Of a stretch of 64,000 nucleotides of DNA, positions 1 through 64,000 are shown piece after piece (the stretch's first letter is position 1; every line of letters starts with the position of its first letter). This DNA is from Pseudomonas sp. SCA2728.1_7 (lineage in GTDB: Bacteria > Pseudomonadota > Gammaproteobacteria > Pseudomonadales > Pseudomonadaceae), in assembly GCF_018138145.1 (NCBI RefSeq), contig NZ_CP073104.1, positions 5,089,001-5,153,000 on the forward strand, in the 5' to 3' direction. Made by a program: the position numbers and the translations under genes. The notes under the pieces were generated by a model that was not told where the DNA came from, did no database searches, and worked only from the letters and a program-made list of their open reading frames with translations.

Positions 1-1
1 G

Positions 2-676
2 CCGACGCTGGCCAAAACCTACGCCAGCAAGGATCGCCACGAATACTCGCGGATTCTCGATTGGGGTCTGCGTCTGTGCTTTGTGCTGGTGCTGCCGTGT
101 TCGCTGGCGCTGGGAATTCTCGCTGAGCCACTGACCGTTTCGTTGTTCCAGTACGGTCAATTCAGTGGCTTCGACGCCGAAATGACCCAGCGCGCACTGA
201 TTGCTTATTCTGTCGGTCTGCTCGGGATAATCGTGATCAAAGTGCTCGCTCCGGGCTTTTATGCGCAACAGAACATCCGTACCCCGGTAAAAATCGCAAT
301 CTTCACCCTTGTGGTCACTCAGTTGTTCAACCTGGTGCTGATTGGCCCTCTGGCTCACGCCGGTCTAGCCCTGGCGATCAGTGCCGGTGCCTGTCTCAAC
401 GCTGGGTTGCTGTTCTATCAACTGCGCAAACAACAGATGTATCAGCCGCAGCCGGGCTGGGCCAGGTTCGGTTTCAAACTGGTTGTCGCCGTGGCCGTGA
501 TGTCGGCAGTGTTGTTGCTGGGCATGCACTTCATGCCAGCGTGGGATCAAGGGCACATGCTTGAACGCTTCCTGCGTCTGGGCGCATTGGTCGCGGCGGG
601 TGTGGTGTCCTATTTCGGTATGTTGCTGCTGCTCGGTTTCCGCTTGCGTGACTTCAATCGCAAGGCCTTGAGTTAA
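2..676 (+). CDS. murJ: Lipid II flippase MurJ, C-terminal part (5' end outside window)
   Basis: The frame is open from base 2, so the gene starts before the window; about 224 C-terminal residues are present. MurJ (MviN family, MOP superfamily) flips lipid II across the inner membrane for peptidoglycan synthesis. The visible part holds several hydrophobic membrane helices, the family-like stretch around '[15 protein letters not shown]', and a short basic tail ending RDFNRKALS. The following gene is ribF, the usual Pseudomonas neighbour. Assignment rests on recognising the sequence and on the gene order; the N-terminal half is not visible. Confidence 0.9.
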
Positions 677-805
677 GGTTTTACCCTTTATAAACAGGCG
701 CGGGCCGGCAGTTTTGTCGGCTCGTTCACTTTGCGTTACGGTGTTGCCTGTCGTCGGCCGTCGGGTGTGGTTATAATCGACCACTTTATGAGCAAGAAGC
801 GCGTT

Positions 806-1744
806 ATGCAGCTGGTTCGAGGCCTCCACAACTTGCGCCCCCAGCATCGGGGCTGCGTCGCCACTATTGGCAACTTTGACGGTGTTCACCGTGGTCACCA
901 GGCTATCCTGGCCCGACTGCGTGAGCGTGCGCTCGAGTTGGGCGTACCCAGCTGCGTGGTGATTTTCGAACCGCAGCCACGGGAATTCTTTGCCCCCGAG
1001 ACTGCGCCGGCGCGTCTGGCACGGTTGCGCGACAAGCTGCAATTGCTGGCCGCCGAAGGCGTTGACCGGGTGTTGTGCCTGGCCTTCAACCAGCGTCTGA
1101 GCAAACTCAGCGCCAGTGAGTTCGTCGACACCATCCTCGTTGATGGCCTCGGCGTGCAGCATCTGGAGGTCGGTGACGATTTCCGCTTCGGTTGCGACCG
1201 CCTCGGCGATTTCGACTTCCTGCTGCAGGCCGGGCAGATGCACGGTTTCACTGTTGAAGCTGCACAAACCGTCGAGCTGGACGGGATTCGCGTCAGCAGC
1301 ACGCAAGTGCGCAACGCGTTGGCCGCCGCCGATTTTGCTCTGGCCGAACGTTTGCTCGGTCGCCCGTACCGGATTGCCGGTCGCGTGCTGCATGGCCAGA
1401 AACTGGCCCGGCAACTGGGTACGCCCACTGCCAACATTCAACTCAAGCGTCGTCGCGTGCCGTTCACCGGGGTGTATCTGGTGGATGTCGATATCGACGG
1501 CAAAACCTGGCCCGGCGTCGCCAATATCGGCGTGCGGCCCACGGTACAAGGTGATGGCAAAGCCCACCTTGAAGTCCATCTTCTAGATTTTGCCGGGGAT
1601 CTGTATGACCGGCGTTTGACGGTGGTTTTCCACCAAAAGCTGCGTGAAGAGCAGCGCTTCGCCTCCCTGGAGGCATTGAAAACGGCGATCAATGCGGATG
1701 TCGCCACCGCCCGTGCACTAGCCGCACCTAGCGCCCATCGCTAA
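806..1744 (+). CDS. ribF: Bifunctional riboflavin kinase / FAD synthetase RibF
   Basis: The 312-residue protein makes FMN from riboflavin and then FAD. The N-terminal adenylyltransferase domain shows GNFDGVHRGH at residues 22-31 (HIGH-like nucleotide-binding motif). The C-terminal flavokinase domain has the GTPTAN motif about two thirds along. An in-frame TTG at 731 and an ATG at 788 would lengthen the protein, but ATG 806 (MQLVRGLHNL) gives the start usual in Pseudomonas RibF. It lies 13 bp before ileS in a murJ-ribF-ileS-lspA-fkpB-ispH run, probably co-transcribed. Confidence 0.95.
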   Translation: MQLVRGLHNLRPQHRGCVATIGNFDGVHRGHQAILARLRERALELGVPSCVVIFEPQPREFFAPETAPARLARLRDKLQLLAAEGVDRVLCLAFNQRLSKLSASEFVDTILVDGLGVQHLEVGDDFRFGCDRLGDFDFLLQAGQMHGFTVEAAQTVELDGIRVSSTQVRNALAAADFALAERLLGRPYRIAGRVLHGQKLARQLGTPTANIQLKRRRVPFTGVYLVDVDIDGKTWPGVANIGVRPTVQGDGKAHLEVHLLDFAGDLYDRRLTVVFHQKLREEQRFASLEALKTAINADVATARALAAPSAHR

Positions 1745-1757
1745 TGAAGAGCCTTAA

Positions 1758-4589
1758 ATGACCGACTATAAAGCCACGCTTAACCTTCCGGACACCGCCT
1801 TCCCAATGAAGGCCGGCCTGCCACAGCGCGAACCGCAGATCCTGCAGCGCTGGGACAGTATTGGCCTGTACGGAAAGTTGCGCGAGATTGGCAAGGATCG
1901 TCCGAAGTTCGTTCTGCATGACGGCCCTCCGTATGCCAACGGCACGATCCACATCGGTCACGCACTGAACAAGATTCTCAAGGACATGATCATCCGCTCG
2001 AAGACCCTGTCGGGTTTCGACGCGCCGTACGTTCCGGGTTGGGACTGCCACGGCCTGCCGATCGAGCACAAGGTTGAAGTGACCCACGGCAAAAATCTGG
2101 GCGCGGACAAGACTCGCGAGCTGTGCCGTGCCTACGCCACCGAGCAGATCGAAGGCCAGAAGTCCGAATTCATCCGTCTCGGCGTGCTGGGCGATTGGGC
2201 CAACCCGTACAAGACCATGGATTTCAAGAACGAGGCCGGTGAAATCCGCGCCCTCGCTGAAATCGTCAAGGGCGGTTTCGTGTTCAAGGGCTTGAAGCCT
2301 GTGAACTGGTGCTTCGACTGCGGTTCGGCCCTGGCTGAAGCGGAAGTCGAGTACGAGACCAAAAAGTCCTCGACCATCGACGTTGCTTTCCCGATCGCTG
2401 ACGAAGCCCAACTGGCTGCCGCATTCGGCCTGCCGTCGCTGGGCAAACCTGCCTCGATCGTGATCTGGACCACCACCCCGTGGACCATCCCGGCCAACCA
2501 GGCGCTGAACGTCCACCCGGAATTCAACTACGCGCTGGTTGATGTCGGCGACAAGCTGCTGGTGCTGGCTGAAGAGCTGGTCGAAGCCTGCCTGGCGCGC
2601 TACAGCCTGGAAGGTTCGGTCATCGCCACCACCACTGGTAAAGAACTCGAGCTGATCAACTTCCGCCACCCGTTCTATGACCGTCTGTCGCCGGTGTACC
2701 TGGCTGACTACGTCGAACTGGGCGCTGGTACCGGCGTGGTTCACTCCGCCCCGGCCTACGGCGTGGACGACTTCGTGACCTGCAAGAAGTACGGCATGGT
2801 CAACGACGACATCCTCAACCCGGTGCAGAGCAACGGCGTGTACGCGCCGTCGCTGGAATTCTTCGGCGGCCAGTTCATCTGGAAGGCCAACCCGGCCATC
2901 GTCGACAAGCTGACCGAAGTCGGTGCGCTGCTGCACACCACCGTCATCGAACACAGCTACATGCATTGCTGGCGCCACAAGACCCCGCTGATCTACCGCG
3001 CCACCGCGCAGTGGTTCATCGGCATGGACAAAGAGCCAACCAGCGGCGACACCCTGCGTGTGCGCTCGCTCAAAGCCATCGAGGACACCAAATTCGTCCC
3101 GGCCTGGGGCCAGGCGCGTCTGCACTCGATGATCGCCAACCGTCCGGACTGGTGCATCTCGCGTCAGCGCAACTGGGGCGTGCCGATCCCGTTCTTCCTC
3201 AACAAGGAAAGCGGCGAACTGCACCCACGCACCGTTGAGCTGATGGAAGAAGTCGCCAAACGCGTTGAAGTCGAAGGCATCGAAGCCTGGTTCAAGATGG
3301 ACGCTGCCGAACTGCTCGGCGACGAAGCACCGCTGTACGACAAGATCAGCGACACCCTCGACGTCTGGTTCGACTCGGGCACCACGCACTGGCACGTCCT
3401 GCGCGGTTCGCACCCGATGGGTCACGAGAGCGGCCCGCGCGCCGATCTGTACCTGGAAGGTTCCGACCAGCACCGTGGCTGGTTCCACTCGTCGCTGCTG
3501 ACCGGTTGCGCCATCGACAACCACGCACCGTACCGCGAACTGCTGACCCACGGTTTCACCGTCGACGAAGCCGGCCGCAAGATGTCCAAATCGCTGGGCA
3601 ACGTGATTGCGCCGCAGAAAGTCAACGACACCCTGGGCGCCGACATCATGCGTCTGTGGGTTGCATCGACCGACTACTCCGGCGAGATGGCGGTTTCCGA
3701 TCAGATCCTGCAACGCAGTGCGGACGCCTATCGTCGTATCCGTAACACCGCGCGCTTCCTGCTCTCGAACCTGAGCGGTTTCAACCCGGCCACTGATATC
3801 CTGCCGGCGGAAGAAATGCTCGCGCTGGATCGTTGGGCGGTCGACCGCACCTTGCTGCTGCAACGCGAGCTGCAAGAGCACTACGGCGAATACCGTTTCT
3901 GGAACGTCTACTCGAAGATCCACAACTTCTGCGTGCAGGAGCTGGGTGGTTTCTACCTCGACATCATCAAGGACCGTCAGTACACCACTGGCGCCAACAG
4001 CAAGGCCCGTCGTTCGGCGCAAACCGCGCTGTTCCACATCTCCGAAGCGCTGGTGCGCTGGATCGCGCCGATCCTCGCCTTCACTGCCGATGAGCTGTGG
4101 GAATACCTGCCGGGCGAGCGTAACGAATCGGTGATGCTCAACACCTGGTACGAAGGTCTGACCGAACTGCCAGCCGACGTTGAACTGGGCCGCGACTACT
4201 GGGAACGCGTCATGGCGGTCAAAGTAGCGGTCAACAAAGAGATGGAAATCCAGCGCGCAGCGAAAGCCGTCGGTGGCAACCTGCAAGCCGAAGTGACGCT
4301 GTACGCCGAAGACGCCCTGAGTGCCGATCTGGCCAAGCTGAGCAACGAACTGCGCTTTGTATTGATCACCTCGACTGCCAGTGTTGCGCCGTTCGTCCAG
4401 GCTCCAGCCGATGCGGTAGTGACTGAAGTCAGCGGCCTGAAGCTGAAGATCGTCAAATCGGCCTTCCCGAAGTGCGCCCGTTGCTGGCACTGCCGTGAAG
4501 ACGTTGGCGTGAACCCGGAGCATCCGGAAATCTGCGGTCGTTGCGTCGACAACATCAGCGGCGCTGGCGAGGTTCGTCACTATGCCTAA
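1758..4589 (+). CDS. ileS: Isoleucyl-tRNA synthetase
   Basis: A 943-residue class I synthetase that charges tRNA-Ile. HIGH lies at residues 65-68 within [16 protein letters not shown], and KMSKS near residues 607-611. The large CP1 editing domain lies between (residues ~180-400). The C-terminus has the two CxxC pairs of the zinc finger (CARCWHC ... CGRC) expected for the bacterial, mupirocin-sensitive type. The length is normal. The last 8 bp overlap the start of lspA, so the two are translationally coupled. Confidence 0.98.
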
Positions 4590-5094
4590 TGCCGTTGGCC
4601 GTTTCGGACGGTTGAGCTGGCTGTGGTTGAGTTTGCTGGTTCTGGTCATCGACCAGGCCAGCAAGTTCTACTTCGAAGGCAAGCTCGAAATGTTCCAGCA
4701 GATCGTGATCATTCCCGATTACTTCAGCTGGACCCTGGCTTATAACACCGGCGCTGCGTTCAGCTTCCTGGCTGACAGCTCCGGCTGGCAGCGCTGGCTG
4801 TTCGCCCTGATCGCGATTGTGGTCAGTGCGGTGCTGGTGGTCTGGCTCAAGCGCCTGGGCCGCAATGACACCTGGCTGGCCGTCGCGCTGGCGCTGGTGC
4901 TGGGCGGCGCGCTGGGCAATCTGTATGACCGCATTGCCTTGGGCCATGTGATCGATTTCATTCTGGTGCACTGGCAGAACCGCTGGTACTTCCCGGCGTT
5001 CAACTTCGCCGACAGCGCTATTACCGTTGGCGCGGTGATGCTGGCACTGGATATGTTCAAAAGTAAAAAGACCGGAGAAGCCGTTCATGACTGA
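4582..5094 (+). CDS. lspA: Lipoprotein signal peptidase II
   Basis: A 170-residue inner-membrane aspartyl protease that removes the signal peptide of diacylglyceryl-modified prolipoproteins. It has four hydrophobic segments and the two catalytic-Asp motifs, GNLYDR (residues ~112-117) and FNFADSAI (~137-144). It overlaps ileS upstream and fkpB downstream by 8 bp each. The ileS-lspA-fkpB-ispH order is common in proteobacteria. One of its substrates in this window would be the lipoprotein BamD. Confidence 0.97.
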
Positions 5095-5539
5095 ACAGGT
5101 ATTGGCTGAGCAACGCATCGGCCAGAACACGGAAGTCACCTTGCACTTTGCATTGCGCCTGGAGAACGGCGACACCGTCGACAGTACGTTCGACAAAGCC
5201 CCGGCGACCTTCAAGGTCGGCGACGGCAACCTGCTGCCGGGTTTCGAAGCGGCGCTGTTCGGCTTCAAGGCTGGCGACAAGCGTACGCTGACCGTCGAGC
5301 CGGAAAACGCCTTCGGCCAGCCGAACCCGCAGAACGTGCAGATCATTCCACGTTCGCAGTTCGTCGACATGGAGTTGTCACCGGGTTTGCTGGTGATCTT
5401 CAATGATGCGGCCAATACTGAGCTGCCAGGTGTGGTGAAAGAGTTCGATGACACGCAAGTGACCATCGACTTCAACCACCCGCTGTCGGGCAAGACGCTG
5501 ACCTTTGACGTCGAGATCATCAACGTTAAAGCGATCTAA
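5087..5539 (+). CDS. fkpB: FKBP-type peptidyl-prolyl isomerase, SlpA/FkpB type
   Basis: A 150-residue cytoplasmic protein with an FKBP domain split by an inserted IF (chaperone) domain, as in SlpA/FkpB. Typical features are VTLHFALRLENGDTVDST near the N-terminus, a hydrophobic LLPGFE turn (~residues 46-51) and the C-terminal HPLSGKTLTFDV strand. There is no signal peptide. It starts inside the end of lspA. A REP doublet separates it from ispH. Confidence 0.93.
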   Translation: MTEQVLAEQRIGQNTEVTLHFALRLENGDTVDSTFDKAPATFKVGDGNLLPGFEAALFGFKAGDKRTLTVEPENAFGQPNPQNVQIIPRSQFVDMELSPGLLVIFNDAANTELPGVVKEFDDTQVTIDFNHPLSGKTLTFDVEIINVKAI

Positions 5540-5558
5540 CTGACTCTATGGAGTCAAA

Positions 5559-5649
5559 TGTGGGAGCGAGCCTGCTCGCGAATGCTGACTGACATTCAAC
5601 ATAGATGTTGTCTGACACACCGCTTTCGCGAGCAGGCTCGCTCCCACAA
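5559..5649 (+). repeat. REP doublet, family A (TGTGGGAGCGAGCCTGCTCGC ... inverted)
   Basis: Two inverted copies of a ~22 bp REP are separated by ~45 bp. The left copy reads TGTGGGAGCGAGCCTGCTCG and the right copy is its reverse complement ending CTCGCTCCCACA. Each copy is itself imperfectly palindromic, so the transcript would form a large hairpin between fkpB and ispH. This is the common REPIN-like layout of fluorescent Pseudomonas. Confidence 0.95.
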
Positions 5650-5699
5650 TGTTTTTCATCGTTTTCGCTATTTCTTGCGCGCAAGACACGAGGCACAGC

Positions 5700-6644
5700 A
5701 TGCAAATCAAACTCGCCAACCCCCGTGGCTTCTGCGCTGGCGTGGACCGGGCGATCGAAATCGTCAACCGTGCCCTGGAAGTCTTCGGGCCGCCGATCTA
5801 CGTGCGTCATGAAGTGGTGCACAACAAGTTCGTCGTTGAAGACCTGCGCAGTCGTGGTGCGATCTTCGTCGAAGAACTGGATCAGGTGCCGGACGACGTC
5901 ATCGTGATCTTCAGTGCTCACGGTGTTTCCCAGGCTGTGCGCACCGAAGCCGCCGGCCGTGGCCTGAAAGTATTCGACGCCACTTGCCCGCTGGTAACCA
6001 AGGTGCACATCGAAGTGGCGAAATACAGCCGCGACGGTCGCGAGTGCATCCTGATCGGCCACGCCGGTCACCCGGAAGTCGAAGGCACCATGGGCCAGTA
6101 CGACGGCAGCAATGGCGGTGCGATCTACCTCGTTGAAGACGAGAAAGACGTCGCCGAATTGCAGGTGCATAACCCGGACAAACTGGCTTTCGTTACCCAG
6201 ACCACGCTGTCGATGGACGACACCAGTCGCGTCATTGATGCCTTGCGCACGCGCTTCCCGGCCATCGGCGGTCCGCGCAAGGATGACATTTGCTACGCCA
6301 CGCAAAACCGTCAGGACGCGGTCAAGCAATTGGCCGACGAGTGTGACGTCGTGCTGGTAGTCGGCAGCCCGAACAGCTCCAACTCCAACCGCTTGCGAGA
6401 ACTTGCCGAGCGCATGGCCACGCCGGCCTACCTGATCGACGGCGCCGAAGACCTGCAAAAGAGCTGGTTCGATGGCGTTGAGCGTATCGGCATTACCGCC
6501 GGTGCCTCCGCGCCGGAAGTCCTGGTGCGTGGCGTGATTCAGCAATTGCAGGCCTGGGGCGCCACCGGTGCCGATGAACTGGCCGGGCGTGAAGAGAACA
6601 TCACGTTCTCGATGCCTAAAGAGCTGCGCGTGCGTTCGATCTGA
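5700..6644 (+). CDS. ispH: 4-hydroxy-3-methylbut-2-enyl diphosphate reductase
   Basis: A 314-residue iron-sulfur enzyme, last step of the MEP isoprenoid pathway (HMBPP to IPP and DMAPP). The three cluster cysteines are visible in RGFCAG (C12), DATCPLV (~C96) and DDICYAT (~C197), with the substrate histidines in HEVVH and IGHAGHPE. Start ATG 5700 ([14 protein letters not shown]) is chosen over an in-frame upstream codon at 5649 that lies in the REP. Its last 29 bp overlap convergently with the fimT-type gene on the other strand. Confidence 0.97.
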
Positions 6645-7170
6645 CGCTTTTGATCTTTTGACACAACACCTGCTCAGTCTCTTGACTGTTCAGGCGCACA
6701 CGACCGGTCGCCGCCAGCACTATCTGGCGCTGGCTGACCGGCTCGCGAGCCGAGCAGACATGTAATGTCCCTGCCTGAAACGCCCGCCCGGGCATCAGCG
6801 GTTGCCCCAGACTGCTGAAGCGTACGTAACGACTTACTGACCAATTGCCGACAATCGGCACCTGTGTGTCGCTCACACTTTCTTGCAGCAGCGGATTGCT
6901 GTTGTCTTTCGACCCCTTGCCGCTGATATCCAGAATGATCCGCCAGCCCTGACTCCAGTCGCCGTTGATGCCATGAATCACCACGCTCTGATTGCGCGTG
7001 ATGGCCTGGGTGCGAGCGTTGCGCAGGCCATCGAGCAAGGATTGCGCTGCCTGATCCCGATGGTTCGATTCTCTGAGCGTGGCAAACGCCGGACTGACCA
7101 ACAGCAGAACAATTGCGCCAATCGCCAGTCCCATAAGCAGTTCGATCAGGCTGAAACCCTGTTGCGGCAT
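6616..7170 (-). CDS. fimT: GspH/FimT-family type IV minor pseudopilin
   Basis: A 184-residue pseudopilin. It has a class III leader [17 protein letters not shown] with Glu5 of the mature protein, one N-terminal membrane helix, and a GspH/FimT-like body ([16 protein letters not shown] around residues 45-60). It would be cleaved and N-methylated by PilD and placed at the pilus tip or initiation complex. It is transcribed away from the fimU operon across a 130-bp divergent promoter region and runs into the 3' end of ispH, so its last ~9 codons are antisense to ispH. The symbol follows P. aeruginosa synteny; fimT-like and fimU-like proteins are hard to separate by sequence alone. Confidence 0.8.
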
Positions 7171-7300
7171 GAAAACTCCCTCCGTGGAGTGTGATGAACG
7201 GCGCGCTCCGTGCGCCGGGCAGGGCAAATCAACCGACGCGGGCCGGTTGAATGTTCTAGCGTGTAGAAGCAGGTATAGCCGACGGCAACGGAGGGCATTG

Positions 7301-7774
7301 ATGGATCTTCGTACAAAAGGTTTCACGCTGATCGAGTTGTTGGTCGCGGTCGCGATTTTCGTGGTTCTGATCACTCTGGCGGTGCCGGCGTTCACCCGTT
7401 CGGTACAGGGCAGCAAGGCCGATACCGAGATGGGCGACCTGCAACGGGCAATCAATTACGCCAGGCTCGAGGCCATCGACCGTGGCACTACCCTGCGCCT
7501 GCGCCCGACCGCTGGTGGCAGCGTCTGGACCGGTGAGTTGTCGGTCTACGACAGTACTGGCAATCCGGCCAATGTGTTGCGGGTTGTTCCCGCGATGAGC
7601 AGCGGCGCGACTCTGACGCTACCCTCAGGAGTGACTGCACTGGATTTCAACAATCTTGGTGGTCTGGCAGCGCCGTCGACGGCGGTGACCATCAGTTACA
7701 CGTTGGGAACGCAAAGCAGGACGCTGAACGTGTGTTTGAACGGACGAATTCAATTGGGTGGAACTTGCGGATGA
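7301..7774 (+). CDS. fimU: Type IV minor pilin, FimU/GspH family
   Basis: A 157-residue pseudopilin with leader MDLRTKG/FTLIELLVAVAIF and a GspH domain (DLQRAINYARLEAIDRGTTLRL). The C-terminus has a cysteine pair (CLNGRIQLGGTCG). It is first in the fimU-pilV-pilW-pilX-pilY1-pilE operon. Its stop overlaps the pilV start as ATGA at 7771-7774. Start ATG 7301 is preceded by an AACGGAGGG ribosome site. In P. aeruginosa FimU couples the minor-pilin priming complex to PilA. Confidence 0.85.
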   Translation: MDLRTKGFTLIELLVAVAIFVVLITLAVPAFTRSVQGSKADTEMGDLQRAINYARLEAIDRGTTLRLRPTAGGSVWTGELSVYDSTGNPANVLRVVPAMSSGATLTLPSGVTALDFNNLGGLAAPSTAVTISYTLGTQSRTLNVCLNGRIQLGGTCG

Positions 7775-8220
7775 GGGCAGGGAGTCAACACGCACAGCAG
7801 GGCATGACGCTGATCGAGGTACTGGTCGCGTTGCTGATTCTGACGGTCGGGCTGCTGGGTGCGGCGGCCGTGCAACTGAATGCACTGAAGTACACCGACA
7901 GTTCACGGATGACCAGTCAGGCCAGTTTCATCGCTTACGACATGATGGACCGCATCCGCGCCAATTCCGGCGCCGACTACACCGTCACGCCGCCGACTTC
8001 GGGTAATCTCAGCGTTGCACGGGATCAGGATCTTTACGATTTCACCAACAACATCGTCAACTTCGGTGGACCGACCGCGACTGGCAGCATCACTCTCAAT
8101 CAGCGGGTCTACACCATCACCATCAACTGGAGCGACGCGCGGGCAGCCAACACCGCCAGCGCTCAGCGCAGTTTTGTCCTGACCAGCCGCGCTGCCGTTG
8201 ACCCGGTGGCGACACCATGA
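7771..8220 (+). CDS. pilV: Type IV pilus modification protein / minor pilin PilV
   Basis: A 149-residue minor pilin. The leader MRAGSQHAQQG/MTLIEVLVALLIL has Met instead of Phe at +1 and keeps Glu5. The AAAVQLNALKYTDSSRMTSQA stretch is typical of PilV. An in-frame start at 7732 would overlap fimU by 43 bp; ATG 7771 with an ATGA overlap is preferred. It ends with an ATGA overlap to pilW. PilV, PilW, PilX, FimU and PilE form the tip complex carrying PilY1. Confidence 0.9.
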   Translation: MRAGSQHAQQGMTLIEVLVALLILTVGLLGAAAVQLNALKYTDSSRMTSQASFIAYDMMDRIRANSGADYTVTPPTSGNLSVARDQDLYDFTNNIVNFGGPTATGSITLNQRVYTITINWSDARAANTASAQRSFVLTSRAAVDPVATP

Positions 8221-8930
8221 CGCGCCATCAGCGTGGTTTCGGCCTGATCGAGCTGCTGATTGCCCTCGCACTGGGCTTGATCATCGTGCTGGGGGTTGTG
8301 CAGATTTTCATCGCGGCGAAAAACACCTACGTCAGCCAGAACAGCGCCGCGGCGATGCAGGAAGACGCGCGTTTTGTGCTGAGCAAAATGATTCAGGAAA
8401 TTCGCATGGTCGGGATGTTCGGATGTCTCGGCACCATTACGGATTCCAGCTCGGCGGGAGATTTCAATGCGTCGCAGATAGCGCCGATCAACTGGGACAA
8501 CGCCAACCTGAAACTGACACTGGTCACCGCCGATATCGGCAGCGGTGGCGGCACGCCGACCTGGACAGTGGTTTCCGATTGCCGCAACAGCGCCACGGCG
8601 TATACCGGGTTGCGAGCGGCGGCGAGCGGGCAGATCGCCTTCCCGATCCGGCGTCTGATCTACAGCTTCAGCAACAACCAGATTCTCATGGGCACCGGCA
8701 GCGGCACGCCGACCCAGCAGGTGTTGGTGAACAACGTCAGTGCCTTTAACGTGACGTTTGGTCTGGCCAGTTCGGCGACAGATGTGGCGGCCTCGACCTA
8801 CAGCGCCAACCCCAGCGACCCGGCGCGCATTCGCAGTGTGCGCCTGAGCCTGACCCTCACCGACCCCAACAGCCGGGTCGCCACGCAAACCTTCAACGTG
8901 GTTGCCGCTTTGCGCAACCGCTTGCAGTGA
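8217..8930 (+). CDS. pilW: Type IV minor pilin PilW
   Basis: A 237-residue protein with leader MTRHQRG/FGLIELLIALALG, Glu5 and a membrane helix. It is followed by the PilW-type SQNSAAAMQEDARFVLSKMIQEIRMVGMFGC stretch (residues ~40-70), typical of GspJ-like minor pilins. It is coupled to pilV by ATGA and followed by pilX after 11 bp. It is part of the pilus-tip priming complex. Confidence 0.9.
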   Translation: MTRHQRGFGLIELLIALALGLIIVLGVVQIFIAAKNTYVSQNSAAAMQEDARFVLSKMIQEIRMVGMFGCLGTITDSSSAGDFNASQIAPINWDNANLKLTLVTADIGSGGGTPTWTVVSDCRNSATAYTGLRAAASGQIAFPIRRLIYSFSNNQILMGTGSGTPTQQVLVNNVSAFNVTFGLASSATDVAASTYSANPSDPARIRSVRLSLTLTDPNSRVATQTFNVVAALRNRLQ

Positions 8931-8941
8931 GGACCGTGGCG

Positions 8942-9421
8942 ATGCGGATTTCTCTTCATGACCGGCAAACGCAACGCGGCATGGCGTTGCTGGTCAGTCT
9001 GGTGTTTCTGTTGTTGCTGACGTTGATTGGTCTGTCGTCGATGCAAAGCGCCAACCTGCAGGAAAAAATGGCCGGCAGCGTGAGTTTGCGTAATCAGTCG
9101 TTTCAAACGGCCGAGGCGGCGTTGCGGGTGGGGGAGAGTGCGGTTCAGCTTGATACCTACACCTTGGCGGTGTGCAGCGGCACGACGCAATGCGCACCGC
9201 CGGCGGAATCATCGGTGGTCAGTGCGGCGGGGCTGAATTCAACTTCGGGTGTGACGTGGATCGCTTCCGGTAATGGTTTCTATGGTGTGCAGAATATCGG
9301 CACCACGCTCACGGCAGTGAACGTGCCGAGTAACACTTCGGCGACGTTGTATAGGGTCACCGCCGTTGGTATCGCCGGCACTTCGCGCAGTGTGGTGGAG
9401 AGTGTCTATGCGAAGTATTGA
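8942..9421 (+). CDS. pilX: Type IV minor pilin PilX
   Basis: A 159-residue protein starting MRISLHDRQTQRG/MALLVSLVFLLLL. Position 5 of the mature protein is Val, not Glu, as in GspK-like tip pseudopilins that need no contact with a pilin above. The PilX-type SMQSANLQEKMAGS motif follows the helix. Start ATG 8942 has a TGAGGA ribosome site 8 bp upstream; GTG 8927 and 8936 are also in frame but lack one. It overlaps pilY1 by 14 bp. Confidence 0.87.
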   Translation: MRISLHDRQTQRGMALLVSLVFLLLLTLIGLSSMQSANLQEKMAGSVSLRNQSFQTAEAALRVGESAVQLDTYTLAVCSGTTQCAPPAESSVVSAAGLNSTSGVTWIASGNGFYGVQNIGTTLTAVNVPSNTSATLYRVTAVGIAGTSRSVVESVYAKY

Positions 9422-12400
9422 GCGGTGTGGATCGCTGTTGCTCGGCATGTTGCTGAGCTTGTATCTGGCGTCGCCGGCCTACGCATTTACGCCGTCTGAT
9501 TCGCCGCTGTTGAGTGCGGCGGCGGTGCCACCCAACGTCATGCTGCTGATCGACGATTCGGGGAGTATGAACAGCATCATCTATGCTGGCGGATTCAACC
9601 CTGCCGACAATTTCACTCCGGCCCGGCAATGTAATGCATTGCTTGGGTTGTGCCTGAGTTCGACGCCGATCACGGGCGACACGATCTTTCTGTCGAGCCT
9701 GCCGACATCCGGTTGCTCGGGCGGCGCCTATGCGTTCTACAACAACAGCCTGGCGCCGTTGTGCCTGAAGCTGCCGGATCCGGTCGGCAGCGGCAATACG
9801 CGTTACTCGGGGGATTACATTTCCTACATAGTCGGCCTGGCCATCAACAACGGCACCCGCGATTTCACCACCGGGGCGATTCCCAACGACTACCGCATCA
9901 ACGTTGCGCGCAACGTCTCCACAGCTTTGGTCAGCAGCAACCGCACGTTGCGTATTGGCCTGTCGACATTCAATCCGGCCACCAGCAACAACTCCGGCAA
10001 TGGCGGTTTCATTGCCCGTGCGATCAGCGATTTGTCGCCGGTGTCCGGCAGCGTGACTCAAGCCCAGGCCGACACCAATTACAACGCACTGATCTCTTCC
10101 ATCAACGGCTTGAGCGCCGTGGCCAACACGCCGTTGGCGGAAACCTATTACGAAATCACCCGCTACATGCGCGGCATGGCGCCTTACTACAACAGCACAC
10201 CGACCACTTACACCAGCCCGATTCAGTACCGCTGCCAGAAAAACTATGGAGTGGTGATCACCGACGGCTTGCCGACCTTCGACCGTACTTTCCCCACCAA
10301 TGATCCGTTGGGCGGCAGCCGTTTGCCGAACTGGGATGGCGTCAACAATGACGGCAACAACCTCAATGGCGATAACGAAGGCGACACGTTGTATCTGGAT
10401 GACATCGCCAAGTTTGCCTTTGACATCGACATGCGTTCGACCGGCACCGATGCGGCGGGCAAGAGCTGGAATGCGGTGGATTTTCCCAAGCAGAACATGA
10501 ACACCTACACCGTGGGGTTCACCGCCGATAATGAAATGCTGTCGGACGCCGCCAGTTACGGACAGGGCAGGTATTACCAGGCGACCGACAGTACCGGGCT
10601 CAACGCCGCCTTATCCTCGGCGCTGAGCGACATCACGTCCAAGGCCGGTTCCGGCGGCGCGGGAGTCACCAGCGGCACCACACTGACGTCCAGCAGCAGC
10701 TTTTATCAAACCACGTATGACCCCAAGGACTGGCGCGGCACGATCAAGTCGTTCGGCTTCACCTCGACCGGGACGGTCAATACTTCGGCGGCGCAGTGGA
10801 CGACCGACACCACCATCGTGCCATCCGCCAACGCTGCGACTTTTCAGTCGTGGAATACCCTGAGCAATGCAGCGGTAACCCTGGCTTACGGCAACTTTTC
10901 CCCGGCCCAGCAGACCACGCTGAGTCAGGGGTTGCCCACCGGCATCAGTGGCATTGATCTGGTGGAGTGGAGCAAGGGCACGAACAAGGCCGGGCTGAAA
11001 GTGCGCAGCGTGCTGCTCGGCGACATCATCAATTCGCCGCTGGTGCTGGCGTCACCATCAGACAAAACCGCCTCCGATCTTTCCGGCGACACCAGCTACA
11101 GCACTTACCTGGCCACCAAGGCTGCGAATATGAACACCAGCCTGGTGGTTAACGCCAACGATGGTTTCGTCAACGTGATCAATTCGGCGAACGGTACTCG
11201 CCGTTACGCCTACATGCCGTCCAGTGTGCTGCCGTCATTGCGCCTTATCGCCGACACCAACTACGTCAACGGTGTGAGCCACAAGTTTTTGGTGGACGGT
11301 CAGGTTGGGGTGTTCGACGCGCAGTCCGGCACCGCTTGGAAAACCCTGGCCATTGGCGGCACCGGTGCCGGGGGTAAAACCTTCTACGGGTTGCAACTGT
11401 TTGATGCGTCTGCGGGTAATGTGATCAAGGCCTTGTGGGAGGTCAGTGCGCCGTCCACCGCCAGTACTGCGAACGCATTCAATGATCTGGGTTATGCCTA
11501 CGCCCGTCCGGAAGTGGCACGCTTGGCCAATGGTCGCTGGGCGACATTCATTGCCAACGGCTACGGCAGCAATTCAGGCGTGGCGGCCCTGTATGTACTG
11601 GATGCGCTGGACGGTTCGCTGATCAGGAAAATCGTTATCGACAGCACGGAAACCACCAACGGTTTGTCGTCGGTGAAACTCAAGGTCAACTCTTCGAATG
11701 TGGTGCAGGCCGCTTACGGTGGCGACTTGAAGGGGCGGTTATGGAAGTTCGATCTGAGTGCCACGTCCTCCGACAGTTGGGGCGTGGCGTTTTCCGGCAA
11801 GCCACTGTTCACCACGGCGGGCGGGGCGACTCAACCGATCACCGCGCAGCCGTTACTGGCGGATAATGCGCTGGGCGGCAAACAGGTCTTCGTCGGTACC
11901 GGTAAGTTCAACGAAACGGCCGACAAGACCAACAAGGATTTGCAGGCGTTCTATTCCGTGTGGGACGCCGATGGAGGTACTGGTCAACTGACTGTCAGCA
12001 GTTTGCAGCCGCAGGCGATCACCGGATCATTCTCCGGCAGCTCTGGACAGTTTCTGACCACAACGCAGAATGACACGACGTATCCGGCGGAGAAGGGTTG
12101 GTATCTGCCGCTGGTGTACAACAATGTGCTGACCGGCGAGCGGGTGATCAATCAGGCGAGTATCGTGCTGGGCCGTATTGTCTTTACCACGGCGAGTGTT
12201 GATACCACCGATCCCTGTGCGAGTTTTGGTACCGGCAAACTGGTCGAACTGGATGCGTTCAGCGGTAAGATGCTCAATTACGCCGTGCTGGACACCAGCT
12301 CTGACGGTTTGGTCGACAGCAATGACTCGATCTCCAGCGGCGTGATATTCACCGGTGGCATTCCGACCCTGAACTTCGTCTCCAGCGATGGCAAGCGCAA

Positions 12401-12491
12401 GGGTACGACCGACACCAGTGGCACCATCACGATCATTGTGGAAAAGGGCGGCGGTGGCAGCCGTCGTATCATGTGGCGACAAATACAGTAA
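9408..12491 (+). CDS. pilY1: Type IV pilus tip protein PilY1
   Basis: A 1027-residue secreted adhesin/mechanosensor. A signal peptide (to about ...YLASPAYA) is followed by an incomplete von Willebrand A-like region with the DxSxS motif in LLIDDSGSMN (residues ~45-54). The C-terminal half is the PilY1 beta-propeller domain (NDGFVNVINSANGTRRYAY; YGGDLKGRLWKFDLS). An acidic loop DTSSDGLVDSND near the C-terminus could be a calcium site. Start ATG 9408 is chosen because it gives a clean signal peptide; TTG 9366 does not. No pilY2 follows: pilE starts 15 bp later. Confidence 0.92.
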   Translation: MRSIERCGSLLLGMLLSLYLASPAYAFTPSDSPLLSAAAVPPNVMLLIDDSGSMNSIIYAGGFNPADNFTPARQCNALLGLCLSSTPITGDTIFLSSLPTSGCSGGAYAFYNNSLAPLCLKLPDPVGSGNTRYSGDYISYIVGLAINNGTRDFTTGAIPNDYRINVARNVSTALVSSNRTLRIGLSTFNPATSNNSGNGGFIARAISDLSPVSGSVTQAQADTNYNALISSINGLSAVANTPLAETYYEITRYMRGMAPYYNSTPTTYTSPIQYRCQKNYGVVITDGLPTFDRTFPTNDPLGGSRLPNWDGVNNDGNNLNGDNEGDTLYLDDIAKFAFDIDMRSTGTDAAGKSWNAVDFPKQNMNTYTVGFTADNEMLSDAASYGQGRYYQATDSTGLNAALSSALSDITSKAGSGGAGVTSGTTLTSSSSFYQTTYDPKDWRGTIKSFGFTSTGTVNTSAAQWTTDTTIVPSANAATFQSWNTLSNAAVTLAYGNFSPAQQTTLSQGLPTGISGIDLVEWSKGTNKAGLKVRSVLLGDIINSPLVLASPSDKTASDLSGDTSYSTYLATKAANMNTSLVVNANDGFVNVINSANGTRRYAYMPSSVLPSLRLIADTNYVNGVSHKFLVDGQVGVFDAQSGTAWKTLAIGGTGAGGKTFYGLQLFDASAGNVIKALWEVSAPSTASTANAFNDLGYAYARPEVARLANGRWATFIANGYGSNSGVAALYVLDALDGSLIRKIVIDSTETTNGLSSVKLKVNSSNVVQAAYGGDLKGRLWKFDLSATSSDSWGVAFSGKPLFTTAGGATQPITAQPLLADNALGGKQVFVGTGKFNETADKTNKDLQAFYSVWDADGGTGQLTVSSLQPQAITGSFSGSSGQFLTTTQNDTTYPAEKGWYLPLVYNNVLTGERVINQASIVLGRIVFTTASVDTTDPCASFGTGKLVELDAFSGKMLNYAVLDTSSDGLVDSNDSISSGVIFTGGIPTLNFVSSDGKRKGTTDTSGTITIIVEKGGGGSRRIMWRQIQ

Positions 12492-12506
12492 GTGAGAGTT
12501 TGAGGC

Positions 12507-12908
12507 ATGCGCAGATTCAACCGAGGCTTCACCCTGATCGAAATCATGATCGTGATTGCGATCATCGGGATCGTCATCACCATCGCCGCACCGAGCTATA
12601 CCGAGTACCTGAAAAAGGGCCGTCGCGCTGAAGTGGTGTCTTTGCTCTCCGAACAGGCGCAGACCCTCGAGCGCTTCTACACCCGAAACAATACCTACAC
12701 CAATGTCACCGGACTCAGCACGGGCAATGATTTCTACACCATCACCCCGACCATCGCTGACCAGACTTTCCTGCTGACCGCTACCCGCAAAACGGGTACG
12801 TCAATGGCCACCGACAAGTGCGGGGATTTCACCCTGACCAACACCGGTGTCCGCAGCATGAACAACGCGACCACCGGGCTGACCACCAAGGATTGCTGGG
12901 GCCGCTGA
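12507..12908 (+). CDS. pilE: Type IV minor pilin PilE
   Basis: A 133-residue pilin-like protein with leader MRRFNRG/FTLIEIMIVIAIIGI and Glu5. A pilin alpha1 helix leads into AAPSYTEYLKKGRRAEVVSLL, and a C-terminal cysteine pair (DKCGDF ... DCWGR) probably forms a disulfide. It is last in the minor pilin operon and starts 15 bp after pilY1. It is distinct from the major pilin at 36179. Confidence 0.9.
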   Translation: MRRFNRGFTLIEIMIVIAIIGIVITIAAPSYTEYLKKGRRAEVVSLLSEQAQTLERFYTRNNTYTNVTGLSTGNDFYTITPTIADQTFLLTATRKTGTSMATDKCGDFTLTNTGVRSMNNATTGLTTKDCWGR

Positions 12909-12965
12909 GGCGCTTTCTTTCGGGTGCCTTTTGCGCCCACTGTCTTTTTTACGGTTGGAACAAAC

Positions 12966-14066
12966 ATGACCAGGCAACAGCAAGTGGTGATTGTCGGTGG
13001 CGGGGTGATTGGCCTGCTGACCGCCTACAATCTCGCCTCCGAAGTACGCAGCGTGGTGCTGCTCGATCGCTCGAACCTCGGCCAGGAATCGTCCTGGGCG
13101 GGCGGCGGTATCGTTTCGCCGCTGTATCCGTGGCGCTATAGCCCGGCAGTCACCGCACTGGCGCACTGGTCGCAGGATTTTTATCCACAGCTCGGCGCAC
13201 GTCTGTTTGCCGACACTGGCGTTGATCCTGAAGTGCACACCACGGGCCTGTACTGGCTGGACCTGGACGATGAAGCCGAAGCGCTGGCCTGGGCCAAGCG
13301 GGAAAATCGCCCGTTGCGGGCTGTGGATATCTCGGCGGCGCATGATGCGGTATCGGTGCTCGGTGGCGGCTTCTCGCGGGCGATCTACATGGCGGATGTC
13401 GCCAACGTACGCAATCCGCGTCTGGTGAAATCACTGAAAGCGGCACTGCTGGCATTGCCGAACGTAACCATTCACGAACAATGCGCAGTCAGCGGGTTTG
13501 TCCGCGAGGGTGAGCAGGTTGTTGGCGTCGAGACGTCGAAGGGTGTGATCAAGGGCGATCAGGTCGTATTGACTGCGGGGGCGTGGAGCGGCGATCTGCT
13601 CAAGACGCTGGATCTGACACTGCCGGTCGAGCCAGTCAAAGGCCAGATGATTCTCTACAAGTGCGCAGCGGATTTTCTGCCGAGCATGGTATTGGCCAAG
13701 GGCCGTTATGCGATCCCGCGCCGAGATGGCCATATTCTGATCGGCAGCACGCTGGAGCACGAAGGCTACGACAAGACCCCAACCGACATTGCACTGGAAA
13801 GCCTCAAGGCTTCGGCAGTGGAGTTATTGCCAGCGTTGGCCGATGCCGAAGTGGTCGGACACTGGGCGGGGTTGCGTCCGGGGTCGCCGGAGGGCATTCC
13901 GTATATTGGCCGGGTGCCGGGGTTCGACGGGTTGTGGTTGAACTGCGGGCATTACCGTAATGGGCTGGTGCTGGCGCCGGCGTCGTGCCAGTTGTTTGCC
14001 GATGTGATGCTGGGAAGGGCGCCGATTATTGATCCGGCGCCGTATGCGCCTGAAGGCCGCATTTAG
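12966..14066 (+). CDS. thiO: Glycine oxidase / FAD-dependent oxidase ThiO
   Basis: A 366-residue DAO-family flavoprotein that oxidises glycine to the iminoglycine (dehydroglycine) needed for the thiazole of thiamin. The N-terminal Rossmann motif VIVGGGVIGLLTAYNLA (residues ~8-24) binds FAD. SSWAGGGIVSPLYPWRY and the C-terminal HYRNGLVLAP are typical of ThiO. Start ATG 12966 is the first codon before the dinucleotide fold. Pseudomonas often keeps thiO next to pilS/pilR; here the IS110 element separates them. Confidence 0.9.
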   Translation: MTRQQQVVIVGGGVIGLLTAYNLASEVRSVVLLDRSNLGQESSWAGGGIVSPLYPWRYSPAVTALAHWSQDFYPQLGARLFADTGVDPEVHTTGLYWLDLDDEAEALAWAKRENRPLRAVDISAAHDAVSVLGGGFSRAIYMADVANVRNPRLVKSLKAALLALPNVTIHEQCAVSGFVREGEQVVGVETSKGVIKGDQVVLTAGAWSGDLLKTLDLTLPVEPVKGQMILYKCAADFLPSMVLAKGRYAIPRRDGHILIGSTLEHEGYDKTPTDIALESLKASAVELLPALADAEVVGHWAGLRPGSPEGIPYIGRVPGFDGLWLNCGHYRNGLVLAPASCQLFADVMLGRAPIIDPAPYAPEGRI

Positions 14067-14094
14067 TCTGATATTTCTCTGTAGCCTGGCAGAT

Positions 14095-14116
14095 CGCTTT
14101 CGCGAGCAGGCTCGCT
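14095..14116 (+). repeat. Left part of a family A REP, interrupted by the IS110 element
   Basis: The sequence CGCTTTCGCGAGCAGGCTCGCT ends abruptly where an intact REP would read CCCACA. Those missing bases follow directly after CT 15290-15291 at the other side of the element. Joining 14116 to 15292 restores the standard REP. Confidence 0.93.
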
Positions 14117-14130
14117 TGTATGGTAGGACT

Positions 14131-14287
14131 TGAAGGGAGGAGGAGGGACAAGGCTCGATTCTGACTGTTAGCGCAGTACAGACCGTGGGAGATTTCACCC
14201 TCCTCCTTTCACCCAAGCGCCGATAAAGAATGCATCTGGCCTAGACCGACGATAGGAACAAGCCTGCGCCTCTGGGTGAACCCTTCA
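14131..14287 (+). ncRNA. Candidate bridge RNA of the IS110 element
   Basis: The segment folds on paper into a closed three-stem structure. An outer stem pairs TGAAGGG (14131-14137) with CCCTTCA (14281-14287). A 10-bp stem (14138-14147 with 14198-14207) closes the first loop, and an ACCCA/GCGC stem (14211-14220 with 14266-14277) closes the second. The first loop carries AGGCTCG (14151-14157), identical to the target bases left of the core, and GTGGGAG (14185-14191), the reverse complement of core CT plus CCCAC. The second loop carries AAAGAAT (14225-14231), 6/7 identical to the element right end ATAGAAT, and ACAAG (14258-14262), complementary to CT plus the left end TGT. This is the guide layout known for IS621. 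Exact RNA ends are inferred. Confidence 0.82.
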
Positions 14288-14318
14288 AGTGTTCAAACCT
14301 TAGCCCGGAGGATTTCTC

Positions 14319-15266
14319 ATGGCAATGCCCGTCGTTACTACTCAGTCGATCATCGGGGTTGATGTCGCCAAGGATGAACTGGTGATTTATTGCACCGAAT
14401 CAGATCAACTCGAGACAATCTCTAACACCAAAGCAGCAATCAAAAAATGGCTCAAAACTGTAGCCAAGCCAGTGGCTATCGCCATCGAAGCCACCAATAT
14501 CTATCACCAGGAATTTGCTGATCTGGCGTATGCCAATGGTTGCGTGATCTATATGGTTGGCGGTTATGAGCTCAGCCATTACCGCAAAGGCGTGAACGTT
14601 CGCGCTAAAACTGATGCGCTGGATGCCCGATTACTGGCCCGTTATCTGACAAACGAAGGGGACCACTTACGCCCTTGGACACCGCCGTCGCCCTTGTATT
14701 GCCGGCTCATCAGTCTTTTCCGGCGCCGTGCGGCTCTGGTCCAGGCTCGTGTCAGCCTCAAGCAGAGTTGGGAGAATGAGCCGTTGCTCAAAACCGCTTT
14801 CAAAAATCAGATAAACGCCATGCAAAGACTGGAAATCCTGCTGGAGAAAACGATCCTGACGCAGATAGACGAAGCTGGTTTAGGCGCTCAGCTCAAGCGT
14901 TGCATGAAGGTAGAAGGCATCGGTACGTTGACCGGCGCCCGCTTGCTCGCATCCTTTCAGCGTGGGGATTTCAGGAATGCCGACGCTTTCATCGCCTTTC
15001 TAGGCCTGGATCTGCGCATATCTGACTCAGGCAAAAAGAAAGGCCGTCGCTGCCTGACCAAACGAGGCGACTCAGAGGCGCGTCGGTTGCTGCACAACGC
15101 TGCAATGGCGGCGAGCCGGACCTCGGCGTGGAAAGGATTTTATGAGGCTTTGAGAGAGCGCGGATTGAGCACTACCCAAGCACTGGTCGCACTAGCCCGC
15201 AAGCTTGCTCGGGTGGTATTTGCTCTGTTGAAAAACCAGAGCGAATACTCACCTAAAGCCGTTTAG
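14319..15266 (+). CDS. IS110-family transposase (DEDD RuvC-like / Tnp_20)
   Basis: A 315-residue recombinase. The N-terminal RuvC-like domain carries the DEDD residues D15 (IIGVDVAKDE), E57 (AIEATN), D99 and D102 (RAKTDALDAR). The C-terminal transposase_20 domain has the helix-hairpin-helix-like KVEGIGTLTGARLLASF (~197-213) and a Ser-containing helix (AAMAASRTSAW, ~261-271) where the family's catalytic serine lies. Ribosome site GGAGG sits 8 bp before ATG 14319. The length is normal with no frameshift, so the protein is probably functional. In this family the enzyme acts with the bridge RNA encoded upstream. Confidence 0.95.
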   Translation: MAMPVVTTQSIIGVDVAKDELVIYCTESDQLETISNTKAAIKKWLKTVAKPVAIAIEATNIYHQEFADLAYANGCVIYMVGGYELSHYRKGVNVRAKTDALDARLLARYLTNEGDHLRPWTPPSPLYCRLISLFRRRAALVQARVSLKQSWENEPLLKTAFKNQINAMQRLEILLEKTILTQIDEAGLGAQLKRCMKVEGIGTLTGARLLASFQRGDFRNADAFIAFLGLDLRISDSGKKKGRRCLTKRGDSEARRLLHNAAMAASRTSAWKGFYEALRERGLSTTQALVALARKLARVVFALLKNQSEYSPKAV

Positions 15267-15289
15267 GGGCTAGGCATGAACCATAGAAT

Positions 15290-15350
15290 CTCCCACATTG
15301 GATTTTGTGAACGACAACGCTCAACTGTGGGAGCGAGCCTGCTCGCGAAG
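15290..15350 (+). repeat. Right part of the interrupted REP plus its inverted partner
   Basis: CTCCCACA (15290-15297) completes the REP started at 14095. After ~27 bp the inverted partner TGTGGGAGCGAGCCTGCTCG follows (15326-15345). The uninterrupted doublet would therefore be arranged with the GCGAGCAGG ends outward, the reverse of most doublets here. The repeat ends 7 bp before the pilR stop codon. Confidence 0.92.
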
Positions 15351-15356
15351 GGGCCC

Positions 15357-16703
15357 TCAATCCAGCCCGAGCTTCTTCAGCCGATAACGCATCGACCGAA
15401 ACGAAAGGCTCAACCGCTGCGCCGCCGCCGTGCGATTCCAGCGCGTTTCCTCCAGCGCCTGCAGGATCAGCTTTCTCTCGACGTTCTCCAGATAATCCTC
15501 AAGATTGTCGATCTGCGTCAGATCGGCAATCCCGCCCTCCGCCGCGCAATTGCCGTCACTCAGGCGCAAGTCTTCGGCCTCAATCGTACGGTTTTCACAC
15601 AAGGTGTGCGCCCGTTCGAGAACGTTCTCCAACTCCCGAACATTTCCCGGAAACCGGTAGTTCTTCAATGCTTCCAGCGCCTGCGGATGTAGTCGTGCTG
15701 GCGGTTGGCCGGTGTCCTTGGCCAGACGCTTGAGCATATTGGCCGCCAGCACTTCAATGTCATCACGCCTTTCGCGCAGTGACGGCACGCGCAGTTCAAT
15801 CACGTTCAAGCGGTAATAAAGGTCCTGACGAAAGCGTTCGGTCGCGACCTCTGCATCAAGATCCTTGTGCGTGGCGCAGAGAATCCGCACATCGACCACG
15901 CTTTCCTGCTGGCCGCCGACACTGCGCACGGCTTTTTCCTGAATCGCCCGCAGCAGTTTGACTTGCATCGACAACGGCAAGTCCGCCACTTCATCGAGAA
16001 ACAGCGTGCCGCCATTGGCCGCCTGAAACAGCCCGGGCTTGTCTGCGAGCGCGCCAGTGAAACTGCCTTTGCGATGACCGAAAAACTCGCTTTCCATCAG
16101 CTCCGACGGGATCGCTCCGCAGTTGACCGGCACAAAGGGTTGGCTGGCGCGTGGCCCTTGTTCATGAATCAGCCGTGCGACCAGTTCCTTGCCGCTGCCC
16201 GATTCGCCGCTGATGTAGACCGGTGCCTGGCTGCGGGCGAGTTTGTCGATTTGCTTGCGCAGACTGCGCATCGGTGGCGAGTCGCCCAGCAAGCGTCGAT
16301 CAATCGATGTAAAGCTGCCGCCTGCCGCCGGCATGCGCAGGGCGGCGCCGACCAGTTCGCGCAGGCGGGTGAGGTCGACCGGTTTGGTCAGGAAGTCGAA
16401 AGCCCCGGCTTTCAAGGCGTTGATCGCAGTTTCCAGACTGCCGTAGGCGGTGATCATCGCCACCGGCAGTTGTGGATAACGTTGCTGAATATGCTGCACC
16501 AACTCCAGCCCTGTACCGTCGGGCAAGCGCATGTCGGTCAGGCACAGGTCGAAGTTCTCGCGGTTCAACAGCGCCTGGGCTTCAGCCAGATTGCGCGCGC
16601 TGTAGGTGTCGAGTTTCATCCGTCCCAGGGTGATTTCCAGGAGTTCGCGGATATCCGGTTCGTCGTCGACGATGAGGATTTTTTGCCGTGGGCTCGTGTT
16701 CAA
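15357..16703 (-). CDS. pilR: Sigma54-dependent response regulator PilR
   Basis: A 448-residue NtrC-family activator. The receiver domain has phospho-acceptor D57 (LCLTDMRLPDG). The AAA+ domain has Walker A GESGSGKE and the sigma54-contact loop in the variant form GSFTGA (not GAFTGA). The C-terminal Fis-type helix-turn-helix is NRTAAAQRLSLSFRSMRYRLKK. The likely start is TTG 16703, overlapping the pilS stop as TTGA and giving a length close to P. aeruginosa PilR; upstream in-frame codons would lie inside pilS. Its expected target is the pilA promoter at 36115. Confidence 0.93.
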   Translation of the reverse strand: MNTSPRQKILIVDDEPDIRELLEITLGRMKLDTYSARNLAEAQALLNRENFDLCLTDMRLPDGTGLELVQHIQQRYPQLPVAMITAYGSLETAINALKAGAFDFLTKPVDLTRLRELVGAALRMPAAGGSFTSIDRRLLGDSPPMRSLRKQIDKLARSQAPVYISGESGSGKELVARLIHEQGPRASQPFVPVNCGAIPSELMESEFFGHRKGSFTGALADKPGLFQAANGGTLFLDEVADLPLSMQVKLLRAIQEKAVRSVGGQQESVVDVRILCATHKDLDAEVATERFRQDLYYRLNVIELRVPSLRERRDDIEVLAANMLKRLAKDTGQPPARLHPQALEALKNYRFPGNVRELENVLERAHTLCENRTIEAEDLRLSDGNCAAEGGIADLTQIDNLEDYLENVERKLILQALEETRWNRTAAAQRLSLSFRSMRYRLKKLGLD

Positions 16704-18289
16704 CTTTGTTTCCGTCCGTGAGCAAAGGTGATGCGAAAGCAGCCGCCGCCTTGGCGTGATTGAAAGTCTAGGCGCGCTTGGTTGCTTTCGCACAGCTCAC
16801 GGGACAGATAAAGCCCAAGGCCGGTGCCCTGGCTGCTGGTGGTGAAGAACGGTTCGAATAGATGTGTCTGTTCATCGGCTGGTACGCCGGGGCCGTTGTC
16901 CTGCACTTCGAGCACCGCCAATTGGCTGTCGGGATCGCTGAACAGGGCCAGCCAGACTTCGGCTTGATCATGCAGCAGGGCGCTGTGGCGCCAGCCGTTG
17001 CGTAACAGATTATCGAGAATTTGCGTGAGCTGGTTGGGGTCCATCAGCGTGGTGAAATCCCCCGAATTGATTCGCAGATGAATCTGCTGGCGCTCGCTGG
17101 CTTGTTCGCGGCTTTCGGCGACGAAGTTTTCCAGCCACGGCTTGAGATCCAGCCGTTGTGGCGCGCTCTGCTGGCGGCGGGACAGTTGCAGGACGTTTTC
17201 GATGACTCGGTTCATGCGCTGGGAGTGGTCTTGAATAATCTGCGTCAGACGCCGATCGGCGCTGTCGAGTTCCTCGGATTCAGCCAATAGCTGCGCGGCG
17301 TGACTGATGGCACCCAGCGGATTGCGGATCTCGTGGGAGATCCCGGCGGTCAAGCGCCCAAGTGCGGCAAGTTTCAATTGCTGAGCTTGTTGGGCGATCT
17401 GCGCCAGGTCTTCGAGAAATACCAGGGTTTGCTGGTTGGGGCTCTGTTCGAGGGCGATGAAGCTCGGTTGCAGTTCCAGGCCATTACCGGGGATTTTCAG
17501 GCTCTGCGGGCGCAGGGTCGGGTTGTTCATCCACAGTTGCAAGCGATCGACCAGCGCGGTGGAGTAATCATCGATCAAATGCCCCTGAAGATGCGATTGC
17601 GCGAGCAGGGTTTGCGCGCTGTGGTTGGCCAGTTGCACCCGACGCTCCTCGTCGAGGACCAGAATGCCGGTGCGCATGCGTTGCAGGATCAGCGCATTGA
17701 GGGCTTCGAGGCTGACCACTTCGCTGGCGCGTTGCTCGGCCAGTGTTTCGCTGACTTCGAGGCGCCGAATCAACCCCTGCACCAGCAACGATGCGGCAAA
17801 ACACAGGGCGCCGAGAGTGCCGGCTTGCAGGTATTCATTGGCGCTGAGGGGGGGGTTGAAACCCAGCAGGAAACTCGAGCCGACGATGCCCAGCGCACCG
17901 ATGGCGGCAATCAACAGGCCGATGCGTCGCCGTAGCAAAGTGTTGCTGATCGCCACCGAGACAATCAGCAGATTGCCCAGCGCACTGCCGACGCCGCCCG
18001 CCGCAAAGAACAGAACGCATAAAAGCAGGACATCAACGAGGGCCAGACTGAACAGTTGCGCCGGCCGTCGGGTGTTCTCGAGGAATACCACCAACAGAAT
18101 GTTGAGAATCAGGTACAGCCAACTGCCGCCGCGCAGCAATTCATCGTTGGCCGACGTCAGCAGGCGGTTGTCCATGTTGCTGGATATCAGCAGCACCAGA
18201 GTGATGCCGACACTTAAACGGTAGAGATGATAAAGGCGCAGCAGGCGCTGCGCCTGTTTGCTGTCGGCGCTGGTGGCCTCAGCGATCAC
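16700..18289 (-). CDS. pilS: Sensor histidine kinase PilS
   Basis: A membrane kinase of about 529 residues. Six hydrophobic segments in the first ~190 residues are followed by a PAS-like region, the HisKA box GRLTAGISHEIRNPLGAISH with the phospho-His, and HATPase motifs (DNLLRNGWRH; DNGPGVP; GTGLGLYLS). In P. aeruginosa PilS senses PilA in the inner membrane and controls PilR. Start GTG 18289 (MIAEATSADSKQ) gives the usual ~530 residues. A TTG at 18310 would add 7 residues. Either overlaps the small gene upstream. Confidence 0.92.
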   Translation of the reverse strand: MIAEATSADSKQAQRLLRLYHLYRLSVGITLVLLISSNMDNRLLTSANDELLRGGSWLYLILNILLVVFLENTRRPAQLFSLALVDVLLLCVLFFAAGGVGSALGNLLIVSVAISNTLLRRRIGLLIAAIGALGIVGSSFLLGFNPPLSANEYLQAGTLGALCFAASLLVQGLIRRLEVSETLAEQRASEVVSLEALNALILQRMRTGILVLDEERRVQLANHSAQTLLAQSHLQGHLIDDYSTALVDRLQLWMNNPTLRPQSLKIPGNGLELQPSFIALEQSPNQQTLVFLEDLAQIAQQAQQLKLAALGRLTAGISHEIRNPLGAISHAAQLLAESEELDSADRRLTQIIQDHSQRMNRVIENVLQLSRRQQSAPQRLDLKPWLENFVAESREQASERQQIHLRINSGDFTTLMDPNQLTQILDNLLRNGWRHSALLHDQAEVWLALFSDPDSQLAVLEVQDNGPGVPADEQTHLFEPFFTTSSQGTGLGLYLSRELCESNQARLDFQSRQGGGCFRITFAHGRKQS

Positions 18290-18521
18290 TGGTACCCGGG
18301 CCTTGCTCAAGGTGAGCCTGGCTGCAATACCACTGTTGTTGCACGCTTAGCGCGCGGTCGCGCGGCAGATGCACGCCGCAATGGGCGCAGCGCACCATCG
18401 GTGGCGCGTCCTGCTCGCGCGGGGCGCGATGGGATTGATTGGACGCGGCAGGCGCCTTGAATTTACGCCACAACCATATCGCGGCGAAAATCACGACGAT
18501 CCAGAACAATAAACGAAGCAT
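18279..18521 (-). CDS. Small PP0621-family protein with one membrane helix and CxxC motif
   Basis: An 80-residue protein that is conserved beside pilS in Pseudomonas. An N-terminal hydrophobic helix (MLRLLFWIVVIFAAIWLW) is followed by a basic linker and a zinc-ribbon-like pattern: CAHC, then a single Cys in WYCSQAH. It overlaps the pilS start. The function is unknown; the context suggests co-expression with pilSR. A membrane-anchored metal-binding protein is the most that can be inferred. Confidence 0.8.
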   Translation of the reverse strand: MLRLLFWIVVIFAAIWLWRKFKAPAASNQSHRAPREQDAPPMVRCAHCGVHLPRDRALSVQQQWYCSQAHLEQGPGTSDR

Positions 18522-18603
18522 GATGAGCGGCTTTCCGACTGATGATCCGGCAGTTTAGCCAAGCTCCCGGCAAGCGCACAGCCTATTAATGCGCGGCAAT
18601 AAA

Positions 18604-18633
18604 AAAGGGAGATCCGCAGATCTCCCTTTTCTG
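18604..18633 (-). terminator. Rho-independent terminator after bamD
   Basis: The inverted repeat GGGAGATC-CGCA-GATCTCCC is flanked by A-run and T-run, so it works on the reverse strand downstream of the bamD stop (18648). Confidence 0.88.
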
Positions 18634-18647
18634 TACATCCGGTGTGA

Positions 18648-19664
18648 TCAGTCGAACACGCCGAAAGTCATGTAGCTGAACCACGAGCGGTCGGTGTTGC
18701 TCGACTCAGGCTCTGGCTCTTCGATCACGTCACCGTTTTCGTCTTTAGGCTTGAGCTCGTTCGGGATCGCGTCTTTCGCGTCCTGGAACTGCTTCTGCAC
18801 GTCCTGGTTGGCGCGGGTTTCGCCCGGCGGCAGCGGTGGACGCGACTCGATCAGGCCCAAAGTCGCCTTGCTCAGGAACGAGCGGTTGTCGGCTTCGGCA
18901 ACCCGTGGCACGAACTGACCGTCCTGCAGGCTTGGGTGGTTCGGGTAGTTGAGCTTCAGGGTTTCCAGGCTGGTGTTGGCCAATTCGTCCAGGTGCAGAC
19001 GCTGGTAGGCTTCAGTCATCACCGCCAGGCCGTCACCGACCGATGGGGTTTCCTGGAAGTTTTCTACGACGTAACGACCACGGTTGGCTGCGGCTACATA
19101 AGCCTGACGGGTCAGGTAGTAGTCGGCCACGTGAATTTCGTAGGCCGCCAGCAGGTTGCGCAGGTAGATCATGCGCTGCTTGGCGTCCGGCGCGTAGCGG
19201 CTGTTCGGGTAGCGGCTGGTCAGCTGGGCGAACTCGTTGTACGAGTCGCGCGCGGCGCCCGGGTCACGCTTGGTCATGTCCAGCGGCAGGAAGCGCGCCA
19301 GCAGGCCGACGTCCTGGTCGAACGAGGTCAGACCTTTGAGGTAGTACGCGTAATCCACGTTCGGGTGCTGCGGATGCAAACGAATGAAACGCTCGGCGGC
19401 AGACTTTGCAGCTTCCGGCTCGGCGTTCTTATAGTTGGCGTAGATCAGCTCCAGCTGTGCCTGATCGGCGTAGCGACCGAACGGATAACGCGACTCCAGA
19501 GCCTTCAGCTTGGCTGTGGCGCTGGTGTAGCTGTTGTTGTCCAGGTCAGTCTGAGCCTGCTGATACAGCTCGGCTTCGCTGAGGTTTTCGTCTACGACTT
19601 CCTTCGATGAGCAAGCAGCGGTCAATGCGAGGATGGCGATCAGCAGCAGGTGTTTCACTTGCAT
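18648..19664 (-). CDS. bamD: Outer membrane assembly lipoprotein BamD (ComL)
   Basis: A 338-residue lipoprotein, essential partner of BamA in inserting beta-barrel proteins. It has a lipoprotein signal with lipobox LTAAC (Cys18), followed by TPR-type helices ([57 protein letters not shown]). A C-terminal extension rich in Pro and acidic residues ([13 protein letters not shown] ... [11 protein letters not shown]) makes it longer than the E. coli protein, as usual in Pseudomonas. Start ATG 19664 is set by the signal peptide. It is divergent from rluD, the classical arrangement. Confidence 0.96.
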
Positions 19665-19815
19665 GGCGGCTTGCGTCCCTATGACGGCCGCTGTCTTGGG
19701 CGGGGCCGTCCTGTTATGATGAGCGCCCCGTTGAAAAGCCTCGGGGCAAAAGACGCCGTATTTAACCACAAGCGCGCAGCCGAAACCAAAAGCTGTGCCG
19801 ACGCACAGTCAGAGC

Positions 19816-20778
19816 ATGTCCGATAAAATTGAACTTCGCGCAGAGGTGCCGTCCGAATTGGGCGGCCAACGCCTCGATCAAGTCGCTGCCCAACTCTTCG
19901 CTGAGCACTCTCGCTCGCGCCTTTCCGCCTGGATCAAAGAAGGTCGCCTGACTGTGGACGGGGCGGTCATCCGCCCGCGCGACATCGTGCACGGCGGTGC
20001 CATCCTTGAGCTGACTGCCGAGCAGGAAGCCCAAGGCGAGTGGATCGCCCAGGACATCGAGCTCGACATCGTCTATGAAGACGACGACATTCTGGTGATC
20101 AACAAGCCTGCGGGCCTGGTGGTGCACCCGGCTGCCGGTCACGCCGATGGCACCTTGCTCAACGCCTTGCTGCACCACGTGCCGGACATCATCAATGTCC
20201 CGCGCGCCGGCATCGTGCATCGTCTGGACAAGGACACCACCGGTCTGATGGTGGTGGCCAAGACCATTCAGGCGCAGACCAAACTGGTTACTCAGTTGCA
20301 GAGTCGTAGCGTCAGCCGCATCTATGAGTGCATCGTGATCGGTGTCGTGACCGCCGGGGGCAAGATCAACGCCCCGATCGGTCGCCACGGACAGCAGCGC
20401 CAGCGCATGGCGGTGATGGAAGGCGGCAAGCCTGCCGTCAGCCACTACCGCGTGCTGGAGCGCTTCCGCTCGCACACCCACGTACGGGTGAAGCTGGAAA
20501 CCGGTCGTACTCACCAGATCCGCGTACACATGTCGCACATCAACTTCCCGTTGGTCGGCGATCCGGCGTATGGCGGCCGTTTCCGCATTCCGCCAGCCGC
20601 GAACCCGACGATGGTCGAGTCCCTCAAGCACTTCCCGCGTCAGGCACTGCACGCGCGCTTCCTGGAGCTGGATCATCCGACGACCGGTGAGCGCATGAGC
20701 TGGGAATCGCCGCTGCCGGAAGATTTCGTCTGGCTGCTGACCTTGCTCAAGCAGGATCGCGAGGCCTTCATCGGATGA
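19816..20778 (+). CDS. rluD: 23S rRNA pseudouridine synthase RluD
   Basis: A 320-residue enzyme that makes pseudouridines 1911/1915/1917 in helix 69 of 23S rRNA. The N-terminal S4 RNA-binding domain (residues ~18-65) precedes the catalytic domain, with the signature HRLDKDTTGLMVVAK (catalytic D138). Start ATG 19816 (MSDKIELRAEV) is preferred over the upstream in-frame codon at 19795. Its end overlaps the pgeF start by 4 bp. Confidence 0.96.
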   Translation: MSDKIELRAEVPSELGGQRLDQVAAQLFAEHSRSRLSAWIKEGRLTVDGAVIRPRDIVHGGAILELTAEQEAQGEWIAQDIELDIVYEDDDILVINKPAGLVVHPAAGHADGTLLNALLHHVPDIINVPRAGIVHRLDKDTTGLMVVAKTIQAQTKLVTQLQSRSVSRIYECIVIGVVTAGGKINAPIGRHGQQRQRMAVMEGGKPAVSHYRVLERFRSHTHVRVKLETGRTHQIRVHMSHINFPLVGDPAYGGRFRIPPAANPTMVESLKHFPRQALHARFLELDHPTTGERMSWESPLPEDFVWLLTLLKQDREAFIG

Positions 20779-21497
20779 ACTGGCTGACGCCGGACTGGCC
20801 CGCGCCGGCCAGCGTCAAAGCCTGCGTCACCACCCGCGAGGGCGGTGTCAGCGAGGCGCCGTTCGACAGCCTCAATCTGGGCGATCATGTCGATGATCGT
20901 CCTGAGGCTGTTGCCGAGAACCGTCGGCGCCTGACCGAACACTTCTCTATACAGCCTGCCTGGTTGCAGCAAGTGCACGGGATAGCCGTGGCTCATGCTG
21001 ATCCGGGCATTGTCGCGACTGCAGATGCCAGTTGGACGACAACCCCCGGAATTGCCTGCACGGCGATGACGGCGGATTGCTTGCCGGCATTGTTCTGCGA
21101 TCGTGCCGGCACGCGTGTCGCGGCCGCCCATGCCGGTTGGCGTGGTCTGGCGGCGGGCGTGCTTGAGGCAACTCTCGACAGTCTTGATGTTCCGGCCGCA
21201 GAAGTGCTGGTCTGGCTTGGCCCGGCCATCGGTCCGCAAGCCTTTGAAGTCGGCCCGGAAGTGCGGGAAGTCTTCATCAATCAACTGCCTGAAGCGGCAA
21301 ACGCCTTCGTGCCGAGCGCCAATGCAGGCAAGTTCATGGCTGACATCTATAAGCTGGCGCGCCTGCGTCTGGCTGAACGTGGTGTCACCGCTGTTTATGG
21401 TGGCGGTTTCTGCACCGTGACCGATCCGCGCTTCTTTTCTTATCGCCGTGCTTCGCGCACCGGTCGCTTCGCCTCCCTTATCTGGCTCACCCGCTAG
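20775..21497 (+). CDS. pgeF: Peptidoglycan editing factor PgeF (YfiH/multicopper oxidoreductase-like)
   Basis: A 240-residue laccase-domain (DUF152) protein. Family residues are seen in LQQVHG, TADCLPALFCD and AAHAGWRG, the His/Cys/His purine-nucleosidase-like site. PgeF in E. coli keeps L-Ser from replacing L-Ala in muropeptides; the family also has adenosine/inosine phosphorolysis activity. It is coupled to rluD by an ATGA overlap, the usual rluD-pgeF-clpB order. Confidence 0.93.
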   Translation: MNWLTPDWPAPASVKACVTTREGGVSEAPFDSLNLGDHVDDRPEAVAENRRRLTEHFSIQPAWLQQVHGIAVAHADPGIVATADASWTTTPGIACTAMTADCLPALFCDRAGTRVAAAHAGWRGLAAGVLEATLDSLDVPAAEVLVWLGPAIGPQAFEVGPEVREVFINQLPEAANAFVPSANAGKFMADIYKLARLRLAERGVTAVYGGGFCTVTDPRFFSYRRASRTGRFASLIWLTR

Positions 21498-21527
21498 ACT
21501 TGCCTGACCTGAATCAACCCTCTGACG

Positions 21528-21557
21528 CTTGAATCTCCCAGAATCGACCGCATCTAT
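21528..21557 (+). promoter_or_regulatory. Candidate sigma32 (heat-shock) promoter for clpB
   Basis: CTTGAATC (21528-21535) followed after ~13 bp by CCGCATCTAT (21548-21557) resembles the RpoH consensus CTTGAA-N13-15-CCCCATAT. It lies ~70 bp before the clpB start, with no other gene between. One mismatch lies in the -10 CCC block. Confidence 0.65.
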
Positions 21558-21627
21558 AGGGGTATCTGGCAGGTTTCTTTATTCAGGATGGTTTTTAGGT
21601 CCGGCCTGCTCAAAAGGAAGGTGACTT

Positions 21628-24192
21628 ATGCGAATAGACCGTTTAACCAGCAAATTACAGTTGGCCTTGTCCGACGCCCAGTCGTTGGCAGTCGGCCACG
21701 ATCATCCGGCGATTGAGCCGGCGCACTTGATGCAAGCCATGCTCGAACAGCAGGGTGGTTCGATCAAACCTCTGCTGATGCAGGTGGGCTTCGACGTCAA
21801 CAGCTTGCGCAAAGAGCTGACCAAAGAGCTCGACCAATTACCGAAAATCCAGAACCCCACCGGCGACGTCAACATGTCGCAGGATCTGGCGCGCCTGCTC
21901 AATCAGGCTGATCGTCTGGCCCAGCAGAAGGGCGACCAGTTCATCTCCAGCGAACTGGTGTTGCTCGCCGCAATGGACGAGAACAGCAAGCTCGGCAAAT
22001 TGCTGCTCGGCCAAGGCGTAAGCAAGAAAGCCCTGGAAAACGCGATCAACAATCTGCGTGGCGGCGAAGCGGTAAACGACGCCAACCACGAGGAGTCGCG
22101 TCAGGCTCTGGACAAATACACCGTCGACCTGACCAAGCGCGCCGAAGACGGCAAGCTCGATCCGGTGATCGGTCGTGATGACGAAATTCGTCGCACCATT
22201 CAGGTTCTGCAACGTCGCACCAAGAACAACCCGGTGCTGATCGGCGAACCTGGCGTGGGTAAAACCGCCATCGCCGAAGGTCTGGCCCAGCGCATCATCA
22301 ACGGCGAAGTGCCGGACGGCCTCAAAGGCAAGCGTCTGCTCTCGCTGGACATGGGCGCGCTGATTGCCGGTGCCAAGTATCGCGGTGAGTTCGAAGAGCG
22401 CCTGAAGTCGCTGCTCAACGAGCTGTCGAAACAGGAAGGGCAGATCATTCTGTTCATCGACGAACTGCACACCATGGTCGGCGCCGGTAAAGGCGAAGGC
22501 TCGATGGATGCCGGCAACATGCTCAAGCCTGCGTTGGCCCGCGGTGAGTTGCACTGCGTTGGCGCGACCACGCTCAACGAGTACCGCCAATATATAGAGA
22601 AGGACGCGGCGCTCGAGCGACGCTTCCAGAAAGTATTGGTGGATGAGCCAAGTGAAGAAGACACCATCGCCATCCTGCGCGGCCTTAAAGAGCGTTACGA
22701 GGTTCACCACAAGGTGGCGATTACCGACGGCGCGATCATCGCCGCGGCCAAGCTCAGCCATCGCTACATCACTGACCGGCAGTTGCCGGACAAGGCCATC
22801 GACCTGATCGACGAGGCCGCCAGCCGCATCCGCATGGAGATCGACTCCAAGCCGGAAGTGCTTGATCGTCTGGAACGTCGCCTGATTCAGTTGAAGGTGG
22901 AATCTCAGGCGCTGAAGAAAGAAAGCGACGAAGCGGCGATGAAACGTCTGGAAAAACTCCAGGAAGAAATCGTCCGTCTCGAACGTGAGTACTCGGATCT
23001 GGAGGAAATCTGGAACTCGGAAAAAGCCGAGGTGCAGGGTTCTGCACAGATTCAGCAGAAGATCGAGCAGTCGCGTCAGGAACTCGAAGCCGCGCGCCGT
23101 AAAGGCGACCTCAATCGCATGGCTGAATTGCAGTACGGGGTGATCCCGGATCTGGAACGCAGCCTGCAAATGGTCGATCAGCACGGCAAGAGCGAAAACC
23201 AGCTGCTGCGTAGCAAGGTGACTGAAGAAGAGATCGCCGAAGTCGTGTCGAAGTGGACCGGCATTCCGGTGTCGAAAATGCTCGAAGGCGAGCGCGACAA
23301 GCTGATGAAGATGGAAAGCCTGTTGCACAAACGGGTGATTGGTCAGGAAGAGGCCGTGGTCGCCGTCGCCAACGCGGTACGACGTTCGCGTGCCGGGTTG
23401 TCCGACCCGAATCGTCCGAGCGGCTCGTTCATGTTCCTCGGCCCTACCGGTGTCGGTAAAACCGAGCTGTGCAAGGCGCTGGCCGAATTCCTCTTTGATA
23501 CTGAAGAGGCGATGGTGCGGATCGACATGTCCGAGTTCATGGAGAAACATTCCGTGGCGCGTCTGATCGGTGCGCCACCGGGATACGTCGGTTACGAAGA
23601 GGGCGGTTACCTGACCGAAGCTGTGCGTCGCAAGCCTTATTCGGTGATCCTGCTGGACGAAGTCGAGAAGGCGCACCCGGATGTGTTCAACATCTTGCTG
23701 CAAGTGCTCGAGGATGGTCGCCTGACCGACAGCCATGGCCGCACGGTGGACTTCCGCAATACCGTGATCGTCATGACCTCGAACCTCGGCTCTGTGCAGA
23801 TTCAGGAGCTGGTCGGTGATCGTGAAGCGCAGCGTGCTGCGGTGATGGATGCGCTGACGTCGCACTTCCGTCCGGAGTTCATCAATCGGGTGGACGAAGT
23901 GGTGATCTTCGAGCCTTTGGCGCGGGATCAGATCGCGGGCATCACCGAGATCCAGTTGGGCCGTCTGCGCACTCGTCTGGCCGAGCGCGAGCTGAAGCTG
24001 GAACTCAGCCCGGAGGCGATGGACAAGTTGATCGCCGTTGGTTACGACCCGGTGTATGGCGCACGTCCTTTGAAACGGGCGATTCAGCGCTGGATCGAAA
24101 ACCCGTTGGCGCAGTTGATCCTTTCGGGTCACTTCATGCCAGGCGACACGGCAACCGGCGCGGTCGAGAACGACGAAATCGTTTTCAACTGA
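21628..24192 (+). CDS. clpB: ATP-dependent disaggregase ClpB
   Basis: An 854-residue Hsp100 protein that rescues aggregated proteins with DnaK. The N-terminal Clp-N repeats (~1-145) are followed by AAA-1 with Walker A GEPGVGKT near residue 206, the long coiled-coil M domain (~400-525, Glu/Arg/Lys rich), and AAA-2 with Walker A GPTGVGKT near residue 605. The C-terminal small domain includes [15 protein letters not shown]. Length and domains are normal. A sigma32-like promoter lies upstream and a strong terminator follows. Confidence 0.98.
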
Positions 24193-24217
24193 GTCCAAGT
24201 GCCAATGAAAATTGGGA

Positions 24218-24245
24218 GGCCCTACATCGTAGGGCCTTTTTTTTC
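24218..24245 (+). terminator. Rho-independent terminator after clpB
   Basis: GGCCCTAC-ATC-GTAGGGCC followed by eight T, 25 bp after the clpB stop. Confidence 0.95.
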
Positions 24246-24376
24246 GTTAGGCTGTTGAACTCAAAGGAAAAGGCTTGTAAAGTGCGCCCCGCAGTCAGTC
24301 GCCAAGACGGTCTCAGCTCACTGAGTTGAAATCTGAAATAAGTTGCAAATCATTAACTTGAAAGCAATTTAGGGGG

Positions 24377-24404
24377 TTGACAGAGGTGTTCTAGGTTGTA
24401 GAAT
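24377..24404 (+). promoter_or_regulatory. Sigma70 promoter of the tRNA cluster
   Basis: A perfect -35 TTGACA (24377-24382), 16 bp spacer and -10 TAGAAT (24399-24404), followed by a GC-rich GCGCGCC discriminator typical of stringently controlled stable RNA promoters. The start would be ~75 bp before tRNA-Asn. Confidence 0.85.
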
Positions 24405-24489
24405 AGCGCGCCTCAGACACACGAACGCAGCGATGCGAACGAGTGACTGGATGCAACAAGTTTCACCGTTGTAAATTGAAATATGTAGT

Positions 24490-24565
24490 TCCGTGATAGC
24501 TCAGTCGGTAGAGCAAATGACTGTTAATCATTGGGTCCCAGGTTCGAGTCCTGGTCACGGAGCCA
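24490..24565 (+). tRNA. tRNA-Asn (GUU)
   Basis: A 76-nt cloverleaf with acceptor TCCGTGA/TCACGGA, anticodon GTT in CTGTTAATC, T loop GGTTCGAGTCC, and encoded CCA. Confidence 0.98.
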
Positions 24566-24574
24566 ATTTCAAGC

Positions 24575-24651
24575 CGGGGTATAGCGCAGTCCGGTAGCGC
24601 GCCTGCTTTGGGAGCAGGATGTCAGGAGTTCGAATCCCCTTACCCCGACCA
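24575..24651 (+). tRNA. tRNA-Pro (UGG), copy 1
   Basis: A 77-nt cloverleaf with acceptor CGGGGTA/TACCCCG, anticodon TGG in CTTTGGGAG, T loop AGTTCGAATCC and encoded CCA. It is identical to the copy at 24830. Confidence 0.98.
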
Positions 24652-24656
24652 TTTTT

Positions 24657-24732
24657 GGGTCGTTAGCTCAGTTGGTAGAGCAGTTGGCTTTTAACCAATT
24701 GGTCGTAGGTTCGAATCCCACACGACCCACCA
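24657..24732 (+). tRNA. tRNA-Lys (UUU)
   Basis: A 76-nt cloverleaf with acceptor GGGTCGT/ACGACCC, anticodon TTT in GCTTTTAAC, T loop GGTTCGAATCC and encoded CCA. Confidence 0.98.
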
Positions 24733-24798
24733 TTTTTGAAACCAGTTAACGCTGGGATCGAATCTTAAGATCAGAGGCCAAAAGCGCTGATCGAAGAA

Positions 24799-24827
24799 GG
24801 CGATCTTTGAAAGGTCGCCTTTTTTTT
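24799..24827 (+). terminator. Terminator between tRNA-Lys and the second tRNA-Pro
   Basis: GGCGATCTT-TGA-AAGGTCGCC followed by seven T. It would end the Asn-Pro-Lys transcript before the second tRNA-Pro, which begins 3 bp after the T run. Confidence 0.8.
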
Positions 24828-24829
24828 AC

Positions 24830-24906
24830 CGGGGTATAGCGCAGTCCGGTAGCGCGCCTGCTTTGGGAGCAGGATGTCAGGAGTTCGAATCCCCTTACCC
24901 CGACCA
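24830..24906 (+). tRNA. tRNA-Pro (UGG), copy 2
   Basis: All 77 nt are identical to the copy at 24575-24651, with CCA encoded. A terminator hairpin lies directly upstream, so it depends on read-through or an unseen promoter. Confidence 0.98.
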
Positions 24907-24908
24907 TA

Positions 24909-24948
24909 CTAAAAATCCTCGTATCGAAAGATACGGGGATTTTTTTTG
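24909..24948 (+). terminator. Terminator after the tRNA cluster
   Basis: AAAAATCC-CGTATC-GAAA-GATACG-GGATTTTT: a GAAA-tetraloop hairpin with A- and T-runs, just after the CCA of the last tRNA. Confidence 0.9.
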
Positions 24949-24998
24949 TCCGACAAAAACTCATTTCCCCTTCAAGTCATCATACAACCTGCCGATAG

Positions 24999-26696
<1,698 letters not shown>

Positions 26697-26710
26697 ACAA
26701 CCACACATGA

Positions 26711-26747
26711 AAAAGCCGCGCGTCTCACAGGAGAAGCGCGGCTTTCT
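26711..26747 (-). terminator. Bidirectional terminator between the chemoreceptor and the EF-hand gene
   Basis: AAAGCCGCGC ... GCGCGGCTTT with an inner TCTC/GAGA stem. A-run and T-run on either side let it serve both convergent genes. Confidence 0.88.
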
Positions 26748-26755
26748 TCTGGCGG

Positions 26756-27163
26756 TCAGGCGCCGTCTTGATCTTTCAGGTGCTCGAACAGGCCTTTCGG
26801 CATCTTCTTGCCATTGGCTTCAAAGTTGGCCTTCACGTTGTTGTAGGCCTCTTGCTCGTCGATGAAGCCGTCATGGTTGGTGTCGATCTTGTCGAAGTCT
26901 GATTTCGGCGCGACTTTCAGAAATTCGGCACGCGAGACCTTGCCGTCACCGTCGCTGTCAGTCTTGGCCATCGAAGCATCGCCACATTTACCTTCACCGC
27001 ATTTGCCCTCCGGCGCTTTCACCGAAGTTTCTGCCGAAGCGACCATGTAGCCCTGCGTCAATGGTTGAGCGGCAAACACCGAACCGGACAACATCAAGCC
27101 GCCAGCCAGTGCGGCGCCGATCAGGCCAATGGATTTGTTACCGAGGGTCGAAGTACGGGACAT
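26756..27163 (-). CDS. Exported EF-hand protein with tandem EGKCG motif (HvfA-like)
   Basis: A 135-residue protein with an N-terminal hydrophobic signal (AAALAGGLMLSGSVFAA region, cut near residue 32). It then has EGKCGEGKCG at residues 52-61 (Cys55, Cys60) and two canonical EF-hand loops: D69-x-D71-x-D73-x-K-x-S77-x-x-E80 and D94-x-N96-x-D98-x-F-x-D102-x-x-E105. The EF-hands suggest calcium binding in the periplasm. The EGKCG repeat is the core signature of HvfA-type precursor peptides whose cysteines are converted to oxazolone/thioamide groups by DUF692 enzymes; no such enzyme is encoded nearby. AGGAG lies before ATG 27163. The function is unproven. Confidence 0.85.
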   Translation of the reverse strand: MSRTSTLGNKSIGLIGAALAGGLMLSGSVFAAQPLTQGYMVASAETSVKAPEGKCGEGKCGDASMAKTDSDGDGKVSRAEFLKVAPKSDFDKIDTNHDGFIDEQEAYNNVKANFEANGKKMPKGLFEHLKDQDGA

Positions 27164-27356
27164 TTACATTCTCCTGGCTGCGCTGTGCAACCACACGTTA
27201 AGGACGATTGCCTGAGCAGGTGTTGCTCGGGTGTGGCCATTAAGCGGTGGCGGTGTATCGCGACTGTGTCGCGCAGCAGGGGAGTTTGTAAGCGAAGGAG
27301 GGAAAAGCGGGGCGGGGATACAGTAAGAAACAGATCTTTCGATCAACACAAAACAT

Positions 27357-27445
27357 TGTGGGAGCGAGCCAGCTCGCGAAAGCGTCGGGTCAGTCGCATT
27401 AACATTGATTGACAGAACGCATTCGCGAGCAGGCTCGCTCCCACA
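27357..27445 (+). repeat. REP doublet, family A
   Basis: The left copy TGTGGGAGCGAGCCAGCTCG has A in place of T in the central turn. The right copy is the standard GCGAGCAGGCTCGCTCCCACA. It lies between the EF-hand gene and the 3' end of ndh. Confidence 0.93.
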
Positions 27446-27451
27446 GGTTTT

Positions 27452-28750
27452 TTAATGCAATTTCAGACGCGGCTCGGTGCCTCGACCAATCTTGCTGCCC
27501 AGCATCAACATCGCCGTGCGGAACGGCCCGTACAGCGCCATCTGGTGCATGCGGTACAGCGACACGTAAAACATCCGCGCCAGCCAGCCTTCGAGCATCA
27601 CGCTGCCCGTCAGGTTGCCCATCAAGTTACCCACAGCCGAAAAACGCGAAAGCGAGATCAGCGAGCCGTAGTCGGTGTACTTGTACTCCGGCAGCGTCTT
27701 GCCCTCGATGCGCAGTTTCAGCGATTTGGCCAGCAGCGAGGCCTGTTGGTGCGCGGCTTGCGCCCGTGGCGGCACGTTGCGATCGGTGCCCGGTTGCGGG
27801 CACGCGGCGCAATCGCCGAAGGCGAAGATGTTTTCATCGCGCGTGGTTTGCAGGGTCGGCAACACTTGCAGCTGATTGATGCGGTTGGTTTCCAGGCCGT
27901 CGATGTCCTTGAGGAAACCCGGCGCGCGAATACCGGCAGCCCAGACTTTCAGGCTGGCCTTGATCTCGTTGCCATCGGCGGTGATCAGGCTGTCGGCGGT
28001 CACTTCGCTGACTGACGCATTGGTCATCACATTGACCCCGAGCTTTTCCAGGGTCTTGTGCACCGGCCCGCTGATGCGCTCCGGCAGGGCTGGCAACACC
28101 CGTGGGCCGGCTTCGATCAGGGTGATGTGCATGTTTTCCGGTTTGATCCGGTCCAGACCGTAGGCCGCCAGTTCATGGGCAGCGTTGTGCAGTTCGGCCG
28201 CCAGCTCAACGCCCGTCGCACCGGCACCGACGATCGCCACGCTGATCTGCTCGACCACATCGGTTTGCCCGGCGTGCGCACGCAGATAGTGGTTGAGCAG
28301 TTGCTGGTGGAAGCGCTCGGCCTGTTTGCGCGTGTCGAGGAACAGGCAGTGTTGCGCCGCGCCCTGAGTACCGAAATCGTTGGTAGTGCTGCCGACACTG
28401 ATCACCAGCGAGTCGTACTGCACTTCACGCGCCGGGACGAGCTCTACGCCGTTTTCGTCGTAGGTCGCCGCCAGTTGAATTTTCTTCTGCGCACGATCAA
28501 GCCCGCTCATGCGCCCCAGCTGGAACTCGAAGTGGTTCCATTTTGCCTGGGCAACATAGTTGAGTTCGTCTTCGGAGGAGTTCAGCGATCCGGCAGCCAC
28601 TTCGTGCAACAGCGGTTTCCAGATGTGCGTCAGGTTGGCGTCGACCAGCATCACACTGGCCGTGCCGCGCTTGCCCAGAGTCTTACCCAGACGGGTAGCC
28701 AACTCCAGACCGCCGGCGCCGCCGCCGACAATAACAATACGATGGGACAT
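27452..28750 (-). CDS. ndh: Type II NADH dehydrogenase (non-proton-pumping)
   Basis: A 432-residue FAD enzyme that transfers electrons from NADH to quinone at the inner membrane face. It has two dinucleotide folds: IVIVGGGAGGLELATRLG near the N-terminus for FAD and VAIVGAGATGVELAAELH (~residues 175-192) for NADH. FAFGDCAACP is typical of the FAD-binding C-terminal motif, and the C-terminal amphipathic region (ARMFYVSLYRMHQMALYG) attaches to the membrane. Start ATG 28750 (MSHRIVIVGG) is chosen over the in-frame codon at 28765. Confidence 0.94.
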   Translation of the reverse strand: MSHRIVIVGGGAGGLELATRLGKTLGKRGTASVMLVDANLTHIWKPLLHEVAAGSLNSSEDELNYVAQAKWNHFEFQLGRMSGLDRAQKKIQLAATYDENGVELVPAREVQYDSLVISVGSTTNDFGTQGAAQHCLFLDTRKQAERFHQQLLNHYLRAHAGQTDVVEQISVAIVGAGATGVELAAELHNAAHELAAYGLDRIKPENMHITLIEAGPRVLPALPERISGPVHKTLEKLGVNVMTNASVSEVTADSLITADGNEIKASLKVWAAGIRAPGFLKDIDGLETNRINQLQVLPTLQTTRDENIFAFGDCAACPQPGTDRNVPPRAQAAHQQASLLAKSLKLRIEGKTLPEYKYTDYGSLISLSRFSAVGNLMGNLTGSVMLEGWLARMFYVSLYRMHQMALYGPFRTAMLMLGSKIGRGTEPRLKLH

Positions 28751-28813
28751 GGGGATAACTCGCAAGGTTTTTAAAGGAAATCGGTGCGGTTACCCAAGCG
28801 AGCGCCAGGCAGC

Positions 28814-28987
28814 TCATAGCGTCAGGTAACTGATAAATCGGCTCAACAAGCCCAGACCAATGGTCACTGCCAGCACCAGCACGAGGAGCATCCACGGCCG
28901 GAAAGGCCGGCGCTCGACTCGGTGTTGGGACAGTTGCAGGTACTCTTCGACATGTTTCTGGTCTTCAGGGTTCAGGCGGCTGGTCAT
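28814..28987 (-). CDS. Small membrane protein, DUF3094 family
   Basis: This 57-residue ORF starts MTSRLNPEDQKHVEEYLQLS, then RRPFRPW and one TM helix (MLLVLVLAVTIGLGLLSRF). It matches the DUF3094 family, which often lies next to ndh in Pseudomonas. It ends 63 bp before the ndh start, so the two are probably co-transcribed. The function is unknown. Confidence 0.8.
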   Translation of the reverse strand: MTSRLNPEDQKHVEEYLQLSQHRVERRPFRPWMLLVLVLAVTIGLGLLSRFISYLTL

Positions 28988-29038
28988 ATTTGCCTCGTCA
29001 GGTAGACGTTGCTGAATGGGCAGAAGCTACAGCGGTTT

Positions 29039-29566
29039 TTATCCGGGGTTGAACGCAGCATAGCCGCTGTCCGGAACCGGCTCGACGCTGACCCGGTCTT
29101 CGAGGCGAATGATCCCGCTTTGTAACACCCGCGCGGTAATTCCGCCATGCCCGCGCACCGCTTGAAAGGTGCCGGGGCCGAGGTTGTTCTGCAGCCGTGC
29201 GCAGGGCTGACACCAGCCCGTGGTTTCGAATATTGCCTGACCGATGCGAAAGCGCCGACCCTTGAGGCTAAACAAATTGATACCGCTGATAACGAGATTA
29301 CGGCGCAGATCTTCAGGCCTGACAGGTTGATCATCGGGGCGCCCCATCAAGGCGTTGATCACCGGCAGATGTTCCCACTGAATCAGCGTCACCTGCCGCG
29401 CGTTACGCACACCGGGGCGGGCGTGATCGCCGGTCAGTCCTGCTTCCAGGCGCGCCTCCACGGCATCGAGTTCGATCATCGGCCCGCGCGACTCGGGGCG
29501 CACGCCGATCCAGCGCACACGCCCAGTCTGCGGCACATCGGCGATCAATTGCTGAAGTGGTGTCAC
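29039..29566 (-). CDS. MOSC-domain protein
   Basis: A 175-residue protein made of one MOSC (molybdenum cofactor sulfurase C-terminal) domain. Visible features are the N-terminal RVRWIGVRPESRGPM, the glycine-rich LTGDHARPGVRNARQVTLIQWEHL, DLRRNLVISGINL and the cysteine pair TGWCQPCARL, where the family's conserved Cys lies. Such stand-alone proteins (YiiM type) reduce N-hydroxylated substrates with Mo cofactor. It overlaps the DUF1780 gene by 4 bp. Confidence 0.88.
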   Translation of the reverse strand: MTPLQQLIADVPQTGRVRWIGVRPESRGPMIELDAVEARLEAGLTGDHARPGVRNARQVTLIQWEHLPVINALMGRPDDQPVRPEDLRRNLVISGINLFSLKGRRFRIGQAIFETTGWCQPCARLQNNLGPGTFQAVRGHGGITARVLQSGIIRLEDRVSVEPVPDSGYAAFNPG

Positions 29567-30189
29567 AGGCTGATTCCCACATCAAAAACAATGCTGCGAC
29601 CGAGGTTGCTACGCAGAAAGTCCGGCGCGTCCGGGTGGGCGAACAGCACACGGGCAAACGTCGGGCCGACGAGTGACAGCGAGCGCCAGCCTTGACGTAG
29701 ATATTCGGTTGGCGGCGGAAAATGGCTGTTCAGATCCAGCACCTCGCGTTTAAGACTGGCGAAAGCAATGATGTCCAGTTCGCCCAGATCCATGCCACGT
29801 TCTTTGTAGTTGTGCGCCTTCTTGCGCAAGGTCGGCGCCAGTCGCAGCAGGAATTCATTGGCAGGAATGCGTTTCGGCTTGGCTTCGCGGCGCACCAGTT
29901 GGCTGAGGGAAAAGGCGCTGCGTCGGCGCTGCAATTCATCGCGCCATTCGTCGTTGAGCCGACGCCCCTCGTCGAGAACGAAGAACACCTCGAAATTGGC
30001 ATCGCGAAACAGCACGTCCGGCGGCTCGCCGGCTGGTGCGAATTCGTCGGCGCGGTAGGGAATGTTCAGGCCTTGCAGCAGGCGCTGGCAAACCCAACGC
30101 TCACGCTCCCATTTGCGGGCATTGGACAGAAAGGCGTTGGCCTGCTCGGCCGCGATGGTCAGCAGGCGTAAATAATCTGAGTCATCCAT
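29563..30189 (-). CDS. DUF1780 family protein
   Basis: A 208-residue soluble protein, rich in Arg/Glu, with the DUF1780 features PPDVLFRDANFEVFFVLDEGRRLNDEWR and RKKAHNYKERGMDLGELDIIAFA. The D-x-x-F/E-x-F pattern resembles a restriction-endonuclease-like fold, but this is inference and the function is unknown. Start ATG 30189 (MDDSDYLRLL) is preferred over 30219. It is coupled to the MOSC gene. Confidence 0.8.
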   Translation of the reverse strand: MDDSDYLRLLTIAAEQANAFLSNARKWERERWVCQRLLQGLNIPYRADEFAPAGEPPDVLFRDANFEVFFVLDEGRRLNDEWRDELQRRRSAFSLSQLVRREAKPKRIPANEFLLRLAPTLRKKAHNYKERGMDLGELDIIAFASLKREVLDLNSHFPPPTEYLRQGWRSLSLVGPTFARVLFAHPDAPDFLRSNLGRSIVFDVGISL

Positions 30190-30258
30190 AGGCCCAAGCT
30201 TAGCGTTCAAATGCGACAAGCAGAAAGCTTTGCTTGAACCGTCCGTTCACCTTGCCCT

Positions 30259-30337
30259 TGTAGGAGCTGCCGAAGGCTGCGATCTTTTGATCTTGCTGTT
30301 AAATAAAAAATCAAAAGATCGCAGCCTTCGGCAGCTC
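30259..30337 (+). repeat. Inverted repeat of a second Pseudomonas intergenic family (GCTGCCGAAGGCTGCGATC)
   Basis: GAGCTGCCGAAGGCTGCGAT + CTTTTGAT is repeated inverted as ATCAAAAG + ATCGCAGCCTTCGGCAGCTC, with a ~20 bp AT-rich loop. The arms are over 25 bp and perfectly complementary. The family is unrelated in sequence to the GAGCAGGCTCGC REPs. Confidence 0.92.
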
Positions 30338-30364
30338 AGGTGAATGTCGATGGAGGGTGAGGGA

Positions 30365-31054
30365 ATGATTGGAGCTGAACTGCTTTCCACCGCGAGCCTG
30401 ACGCTCGGCTGGCTGATTTATGTGCCAGTGCTGCTCTGGGCGATTGTGCGTGCGCCGTGGGTCGAGTTGTTCAGTGACAGCCGCCGTCAGCATCTGTTGT
30501 TTGGCACCGTGTTCGCCTTGTTTCTGTTGTGGCTGGTGCGCAGGGATTTCGACACGGGCGTGTCTTATCACTTCATCGGCATGACCGCGGTGACATTGCT
30601 GCTGGACTGGCCGCTGGCGATTGTCGGTGGGCTGGTCGCACAGATCGGTTTGGTACTACTGGGCCGACAGGATCTACTCGCTGTCGGGGTTAATGGTTCG
30701 CTGCTGATTCTGTTACCGGTGTTGATCACCGAATGCGTGGCGATCCTCGTCGAGCGCGCACAGCCACGTAATCCGTTTGTTTATATCTTCTGCTCGGGTT
30801 TTTTTGCCGCCGCGCTTTCAGCGTTGTTGTGCCTGATCCTGAGCCTCACCCTGCTGTGGTACGACGGTCTCTTCGCCATGCCGGAGTGGCTGGAGGATTT
30901 CATCGGTTATCTGTGGCTGCTGCTGTTTCCCGAGGCGTTCATCAACGGCATGATCATCAGTGCGCTGGTGGTATTCAGCCCGGAATGGCTGGAGACGTTC
31001 AATCGCACGCGCTACCTTTCGGCGCCGTGGAAGGACGACGACCCCAAGTCTTGA
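30365..31054 (+). CDS. Membrane protein, CbiM-like energy-coupling factor permease family
   Basis: A 229-residue protein with about six hydrophobic helices (GWLIYVPVLLWAIV; LLFGTVFALFLLWLV; MTAVTLLLDWPLAIVGGLVAQIGLVLLG; GSLLILLPVLITECVAILV; FAAALSALLCLILSLTLL; YLWLLLFPEAFINGMIISALVVF). PEAFINGMIISALV and the overall layout resemble CbiM (PF01891). The N-terminus lacks the MHIMEG metal-ligand motif of true cobalt/nickel S-components, and no EcfT or ATPase partner is adjacent. The family call is moderately sure; the substrate is unknown. Start ATG 30365 follows GGAGGGTGAGGG. Confidence 0.65.
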   Translation: MIGAELLSTASLTLGWLIYVPVLLWAIVRAPWVELFSDSRRQHLLFGTVFALFLLWLVRRDFDTGVSYHFIGMTAVTLLLDWPLAIVGGLVAQIGLVLLGRQDLLAVGVNGSLLILLPVLITECVAILVERAQPRNPFVYIFCSGFFAAALSALLCLILSLTLLWYDGLFAMPEWLEDFIGYLWLLLFPEAFINGMIISALVVFSPEWLETFNRTRYLSAPWKDDDPKS

Positions 31055-31119
31055 TCCATATCAAATCCGCCACGCGCGGGAAATTTCATGCTCGCGCAAA
31101 TCCCTTCAGGAGCAGCGGC

Positions 31120-31335
31120 ATGAGCGTTTACGAGTGGGCAAGGCAGGAGACCCGGCAGAGTCTGGACATGGCGCAGGAGGTGGGCTTTGACCCGGGGTTG
31201 AGTTTGCGCGCCTTGCTCAGTGCGGTGGTGCAGCAGAGCAAGGCTGTGCGCAATGCCGAAGACCTGGCCGACGAATTGCGTTTTCTCGCGGAAAACCTCG
31301 ACGACGATCAGGACTACGGCTTTATGCGGCCCTGA
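31120..31335 (+). CDS. Conserved small hypothetical protein
   Basis: A 71-residue soluble acidic protein starting MSVYEWARQETRQSLDMAQEVGF and ending DDDQDYGFMRP. AGGAG lies 8-11 bp before ATG 31120. It follows the CbiM-like gene by 65 bp in the same direction and is convergent with yacG. No domain is recognised; the position next to yacG-coaE-pilD is conserved in Pseudomonas. Confidence 0.75.
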   Translation: MSVYEWARQETRQSLDMAQEVGFDPGLSLRALLSAVVQQSKAVRNAEDLADELRFLAENLDDDQDYGFMRP

Positions 31336-31341
31336 TCGGGA

Positions 31342-31542
31342 TCAGTGGCGCGGATCGAAATCGCCGGAAAACAGTTCATCTTCCGCGTCCGGTGCGAGCG
31401 GAATCTTGTGTTCTTCCGATGCCCAGGCGCCGAGGTCGATCAGTTTGCAGCGATCGGAACAGAACGGACGGAATTTGTTCTCGGGGGTAAATTCCACGGG
31501 GGCGCCGCAGGTCGGGCATTCAACGGTAGGGATCTGGCTCAT
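31342..31542 (-). CDS. yacG: DNA gyrase inhibitor YacG (zinc-binding)
   Basis: A 66-residue zinc-ribbon protein with CPTC (residues 9-12) and CSDRC (28-32) as the four Cys ligands, and the family block [25 protein letters not shown]. YacG blocks gyrase DNA binding. Its ATG overlaps the coaE stop (ATGA), giving the usual pilD-coaE-yacG order. Confidence 0.95.
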
Positions 31543-32162
31543 GCTTGGCCTCCGGATAAAGTCAGGTAAAAGTGATGCAGACGCTCGACCTCACTGTGCA
31601 GCCAGGCGAGGTCGCGGTCATTGACCACCACGTCGTCGGCACGGCTCACGCGATCTTCGCGGCTCGACTGAGCCTTGAGGATCGCCTGAACCTGCGCTTC
31701 GCTGGTCTGGTCACGCTGCAAGGTGCGTTCGATCTGCAGTTGTTGCGGGGCGTCGATCACCAGGATGCGCTGGGTCATCGCGTATTGCCCGGATTCGATC
31801 AACAGCGGCGAAACCAGAATCGCGTAAGGCGATTTTGCCAGCGCCAGATGATGGGCGATTTCCTCGGCGATCAACGGATGCAGCAGGGCTTCGAGCCAGC
31901 GCCGTTGCTCCGGCACTTCGAAAATCAGCTTGCGCAGGGCCGCGCGGTCTAGTGTGCCATCGACCTGCAAAACACCAGTGCCGAAATGTTCGGCAATCTG
32001 CGCCAGCGCCGGGCGCCCCGGCTCAACTACCCAGCGCGCCGCATGATCGGCATCCACCACGTGGACACCCAGATCAATGAAGTGCTGGGCCGCCGCGCTT
32101 TTGCCGCTGCCGATGCCGCCGGTTAGGCCGAGAATCCAGGGTTTTTCCACAGGGGTATTCAT
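31539..32162 (-). CDS. coaE: Dephospho-CoA kinase
   Basis: A 207-residue P-loop kinase doing the last step of CoA synthesis. Walker A is [11 protein letters not shown] near the N-terminus; [13 protein letters not shown] and the lid [16 protein letters not shown] are family features. It overlaps pilD upstream (ATGA) and yacG downstream. Start ATG 32162 ([16 protein letters not shown]) is used. Confidence 0.96.
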
Positions 32163-33031
32163 TTCAAACCGACAAACTGCCAATAGAAGTCGGTTATTTG
32201 ACCACCCCAGAGCAAGGCAATCCAGCCGGCAATTGCCAGATAAGGGCCGAAGGGGATTGGCGTCGAGCTTTTCTGCTCGCGCAGGCGCAGCAAAATCACC
32301 CCGATAATGGCGCCGACCAGCGATGACAACAGGATCGTCAGCGGCAGAATCTGCCAGCCTCCCCAGGCGCCGAGCAGCGCCAACAGTTTGAAATCACCGT
32401 GGCCGATGCCGTCCTTACCGGTCAGCAGTTTGAACAGCCAGAACACTGACCACAGCGCCAGGTAACCGGCTACCGCGCCCCACAGCGCATCGTGCAAGGG
32501 CACGAACAGGCCGAAACTGTTGACGATCAACCCCAGCCACAACAACGGCAGCACCAGCACATCGGGCAGCAGTTGATGTTCGGTGTCGATCAGACTCATT
32601 GCCAGCAAACCCCACGTCAGGACAATCAGCAGGCATGCCGACCAACCGAAGCCGATATGCCAGGCGATGAAGGCAGAGAGCAGCCCGCAAGCCAGTTCGG
32701 TCAGCGGATATCGTTTGCTGATGGGCGCAGCACACGCGGAACAACGCCCGCGCAGCCACAGGTAACTCAACAGGGGAATGTTTTCCCACGGGCGAATCCG
32801 ATGGGCGCAATGTGGGCATTCGGAGTGCGGCAGCATCAGGTTGTAGGTAGGCAGTGGCGTTTCGCCGGGCAAGCCGAGCACATCATGGGCCTGCTGGCGC
32901 CAATCGCGTTCGAGCATTTTCGGCAGACGCCAGATCAGCACGTTGAGAAAGCTGCCGACCACCAGACCCAGCAGCAGGGCAGTGAAAACAAAGGCCCGCG
33001 GATACAGGGCAAACAGTTCGTCGATAGGCAT
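32159..33031 (-). CDS. pilD: Prepilin peptidase / N-methyltransferase PilD
   Basis: A 290-residue inner-membrane aspartyl protease that cleaves the G/F leader of PilA, the minor pilins and type II pseudopilins and methylates the new N-terminus. A cytoplasmic domain with two CxxC pairs (C72, C75, C97, C100) lies after the first TM helix. The catalytic aspartates are D149 (SLIDTEH) and D213 (GHGDFK). About eight TM helices follow. It starts 1 bp after the pilC stop. Confidence 0.97.
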
Positions 33032-33032
33032 G

Positions 33033-34250
33033 TCAGATCGCTGAGCCGAGTTGGAAGATCGGCAGGTACATGGCCACCACCAGCCCGCCGACGATCACCC
33101 CCAGCACGACCATGATGAACGGCTCCATGAGGCTGGTGAGGTTGTCGACCATGTTATCCACTTCCTCTTCGTAAAACCCCGCGACCTTGTCGAGCATCTC
33201 GTCCAGCGCGCCGGACTCTTCGCCGATCGCGGTCATCTGCACGGCCATGTTGGGAAAGACCCCGGTGCTGCGCATCGAAAAATTCAGCTGCATGCCGGTG
33301 GAGACGTCCTGGCGAATGCGCAGCACGGCACGCTTGAACACCACGTTGCCGGTAGCGCCGGCCACCGAGTCGAGCGCTTCCACCAATGGCACACCGGCAG
33401 CAAACGTGGTCGACAGGGTTCGAGCGAAGCGGGCTACCGCTGACTTGTACATCAGCGTGCCGACCAAGGGCAGTTTCAACAGCCAGGTGTCTTTGCGATC
33501 ACGTAGCGCCTGGGAGGTTTTCAGTGCGTGACGGGTGCCGAAAATCGCCGCGACCAGCGCGCCGAGAATCGCCCACCACCATTGCTGCATGAATTCCGAG
33601 AGGCTGATGATCATCAGGGTGAAGGCCGGCAGCTCAGCACCGAAACCGGAAAAAACCGACTGAAACTGCGGCACCACTTTGACCAGCAGGATCCCGGTCA
33701 CGACTGCCGCCACCAGCACCACGGCGGTGGGGTAAGTCATGGCTTTCTTGATCTTGGCCTTGAGCCGTTCGCTTTTCTCCTTATAGGTTGCGACCCGTTC
33801 CAGCAGCGTGTCGAGCGCGCCGGACTGTTCGCCCGCGTCGACCAGATTGCAATACAGCTCGTCGAAATACTGCGGCTTCTTGCGCAGGGCGGTGGCGAAG
33901 CTGTTACCGGCCGCGACCTCCTGTTTGACCTCGTCGACCAGTTTGCGCATGGCCGGGTTTTCAAAGCCTTCGCCAATGATGTCGAACGACTGCAGCAGCG
34001 GCACGCCGGCCTTCATCATGGTCGCCATCTGCCGGGTGAACAGAGCGATGTCCTGAGCCTTGATGCGTTTGCCAAAGCTCAGCAACGAGGCGGACTTCTT
34101 GCGTACCTTGCCGGGATTGATCCCCTGTTTACGCAGTTGTGCCTTGATCAGTGCCGGGTTCTGTCCACTTAGTTCACCGGTGACTTTACTGCCTTTCCTG
34201 TCCGTGCCTTCCCAGGCATAAATACTGATTTTCGCTGCCTTGACCGCCAT
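33033..34250 (-). CDS. pilC: Type IV pilus inner membrane platform protein PilC
   Basis: A 405-residue GspF-family protein. An N-terminal region (YAWEGTDRKGSKVTGELSGQNPALIKAQLRKQGI) precedes two repeated GspF domains, each opening with an FTRQMATMMKAGVPLLQSF-like helix (~70-88 and again ~275-295, FARTLSTTFAAGVPLVEAL). Three TM helices are at ~170-195, ~220-240 and ~375-400. It couples PilB ATP turnover to PilA insertion. Confidence 0.97.
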   Translation of the reverse strand: MAVKAAKISIYAWEGTDRKGSKVTGELSGQNPALIKAQLRKQGINPGKVRKKSASLLSFGKRIKAQDIALFTRQMATMMKAGVPLLQSFDIIGEGFENPAMRKLVDEVKQEVAAGNSFATALRKKPQYFDELYCNLVDAGEQSGALDTLLERVATYKEKSERLKAKIKKAMTYPTAVVLVAAVVTGILLVKVVPQFQSVFSGFGAELPAFTLMIISLSEFMQQWWWAILGALVAAIFGTRHALKTSQALRDRKDTWLLKLPLVGTLMYKSAVARFARTLSTTFAAGVPLVEALDSVAGATGNVVFKRAVLRIRQDVSTGMQLNFSMRSTGVFPNMAVQMTAIGEESGALDEMLDKVAGFYEEEVDNMVDNLTSLMEPFIMVVLGVIVGGLVVAMYLPIFQLGSAI

Positions 34251-34252
34251 GT

Positions 34253-35953
34253 TCAGTCCTTGGTGACCCGGTTGATTTCTTCAAGGCTGGTGATGCCTTG
34301 CATGGCCTTGTGCAGCCCGGAGGTGCGCAGGTCGTCGAAGCCGTCGCGGCGCATTTGAATGTCGATTTCCAGCGAGTTGCCTTCGGCCATGATCAAGCGT
34401 TGCAGCTCTGGTGTGTTTTTCACCACTTCATAAATCCCCACGCGTCCTTTGTAGCCGCCGTTGCAGTGATCGCAACCGACCGGCTCGTAGATCGTGAAAT
34501 GGCCGATGCGTTCCTCGGGGAAGCCTTCTTTGATCAAGGTTTCGCGCGGTATTTCGATGGCTTTCTTGCAGTGGCTGCAGAGCTTGCGTGCCAGGCGCTG
34601 GGCGATGATCAGGCTGACCGAGGTGGCGATGTTGAAGCCGGGAATGCCCATGTTGTGCAGGCGCGTCAGGGTTTCCGCGGCACTGTTGGTGTGCAGGGTC
34701 GAGAGCACCAGGTGACCGGTCTGCGCAGCCTTGATCGCGATCTCGGCGGTTTCCAGGTCGCGGATCTCGCCGACCATGATCACGTCCGGGTCCTGGCGTA
34801 GAAACGAGCGCAGTGCCTGGGCAAAGTCGAGCCCTTGTTTGGGATTGACGTTGACCTGATTGATGCCTTCCATGTTGATTTCCACCGGGTCTTCGGCGGT
34901 GGAGATATTGATGTCGACGGTGTTGAGGATATTCAGACCGGTGTAGAGCGACACGGTTTTACCCGAACCGGTGGGGCCGGTGACCAGAATCATGCCCTGT
35001 GGCTGCTTGAGTGCGGCCATGTACAGATCCTTTTGCTCGGGCTCATAGCCGAGGGCGTCGATACCGATCTGCGCGCTGGACGGGTCGAGGATCCGGATCA
35101 CCACTTTTTCGCCCCACAACGTCGGCAGGGTGTTGACCCGGAAATCGATCGATTTGCTCTTCGACAGACGCATCTTGATCCGCCCGTCCTGCGGTTTGCG
35201 CCGTTCCGAAATATCCAGGCTGGCCATGACTTTCAGGCGTGCGGCGATGCGCCCGGCCAGTTGAATCGGTGGCTTGGCCACCTCGCGCAGGATGCCGTCG
35301 GTGCGCACCCGTACCCGGTAGTTCTTCTCGTAAGGTTCGAAGTGCAAGTCGGATGAGCCGCTTTTGATCGCGTCGAGCAGCATCTTGTGAACGAAACGCA
35401 CCACCGGCGCATCGTCGGCATCGAGTCCGCCGATAGCGTCTTGCTTGTTGTCGTCGATGGACTCGACATCGACCCCGTCGAGATCGACATCGGCCATGTC
35501 CTCCAGGCCACTGGTGTGGGTGTCGAAGAATTTTTCGATGGCATCGCTGAGCTTGTCGTCCTCGACCAGAATGGCTTCGGTGCTCAGTCCGGTGCTGAAC
35601 TGAATGTCGTTGATCGCTTGATGATTGCTCGGATCGGAAATCCCCACGAACAGCTTGTTGCCCCGCCGCCACAAGGGTAGGGCGTGATGCTGGCGTACGA
35701 GTTTTTCGCTGACCAGGCCTTTGGGCTGGGTTTCCTTGTCGAGGCAATTGAGATCGAGGAACGCCATGCCGAAATGCTCGCTGGCGACCTCGGCCACCTG
35801 CCAGCTTTTTATCAGTTTGTTCTGCACCAGATAGCTGACCAGCGACAAACGATTACGCTGGGCCTGTTGCCAGGCTTGCTGGGCACTCTTTTCTGTCAGC
35901 AGTTCGGCCTGCACCAATTGCTTGGCCAGACCGCTCAGAGCGATGTCATTCAT
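34253..35953 (-). CDS. pilB: Type IV pilus assembly ATPase PilB
   Basis: A 566-residue hexameric extension ATPase of the GspE family. The N-terminal MshEN domain (~40-150) may bind c-di-GMP. Walker A GPTGSGKT lies near residue 323, the Asp box around DPVEINMEGINQV, Walker B DPDVIMVGEIRD and His box GHLVLSTLHTN. The zinc site has CSHC ... CDHC near the C-terminus. Start ATG 35953 gives the standard length. It is divergent from pilA and leads the pilBCD-coaE-yacG operon. Confidence 0.97.
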   Translation of the reverse strand: MNDIALSGLAKQLVQAELLTEKSAQQAWQQAQRNRLSLVSYLVQNKLIKSWQVAEVASEHFGMAFLDLNCLDKETQPKGLVSEKLVRQHHALPLWRRGNKLFVGISDPSNHQAINDIQFSTGLSTEAILVEDDKLSDAIEKFFDTHTSGLEDMADVDLDGVDVESIDDNKQDAIGGLDADDAPVVRFVHKMLLDAIKSGSSDLHFEPYEKNYRVRVRTDGILREVAKPPIQLAGRIAARLKVMASLDISERRKPQDGRIKMRLSKSKSIDFRVNTLPTLWGEKVVIRILDPSSAQIGIDALGYEPEQKDLYMAALKQPQGMILVTGPTGSGKTVSLYTGLNILNTVDINISTAEDPVEINMEGINQVNVNPKQGLDFAQALRSFLRQDPDVIMVGEIRDLETAEIAIKAAQTGHLVLSTLHTNSAAETLTRLHNMGIPGFNIATSVSLIIAQRLARKLCSHCKKAIEIPRETLIKEGFPEERIGHFTIYEPVGCDHCNGGYKGRVGIYEVVKNTPELQRLIMAEGNSLEIDIQMRRDGFDDLRTSGLHKAMQGITSLEEINRVTKD

Positions 35954-36026
35954 GGGGATTCCGCACACTTGCAGTTCATGACTTATAGCCTAGTCAAGTG
36001 ACAGCGCCAAACACGGCGGGTGCAGG

Positions 36027-36041
36027 TGACAAAAAGTGTCA
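36027..36041 (+). promoter_or_regulatory. Candidate PilR-binding palindrome
   Basis: TGACA-AAAAG-TGTCA, a perfect 5-bp inverted repeat ~85 bp before the pilA -24 element. A half site AGTGACA lies ~30 bp further upstream at 35997-36003. P. aeruginosa PilR binds TGTC-type boxes in this position. The role is inferred. Confidence 0.6.
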
Positions 36042-36114
36042 GATAGTGCGGTTGCGCGTTGTAGGAAATAGCGTTGTAGAGGGTTCGCGGCCAACGGGCG
36101 GGGCTTGGAGGCGT

Positions 36115-36130
36115 TGGCATGGCCTATGCT
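36115..36130 (+). promoter_or_regulatory. Sigma54 (-24/-12) promoter of pilA
   Basis: TTGGCATGGCCTATGC contains GG (36116-36117) and GC (36128-36129) exactly 10 bp apart, with TGGCA before and ATGC at the -12 box. It lies ~50 bp before the pilA start and fits PilR/RpoN control. Confidence 0.8.
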
Positions 36131-36178
36131 GCGTCCCTTGCAGATCATGAGATTTCGACTCATGCATGGAGCGTGTCT

Positions 36179-36616
36179 ATGAAAAAACAACAAGGTTTTA
36201 CTCTGATCGAGCTGCTGATCGTGGTGGCGATCATCGGGATTCTGGCGACCATCGCCCTGCCACAGTATTCCAAGTATCAGGCGCGGTCGAAGGTGACGGC
36301 GGGGCTGGCGGAGATCAGTGCGATGAAAGTGCCGTTCGAGGACACCATCAACCAAGGTACCGCTCCGGATATAGCCGCTGTGAACGGCGGTACAACCACC
36401 ACCTCCAACTGTACGGTGGCGGTTACAGGTACAGCGGCGACGGGGGCGGGCAGCATCAGCTGCACACTGCTCAATGCTCCGGGACCCGTACTGGGCAAAA
36501 CCATCACGCTCACTCGTGCGGGTGCTGCTACCGGTAATACCTCTGGTTTGTGGACCTGTGCCACTACTGTTCACCCGGATTATTCGCCAAAAGGCTGTAC
36601 CGCCAGCGGTACGTGA
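36179..36616 (+). CDS. pilA: Major type IVa pilin PilA
   Basis: A 145-residue prepilin with leader MKKQQG/FTLIELLIVVAIIGILATIALPQY, PilD cleavage after G6, and Glu5 of the mature protein. Four cysteines are present: C78/C95 in the middle and C127/C140 forming the C-terminal disulfide loop (WTCATTVHPDYSPKGC). The head is rich in Thr, Ala and Gly. Start ATG 36179 is set by the leader; the in-frame codon at 36119 lies inside the promoter. A terminator follows, so it is probably monocistronic. Confidence 0.95.
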   Translation: MKKQQGFTLIELLIVVAIIGILATIALPQYSKYQARSKVTAGLAEISAMKVPFEDTINQGTAPDIAAVNGGTTTTSNCTVAVTGTAATGAGSISCTLLNAPGPVLGKTITLTRAGAATGNTSGLWTCATTVHPDYSPKGCTASGT

Positions 36617-36637
36617 TTGCTAGCGTGTGATGACCGA

Positions 36638-36666
36638 ATGCCCTGCCACGCAGGGCATTTTTCTTC
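36638..36666 (+). terminator. Terminator after pilA
   Basis: ATGCCCTGC-CAC-GCAGGGCAT followed by TTTTTCTT, 21 bp after the pilA stop. Confidence 0.95.
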
Positions 36667-36831
36667 ATGCGGTGAAAATAAAAGTCTCAATAATTTCAGC
36701 AGCTTATGAACTTTCCAAAAAGCCGCAACTTGCATGTGAATATTGCTCAAGTCATGCATTTTGCATGAATCCGAAAATCAGCGATTTTCATAAGTCATTG
36801 TTTTTTAATGAAATTAACCAGTTGTAAAAGT
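36667..36831 (+). other. AT-rich intergenic region with a palindrome and possible IHF site
   Basis: This stretch is much richer in A+T than its surroundings. It holds a perfect inverted repeat TCATGCA-TTT-TGCATGA (36752-36768) and an IHF-like AATCAGCGATTTT (36777-36789) between that palindrome and the sigma54-like promoter at 36832. No convincing gene is present. The layout suggests a regulatory region for the BON-domain gene. Confidence 0.5.
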
Positions 36832-36847
36832 TGGCACAGCGTTCGCA
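36832..36847 (+). promoter_or_regulatory. Candidate sigma54 promoter of the BON-domain gene
   Basis: TGGCACAGCGTTCGCA has GG (36833-36834) and GC (36845-36846) 10 bp apart and a perfect TGGCAC -24 box. The -12 box is TCGCA instead of TTGCA. It lies ~66 bp before the start codon. Confidence 0.55.
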
Positions 36848-36912
36848 ACTACCTTGGTAACCCTGCTGACAAGACAACCAGCAGACTTTCCAGAAAAACA
36901 GGAGTTACTCGT

Positions 36913-37269
36913 ATGAAGAAGTTCGCTATCACTGCCGCTGCTGCTACCGCGCTGACCCTGACCATGGCTTCCGGTGCATTCGCACAATCCACTCAGGCTA
37001 CCCAGGCTCCAATGACTCTGGCTGCCGGTGAAGTCACCAAGGCGAAAGAAGCTACTTCCGACACTTGGATCACCACCAAAGTCAAAAGCGATCTGGTCAC
37101 CGAAAAAGGCATTCCGGGCACCGACATCAAAGTAGAAACCAACAAAGGCGTGGTTTCCCTGTCCTCCACTGTTGCAGTGACCGAGGCTCAGAAAACCACC
37201 GCAGTGAACATCACCAAGAAAATCAAAGGCGTTAAAGCGGTCTCCGCTGACGGCCTGAAAGCCGAGTAA
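36913..37269 (+). CDS. Periplasmic BON-domain protein (OsmY-like)
   Basis: A 118-residue protein with a clear signal peptide (MKKFAITAAAATALTLTMASGAFA) and one BON domain from SDTWITTKVKSDLVTEKGIPGTDIKVETNKGVVSLSS to the C-terminus. BON proteins bind phospholipid and help cells under osmotic or envelope stress. AT-rich upstream DNA with a sigma54-like promoter, GGAG before the ATG, strongly biased codons and a following terminator suggest a highly expressed single gene. Confidence 0.88.
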   Translation: MKKFAITAAAATALTLTMASGAFAQSTQATQAPMTLAAGEVTKAKEATSDTWITTKVKSDLVTEKGIPGTDIKVETNKGVVSLSSTVAVTEAQKTTAVNITKKIKGVKAVSADGLKAE

Positions 37270-37354
37270 GGCATGACTTCTCGCCTGGACCGGGAGAAGA
37301 CGCGACAGACGGGCCGAGCAATACGTCTGCCGCAACTTTAGAGTTCATGCGAAC

Positions 37355-37413
37355 GGTCACACGGATGTGACCATTACAGGCCCCGCCACTTGTGTCGGGG
37401 CCTGTTCTATTTC
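37355..37413 (+). terminator. Hairpin pair and terminator after the BON gene
   Basis: A first hairpin GGTCACA-CGGA-TGTGACC (37355-37372) is followed at once by CAGGCCCCG ... CGGGGCCTG (37377-37404) and TTCTATTT. The second is the likely rho-independent terminator. Confidence 0.8.
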
Positions 37414-37434
37414 AGGGGCAACACAAAACAAATG

Positions 37435-37521
37435 TAGGAGTGAGCCTGCTCGCGATAGCGGTGAGTCAGTCAGCAATTTGATTAGCTGACAGACCGCTAT
37501 CGCGAGCAGGCTCACTCCTAC
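37435..37521 (+). repeat. REP doublet, family B (GTAGGAGTGAGCCTGCTCGCGATAGCGG ... inverted)
   Basis: Two inverted copies of GTAGGAGTGAGCCTGCTCGC, each followed inside by GATAGCGGT. It differs from family A at the ends (TAGGAGTGAG versus TGGGAGCGAG). It lies between convergent genes. Confidence 0.95.
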
Positions 37522-37540
37522 AGGGGGAATCGGTGTTGGT

Positions 37541-37837
37541 TTAGTTACCGCGCTTGCTGTTGATCTGCCGCAGGCGATTGCCTTCGAAGCGCAAGTATTG
37601 ATACATGCCGTTGCTCGGGCCGTAGGTCCATTCCTCGACCTGAAACTCCTCGCGGCGATCGGCGCTGCGCTTGTAACCGAGCACATCACGGCTGACCGGC
37701 TCACCGCACTTTTGCAGGACTTCGCTTGAGCGGTCTCCGAGACTGATCAACTGACTGCCGCAGCGCAGCGTATCGGACGCCGAGGCGTGATTGGCCGCGA
37801 ACGTCATTGCAAGCAAGGCCAGCCACTGCAGTTTCAT
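37541..37837 (-). CDS. DUF2845 domain protein, exported
   Basis: A 98-residue protein with a signal peptide (MKLQWLALLAMTFAANHASA) and the DUF2845 core: TLRCGSQLISLGDRSSEVLQKCGEP, then EEFQVEEWTYGPSNGMYQYLRFEGNRLRQI. The two cysteines probably form a disulfide in the periplasm. The ATG overlaps the TGA of the DUF748 gene (ATGA at 37837), so the pair is coupled. The function is unknown. Confidence 0.85.
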   Translation of the reverse strand: MKLQWLALLAMTFAANHASASDTLRCGSQLISLGDRSSEVLQKCGEPVSRDVLGYKRSADRREEFQVEEWTYGPSNGMYQYLRFEGNRLRQINSKRGN

Positions 37838-40788
37838 CACTCGGCATCCAGGTGCATTTGCGTGACCACGCGGCCATCGCTCTCGGCTTCACCGAGATTG
37901 GCGTCGATGAAGTACACGCGGTCGTCCGCCAGTTGGCCTTTATCGACCAGATAATCCTTGATGCTGCTGGCACGATCCTGACCCAACTGACGCAGCAACA
38001 CATCGCTGCCACTCCAGAACTGGATCACGCCTTCGCGCATCTTCGCTGTGCGTTCTTCCTTGCCCAGATCCTTCCATTCGGCCGGTGGCTGGGTTTTCAG
38101 ACGGGTACGGTAGATACCTTCGAGCAGCGGGCCTTTCTCGCCCTCTGGCACTTGCAGCAGCGACGCCTGAGCCGGGACTTTATCGCCACGACGCTGGAGC
38201 ATCTTGTAGTAGTTGTACTGGTATTCACGTTCCAGACGCTGCTCGGCGAGCAACGGGCCGTCACTGCTTTTGGCGGCCGTGCCTTCGATCTCCAGACGCA
38301 GTGCCGGACGCTCCTTCAGTGCCTGAGACAGTTTGACCAGCGCCGCTTCGGCATCCTTGCTCAAATCGCTGGAACCCGGTGCAAACGACACGGTGCCGAG
38401 GTCTTCCGAACCGCCACCACTGATCAGCCCGCCAATCATCTTGAATGGCGCGGCAGCGGCTTTGACGATCAGGTTGCGCAGGGTCTGCCAGACAATCGGC
38501 ATTACGCTGAATTGCGGGTTGTTCAAATCACCGGTCACCGGCAACTCGATGGAGATCTTGCCGTCGACGTCCTTGAGCAGGGCAATCGCCAGTTTCAGCG
38601 GCAGGCTCACGGCATCCGGGCTGTCGACCTTCTCGCCGAGCTGCAATTGCTCGACCACCACTTTGTTTTCGGCCTTGAGCTGGCCCTTGGTGATCAGGTA
38701 ATGCAGGTCGAGGTTGAGCCGGCCTTTGCGGATACGGTAACCGGCAAATTTGCCGGAGTAGGGCGTCAGCGTCGTCAGTTCGACGCGTTTGAAACTGGTG
38801 GCGATGTCGAGGCTGGCCATCGGGTCGAACGGATTCACCGCGCCCTTGATGGTCACCGGTGCGTAGCGATCGACCTTGCCTTTGATATCGACGCTGGCCG
38901 GTTTCGCCTGACGGCTGTCGATGGTGCCGATCTGGCCGTTGAGTTGCTGCACCGCGGTGGCGAAGTTCGGCGTCAGGCTAAAGTCGGCGAAGTTGGCCGA
39001 GCCATCATTGATGGCGATGCCACCGATGTGAATGCCCAACGGTTTTTCGTTGCTGGCCGGTTTGGCTGCCGTGGTTTTCGCGCCACTGTCGGCCGGTTGC
39101 GGGATCAGCAGGTCGTCGATGTTGGTGGTGCGATCGTCGTTGATCATGAACCGCACATACGGCTGGAACAGGTTGACCTTGTCGATCGATAAACTGTCGC
39201 CATGTTGATAATTCAGGCCCTCGACCACCACTTGCTGCCACTTGAGGAAGTCGCGGGTTTTCAGGGTGTCGAGGGTGTGCAGTTGATCGATCTGCGCGCG
39301 CCCGGTGACGCTGAGTGCCAGCGGTGCGGTGCTCTTGAGATTGACCTTCAGATCACTGCCGAGCATGCCGCTGCGCAGTTCCAGGCGAATGAACGGGTTG
39401 ATGTAGGACTGCGCGACACGCAGGTCGATGTCCTGGGTTTTCACGTTGAGCTGGGCATTGACCGGGGCGAGATTGACGGTGCCGTCGGCCGTGATCCTGC
39501 CTTGCTTGCCCACGCCGCTGTCGAGCTTGAGCTTGAAGGGCGAACCGTTGAGGCTGTCGAAATCCTGCAGGTCGACGTTCAGCGGGGTGATATCCAGGGC
39601 AACGGCCGGTTGGGCCGAGCGGTCGGCCAGATGCACGGTGTAGTTACGCAATTGCACGTCTTTGAGCAGCACCTGCCATGGTTTGCTCGGCGCAGTGGGT
39701 TCAGCTTTTGGCGAGTCGGCAGCGGCCGGCGTGTTTGCCGGTTCTGCGGCGGCTTTGGCGGCGGGTTTCGACGGTTGGCTGGCGAGCAGTTTCTGCCAGT
39801 CCAGTTGCCCGTCGGCTTCAAGGGCTGCCCAGGTTTCCAGTTTGTTGCTGCGGATCTTGCCGACCACCACTTGTTGCTTGGCCAGATCGACCGAGGTTTC
39901 GCTGACGTCGAGACGTTCGAGTTTCGCCAGTGGCCGGCCGTCCGGAGCCTTGATGGCGAACGGCGCGATGCTCACCGCCACGTTGTTCAACTGCAGCTCG
40001 GTTTCTTTCGACAGGTTGAGTTTGTATTCGCTGCTGAGGCTGATCACACCGTCTTCCAGCACCAGCGGCACCGAGTCTCGCACGTAGGGCCAGAAGGCTT
40101 TCATCTTGCCGTCGGTGACTTTCAGAGTGCCTTCGGAGGTGAACGGGATCAGGCTGAAATTACCGCTCCAGTCGATCCGGCCGCCAGCGGGGCCGATGGC
40201 GACCAGGGTCATGTCGGCGCTGTCTTCGGGCAGGGTGCTGAGGTTTTTCAGTTCGAAGCTGAGGTCATCGTAGAGAAACTCGATGGGCTCGCTCGGGCGC
40301 ACGTCTTCAAAGTGCACGACGCCGCCGGCCAGTTTGATGTTGTCGATGCGCAGCGGGAAGGGCTTGGCGTTCGGATCGGCTGGTGTCGGCTCACTGGCCG
40401 GCACATTGAACAGGCCCAGCAGGTTGAGCTTGCCGTCTTTGGCGAAGAGGATTTCGCTCTTCGGCTTGTCCAGTTCAATGTTGGCCAGATGCAGGGCTTT
40501 GGTCCACAGGCTGTCGATTTGCAGGTCGGCGTACAGGCGATCGAACCCGATCTGCTCCTTGCCCGGCTCGCCAATGACCAGCCCCCACAGGGTGACTTCA
40601 AGGCTGAACGGGTTGAGCTCGATACGCTGGATATGCGCAGGCACTGTCGCGTAATTGGCCAGTTGTTGATTGGCCACACGCAGGGCGATGCCCGGCAAAA
40701 TCAGAAACCCCAGCAGGCTGTAGAGGGCCAGAGCAGTCAACAAGGCGCCAATTGCGCGAATCAATCCTTTGGGCATGTGCGGCTTCAT
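37837..40788 (-). CDS. DUF748 (AsmA-like) envelope protein
   Basis: A large protein of about 983 residues with one N-terminal TM helix (AIGALLTALALYSLLGFLILPGIAL). A long AsmA-like beta-rich body follows (ANQQLANYATVPAHIQRIELNPFSLEVTLWGLVIGEP; repeated GxLNL/ADGxV patterns), with a Pro/Ala-rich linker around residues ~345-380. The C-terminus (FAPGSSDLSKDAEAALVKLSQALKERP) resembles an OmpA-like segment. Related AsmA-family proteins bridge inner and outer membranes for phospholipid transfer; that role is inference here. Start ATG 40788 (MKPHMPKGL) is used; 40776 and 40821 are also possible. Confidence 0.85.
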   Translation of the reverse strand: MKPHMPKGLIRAIGALLTALALYSLLGFLILPGIALRVANQQLANYATVPAHIQRIELNPFSLEVTLWGLVIGEPGKEQIGFDRLYADLQIDSLWTKALHLANIELDKPKSEILFAKDGKLNLLGLFNVPASEPTPADPNAKPFPLRIDNIKLAGGVVHFEDVRPSEPIEFLYDDLSFELKNLSTLPEDSADMTLVAIGPAGGRIDWSGNFSLIPFTSEGTLKVTDGKMKAFWPYVRDSVPLVLEDGVISLSSEYKLNLSKETELQLNNVAVSIAPFAIKAPDGRPLAKLERLDVSETSVDLAKQQVVVGKIRSNKLETWAALEADGQLDWQKLLASQPSKPAAKAAAEPANTPAAADSPKAEPTAPSKPWQVLLKDVQLRNYTVHLADRSAQPAVALDITPLNVDLQDFDSLNGSPFKLKLDSGVGKQGRITADGTVNLAPVNAQLNVKTQDIDLRVAQSYINPFIRLELRSGMLGSDLKVNLKSTAPLALSVTGRAQIDQLHTLDTLKTRDFLKWQQVVVEGLNYQHGDSLSIDKVNLFQPYVRFMINDDRTTNIDDLLIPQPADSGAKTTAAKPASNEKPLGIHIGGIAINDGSANFADFSLTPNFATAVQQLNGQIGTIDSRQAKPASVDIKGKVDRYAPVTIKGAVNPFDPMASLDIATSFKRVELTTLTPYSGKFAGYRIRKGRLNLDLHYLITKGQLKAENKVVVEQLQLGEKVDSPDAVSLPLKLAIALLKDVDGKISIELPVTGDLNNPQFSVMPIVWQTLRNLIVKAAAAPFKMIGGLISGGGSEDLGTVSFAPGSSDLSKDAEAALVKLSQALKERPALRLEIEGTAAKSSDGPLLAEQRLEREYQYNYYKMLQRRGDKVPAQASLLQVPEGEKGPLLEGIYRTRLKTQPPAEWKDLGKEERTAKMREGVIQFWSGSDVLLRQLGQDRASSIKDYLVDKGQLADDRVYFIDANLGEAESDGRVVTQMHLDAE

Positions 40789-40890
40789 CTGTCTGAATCG
40801 GAGTGCCTTGGAGTATGGCACGCGATTCTGGTTCCGAAGTACCTCGCATGGAGCAGGATTGTTCAGATTCTTCTGTAGGAACGCTTTCCA

Positions 40891-40980
40891 TGTGGGAGCG
40901 AGCCTGCTCGCGAAGGCGTTCTATCAGTCACTCTATCTGTTGGCTGATACACCGCTTTCGCGAGCAGGCTCGCTCCCACA
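40891..40980 (+). repeat. REP doublet, family A
   Basis: TGTGGGAGCGAGCCTGCTCG ... CGAGCAGGCTCGCTCCCACA, inverted, with ~45 bp between the arms, in the gap between the DUF748 start and the methyltransferase stop. Confidence 0.95.
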
Positions 40981-41008
40981 TTGGACAGTTGTCAGCCGTG
41001 CGAGCGAT

Positions 41009-42025
41009 TCAGAGCTGCAGGATCAGGGTTTTCAGCGGCGGTTGCTGGTCCATGGACGGGAAGTCGGCGCCTGGGGTCATCACGCTCCACTCGCGCACAG
41101 GCCGCCCGGCCTTTTCGGCGCAGCGCAGGACCTGCTCGCGCCAGTCGTCCATGCTGACTTTCGCCAGGTTGTTGCAGCAGATCAGCACGCCGTTGTCGGC
41201 GGTGGTGAGCAGGGCCGGTTTGAGCAGGCTCTGATAGTCGCGCAGCAGATCGACGGTGCCGAATGCGCTCTTGGCCCACGCGGGCGGGTCGAGCAGGACC
41301 AGATCGTATTGGCGCTGATCGAGGCGTTGGTAGCTCGGCAGTTTCTGCCCGCGACGCTGGCTGATCGGCAGGCCGGCGAGTTGGCGAATGGCCGGAAAGT
41401 AGTCCGACTGGATGAATTCCATCTCCGGCAACTGCGGGTTGAGCAGACCGTTTTCGCGACCAACCGCCAGATTGCCTTCGGCGAAATCCAGGTTGCACAC
41501 CTCACGCGCGCCACCGGCGGCCGCACTGAGGCCGACGCCGCAGGTGTAGGCAAACAGGTTGAGCACGGATTTGCCCTTGGCGTGATCCTTGACCCAGCCA
41601 CGGGTGTTGCGCAGGTCGAGGAACAGCAGCGGATCCTGCCCGGCATGACGCCCGCGCACACGGTAGTTCAGACCCCATTCGTGGCCAACCAGATCGGCCA
41701 GCGCGGCGTCTTCGGCTTTGTAGACGCTGTCTTCACGATCAATACGCGAATTGCCACGGGAGCGGTCGTTGTAGACCAGCAAGGTTTCCAGCCCCAGGCT
41801 CTGATTAACCATGGCGTGCAGTTGCAGCAGGTCTTCCCGCTCCAGCGTCTGGTGGAAGCTTTGCACCAGCAGTTGCGGGCCGTAGCGATCGATGGTCAGG
41901 CCGCCAGCGCCTTCCTGGCTGCCGTGGAACAGCCGATAGCAATCGGTGCCCTGGCGGTGCAGCTCGGCCAGCAGATCCTGGCGTTGATCGAGGGCGGCGC
42001 GCAGCGCCTGATTCAAGGAAGACAT
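41009..42025 (-). CDS. Class I SAM-dependent methyltransferase, RlmI/RlmK-like
   Basis: A 338-residue protein of the 23S rRNA m5C methyltransferase-related group. After an N-terminal RlmI-type domain (GGLTIDRYGPQLLVQSF; SVYKAEDAALADLVGHEWGLNYRVRG) comes the Rossmann methyltransferase with SAM motif VLNLFAYTCGVGLSAAAGG (~170-188) and motif IV LLDPPAWAKS (~250-259). It is shorter than E. coli RlmI and lacks an N-terminal PUA domain, so the exact target is not certain. Confidence 0.85.
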   Translation of the reverse strand: MSSLNQALRAALDQRQDLLAELHRQGTDCYRLFHGSQEGAGGLTIDRYGPQLLVQSFHQTLEREDLLQLHAMVNQSLGLETLLVYNDRSRGNSRIDREDSVYKAEDAALADLVGHEWGLNYRVRGRHAGQDPLLFLDLRNTRGWVKDHAKGKSVLNLFAYTCGVGLSAAAGGAREVCNLDFAEGNLAVGRENGLLNPQLPEMEFIQSDYFPAIRQLAGLPISQRRGQKLPSYQRLDQRQYDLVLLDPPAWAKSAFGTVDLLRDYQSLLKPALLTTADNGVLICCNNLAKVSMDDWREQVLRCAEKAGRPVREWSVMTPGADFPSMDQQPPLKTLILQL

Positions 42026-42093
42026 GCGGGCGCCTTGCTGGAGAGAATGGGGGCGCGGGAGTTTAGCAGCTTGGCGGGCAATCGAGTTGCACC

Positions 42094-42160
42094 CTTCGCG
42101 AGCAGGCTCGCTCCCACATGGGAATGCATTCCAAATGTGGGAGCGAGCCTGCTCGCGAAG
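42094..42160 (+). repeat. REP doublet, family A, outward-facing arrangement
   Basis: TTCGCGAGCAGGCTCGCTCCCACA comes first and TGTGGGAGCGAGCCTGCTCGCGAA second, only ~19 bp apart. This is the reverse order of the other intact doublets and matches the arrangement split by the IS110 element. It ends 3 bp before the MpaB-type stop codon. Confidence 0.95.
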
Positions 42161-42162
42161 CT

Positions 42163-43035
42163 TTAGGTCAGCAAACCCATCCGGCGTTTGGCGCGTTGCA
42201 CCGAACCATTGCGCATCGCCCAGCGCAGCATCGGTGCACTGCGCCTCACGCTGGCGCGAATCAATTGCCGTTGCAGCGAGCTCTGCCGGACATCAAGCAT
42301 ATCGCTGGCCCAATCCGGCAGTAGATCAATGCCAGCCTTCATCATCAGATCACCAAACGGTCGCGCCAGAACACTCGGCGCCGGTGCGTCGAGCAACAAA
42401 CGCAACACCTCACGGCTGCGCTCATCGCACAGCAACTGCGGGCGCATGCGTTGCAGATAATCGGCTACGGCTTGCCGCGATTTCGGCACATCCCGCGCAC
42501 CGAGGCGTTCGGCAATCACGGCGATTTCCGCGTAATAACGATCCTGATCCGTCCCCGACAACTGCGGATTTCGATAACGCAAATGTGCCGCGAGAAAATT
42601 ACTGACTTCGGCCACGTGCACCCAGGTCAGCAAATCCGGATCGCTCGCTGCATAAGGCCGGCCATCCGGCGCAGTGCCGACCACTTGCAGATGAATGGTG
42701 CGCACTTTCTCGATCAGCCAGTCTGCATCCCGCCGCGAACCGAAGGTGGTGCCGGAAACAAACTGACTGGTACGGCGCAAGCGTCCGAGCATGTCTTCAC
42801 GGAAATTCGAATGATCCCAGACCCCGGCCAACGCCAACGGATGCAAGGCTTGCAGCAACAGCGCACTGATGCCGCCGATCAGCATGCTGCTGAAATCGCC
42901 GTGCACCTGCCAACTGACCGAATCCGGGCCGAACAGGCCGGGATCGCCCTTGGGGTTTTCCAGATCGAGTTGGCCGAGGGACAGCCCGGTCAGGCTCATG
43001 AGTTGGTTTTCAATACGACTGCGGATGAATTCCAT
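42163..43035 (-). CDS. Oxygenase MpaB family protein (DUF2236)
   Basis: A 290-residue protein with the DUF2236/latex-clearing-protein-like fold, a haem-binding all-helical family. Visible family features are the N-terminal GPDSVSWQVHGDFSSMLIGGISALLLQALHPLALAGVWDHSNF, RLRRTSQFVSGTTFG (arginines), and DLLTWVHVAEVSNFLAAH with the conserved His. Substrates of bacterial members are mostly unknown. It lies 51 bp after the acs stop on the same strand. Confidence 0.85.
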   Translation of the reverse strand: MEFIRSRIENQLMSLTGLSLGQLDLENPKGDPGLFGPDSVSWQVHGDFSSMLIGGISALLLQALHPLALAGVWDHSNFREDMLGRLRRTSQFVSGTTFGSRRDADWLIEKVRTIHLQVVGTAPDGRPYAASDPDLLTWVHVAEVSNFLAAHLRYRNPQLSGTDQDRYYAEIAVIAERLGARDVPKSRQAVADYLQRMRPQLLCDERSREVLRLLLDAPAPSVLARPFGDLMMKAGIDLLPDWASDMLDVRQSSLQRQLIRASVRRSAPMLRWAMRNGSVQRAKRRMGLLT

Positions 43036-43086
43036 GACCACTCAGTGCGAAAGGGCGGGCGCGGCCGGTTGACTGCGCCCGAGATG

Positions 43087-45024
43087 TTACTGATTGAGGC
43101 GCTTGTCGATCAGGCCTTGCACCACGCTCGGGTCGGCCAGGGTCGAGGTGTCGCCGAGGCTGTCGAGTTCGTTGCAGGCGATCTTGCGCAGGATGCGCCG
43201 CATGATCTTGCCTGAACGGGTTTTCGGCAAGGCCGGCGCCCACTGGATCAGGTCCGGTTTGGCGAAGCTGCCGATTTCCTTGCTGACGTGCGCCAGCAGT
43301 TCTTTCTTCAGTTCGTCATTCGGTTCGGTGCCGTTCATCGGCGTGACGAAGGCGTAGATGCCCTGACCTTTGACGTCGTGGGGGTAACCGACCACGGCGG
43401 CTTCGGCGATGCTGTCGTGCAGCACCAGCGCGCTTTCCACTTCAGCCGTGCCGATGCGATGACCGGAGACGTTGATCACATCGTCGATGCGCCCGGTGAT
43501 CCAGTAATCGCCATCCTCATCGCGGCGTGCGCCGTCGCCGGTGAAGTAGTAGCCGGGGTAAGGTTTGAAATAGGTGTCGACCATTCGCTGCGGGTCGCCA
43601 TAGACGCTGCGGATCTGCGCCGGCCAACTCGACTTGATCGCCAGCACGCCGCTGCCGGCGCCTTTGATTTCCTTGCCGTGTTCATCGAGCAGCACCGGTT
43701 GCACGCCGAACATCGGTTGCGTGGCGCAGCCCGGTTTGATCCGCTGTGCGCTGACCAGCGGGCTGAGCATGATGCCGCCGGTTTCGGTCTGCCACCAAGT
43801 GTCGACGATAGGGCAGCGCTGTTCTCCTACGACGTTGAAATACCATTCCCACGCTTCCGGGTTGATCGGCTCACCGACGCTGCCGAGTAATCTGAGGCTG
43901 GCGCGCGAGGTTTCTTTCAACGGTTCGGCGCCTTCGCGCATCAACGCGCGCAGAGCAGTCGGCGCGGTGTAGAAAATATTGACCTTGTGCTTGTCGATCA
44001 CCTGCCAGAAACGCGAACTGCTCGGGTAGCTCGGCACGCCTTCGAACATCAGCGTGGTCGCACCATTGGCCAGCGGACCGTAGACGATGTAGCTGTGGCC
44101 GGTGACCCAACCAACATCGGCGGTGCACCAGAACACCTCGCCGTCGCGGTAGTCGAGCACATATTTGAAAGTCATCGCCGCTTGCAGCAGGTAACCGCCG
44201 GTGGTGTGCAGCACGCCTTTGGGTTTGCCGGTGCTGCCGGAGGTGTAGAGGATGAACAGCGGATCTTCGGCGTCCATCGGTTCCGGTGGGCAATCGTCGC
44301 TGACATCGCGTACCGCCTGGTGATACCAGAGGTCGCGGCCTTCGACCCAATCGACCTTGCCTTGGCTGCGCTCGACCACCACGACGGTGCTGACGTCCGG
44401 GCAACTTTGCAGGGCTTTGTCGACGTTTTGCTTGAGCGGCACGAACTTGCCGCCGCGTACACCTTCGTCGGCAGTGATCACCGTGCGGCAATCGGCATCG
44501 AGAATACGGTCACGCAGAGAGTCAGGAGAAAAGCCGCCAAACACCACCGAATGGATCGCGCCGATTCGTGCACAGGCGAGCATGGCGTAAGCGGCTTCGG
44601 GGATCATCGGCATGTAGATGCACACCCGGTCGCCTTTCTTCACACCACGGCTTTTCAGCACGTTGGCCAGGCGGCAGACATGGTGGTGAAGTTTTTTATA
44701 AGTGATTTGCGCCGATTCGGCCGGGTCGTCGCCTTCCCAGAGCAGGGCGGTCTGCTCGCCGCGCTTTTCCAGATGGCGGTCGATGCAGTTGTAACTGACG
44801 TTCAGTCTGCCCCCGGCAAACCAGGCGGCTTCCCCGGTTTTCAGGTCATAGCGCTGAACGGTCTGCCACGGTGTGCTCCAGTCGAGGAACTGCGAGGCCT
44901 GCTCGGCCCAGAAGGTGCTGGGGTGTTCAATGGATTCGCGGTACAGGCGCCGATAGTCTTCCTGACTCAATTGCGCAGCCCGGCGGACGGCATCGGCTTT
45001 GGGGAACGTGCTGATATCGAACAT
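43087..45024 (-). CDS. acs: Acetyl-CoA synthetase
   Basis: A 645-residue ANL-family enzyme making acetyl-CoA from acetate, ATP and CoA. The AMP-binding P-loop is [11 protein letters not shown] (~264-274). [10 protein letters not shown] is the A5 motif, and the C-terminal [11 protein letters not shown] holds the catalytic Lys regulated by acetylation. Length and motifs are normal. Pseudomonas has two acs paralogues; this is the one next to pgi. Confidence 0.96.
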
Positions 45025-45113
45025 GACGGTTCCTTATTCTTGTGGTGCGACAGGAATAAAGATGCGCCGATGGGGGCAAGGGATCAAGGCCGGCAGACGG
45101 CTCTCCACCGCGA

Positions 45114-45279
45114 AGAGCCCCTCACCCTAACCCTCTCCCAAAGGGAGAGGGGACTGACCGAGGTGTTTGGGCTTGATACATCGACCTGAAATTTCGGAGT
45201 CGAACTCAAGTATCGAAAACGTGAAAATCGGCTCCCTTTCCCCCTCGCCCCTGGGGGGAGAGGGCTGGGGTGAGGGGGA
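45114..45279 (+). repeat. Intergenic repeat pair (CCCTCACCCTAACCCTCTCCC type)
   Basis: CCCTCACCCTAACCCTCTCC-CAAAG-GGAGAGGGG at 45119-45152 and CCCTCGCCCCTGGGGGGAGAGGGCTGGGGTGAGGG at 45242-45276 are inverted copies of another common proteobacterial intergenic repeat, about 90 bp apart. Each arm forms its own GGGAGAGGG hairpin. No gene is seen here. Confidence 0.85.
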
Positions 45280-45323
45280 AACGATTTGGCTGTCACCGCG
45301 AAATCCACGCCAAACGCCAGACG

Positions 45324-45350
45324 AAAAAAAGCCCCTGAACTTCAGGGGCT
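45324..45350 (-). terminator. Terminator after pgi
   Basis: On the reverse strand AGCCCCTGAAG-TTCAGGGGCT followed by seven T, 18 bp after the pgi stop. Confidence 0.93.
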
Positions 45351-45367
45351 CTCTATCAAGCAACTGA

Positions 45368-47032
45368 TCAACCGCGGTGACGACCGCGGAAGTAGTTGAT
45401 CAGGCCCTGAGTGGAAGGATCGTCAGCAGTGCTTTCATCGCTGCCGACCAGGCGGTTGTAAACGCCTTTGCCCAGTTCCTTGCCCAATTCCACGCCCCAC
45501 TGGTCAAAGGCGTTGATGCCCCAGACCACGCTTTGTACGAACACTTTATGTTCATACATTGCCACCAGCGCGCCGAGACGACGCGGGCTGATGCGTTCAA
45601 CCACAATGGTGTTGCTCGGACGGTTGCCCGGGATCACCTTGTGTGGCGCGAGTTTGTGCACTTCTTCTTCGCTCATGCCTTTGTCGCGCAACTCTTGCTC
45701 GGCTTCCGGCAGGGTTTTGCCGAGCATCAGCGCCTGGCTCTGCGACAGGCAGTTGGCGTACAGCCACTGATGGTGGTCGGAAACCGGGTTGAAGCTGACG
45801 ATCGGCACGATGAAATCGGCCGGGATCAACTGCGAACCTTGATGCAGCAACTGGTGGTAAGCGTGCTGACCGTTGCAGCCGACGCCGCCCCAGATCACCG
45901 GACCGGTATCGGTCGACACCGGCGTGCCGTCCTGGCGCACGCTCTTGCCGTTGGATTCCATGTCCAGTTGTTGCAAGTGCTTGGTGATGTTGCGCAGGTA
46001 GTGGTCGTACGGCAGGATCGCGTGGCTTTGCGCGCCCCAGAAGTTGCCGTACCACACGCCGAGCAGGGCCAGCAGCACCGGCATGTTCTGTTCGAACGGC
46101 GCGGTCTGGAAATGCTGGTCCATGGTGTAGGCACCGGACAGCAATTCCTTGAAGTTGGACATGCCGATGGCCAGAGCGATTGGCAAACCGATCGCCGACC
46201 ACAGCGAGTAACGCCCACCGACCCAGTCCCACATCGGGAAGATGTTTTCTTCGCGGATACCGAAGGCCACGGCAGCGGCGTTGTTGCTCGATACGGCGAT
46301 GAAGTGACGATACAGCTCGGCTTCCGAACCGCCCTGCGCCAGGTACCAGGCGCGCGCAGCTTGAGCGTTCTTCAGGGTTTCGAGGGTGTTGAAGGATTTC
46401 GACGAGACGATGAACAGTGTGGTCTCGGCGCGCAGTTTCTGCGTCAGCTCGTGGAATTCGCTGCCATCGATGTTCGCCAGATAATGGCAACGCACGCCTT
46501 TCTGCGCGTAGGACAGCAGTGCTTCGGACACCAGTTCAGGGCCGAGGAACGAGCCACCGATGCCGATGTTGACCACATCAGTGATCGGCTTTTCGGTGTA
46601 ACCACGCCACAGGCCATCGTGGATACGGCCGACCAGATCGGTGATCTGGTTCAGGACCTTGTGCACTTCCGGCATCACGTTGACGCCGTTGACCGACAGC
46701 TTGTCGCCTACCGGGCGGCGCAGGGCGGTGTGCAGCGCCGGGCGGCCTTCGGAAGTGTTGACGATTTCGCCTTCGAACAGCGCTTTGATGGCGCCTTTGA
46801 GATCGACTTCATTGGCCAGACCCACCAGCAGATTGCGGGTCTGGGCGTTGATCAAATTTTTCGAATAATCGAGAAACAGTCCGCAGCTGCTGAGGGTGAA
46901 TTGATTGAAGCGCTGCGGATCGGCGTTGAAGGCTTCGCGCATGCTGAAATCCTGCATGGCTTGGCGGTGATCTTTCAACGCTTGCCAGGCGGGCAGAGCG
47001 GTAACGTCTTGAGGAGTGAGGTAATACGCCAT
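45368..47032 (-). CDS. pgi: Glucose-6-phosphate isomerase
   Basis: A 554-residue enzyme interconverting glucose-6-P and fructose-6-P. The family signatures are visible: [33 protein letters not shown] (phosphate-binding serines), [19 protein letters not shown], and the C-terminal [17 protein letters not shown]. Start ATG 47032 ([10 protein letters not shown]) is chosen; the in-frame codon at 47212 would add an unlikely 60 residues. A 229-bp gap upstream should hold its promoter. Confidence 0.97.
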
Positions 47033-47261
47033 CGCTGCGGTTTTCCTTTTTACTTGAACGGCCTTTTGAACACTGAACAGACCCGGCACGCCATGTTTGG
47101 GCATGGGATCAACTGCGTCGACACGATTTCCGGACACAGGGCGAATACAGTAAACCTCGCGCTGCGTTCTGTCTTGACTTTGTCTGACCAGATCCCTGTA
47201 CTTTTTTAACATCCAGACCGGGAACTGGCCGACAAACGGAGGGGGCGGGGCGAAATCGGGA

Positions 47262-47642
47262 TCAGGCGAGCTGAACCGGGATGGCGTTGCTGGTGTGGCT
47301 CAGCTCATTGCCCGGCGCCATGTAGAGCATGCGCGGCTTGAAATTGACCAGCTCGGCTTCGCTGTAATGGGCATAGGCACAAATGATCACGCGGTCGCCG
47401 ACCTTGGCCTTGTGCGCAGCGGCGCCATTGACGGAGATCATCCGCGAACCCTCTTCGCCACGAATCGCGTAGGTGGTGAAGCGCTCACCATTGTCGACGT
47501 TATAAATCTGGATCTGCTCGTATTCACGGATGCCGGACAAGTCCAGCCACTCGCCATCGATGGCGCACGAACCTTCGTAATCGAGCACCGCATGAGTGAC
47601 TTCGGCGCGGTGCAGTTTGGCCTTGAGCATGATCGCGTGCAT
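47262..47642 (-). CDS. panD: Aspartate 1-decarboxylase (proenzyme)
   Basis: A 126-residue proenzyme that makes beta-alanine for pantothenate. It is self-cleaved between Gly24 and Ser25 in YEGSCAID to give the pyruvoyl cofactor. [24 protein letters not shown] and [20 protein letters not shown] are family blocks. Start ATG 47642 ([13 protein letters not shown]) is used. It is in the panB-panC-(REP)-panD run on the reverse strand. Confidence 0.97.
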
Positions 47643-47744
47643 GAGGGTTTTCCCGGGTTGGAATCGAACGGCGGGCAGTGTGCCCGAAGGCTTTGAGGGC
47701 GGCAATACGGCTTGAAATGCAATTTTCATAACACCGAAAACCAC

Positions 47745-47834
47745 TGTAGGAGTGAGCCTGCTCGCGATAGCGGTGTGTCATTCAACACTAATGCTGACTG
47801 ACACACCGCTATCGCGAGCAGGCTCACTCCTACA
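47745..47834 (+). repeat. REP doublet, family B
   Basis: TGTAGGAGTGAGCCTGCTCG ... CGAGCAGGCTCACTCCTACA inverted pair with GATAGCGGTGTGTCA inner flanks, between panC and panD. Confidence 0.95.
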
Positions 47835-47852
47835 GGGGGTATTGCGGTGTCT

Positions 47853-48713
47853 TTAAACCGGGGTATCGAGATTCAGGTGCAGATTGTCGATCAACCGCGT
47901 GGTGCCGAGGAACGCCGCCACCAGAATCACCAGATCACGGTCTTCAGCCGTCGCCGGACGCAGGGTCAGGGCATGGCGGATTTCCAGGTAGTCCGGGCGC
48001 AGACCTGCGGCTTCAAGCTGCTGCAACTGGGCAGCGATCAGCGCCGGGAAGTCGCGTTCACCTTGCTTGATCGACTCGGCAATGTTGCTCAGCGAGCGAT
48101 AAACGACCGGAGCCACCGCGCGTTGTTCTTCGCTGAGGAAACCGTTGCGCGAGGACAGCGCCAGGCCATCGGCGGCACGCACGGTCGGTTCGCCGATGAT
48201 CTGGATCGGCATGTTCAGGTCATGCACCAGCGCGCGAATCACCGCCAGTTGCTGGTAATCCTTCTGGCCGAAAATCGCCAGATCCGGCTGGACCATGTTG
48301 AACAGCTTGCTGACCACCGTCGCCACGCCTTCGAAGTGCCCCGGACGGCTGGCGCCGCACAGGCCTTCGGACAATTGCGGCACGCTGACCCGAGTCTGTC
48401 CGGCCATGCCGTCGGGGTACATTTCTTCGACGGTTGGCGCGAACAGTAGAGAGCAGCCCGCTTCGAGCAGCTTCTCCTGATCCGCCGCCAACGTGCGCGG
48501 GTATTTATCGAGGTCTTCGCCAGCGCCGAACTGCAGCGGGTTGACGAAAATGCTCGCGACCACGAAATCCACCCGTTGGGTGGCTTTGGTGATCAGTGCA
48601 ACGTGACCGCTGTGCAGGTTGCCCATGGTCGGTACGAAGCCGATGCGTTTGCCTTCGCTGCGGGCGCGGGCTACGGCGGCGCGCAGTTCGCGTACGGTTT
48701 TAACGGTGTTCAT
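47853..48713 (-). CDS. panC: Pantothenate synthetase
   Basis: A 286-residue ATP-dependent ligase joining pantoate and beta-alanine. [16 protein letters not shown] (~25-40) holds the HIGH-like site. [10 protein letters not shown] and [14 protein letters not shown] are the family's substrate and ATP loops. Its ATG overlaps the panB stop by 4 bp (48710-48713). Confidence 0.97.
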
Positions 48714-49510
48714 GCAGAGAATCCGTGTTCGATGCCGGGGAACGTGGTGGCTTTGACTTCATTGACGTAAGCCTTCAGCGCGGACTGGATGCTGTCCTGA
48801 CCCTGCATGAAGTTCTTCACGAACTTTGGCACGCGGCCAGTGATCGACAGCCCGAGCATGTCGTGCAGTACCAGAACCTGGCCGTCGGTGGCGTTACCGG
48901 CGCCGATCCCGATGACCGGGATTTTTACCGCTTGGCTGATTTCTGCAGCCAGTTCGCTCGGCACGCATTCCAGCAGCAGCATCGCCGCACCGGCCTGTTC
49001 CAGCGAGATCGCGTCGGCACGCATCTGCCGCGCCTGGTTCTCGTTGCGGCCCTGCACTTTATAGCCGCCAAGAATGTTCACCGCTTGCGGGGTCAGACCC
49101 ATGTGCGCGCAAACCGGTACACCGCGCTCGGCGAGCAGACGGATCGAATCGGCCAGCCACAACTGACCTTCGACTTTGATCATGTGCGCGCCTGCCTGCA
49201 TCAACATGGCGCTGTTAGTCATGGTTTGTTCGAGGGTGGCGTTGGCCATGAACGGCAGGTCGGCGAGGATCAGGGCGTCGCTGTTGCCGCGTTTGACGCA
49301 GGCGGTGTGGTAGGCCATTTCTGCGGTGGTCACCGGCAAAGTGCTGTCGTGACCTTGCAGGACCATGCCGAGGGAGTCGCCCACCAGCAGCACTTCGACA
49401 CCGGCCTCGTTGCAGGCGTGGGCGAAGGTCGCGTCATAGCAGGTCAGCATGGTGATCTTTTCACCTTTCTGCTTGAGGCTCTGGAGCGTGGTCAGGGTGA
49501 TGGCTGGCAT
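48710..49510 (-). CDS. panB: 3-methyl-2-oxobutanoate hydroxymethyltransferase
   Basis: A 266-residue TIM-barrel enzyme making ketopantoate. [40 protein letters not shown] (~22-60) contains the metal ligand Asp and substrate residues; [22 protein letters not shown] and [14 protein letters not shown] are further signatures. It is first in panBC and is separated from folK by about 400 bp. Confidence 0.97.
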
Positions 49511-49807
49511 GTAAAAAATCCTCGTTCAGGCGCTCTGGAAACTACTGCGAGTAACGCGCGTGATTCTTCATCTACTCAGGCGCACGCTCTTTTGTCGTGC
49601 TTATAAGGCCTGGATTGCGCCCGTATGTGCCGGGTTGGCGGCAGCGGGACGCCTATAGTCGTGATGAGCCAACAGGAAGTCAATTGCGTGTGTTACCGCA
49701 TTGTTACGAGGGGAGTGTTACCGGCGTTACTGATGCGATTCAGCGGCGCGGCGGGGCTGATTCGCGAGGTTTTTGTCTGACAATAAATCTGGATATGGCG
49801 CAGACAC
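49511..49807. other. Intergenic region upstream of panB
   Basis: About 300 bp with no supported gene. It should contain the panB promoter on the reverse strand. No terminator, repeat or operator was recognised before the REP at 49808. Confidence 0.6.
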
Positions 49808-49896
49808 TGTAGGAGTGAGCCTGCTCGCGATAGCGGTGGATCAGCCCATAAATCTTTGGCTTACAGACCGCTATCGCGAGCAGGCTCACTCCTACA
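49808..49896 (+). repeat. REP doublet, family B
   Basis: TGTAGGAGTGAGCCTGCTCG ... CGAGCAGGCTCACTCCTACA inverted pair, ending 12 bp before the folK stop. Confidence 0.95.
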
Positions 49897-49907
49897 AAGG
49901 GTTTGTG

Positions 49908-50393
49908 TCAGGCGTGGGAGAGGCGTTCCAGGCCGACGAACGGGCAGGCAGCCAACAGATCGGTAAGGGTGCGACCGTCGGCAAGACGCAAATCTTGTGG
50001 GGCCAGTTCAGCGAGGGGATACAGCACGAACGCGCGTTCCTGAATCTGGTAATGCGGGACTTTCAGGCGTGGCTCGTCGATCAGTCGATCGCCAAACAAC
50101 AGAATATCCAGATCCAGCGTACGCGGGCCCCAGCGCTCTAAACGCTCGCGGCCCTGATCGTTCTCGATGGCTTGCAGCGCGTCGAGCAGTGCAATCGGCG
50201 CAAGATCGCTGTCGAGCGCCGCAACCGCGTTGGTATATCGCGGTTGGCCCGGCAGCAATGAATCGCTTTGATAGAAGGCGGAAACGCCCACCAGTGTGGT
50301 CTGCGGCAATTGCCCCAGCGCCTCGACGGCGCTGCGCAATTGTTCGGCGGGGTCAGCGAGGTTGCTGCCCATGCCGATGTAGATGCGTTCCAT
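49908..50393 (-). CDS. folK: 7,8-dihydro-6-hydroxymethylpterin pyrophosphokinase
   Basis: A 161-residue HPPK of the folate pathway. YIGMGSNLADPAEQL at the N-terminus, ERWGPRTLDLDILLFGD (~90-106, the two metal-binding Asp) and PHYQIQERAFVLYPLAELAP are typical. Start ATG 50393 (MERIYIGMGSN), 4 bp after the pcnB stop, as in the usual pcnB-folK-panB order. Confidence 0.96.
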   Translation of the reverse strand: MERIYIGMGSNLADPAEQLRSAVEALGQLPQTTLVGVSAFYQSDSLLPGQPRYTNAVAALDSDLAPIALLDALQAIENDQGRERLERWGPRTLDLDILLFGDRLIDEPRLKVPHYQIQERAFVLYPLAELAPQDLRLADGRTLTDLLAACPFVGLERLSHA

Positions 50394-50397
50394 GCCT

Positions 50398-51798
50398 TTA
50401 CTCGCCTGTAGCACTCGGGGCGCTGGCGCGTTTGCGCTTGGAACCGCTGCTGCGGCGACGTTTGCGCGGAGCACCGCTGGCGTCATCGCCCTTGCCGCTG
50501 AGGTCGCGGATCATGTCGCGGCGCTCGCTGTCGTTGGCGTCCTGATAATCCGTCCACCATTCACCGAGGCCATCGGTCTCTTCGCCAGCGCTTTCACGCA
50601 GCAACAGGAAGTCGTAACCGGCACGGAAACGCGGATTATCCAGCAACAGGTCGGCACGTTTGCCGCTGCGCCGTGGCAGACGTTCCTGCATGTCCCAGAT
50701 CTCGCGGATCGGCATGGTGAAGCGTTTCGGAATCGCAATGCGCTGGCACTGTTCGGCGATCAGCTCGTGGGCGCCCTCCTGCATCGCCGGAATCGGCGGC
50801 ATGCCGCGTTCTTGCAAGCGCAACACGCGGGCCGGCAGAGCAGGCCACAGCAGCGCGGCAAACAGGAACGCCGGGGTCACCGGTTTGTTCTGCTTGATGC
50901 GCAGATCGGTGTTGGTCAGCGCTTCGCTGATCAGCGTGTGGGTGTATTCCGGGTTGTGTTCCAGCGCATCGGCACTGGCCGGGAACAGCGGGGCGAAGAG
51001 TTGCAGGTCGACCAGCATTTCAAAGGTGATCGCGCCGTGTCCTGAGAGGAACAGTTTGAGCACTTCTTCGAATAGACGCGCCGAAGGGATCTCGCGCAGC
51101 ATCGGCGCCAGTTCACGAATCGGCTGCACGGTGTGCTTCTCGATACCGAAGTTGAGCTTGGCGGCGAAACGCACGGCACGCAGCATGCGCACCGGGTCTT
51201 CCTGATAGCGCTGCTTCGGATCGCCGATCAGGCGGATCAGGTGGTTGCGGATGTCGTGTACGCCGTTGGCGTAGTCGAGGATGCGCTCGCTGACCGGATC
51301 GTAATACAGGGCGTTGATGGTGAAGTCGCGGCGTTGCGCGTCTTCTTCCAGGGTGCCGTAAACGTTGTCGCGCAAAATTCGCCCGCTTTCGTTACGCGAG
51401 GACTGGTTGCTGTCTTCGTCGTCTTCGTTGACCGGGTGATTGGCGCGAAAAGTCGCGACTTCGATGATTTCGCGACCGAAATGAATGTGCACCAGTTTGA
51501 AGCGACGGCCGATGATCCGCGCATTGCGGAATTCGGCACGGACTTGCTCGGGCGTGGCGCTGGTGGCGACGTCGAAGTCCTTGGGCGTGATGCCCAGCAG
51601 CATGTCACGCACGCAACCGCCGACCAGATAAGCCTGGTAACCGGCACCTTGCAGGCGTTCGACGATATTCACCGCATAGCGGCTGAACTGCGTTTTCTGC
51701 AGCGAATGTTGACCGCTGTTGAGCACTTCAGGGGTGCTACGGATGTGTTGCGTACGACGCACGGGAGTTCGGAATGACTGGAACAACTTCTTCAGCAT
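50398..51798 (-). CDS. pcnB: Poly(A) polymerase I
   Basis: A 466-residue nucleotidyltransferase that adds poly(A) tails to RNA for decay. The catalytic motif is YLVGGCVRDMLLGITPKDFDVATSA (~55-80, with the two Asp), then RRDFTINALYYDP and GDPKQRYQEDPVRMLRAVRFAAKL. The C-terminal tail is highly basic (RKRRRSSGSKRKRASA), an RNA-binding extension. Start ATG 51798 (MLKKLFQSFR) is used, removing a 44-residue in-frame extension that would run towards crcZ. Confidence 0.95.
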   Translation of the reverse strand: MLKKLFQSFRTPVRRTQHIRSTPEVLNSGQHSLQKTQFSRYAVNIVERLQGAGYQAYLVGGCVRDMLLGITPKDFDVATSATPEQVRAEFRNARIIGRRFKLVHIHFGREIIEVATFRANHPVNEDDEDSNQSSRNESGRILRDNVYGTLEEDAQRRDFTINALYYDPVSERILDYANGVHDIRNHLIRLIGDPKQRYQEDPVRMLRAVRFAAKLNFGIEKHTVQPIRELAPMLREIPSARLFEEVLKLFLSGHGAITFEMLVDLQLFAPLFPASADALEHNPEYTHTLISEALTNTDLRIKQNKPVTPAFLFAALLWPALPARVLRLQERGMPPIPAMQEGAHELIAEQCQRIAIPKRFTMPIREIWDMQERLPRRSGKRADLLLDNPRFRAGYDFLLLRESAGEETDGLGEWWTDYQDANDSERRDMIRDLSGKGDDASGAPRKRRRSSGSKRKRASAPSATGE

Positions 51799-51965
51799 GG
51801 GATGCACTGTTTGAAGGAATGTTCGGCCATACCAAAGAATGACCGCATGATGGGCGCAGATTCTAGCATTTAGTCGAGGGATGGTGTAGGACACGGCCGA
51901 TTTGAGCTGCAAGCCGCAGGCTACAGGCATCGCGCGCGATAAAAATGGGGGATTTTGCAGCGGAG

Positions 51966-52335
51966 GAGAAACTACAAGGGGAGCCGAAGCTCCCCAAGAA
52001 GTAGTTGCGTGCTCTTTTTATTATTGATTCGGGCTTCTTGTTTTTGTTGAGTGCCCTCGCCACGAAGTGTTTCCTTCGTGACCCTCCCAATCGGGAGCCA
52101 AGAGCAAACGGATTGCTTTGGTCGCTGAATTGCAGTGATCTCTCGATCCAACCAGTACAGGCTCTGTCTTAGGACAGTTTTTGTTGTTCTCGGCCTGGTC
52201 GTGGGGCAAGCCCCAAATACAACGCCTCTCCAAAAGAATCAGTTAGCTGCGCCTCTCGCCGTCTTGTTTTTATTGTGCGTGAGTCGATTCGTCTTATTTT
52301 TATTGTCTTGTGCATTGCTTGTTATTGTTCTTGTA
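51966..52335 (-). ncRNA. crcZ: Carbon catabolite repression sRNA CrcZ
   Basis: This lies between cbrB and pcnB on the reverse strand, the known place of crcZ. Transcription would start ~12 nt after a sigma54 promoter (52346-52361) and end at hairpin GGGGAGC-TTCG-GCTCCCC (51978-51995) inside an outer AACTAC/GTAGTT stem. Six A-rich motifs of the Hfq/Crc type occur on the transcript, at plus-strand positions 52318-52334, 52293-52309, 52261-52277, 52176-52191, 52034-52051 and 52012-52027 (for example AACAACAAAAAC and AATAATAAAAA). CrcZ titrates Hfq/Crc and relieves catabolite repression. The length of ~370 nt is an estimate. Confidence 0.88.
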
Positions 52336-52345
52336 CTAAACATAT

Positions 52346-52361
52346 AGCAGGGGGCGTGCCA
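52346..52361 (-). promoter_or_regulatory. Sigma54 promoter of crcZ (CbrB-dependent)
   Basis: The reverse strand reads TTGGCACGCCCCCTGC, with GG and GC exactly 10 bp apart and a perfect TGGCAC -24 box. It is the expected CbrB/RpoN target, downstream of cbrB. Confidence 0.9.
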
Positions 52362-52420
52362 ACTTTTGTGAAGCCCAATAAAACAAGGGGTTAGGTCGAT
52401 ATAACCGTTTTGTCGGGGCG

Positions 52421-52458
52421 AAAAAAAGCCGGGGTTTCGTTACCGATAACCCCGGCTT
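52421..52458 (-). terminator. Terminator after cbrB
   Basis: On the reverse strand AAGCCGGGGTT ... AACCCCGGCTT followed by TTTTT; it isolates crcZ from cbrB transcription. Confidence 0.92.
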
Positions 52459-52532
52459 CTGTTACGTGAATCGACTGCGGTAACAGTTTTTTCACACCTT
52501 CAAGCGTTACCCGCACACTCGACAGATAACGT

Positions 52533-53966
52533 TCAGCTCTCGCTGGCGACCCCGGTCTTGCGCCGTGGGATGCCCAGACGCTGACGGCGTTCCCACAGAC
52601 ATTTGCGGCTGACGCCCAGTTTGCGCGCCAGTTCGGTCTCGGTCATGTGGTCCTGATGCTCGAGGACGAAGTGCTGGAAGTAGTCCTCCAGCGACAGGTC
52701 TTCGGTCGGCTCATGGCTGCTGTTGCTGGCGTTACCCGCCTGCGGCGGCAGACCGATGAACTCGTCGTCTTCCAGATCGCTCAACTCGATGTCGATGCCC
52801 AGCAGGTCGGCGGAGATTTCCGGACTTTCGCTCAGAATCACCGCGCGCTCGACCGCGTTCTCCAGCTCTCGCACGTTACCCGGCCAGGAATAATGCCGGA
52901 TCGCCTGTTCGGCATCGGCGGCAAATTTCAGGTCGGTACGGTTGATGCGTGCACTCTGGCGAGCGAGGAAAGCCGTGGCGATTTCGTTGACGTCGGCGCC
53001 GCGCTCGCGCAGGGCCGGCAGTTTCAGGGCGATCACGTGCAGACGGTAATAAAGGTCTTCACGGAACTGGCCGATTTTCGCCAGGCTCTTGAGATCCCGG
53101 TGAGTGGCCGCGATCAGGCGCACATCGACCTTCTGCGACTGCACCGAACCGACCCGGCGAATTTCGCCTTCCTGCAACACACGCAACAGACGCGCCTGAG
53201 CTTCCAGTGGCAACTCGCCGATTTCGTCGAGGAACAGCGTGCCGCCGTCCGCCGCTTCGACCAGACCGGCACGCCCGGCGCTGGCGCCGGTGAACGCGCC
53301 TTTTTCGTGGCCGAACAGTTCGGACTCGATCAGGCTTTCCGGGATGGCCGCGCAGTTCACCGAAATCATCGGCGCCTTGGCGCGTTTCGACAGGTTGTGC
53401 AGGGCGCGGGCCACCAGTTCTTTACCGGTGCCGGACTCCCCCTGGATCAACACATTGGAATCGGTTGGCGCGACTTTGCGGATCTTGCTGTACAGATCCT
53501 GCATCGGTGGGCAGGAGCCGATGATGCCGATTTCACCGTTACTGTTGTCGACGGCGGATTTGCCGCTGCCATTGGTCGGTTTGCTGGCAACCGCTTCACC
53601 GGCAGCGGGTGCCGATTGCCGATCACGCAGGATCCGCGCGACAGCTTGAAGCATTTCATCGTGGTCGAAAGGCTTGGCGATGTAGTCCACCGCGCCCATC
53701 TTCATCGAGTCGACCGCCGAGCGCAGGCTGGCGTAACTGGTCATGATCAGCACCGGTGTGCCCTGGCCGAGCTTGATCAGCTCGGTGCCCGGCGCGCCCG
53801 GCAGACGCAGATCGCTGACGATCAGATCGAACGTAGGAATGGTGAAGCGTTCTTGTGCTTCCTGCACTGAACCGGCTTCGCTGACCTGGTACTGGTTGCG
53901 TTCCAGCAGGCGGCGCAAGGCGGAGCGGATAATTGTTTCGTCTTCGACGATCAAAATGTGCGGCAT
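52533..53966 (-). CDS. cbrB: Sigma54-dependent response regulator CbrB
   Basis: A 477-residue NtrC-family activator. Receiver with D52 ([10 protein letters not shown]), AAA+ domain with Walker A GESGTGKE, sigma54 contact loop GAFTGA and Walker [14 protein letters not shown]-terminal Fis-type helix-turn-helix [23 protein letters not shown]. Its main direct target is crcZ just downstream, through which the carbon-nitrogen balance controls catabolite repression. It starts 22 bp after the cbrA stop. Confidence 0.96.
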
Positions 53967-53988
53967 TGATTCGATACTCTCGACGGTC

Positions 53989-56937
53989 TCAGTTCACAGC
54001 GGACGTCGCTTCGACATGACGCGGTAAGGTCACCCGGATACGGGTGCCGCGTTGGCTTTGTACATCAGCCGGGCTGTCGATGGTGATTTGTCCATAATGC
54101 TCTTCAACGATGGAATAGACCAGTGCAAGGCCCAGACCGGTGCCTTCGCCAGGATCCTTGGTGGTGAAGAAGGGTTCGAACAATCTATCCATGATGTTCT
54201 TCGGAATACCGCTGCCTTCGTCTTCGACGATCAGATCGACCGTGTGTTCGCCGGCTTCGCTCTTGACCCTTACCGCACTGTGCGGCGGCGAGGCGTCGCG
54301 GGCGTTGGAGAGCAGATTGATCAAGACCTGGGCGAGTCGCTGCGGATCGCCTTCGACCCAGTGATCGGGATCACAGAGGTTGTAGAACTGCACTTCGAAA
54401 TTGCGTCGGTTCAGCGCCAGCAGGCCAATTGCATCCTGGGCGACTTCGGCCAGACAAACGGGCTCGTCGCTGTGCTGATGGCTGCCGGCATGGGCGAAGC
54501 TCATCAGCGACTGGACGATGCGTGACACACGTTTGGTCTGTTCGAGAATCTGTCCGCTGATTTCCGTCAGTTCGCCGTCGTCTTCTCGTTCTTCGCGCAG
54601 GTTCTGCGCCAGACAAGCGATGCCGGTGATCGGGTTGCCGATTTCGTGGGCCACACCGGCCGCAAGGCGACCAATGCTGGCCAGACGCTCGGAGTGCACC
54701 AGTTTGTCTTCGAGCATCTGCGTTTCAGTCAAATCTTCAACCAGTAACACCAGACCACTGTTGCCCGGTGCCAGCGGTTCATCGATGGCCGCTTTGTGCA
54801 GATTCAGCCAACGAGTCTGGCCGTCGAGGGCCAGGTGCTGTTTGTGCAAATGCTCGTCCGGCAGATCGATGAAGCCTTGCAGCAGACCTTTCCATGGCTC
54901 GCCGATGGTGCTCAAACGCGAGCCAACCACGCGTTGCGCGGCGATCCCGGTGAGTTCTTCCATGGCCTTGTTCCACATCAGGATCTCTTGATCCTTGGCC
55001 AGCGAGCAGACGCCCATCGGCAGTTCCTGCAAGGTCTGGCGGTGGTAACGGCGCAGCGCATCGAGTTCGGCGGCCAGGCCAGTGAGGCGCGAGTGGTAAT
55101 CCTCAAGGCGGCTTTCGATGAAGTGGATGTCTTCGGTCACATAGTTTTCGCCGCCGGCCTTGTACGGCAGGAAGGTCTCGACCATATCCTGCGCCACGCT
55201 CGGGCCCATCAGGCCGGAGAGGTTGGCTTCGATGCGGTCACGCAAACGGCGCAAGGCGTACGGGCGGCGTTCGTCGAACGGCAGATAAAGATCACGCAGC
55301 GCTTGCTCGACTTCCTTCTGTGCAGCCTTGGCACCCAACGGTTTCGCCAGTTGTGTAGCGAATTCCTGGGGGGAGGCGGCGTGCAGTTCGCGCCGTTGCG
55401 GGCGACGAACGTTATCCACAGCGCAGGCTTCCGCAGCGCTGGCTTCTTCGGGACTGGCGTTGGTGAACAGCGAGATCAGGGTGAACATCAATACGTTGGC
55501 CGCCAGCGAGGCGATCGCGGCCATGTGCCAACTGGTGTCGTCGAGCACGTAAATCATGTTCAGCAGCGGAATGTAGAAACCCTGCAGATTTCCGACCAGC
55601 GGCAACAGCATGGTCACCACCCAGACCAGGATCCCTGCCAGCAAACCGGCGATAAAACCCCGACGGTTAGCGGTCGGCCAATACAGTACCGACAATACGC
55701 CGGGCAGGAATTGCAGGGTCGCGACAAACGCGACGATGCCGAGGTTGGCCAGATCCTGCTCGGCGCCGAGCATCAGGTAGAAACCGAAGCCGGCCATGAT
55801 GATCGCGACGATCAATGCGCGGCGGGTCCACTTCAGCCAACGGTAGATATTGCCTTCGGCCGGTGGCTGATAAAGCGGCAGCACCAGGTGGTTCAACGCC
55901 ATGCCCGACAGCGCGAGCGTGGTGACAATAATCAGCCCGCTGGCTGCCGATAAGCCGCCGACATAGGCGAGCAACGCCAGCGGTTTGCTGTTGGCAGCGA
56001 TACCAATGCCGAGGGTGAAGTATTCCGGGTTGGTCGTGGCGCCCAGTTTCAGGCCGGCCCAGAGAATCAGCGGCACCGCCAGGCTCATCAGCAGCAGGAA
56101 CAGTGGCAAGCCCCAGCTCGCACTGACCAGCGAGCGCGGATTGAGGTTTTCGGTGAAGGTCATGTGATACATGTGCGGCATCACGATCGCCGAGGCGAAG
56201 AACACCAGCAACAACGTGCGCCACGGGCCTTCCTGCAATGGCGTGTGCAGGGCGGCGAGGGCGGTCTGGTTTTGCAGCAGCCACAGTTCAAGTTGTTGCG
56301 GGCCGTCGAACACGCCGTACAGCGCATACAAACCGACGCCGCCGAGGGCAACCAGTTTGATCACCGATTCAAAGGCAATCGCGAATACCAGGCCTTCGTG
56401 CTTCTCGCGGGTGGCGATATGCCGGGAGCCGAAGAAAATCGTAAACAGGATGATCAGCGCACAGAACGCCAACGCCACGCGGCTCTGAATGGGCTCGCCG
56501 GTGAGGATGCCGATGGAGTCGGCGACCGCTTGAATCTGCAGCGCCAGTAACGGCAGTACACCTATCAGCATGAAAATCGTGGTCAGCGCACCGGCCCAGG
56601 TGCTGCGAAAGCGAAATGCAAACAGATCGGCCAGCGACGACAGTTGATAAGTACGGGTGATCTTCAGAATCGGATAGAGCAACACCGGCGCCAGCAGAAA
56701 CGCGCCAGACACGCCGAGGTAACTGGACAGAAAGCCGTAACCGTACTGATAGGCAAGCCCCACCGTGCCGTAGAACGCCCACGCACTGGCGTAAACCCCC
56801 AGCGACAACGTGTAGGTCAACGGGTGGCGAATGATCGCGCGCGGGATCATGCCCCGTTCGCTGATCCAGGCAACGCCGAACAGCACCGCCAGGTACGCGG
56901 TGCTGACCAGGATCATCTGGGTCAGGCTAAAGCTCAT
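53989..56937 (-). CDS. cbrA: Sensor histidine kinase CbrA with SLC5-type transporter domain
   Basis: A 982-residue hybrid. The N-terminal ~490 residues form a sodium/solute symporter-like (SLC5) domain of about 13 TM helices. A STAC-like linker follows ([24 protein letters not shown], ~515-555), then a PAS domain (~640-745), HisKA with phospho-His in [23 protein letters not shown], and HATPase ([35 protein letters not shown]). The CbrA transporter domain can carry histidine in P. fluorescens/P. putida. Start ATG 56937 ([11 protein letters not shown]) is used; 56943 is also in frame. It overlaps the small upstream gene by 11 bp. Confidence 0.96.
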
Positions 56938-57103
56938 CGGCATCTTTTTGGCTCTGCAGGATGAAGGTTACGACAATCAGGATCAGCCAGAGCAGATAGG
57001 GGCGATACCAGGCGCCCGTAGCGTCGATCCACCAATCCATGATGGCGGGGGAAAACAGATAGATCCCCACGACTAAAAGCAGGACCAAGCGATAGATGTA
57101 CAT
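56927..57103 (-). CDS. cbrX: Small two-helix membrane protein upstream of cbrA (CbrX-like)
   Basis: This 58-residue ORF starts MYIYRLVLLLVVGIYLFSPA, then IMDWWIDATGAWYRP and a second helix (YLLWLILIVVTFIL), ending [20 protein letters not shown] precedes ATG 57103. It overlaps the cbrA start, implying translational coupling. A small coupled ORF upstream of cbrA has been described in P. putida as cbrX; the match here is by position and type. It might assist CbrA membrane insertion or stability, which is inference. Confidence 0.8.
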   Translation of the reverse strand: MYIYRLVLLLVVGIYLFSPAIMDWWIDATGAWYRPYLLWLILIVVTFILQSQKDADEL

Positions 57104-57180
57104 CCCGGCCTCTCTTTTTTATGCGCGTGCCCGAAAACGTGCGGCGATGGTAACGGATGGGCGCGCGACTGCAAGTGTCG

Positions 57181-58077
57181 TCATTGCAGTTGCGCCTCGG
57201 GCAGGGTCAGTGTGCGCGGGATCTTTGTCGCATCCCAGTGCGCGCTGCCCCACGCCAGCAACTCTTGCGGCGTGGCGTGAGCCAGTTCGGCGTCGGGGTT
57301 TTGCCCCAGTGCGCGCAGGGCTCGCAGCAGCAACGGCGTCGCTTGATCGGCTTGCAGCGGCGGCGAGCGATAGGATTTGCCGAGCTTGTTGCCATCCGGT
57401 TGGGTAATCAGCGGCAGGTGCAAGTAACGCGGCTGGCGCAGGCCCAACAGTTCTTGCAGGTAGAGCTGGCGCGGGGTCGAGTCGAGCAGATCGGCACCGC
57501 GGACGATGTCGGTGATGCCTTGCCATGCATCGTCGAGGACCACGGCCAATTGATAGGCATAGAGGCCATCGCGGCGACGAATCACGAAATCGCCAACGTC
57601 GCGGCCCAGATGCTGACGGTATTCGCCCTGCACGCGGTCAATGAAGTGGTATTCCAGCTCCGGAACTCGCAGGCGGATCGCCGCGTCTTGCTGATCGTGA
57701 CCGGCATTGCGGCACAGGCCCGGATAAATGCCGTTGTACGCTTCGAGCTGTTTGCGCGAGCAAGTACAGGCGTAGGACAGGCCATGATTGAACAGACTGT
57801 TGAGCACTTCGGCGTAAGCATCGTGGCGATCGCTCTGGCGCACCATGTCGCCGTCCCATTCGAAGCCGTAACTTTCCAGTGCCTTGAGGATCGCGGTTTG
57901 CGCGCCAGGTTCTTCACGGGGTGGATCGAGATCTTCCATGCGCACCAGCCAGCGACCGCCGACCGAGCGAGCGTCGAGGTAAGAGGCGAGGGCGGCAACC
58001 AGCGAACCGAAGTGCAAGTGGCCACTGGGGGTTGGGGCGAAGCGGCCGATGTAGGCGGGGGATGTTTTGGCAGTCAT
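57181..58077 (-). CDS. gluQ: Glutamyl-Q tRNA(Asp) synthetase
   Basis: A 298-residue truncated GluRS paralogue that attaches Glu to queuosine in tRNA-Asp. The HIGH-like motif is APTPSGHLHFGSL (~14-26). The zinc site is CTC ... Y ... C (YACTCSRKQLEAYNGIYPGLC). The KMSKS position is altered to GKSYRSPPL, and no anticodon-binding domain is present. The dksA-gluQ order is classical. Start ATG 58077 is used. Confidence 0.95.
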   Translation of the reverse strand: MTAKTSPAYIGRFAPTPSGHLHFGSLVAALASYLDARSVGGRWLVRMEDLDPPREEPGAQTAILKALESYGFEWDGDMVRQSDRHDAYAEVLNSLFNHGLSYACTCSRKQLEAYNGIYPGLCRNAGHDQQDAAIRLRVPELEYHFIDRVQGEYRQHLGRDVGDFVIRRRDGLYAYQLAVVLDDAWQGITDIVRGADLLDSTPRQLYLQELLGLRQPRYLHLPLITQPDGNKLGKSYRSPPLQADQATPLLLRALRALGQNPDAELAHATPQELLAWGSAHWDATKIPRTLTLPEAQLQ

Positions 58078-58116
58078 GAAGACGAAACTACTTTTCAGGC
58101 TATACGCAGGTCAACC

Positions 58117-58206
58117 TGTAGGAGTGAGCCTGCTCGCGATAGCGGTGTGACATTCAACACCGATATTGACCGACCCACCGCTATCGCGAGCAGGCTCACT
58201 CCTACA
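58117..58206 (+). repeat. REP doublet, family B
   Basis: TGTAGGAGTGAGCCTGCTCG ... CGAGCAGGCTCACTCCTACA inverted pair between gluQ and the dksA terminator. A short GGCAAAA(A)GGCA direct repeat follows. Confidence 0.95.
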
Positions 58207-58232
58207 AAAGGCAAAAGGCAAAAGGCAGAAAC

Positions 58233-58263
58233 AAAAACGGAGCGTTCGCACGCTCCGTTTTTT
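58233..58263 (-). terminator. Terminator after dksA
   Basis: ACGGAGCGT-TCGC-ACGCTCCGT with A-run upstream and T-run downstream; on the reverse strand it lies 14 bp after the dksA stop, so gluQ would need read-through or its own promoter. Confidence 0.92.
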
Positions 58264-58276
58264 GTTCAGGTCGAGA

Positions 58277-58720
58277 TTACTTGCCGACCTGCTTTTCCTT
58301 GATTTCCGCCAGTGTCTTGCAGTCGACGCACATGTCGGCTGTAGGGCGTGCTTCGAGGCGTTTTACGCCAATCTCGACGCCGCACGAATCACACCAGCCG
58401 TACTCTTCGTCTTCGATCAGTTGCAGTGTCTTGTCGATTTTCTTGATCAGCTTGCGTTCGCGGTCGCGGGCGCGCAGCTCGAGGGCGAATTCTTCTTCCT
58501 GGCTGGCACGGTCGGCCGGGTCCGGGAAATTGGCCGCTTCGTCCTTCATGTGGTCAACGGTGCGGTCGACTTCCTGCATCAACTCCTGTTTCCACTTGTT
58601 CAGGACCTTGGTGAAGTGCGCACGCATCGGGGCGCCCATGTACTCCTCACCTTTCGCCGGAACATAAGGTTCGAAACCGCTGATCGTCTGATTCTGCTGT
58701 TGCTTTGCTTGGGTGGGCAT
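58277..58720 (-). CDS. dksA: RNA polymerase-binding transcription factor DksA
   Basis: A 147-residue regulator that works with ppGpp in the RNA polymerase secondary channel. A long coiled coil (~30-108) carries the acidic tip DPADRASQ. The C-terminal four-Cys zinc finger is CDSC ... CVDC. The length and zinc cysteines mark it as canonical DksA rather than the zinc-free DksA2. It would act on promoters with GC-rich discriminators such as that of the tRNA cluster here. Confidence 0.97.
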   Translation of the reverse strand: MPTQAKQQQNQTISGFEPYVPAKGEEYMGAPMRAHFTKVLNKWKQELMQEVDRTVDHMKDEAANFPDPADRASQEEEFALELRARDRERKLIKKIDKTLQLIEDEEYGWCDSCGVEIGVKRLEARPTADMCVDCKTLAEIKEKQVGK

Positions 58721-59054
58721 GAAATGGACCGCCTCTACTCTTGTAATCCATTGCGCAGGATTGCTCCATCACCGACACCTGCCGGCCCTGCGGCTGCAAG
58801 CGGGCGAACTTACCAGATCAAATCGGCCTGCGCTACTCCCGGATGTCGAGGCCCCGGCGGGTGGCGCTTGCAAATGTTTGGCAAGCCGTGTCTGGTGGTG
58901 TTGAAGACCTGTTCAATCACTGATTTTAGTCAATCCTGGAGCGTACGCTCATATCGTTACAGTCCAGCGTTCTTGAGGCTGTGACCGCTGCGGGTTCTCG
59001 CTCGTTCCGGCAGATGGGTAGAATCGTCTCTTTTTCCCTGCCGAAGGAAAACCA
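58721..59054. other. Intergenic region between divergent dksA and the aminotransferase gene
   Basis: About 330 bp without a supported gene. It should hold the promoters of both genes. A TAGAAT at 59019-59024 could be a -10 box for the aminotransferase; no good -35 is seen. No repeat or operator was recognised. Confidence 0.5.
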
Positions 59055-60227
59055 ATGGCTCAGCCTTACAGTGCGCGCAGTCGTGCGATCGAACCGTTCC
59101 ATGTAATGGCGCTGCTGGCGCGGGCCAATGAATTGCAGGCTGAAGGCCACGACGTCATCCATCTGGAGATCGGCGAGCCGGACTTCACCACTGCCGAGCC
59201 GATCATCCGCGCGGGGCAGGCTGCACTGACGGCGGGCAAGACCCGCTACACCGCCGCGCGCGGCATTCCCGAGTTGCGCGAGGCGATTGCCGGGTTTTAT
59301 CAATCCCGGTATGGCCTGAACATCGATCCGCGACGGATTTTGATCACGCCGGGCGGTTCCGGTGCTCTGTTGCTGGCCAGTGCGTTGCTGGTCGATCCCG
59401 GTAAACACTGGCTGCTGGCGGATCCGGGTTACCCGTGCAACCGGCACTTCCTGCGTTTGGTCGAAGGCGCGGCGCAGCTGGTGCCGGTGGGGCCGGACGT
59501 GCGTTATCAACTGACTCCTGATCTGGTCGAGCGGCATTGGGATCATGACAGCGTCGGCGCACTGGTCGCTTCGCCGGCCAACCCGACCGGGACGATCCTG
59601 ACCCGCGATGAGCTGGCCGGGTTATCCACAGCCATCAAGGCGAAACACGGGCATCTGGTGGTGGACGAGATCTATCACGGTCTGACCTACGGCACCGATG
59701 CCGCCAGCGTGCTGGAAGTCGATGACAGCGCCTTTGTCCTGAACAGTTTCTCCAAGTACTTCGGCATGACCGGCTGGCGTCTGGGCTGGCTGGTCGCGCC
59801 GGAGGCGGCGGTCAGTGATCTGGAAAAGCTCGCGCAGAACCTCTACATCAGCGCCCCGAGCATGGCGCAATACGCTGCATTGGCGTGTTTCGAACCGGAC
59901 ACCATCGCCATTCTGGAAGAGCGCCGCGCAGAGTTCGGTCGTCGTCGCGATTTCCTCCTGCCGGCCCTGCGCGAGTTGGGTTTCAACATCGCCGTGGAGC
60001 CTGAAGGCGCGTTCTACTTGTACGCCGATATCAGCCAGTTCGGCGGCGATGCCTACGCGTTCTGCCGTCATTTCCTTGAAACCGAACATGTTGCGTTCAC
60101 CCCGGGTCTGGATTTCGGTCGCTATCAGGCCAGTCACCATGTGCGTTTTGCCTACACGCAAAACCTCCCGCGCTTACAGGAAGCGGTGGAGCGCATCGCG
60201 CGTGGCTTGAAGAGCTGGCAAAGCTGA
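59055..60227 (+). CDS. Pyridoxal-phosphate-dependent aminotransferase (class I/II)
   Basis: A 390-residue fold-type I enzyme. [11 protein letters not shown] and [13 protein letters not shown] are N-terminal family features, PANPTGT is the conserved Asn-Pro motif (~175-181), and [16 protein letters not shown] (~235-250) contains the Schiff-base Lys and phosphate-binding Arg. The amino acid substrate cannot be told. GAAGGAAA precedes ATG 59055. The gene touches sfsA (TGATG overlap). Confidence 0.9.
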
Positions 60228-60940
60228 TGCGCTTTTATCCCCCTCTGGAAGAGGCGCGACTGATCCGTCGTTACAAGCGTTTTCTTGCCGATATCGAAAC
60301 CGTTAGCGGCGAGTTGCTGACCATTCACTGCCCAAACACCGGTTCGATGCTCAATTGCCAGGTCGAGGGCGGGCAGGTCTGGTTCAGCCGCTCTAATGAC
60401 CCCAAACGCAAGTTGCCCGGCACTTGGGAAATTGGCGAAACCCCGCAGGGCCGTTTGTTCTGCGTCAATACTGCTCGTGCCAACGGGTTGGTCGAAGAGG
60501 CGTTACAGGCGGGCGTGATCACCGAGTTGAACGGCTTTACCGCGTTGAAGCGTGAAGTCGCGTACGGGCAGGAAAAGAGCCGTATCGATTTCCGTCTCGA
60601 ATACCCGAGTGGCCCGGCGTATGTGGAAGTGAAAAGTGTCACCCTGGGTTTCGACGGTACAGCGGTGGCGGCGTTTCCCGATGCCGTGACCCAGCGTGGC
60701 GCCAAGCATCTGCGCGAGTTGGCACATCTGGCGCGGGACGGAATTCGGGCGGTGCAGTTGTATTGCGTCAATCTGGCCGGGATTGAAGCGGTGCGGCCGG
60801 CGAAGGAAATCGATTCGGCCTACGCCGATGCGCTTCTCGAAGCGGTCGCTTGTGGCGTTGAGGTTCTGGCATATGGCGTGCGGCTGGACCATGAGGAGAT
60901 GGTCATCGACCGGCGTCTCGACGTGTTGCTCAACGGTTAA
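60227..60940 (+). CDS. sfsA: Sugar fermentation stimulation protein SfsA
   Basis: A 237-residue DNA-binding/nuclease-fold protein. Family blocks are [31 protein letters not shown] (PD-(D/E)xK-like) and YVEVKSVTL, and [16 protein letters not shown]. It starts inside the aminotransferase stop and its own stop overlaps the Rieske stop on the other strand. Confidence 0.95.
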
Positions 60941-61254
60941 ACATCGATCCACAGGCCTTGCGCATCTTCACGGCAATTGATGGCGGTGAGTGCTTGCCCG
61001 GCGCAAGGCCCGGCAACGCATTCACCGTCCTCGATCAGAAACAGTGCGCCGTGGGTGGCGCACTGGATCAGGCTGTTGCTCGGGTCGAGAAACTGGTCGG
61101 GATGCCATTCCAGCCCGACGCCACGGTGTGGGCAGCGATTGAGATAAACGAATGCCTGCCCGCTACGGCGTACGGCGAACAGCTTTTTCCCGTCGACTTC
61201 AAAACCCCGGCTGGTGGCCTCGGCGAGCTCAATGCCCGCGCAGAGAAACTTCAT
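60937..61254 (-). CDS. Rieske [2Fe-2S] ferredoxin-type protein
   Basis: A 105-residue single-domain Rieske protein. The cluster motifs are CPHRG (residues ~41-45) and CATHGALF (~65-72), spacing typical for ferredoxin-like members with a long loop between. There is no TM helix or signal peptide. The partner oxygenase or reductase is not in the window. It is convergent with sfsA, with overlapping stop codons. Confidence 0.9.
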
Positions 61255-61303
61255 GGCTATCCTCTAGTGTCCGCTCGTGTCTGGATATGTCCGAGCTTGA
61301 CGT

Positions 61304-61322
61304 TTAAATGCAAACAATTATC
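61304..61322 (+). promoter_or_regulatory. Candidate Fur box upstream of the haem importer
   Basis: TTAAATGCAAACAATTATC matches 12 of 19 positions of the Fur consensus GATAATGATAATCATTATC and lies ~100 bp before the hmuT start. The right half AATTATC is the better half. Confidence 0.55.
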
Positions 61323-61419
61323 AAATGGCGGCCTTCGCCCGCAGGCGGCTGGCAGATGTCGAGGATACTTGGCCTGCCATCCTGATGCCCGGGAAAAACC
61401 TTATTCAAGGAAGCTGTGT

Positions 61420-62292
61420 ATGCGCCTGAGTACCCGCGTTGCCGTGCTGTGTGTCGGACTTTTGGTCAGCCACCAGGCTGCAGCGGCTGATTTGCCGCAA
61501 CGTTGGGTCAGCGCTGGCGGTGCGCTGTCGGAGTGGGTCAGTGCCTTGGGCGGTGAGTCGAAACTGGTCGGCGTCGATACCACCAGTCAACATCCGGACT
61601 CGTTGAAGGCGCTGCCGAGCATTGGTTACCAGCGCAGTCTTTCGGCAGAGGGCATTCTCAGTCTGCGTCCGGACATTCTCATCGGCACTGAAGAAATGGG
61701 GCCGCCGCCGGTTCTGTCACAAGTCAAAGCGGCCAAGGTCCAGGTGGTGTTGTTCTCGGCTCAACCGGATCTGCCGACGCTGGAGAAAAACGTCACTCAT
61801 CTGGGGCAGTTGCTCGGCACAGAAGCCCAGGCAAAGCAGCTACTGCAAAGTTATCAACAGCAGCTCGATGCGCAGAAGGTGCGGGTTGCAGATGCGCAGT
61901 CCAAACACAAAGCGCCGGGTGTTCTGCTGTTGCTTGGGCATGCCGGTGGCAAACCGTTGATCGCCGGCAAGGACACCGCCGCTGACTGGCTGCTGCAACA
62001 GGCGGGCGGACATAATCTGGCAACTCACACGGGTTACAAGCCGTTCTCCGTAGAGTCCCTCGCCAGCCTCGATCCTGAAGTACTGGTATTCGCCGACCGT
62101 GCGTTGACCGGTGAGGCGGCGAAAGCGGCGCTGTTCAAGGAAAACCCGATTCTCAATTCAAGTCGCGCGGCCAAGGCCGGGCGTGTGCTGGAGCTTGATC
62201 CTACCTTGTTGGTCGGTGGGCTCGGACCACGTTTGCCGGCAGCGCTGAAAACCCTGTCTGACGGTTTCTACCCGGCCAAGAGCGGCCAATGA
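61420..62292 (+). CDS. hmuT: Haem ABC transporter, periplasmic substrate-binding protein
   Basis: A 290-residue class III (FecB/BtuF-like) binding protein. Signal peptide MRLSTRVAVLCVGLLVSHQAAA is cut before ADLPQRWVS. The fold features ESKLVGVDTTSQHPDSLKALPSIGYQRSLSAEGILSLRPDILIGTEEMGPP and the long helix region after it match HmuT/PhuT. Start ATG 61420 is set by the signal peptide. The ATGA overlap with the permease shows an operon. The haem assignment rests on family resemblance. Confidence 0.88.
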   Translation: MRLSTRVAVLCVGLLVSHQAAAADLPQRWVSAGGALSEWVSALGGESKLVGVDTTSQHPDSLKALPSIGYQRSLSAEGILSLRPDILIGTEEMGPPPVLSQVKAAKVQVVLFSAQPDLPTLEKNVTHLGQLLGTEAQAKQLLQSYQQQLDAQKVRVADAQSKHKAPGVLLLLGHAGGKPLIAGKDTAADWLLQQAGGHNLATHTGYKPFSVESLASLDPEVLVFADRALTGEAAKAALFKENPILNSSRAAKAGRVLELDPTLLVGGLGPRLPAALKTLSDGFYPAKSGQ

Positions 62293-63326
62293 CCACACTG
62301 GTAAAACCCCGTGGCTTGTTCATTGGCCTGACGCTTCTGTGTTTGCTGGCGATTTGGCTGTCGTTGGCGTTGGGGCCGGTGAGCCTGCCGCTGATCGATA
62401 CGTTGCGCGCGGCATTGCGCATGCTCGGCGTGCCGTTGGCTCCGGACGGACTGGAGCAGGCTGAACTGATCCTTGGGCAGATTCGTCTGCCGCGAACCCT
62501 GCTCGGGCTGGCGGTCGGTGGTGTCTTGGCGTTGTCCGGCGTGGCGATGCAGGGCTTGTTTCGCAATCCGCTGGCGGATCCGGGATTGGTCGGTGTTTCC
62601 AGCGGCGCGGCATTGGGCGCAGCGATCGCGATTGTCGGCGGTTCGTTTTTTGGCGGTCTGCCGGAGTGGTTCGGGCCGTATCTGCTGTCGGTCTGCGCGT
62701 TTCTCGGCGGGCTTGGGGTGACGGCGCTGGTTTATCGCCTCGGTCGCCGTAATGGACAGACTAATGTGGCGACGATGTTGCTGGCGGGCATTGCCCTGAC
62801 CGCGCTGGCCAGTTCCGCGGTCGGGCTGTTCACATATCTGGCGGATGACGCGACGCTGCGTACGCTGACCTTTTGGAACCTTGGCAGCCTCAATGGCGCC
62901 AGTTACGCGCGGCTCTGGCCATTGCTGATCATCAGCGCCGGTGTCGCGCTGTGGTTACCGCGGCGGGCGAAAGCGCTGAATGCCTTGCTGCTCGGCGAGT
63001 CCGAGGCTGGGCATCTGGGCATCGATGTCGAACGGCTCAAGCGTGAATTGGTGTTTTGCACGGCGCTGGGGGTTGGCGCGGCAGTGGCGGCCGCCGGGAT
63101 GATCGGTTTTGTCGGCCTGGTGGTGCCGCATCTGGTGCGCTTGCTGGCGGGGCCGGATCACAAAGTCTTGCTGCCGGCCTCGGTGCTGGCGGGGGCGAGC
63201 CTGTTGCTGTTGGCTGATCTGGTCGCGCGGCTGGCGCTGGCGCCGGCGGAGTTGCCGATCGGCATCGTCACCGCGTTTATCGGTGCGCCGTTCTTCCTTT
63301 ATCTGCTGCTGCGAGGACGCGCCTGA
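62289..63326 (+). CDS. hmuU: Haem ABC transporter permease (FecCD family)
   Basis: A 345-residue inner-membrane permease with about ten hydrophobic helices. FecCD signatures are [37 protein letters not shown] (~65-100) and [20 protein letters not shown] (~275-295, coupling helix). It is joined by ATGA overlaps to hmuT and hmuV. Confidence 0.92.
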
Positions 63327-64000
63327 TGTTGCGTGCGCAAAATCTGCACATCCATCGAGGTCGCAAGACCGTGCTCAGCGATGTCACGCTGCAACTTGAG
63401 TCGGGTGAAGTGCTCGGCGTACTCGGGCCGAACGGTGCTGGCAAAAGTACCTTGCTCGGCGCGTTGTGCGGGGAGTTGGCGGCGAGCGCGGGCGGGGTTT
63501 CGCTCGATGGGCAGGCTTTGACTCACTGGACCGGGCCGCAGCGTGCGCAACGACTGGCGGTGTTGCCTCAGGTGTCGACGCTGGATTTTGCTTTTCGCGT
63601 CGAAGAAGTGGTGGGCATGGGCCGCCTGCCTTGGCAAAGCGGTCGGGCCCGGGATGACGAAATCGTCGCGGCGGCATTGGCGGCGGCGGATGCCGGGCAC
63701 TTGAGCGGTCGCAGTTATCTGGCGCTGTCCGGTGGCGAGCGTCAGCGTGTGCATCTGGCGCGGGTGCTGGCGCAGCTCTGGCCGGGGCAGGCCGGGCAGA
63801 CGTTGCTGTTGGATGAGCCGACTTCGATGCTTGATCCGCTGCATCAGCACACCACGTTGCAGGCTGTGCGCGAGTTTGCCGATCGTGGCGCGGCGGTGTT
63901 GGTGATCCTGCATGATCTGAATCTGGCGGCGCGTTATTGTGATCGCATTCTGCTGCTGGAAGGCGGGCGTCCGGTGGCGCTGGATACACCGCAGCAGGTT
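63326..64000 (+). CDS. hmuV: Haem ABC transporter ATP-binding protein (3' end outside window)
   Basis: The first 225 residues are present and the frame is still open at the window end. Walker [10 protein letters not shown] (~38-46), ABC signature [18 protein letters not shown], Walker [14 protein letters not shown] and the switch His in [16 protein letters not shown] are all intact. It energises HmuTU. Start ATG 63326 overlaps the hmuU stop. Confidence 0.93.

Follow-up and report, generated by a model that had tools for sequence, protein, structure and literature searches.

The window analysed here, a stretch of 64,000 nucleotides of the chromosome of Pseudomonas sp. SCA2728.1_7 (NZ_CP073104.1; positions below are counted from its first letter), raises the question of how an insertion sequence came to lie inside a REP, and whether the non-coding left end of this element could supply the guide. 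The IS110 element is 1,173 bp long (14117-15289, coordinates checked) and interrupts a REP between an amine/glycine-oxidase-like gene upstream (12924-14066) and a response-regulator-like gene downstream on the opposite strand (15357-16793), both named by eye. The element and the two halves of its target are made up as follows.

14108..14114, + strand: left target half in the REP, AGGCTCG (so in four of the five copies in this genome; AAGCTCG in the fifth)
14115..14116, + strand: left core CT (sequence check)
14117..14318, + strand: left non-coding end of the IS110 element, 202 nt (identical letter for letter in all five copies of this genome)
14307..14311, + strand: GGAGG, likely ribosome-binding site of the transposase (by eye)
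14319..15266, + strand: IS110 recombinase, 315 aa, PF01548 and PF02371 (domain search)
15283..15289, + strand: right end ATAGAAT, the left donor half (sequence check, donor comparison)
15290..15291, + strand: right core CT (sequence check)
15292..15296, + strand: right target half in the REP, CCCAC (sequence check, own-genome copies)

The recombinase carries the two domains listed (PF01548, 1e-20; PF02371, 1.6e-18), reaches 185 bits with the NCBIfam model NF033542 (IS110 family RNA-guided transposase) against a cut-off of 140, and has IS621 (8wt6, E 2e-21) and ISCro4 as its nearest solved chains. Its residues D15, E57, D99, D102 and S237 fall in motifs aligned with IS621, and S237 presumably corresponds to IS621 S241, given a two-residue offset in chain numbering. 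The layout is that of the IS110 group, with a left end of 202 nt and a right end of 23 nt; the subterminal ATA (15283-15285) and TAT (14119-14121), a short repeat described as a feature of this group (PMC11208160), flank the donor inside a 6-bp inverted match, TATGGT. Membership of the IS1111 group, characterised by a long right end and subterminal inverted repeats of 7-17 bp, was considered and rejected, the right end being so short here and the longest exact inverted match within the outer 50 bases of both ends measuring 6 bp.

According to the first-pass annotation of this DNA, the left end holds four short guides arranged as in the bridge RNA of IS621. All four were found where it had placed them, and their order and strands were confirmed.

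14151..14157, + strand: left target guide AGGCTCG (identical to 14108-14114; covaries with the target)
14185..14191, + strand: right target guide GTGGGAG (reverse complement of core CT plus CCCAC, 15290-15296)
14192..14193, + strand: handshake bases AT (complementary to the donor bases T and A left of the core)
14225..14231, + strand: left donor guide AAAGAAT (6/7 to ATAGAAT, 15283-15289)
14258..14262, + strand: right donor guide ACAAG (complementary to CT plus TGT, 14115-14119)

The target and donor loops therefore contain the guides in the fixed order and on the fixed strands of an IS621-type bridge RNA. AGGCTCG, GTGGGAG and AAAGAAT occur once each in the left end, and ACAAG has another occurrence at 14148, which is not in the donor loop. 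CC follows the right donor guide; its first base can pair with the G that lies left of the core in the target, whereas its second base faces C and cannot pair; the role of such handshake bases has been described for IS621 (PMC11208158). The same annotation had judged two target matches to be improbable by chance, which was upheld by a count over both strands of the window with 14090-15320 excluded: among 6,603 other CT sites, the left 7-mer is present in the RNA segment for 72, the right 7-mer for 73 and both for 8, compared with 0.8 expected under independence, and these eight double matches are all REPs reading GCAGGCTCGCTCCCACA. A second REP type, AGGCTCACTCCTAC, forms inverted pairs about 74 nt apart between 37434 and 58205 of the window (37434/37508, 47746/47820, 49809/49882 and 58118/58192); it is two mismatches away from the guides of the element, and none of the five own copies lies inside it.

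The genome contains 652 exact copies of the target 14-mer (325 forward, 327 reverse; reversed control pattern, 0), and with REPs as common as this, the REP-like stretches of the leader could be regarded as captured or convergent REP fragments deprived of any guiding function. Yet they are two separate short stretches lying on opposite strands in the IS621 order, and relatives inserted outside REPs carry other matching sequences at these places (L080 on both sides, L189 and L192, and L191 on the right only). Already contradicted by the covariation detailed below, a fragment origin is extremely improbable in our view.

The genome contains five copies of the element, three of them 100% and two 98% identical in DNA, and each of the five interrupts a REP at the same CT; a search with the left end returned these five copies and one further match at E 0.07. 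One copy (L005) sits at a REP with one mismatch, as might be the case if the bridge RNA were real and the element had ceased to be mobile in this genome; however, with copies 98-100% identical, frames all open and left ends identical, such a loss of mobility is considered unlikely. The uninterrupted state of the site was seen in a relative (genome G019, L288; flanking gene 90% identical), in which an intact REP, GCAAGCCCGCTCCCACA, occupies the corresponding intergenic position. This REP reads CGCGGGCAAGCCCGCTCCCACAGG without interruption, whereas the window has the element between both halves and CT at each end, a comparison that agrees with insertion CT for CT; since the G019 REP is two bases off the left guide of the element, it documents the location but not the exact sequence of the original site. 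At the sites of three further relatives are found a shortened REP-like stretch (L290), another repeat (L289) and almost no spacer (L292).

If the loops guide insertion, they should differ where the target differs, and this was assessed on a selection of relatives, whose loci came from 30 places and then from 80 stretches around chosen listed places. After 14 partial loci had been dropped, 178 full-length loci were kept, own copies and between-collection duplicates included, and both ends were found in 164 of them; the 14 left out had ends that were missed by the patterns or that contained N (among them L176 and all six of G080). CT stands at both ends in 163 of the 164 elements, with CT and TT in the remaining one, and deduplication gave 140 elements with 56 distinct left ends. 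As regards distribution, of 298 Pseudomonas genomes sampled, 46 have a transposase match at E <= 1e-30, including a few distant ones. No relative was detected at E <= 1e-40 in a collection of 72,556 plasmid records, which would fit a clade tied to REPs on chromosomes. Left-end matches (E <= 1e-5) are present in 55 of the same 298 genomes, and the left end alone in 13. Orphan or trans-acting bridge RNAs were considered on this account and the idea was dropped: most left-end-only matches lie at contig ends, where the draft breaks at the element, and in G046 two of three copies have runs of N inside and no right end was found for the third. This second look covered the left-end-only genomes other than G065, G032 and G220, which have no transposase match at all.

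One case that the first-pass annotation had named as refuting its reading, that of changed sites with unchanged loops, is contradicted on the left side and, in part, on the right. In a blind search for the best match of 8 bases in the leader, left targets paired with their own leader averaged 6.50, compared with 5.73 when shuffled (56 left ends), and none of 20,000 shuffles was as good (largest, 6.07). When the guide was anchored, as could be done for 52 of the 56 left ends, its own target matched at 5.96 of 7 bases versus 4.49 for shuffled ones, again with 0/20,000 as good (largest, 4.96); the relatives share descent, so that these shuffle counts are not strict probabilities. The 52 anchored left ends match at 7/7 in 25 cases, at 6/7 in 16, at 5/7 in 5 and at 4 or fewer in 6, and the left guide equals the target over 7 bases in 69 of the 136 anchored distinct elements (140 in total, 4 without anchor). 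For the right target, the blind test over 6 bases is weak (5.12 own, 5.02 shuffled, p 0.018), CCCAC being the right target of almost every Pseudomonas copy. Where this target is CCTAC (n=12), the guide has become GTAGGAG in seven elements (five G094 copies, L186 and L190), and the other five keep GTGGGAG, at the cost of one mismatch (L162 and four G477 copies).

Individual elements show the same correspondence. Left guides matched to changed targets read AAGCCGG in L019, AAGCCAG in L073 and CAAGCACG in L173. In L080, from a Woeseiaceae MAG and with 47% protein identity, the left side is CGGTCCG and the right target TTATTC meets the guide GAATAAAG at 8/8, while right targets CGGCTC in L191, CATCGC in L192 and CACATG in L175 have the guides GAGCCGAG (8/8, with a left side that fails to match), TCGATGAG (7/8) and CACGTGAG (7/8), respectively. 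L189 also has the right target CATCGC, with one mismatch more than L192 at the place of the guide, the blind scan putting its right guide in the donor-loop stretch; over CT plus five bases, L189 and L192 match at 6/7 and 7/7 on the right, and both match at 8/8 on the left. These two elements come from one genome (G621), and their left targets lie one base apart within 8, with the matching guides TTCCCTGG and TTCCTTGG; the pair may represent a recent natural retargeting. Genome G080 has six separate insertions, recognisable by their differing left flanks, in which the left guide equals the target CAAGCCGCC at 9/9; their right ends lie about 198 nt after the stop and read ATAGAAT CT CCCAC, and they are outside all counts of 164, 140 and 56. 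These copies (L032, L152-L156) have C in place of G at the target position left of the core, and G in place of C as the handshake base that follows the right donor guide, so that the pair is kept; their long right end holds a REP-like stretch of its own.

Imperfect sites are common among the copies. Five elements of the L024/L026 type carry the guide CAGTTCG at AAGCTCG, AAGCCCG or AGGCTCG, and seven of the L033 type carry AGACTCG at AGGCTCG, none of them with an exact match, which would fit mismatch tolerance or drift. L017 (the same as L072 of another collection) lies beside a REP on its left rather than inside one; it is flanked by a repeat of CCCACATTTGGTAG instead of two REP halves and could be read as an off-target or rearranged insertion. 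L024 and L128 (genome G066, C45) are two copies of a relative arranged head to tail, whose transposase starts lie about 1.35 kb apart. On the donor side, the right end ATAGAAT accompanies guides ending in GAAT in 160 of 164 elements, and no guide was caught in three by a pattern that covers the endings GAAT and GGAT. Both donor departures found are followed by their guides, ATAGGAT with AAGGGAT in L191 and ATAGAGC with TAGGAGC in L176, which is outside the 164 and was read separately.

The guides would be presented by a folded RNA, for which the first-pass annotation had proposed an outer stem enclosing two stem-closed loops. This architecture was recovered by folding, with an outer stem slightly longer than proposed.

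14128..14290, + strand: predicted bridge RNA, ends approximate (fold, z -4.86)
14128..14137, + strand: outer closing stem, 5' strand (predicted from the fold)
14138..14147, + strand: target-loop stem, 5' strand, pairing with 14198-14207 (fold)
14198..14207, + strand: target-loop stem, 3' strand (fold)
14208..14215, + strand: donor-loop stem, 5' strand, pairing with 14273-14280 (fold; inner GCGC 14217-14220 with 14266-14269)
14281..14290, + strand: outer closing stem, 3' strand (predicted from the fold)

The fold of 14127-14291, made of the outer stem, the target loop and the donor loop, has an energy of -68 kcal/mol, and none of 200 shuffles (-47.8 +/- 4.2) was as stable; taken alone, the donor module is no more stable than its shuffles (z -0.15). 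No 5' hairpin precedes the target loop in the fold of the window left end. With the RNA ending just after the stem, the outer stem is predicted at a value of at least 0.99 in all 40 Pseudomonas leaders with the motif, a set that excludes the distant L184 and L185 as well as L029, which has no motif. Addition of 60 nt of coding region leaves it above 0.5 in 33 of 42 leaders, L184 and L185 now included; these two are among the nine at or below 0.5, and neither formed the outer stem in the shorter RNA. For L001 with the full 5' strand and the coding region, the outer stem remains near 1.0. The tested outer pairs did not exceed 0.08 when six distant leaders, L184 and L185 were folded singly, and the fold of L186 closes the RNA by eye with the tested bases misplaced. 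As to L029 (genome G091), its left end is 125 nt long and has lost the whole donor loop, apparently through a deletion between two CCCCTTC repeats (in the target-loop stem and the outer stem); what remains is a natural bridge RNA with the target loop only, followed by a transposase frame that has no stops. The element has no Rfam match at the gathering score; the six matches elsewhere in the window are the CrcZ and P36 sRNAs (51941-52334 and 52430-52490, minus strand) and four tRNA genes (24490-24903, plus strand).

A structured leader of this kind might mainly regulate translation of the transposase, the choice of REPs being left to the protein, as the 5'-UTR of ISPpu9 is reported to fold over the ribosome site, with an antisense RNA controlling it (PMC8450116). 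The behaviour of the leader once coding sequence is included lends this some weight, since an RNA starting 4 nt later and running into the coding region (14131-14345) adopts a different minimum-energy fold (z -1.60) unlike the bridge shape, in line with the nine of 42 leaders whose outer stem is lowered. Translation control, however, does not need a left guide that changes with the target, and such change is seen across species; nor would it account for a second loop that matches the element's own ends and that changes in both donor departures. Regulation as the main role of the leader is thus very unlikely, and we retain the bridge RNA as the reading of the left end.

Conservation of the stems, also anticipated in the first-pass annotation, holds for some helices and not for others. 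Covariation is seen in the inner hairpin of the target loop, where C-G replaces a U-A pair in 3 of 23 leaders and several pairs change in a second set, and pairs of the donor loop and of the 5' hairpin covary in distant relatives; the long target-loop stem pairs were left out, as the alignment sets two Pseudomonas groups out of register. Inside Pseudomonas, covariation of the outer stem is unsupported (196 of 500 shuffles as good), and the stem is uninformative there because seven of its nine pairs never vary; the two pairs at its centre are each disrupted in 9 of 23 leaders. In 13 distant relatives (33-54% protein identity), the outer stem obtained a covariation score of 0.192 (1/500 shuffles), and the share of cells paired (0/500) and the cells changed on both sides (2/500) point in the same direction, whereas the number of changed pairs (133/500) and of pair types (81/500) gave no support. 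In the same relatives, a competing 5' hairpin scored 0.449, with 0/500 for cells paired, both-side changes and score, 294/500 for changed pairs and 23/500 for pair types. For both helices, shifting the partners by 1-3 columns lowers the covariation scores.

In these distant relatives, one strand can pair either with its partner in the 5' hairpin or with the 3' strand, and because this strand has two conserved partners, an exchange is suggested. It is conceivable, as a conjecture from aligned sequences to which we assign a rather low likelihood, that bridge RNAs of this IS110 subfamily hold a strand-exchange switch between the 5' hairpin (an open, IS621-like form) and the strand beyond the donor loop, by the ribosome site of the transposase (a closed three-way junction). 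Such a switch would decide between guide RNA and transposase mRNA, and the Pseudomonas REP clade would have lost the hairpin half and be locked in the closed form.

With respect to expression, no promoter-like site was detected in the integrated state by a standard scan of 14000-15400. Joining of the two ends in a circle would bring together the following hexamers.

14119..14124, + strand: predicted -10 hexamer TATGGT, its promoter completed only on end joining (promoter comparison)
15271..15276, + strand: right-end TAGGCA, predicted -35 hexamer (spaced 17 nt from TATGGT once circular)

The RNA start predicted from this arrangement lies near 14131. Across 56 distinct elements, the circle improves on the best -35 match (spacers of 16-18) of the integrated form in 54 and equals it in two (means of 3.46 in the circle and 1.59 integrated, out of 6), the junction promoter of the window copy having only 4/6 matches in its -35. 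Promoters made by circularisation have been reported for IS621 (PMC11208160) and ISEc21 (PMC11187229), and one is predicted to form in the element of the window.

Taken together, the left non-coding end very probably gives rise to a bridge RNA whose first loop specifies both halves of the REP and whose second loop specifies the ends of the element, the recombinase joining the circle to matching REPs. What is observed is the set of four matches with their order and strands, the five copies at the same CT, the uninterrupted REP in a relative, and a left guide that changes with its target. By analogy with IS621 and ISEc21, the element would be excised in circular form, the junction of its ends would create a promoter from which the left end is transcribed, and the recombinase would bind the resulting RNA. 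The first loop would then read both REP halves around the insertion point and the second the two element ends, and the DEDD/serine active site would exchange strands CT for CT. The outer stem would close the RNA of this clade, the fold predicting no separate 5' hairpin of the IS621 kind.

The element can be situated among known systems. Its transposase is 63% (P0215) and 57% (P0218, 275 aa) identical to proteins named ISPpu10, and this homology, together with insertion into a REP, places it in the ISPpu10 clade. All seven KT2440 copies of ISPpu10 are reported to lie in REPs, and REP insertion of both ISPpu10 and ISPpu9 was described in 2006 (PMC1525189). ISPpu10, from Pseudomonas putida, is also one of six elements with a drawn predicted bridge RNA in Durrant et al. 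2024 (PMC11208160); it differs from the present element in sequence, and the prediction is named in the legend of Extended Data Fig. 10. With IS621, whose recombinase is homologous, the element shares the guide order (left target, right target, left donor, right donor), the CT core, the location of the RNA in the left end and the REP target, as well as, by eye in the IS621 left end L193, the left end TGTAT and a CAAG donor guide. The same comparison by eye shows that L193 has a separate 5' hairpin and a donor-loop stem running straight into the ATG, with no 3' segment, consistent with the published RNA of 177 nt that starts with a 5' stem-loop and ends with the donor loop (Durrant 2024, PMC11208160; Hiraizumi 2024, PMC11208158). 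The modelled window RNA lacks the hairpin and has instead a 10-bp outer stem capable of closing the molecule, so that the early suspicion of an outer stem unlike that of IS621 proved right. The seekRNA of ISEc21 (Siddiquee 2024, PMC11187229) is likewise an upstream non-coding RNA of an IS110-type element with a bottom- before a top-strand match and a joined-end promoter; it differs by its target, reported to lie in IS3-family transposase genes and not in REPs, and by a 74-nt short RNA described as more abundant. ISPpu9 shares the IS110 family, the REP location and a structured 5'-UTR, and differs by antisense and sense sRNAs acting on translation and by an AG repeat at the site (PMC8450116), a likeness drawn from its published description.

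By the sequence features tested, the window RNA thus appears to work like the IS621 bridge RNA, except for the 5' hairpin. The element is a member of the IS110 group near ISPpu10, a REP-targeting bridge-RNA relative and not a new kind of system. Titles and abstract openings searched, in which subscription papers are mostly outside coverage, yielded none naming the RNA of this clade; as the ISPpu10 bridge RNA had already been predicted and REP insertion already reported, the novelty is modest and probably lies in a shape variant of the bridge RNA. For the Pseudomonas clade, the bridge-RNA rule explains REP targeting, as shown computationally. The relatives also provide a natural series of guides matched to different targets, which is useful for learning how mismatches are tolerated and for choosing recombinases with short proteins of about 315 aa. 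Finally, should the closed shape of the RNA prove real, it would point to the 5' hairpin of IS621 being dispensable and would offer an alternative scaffold.
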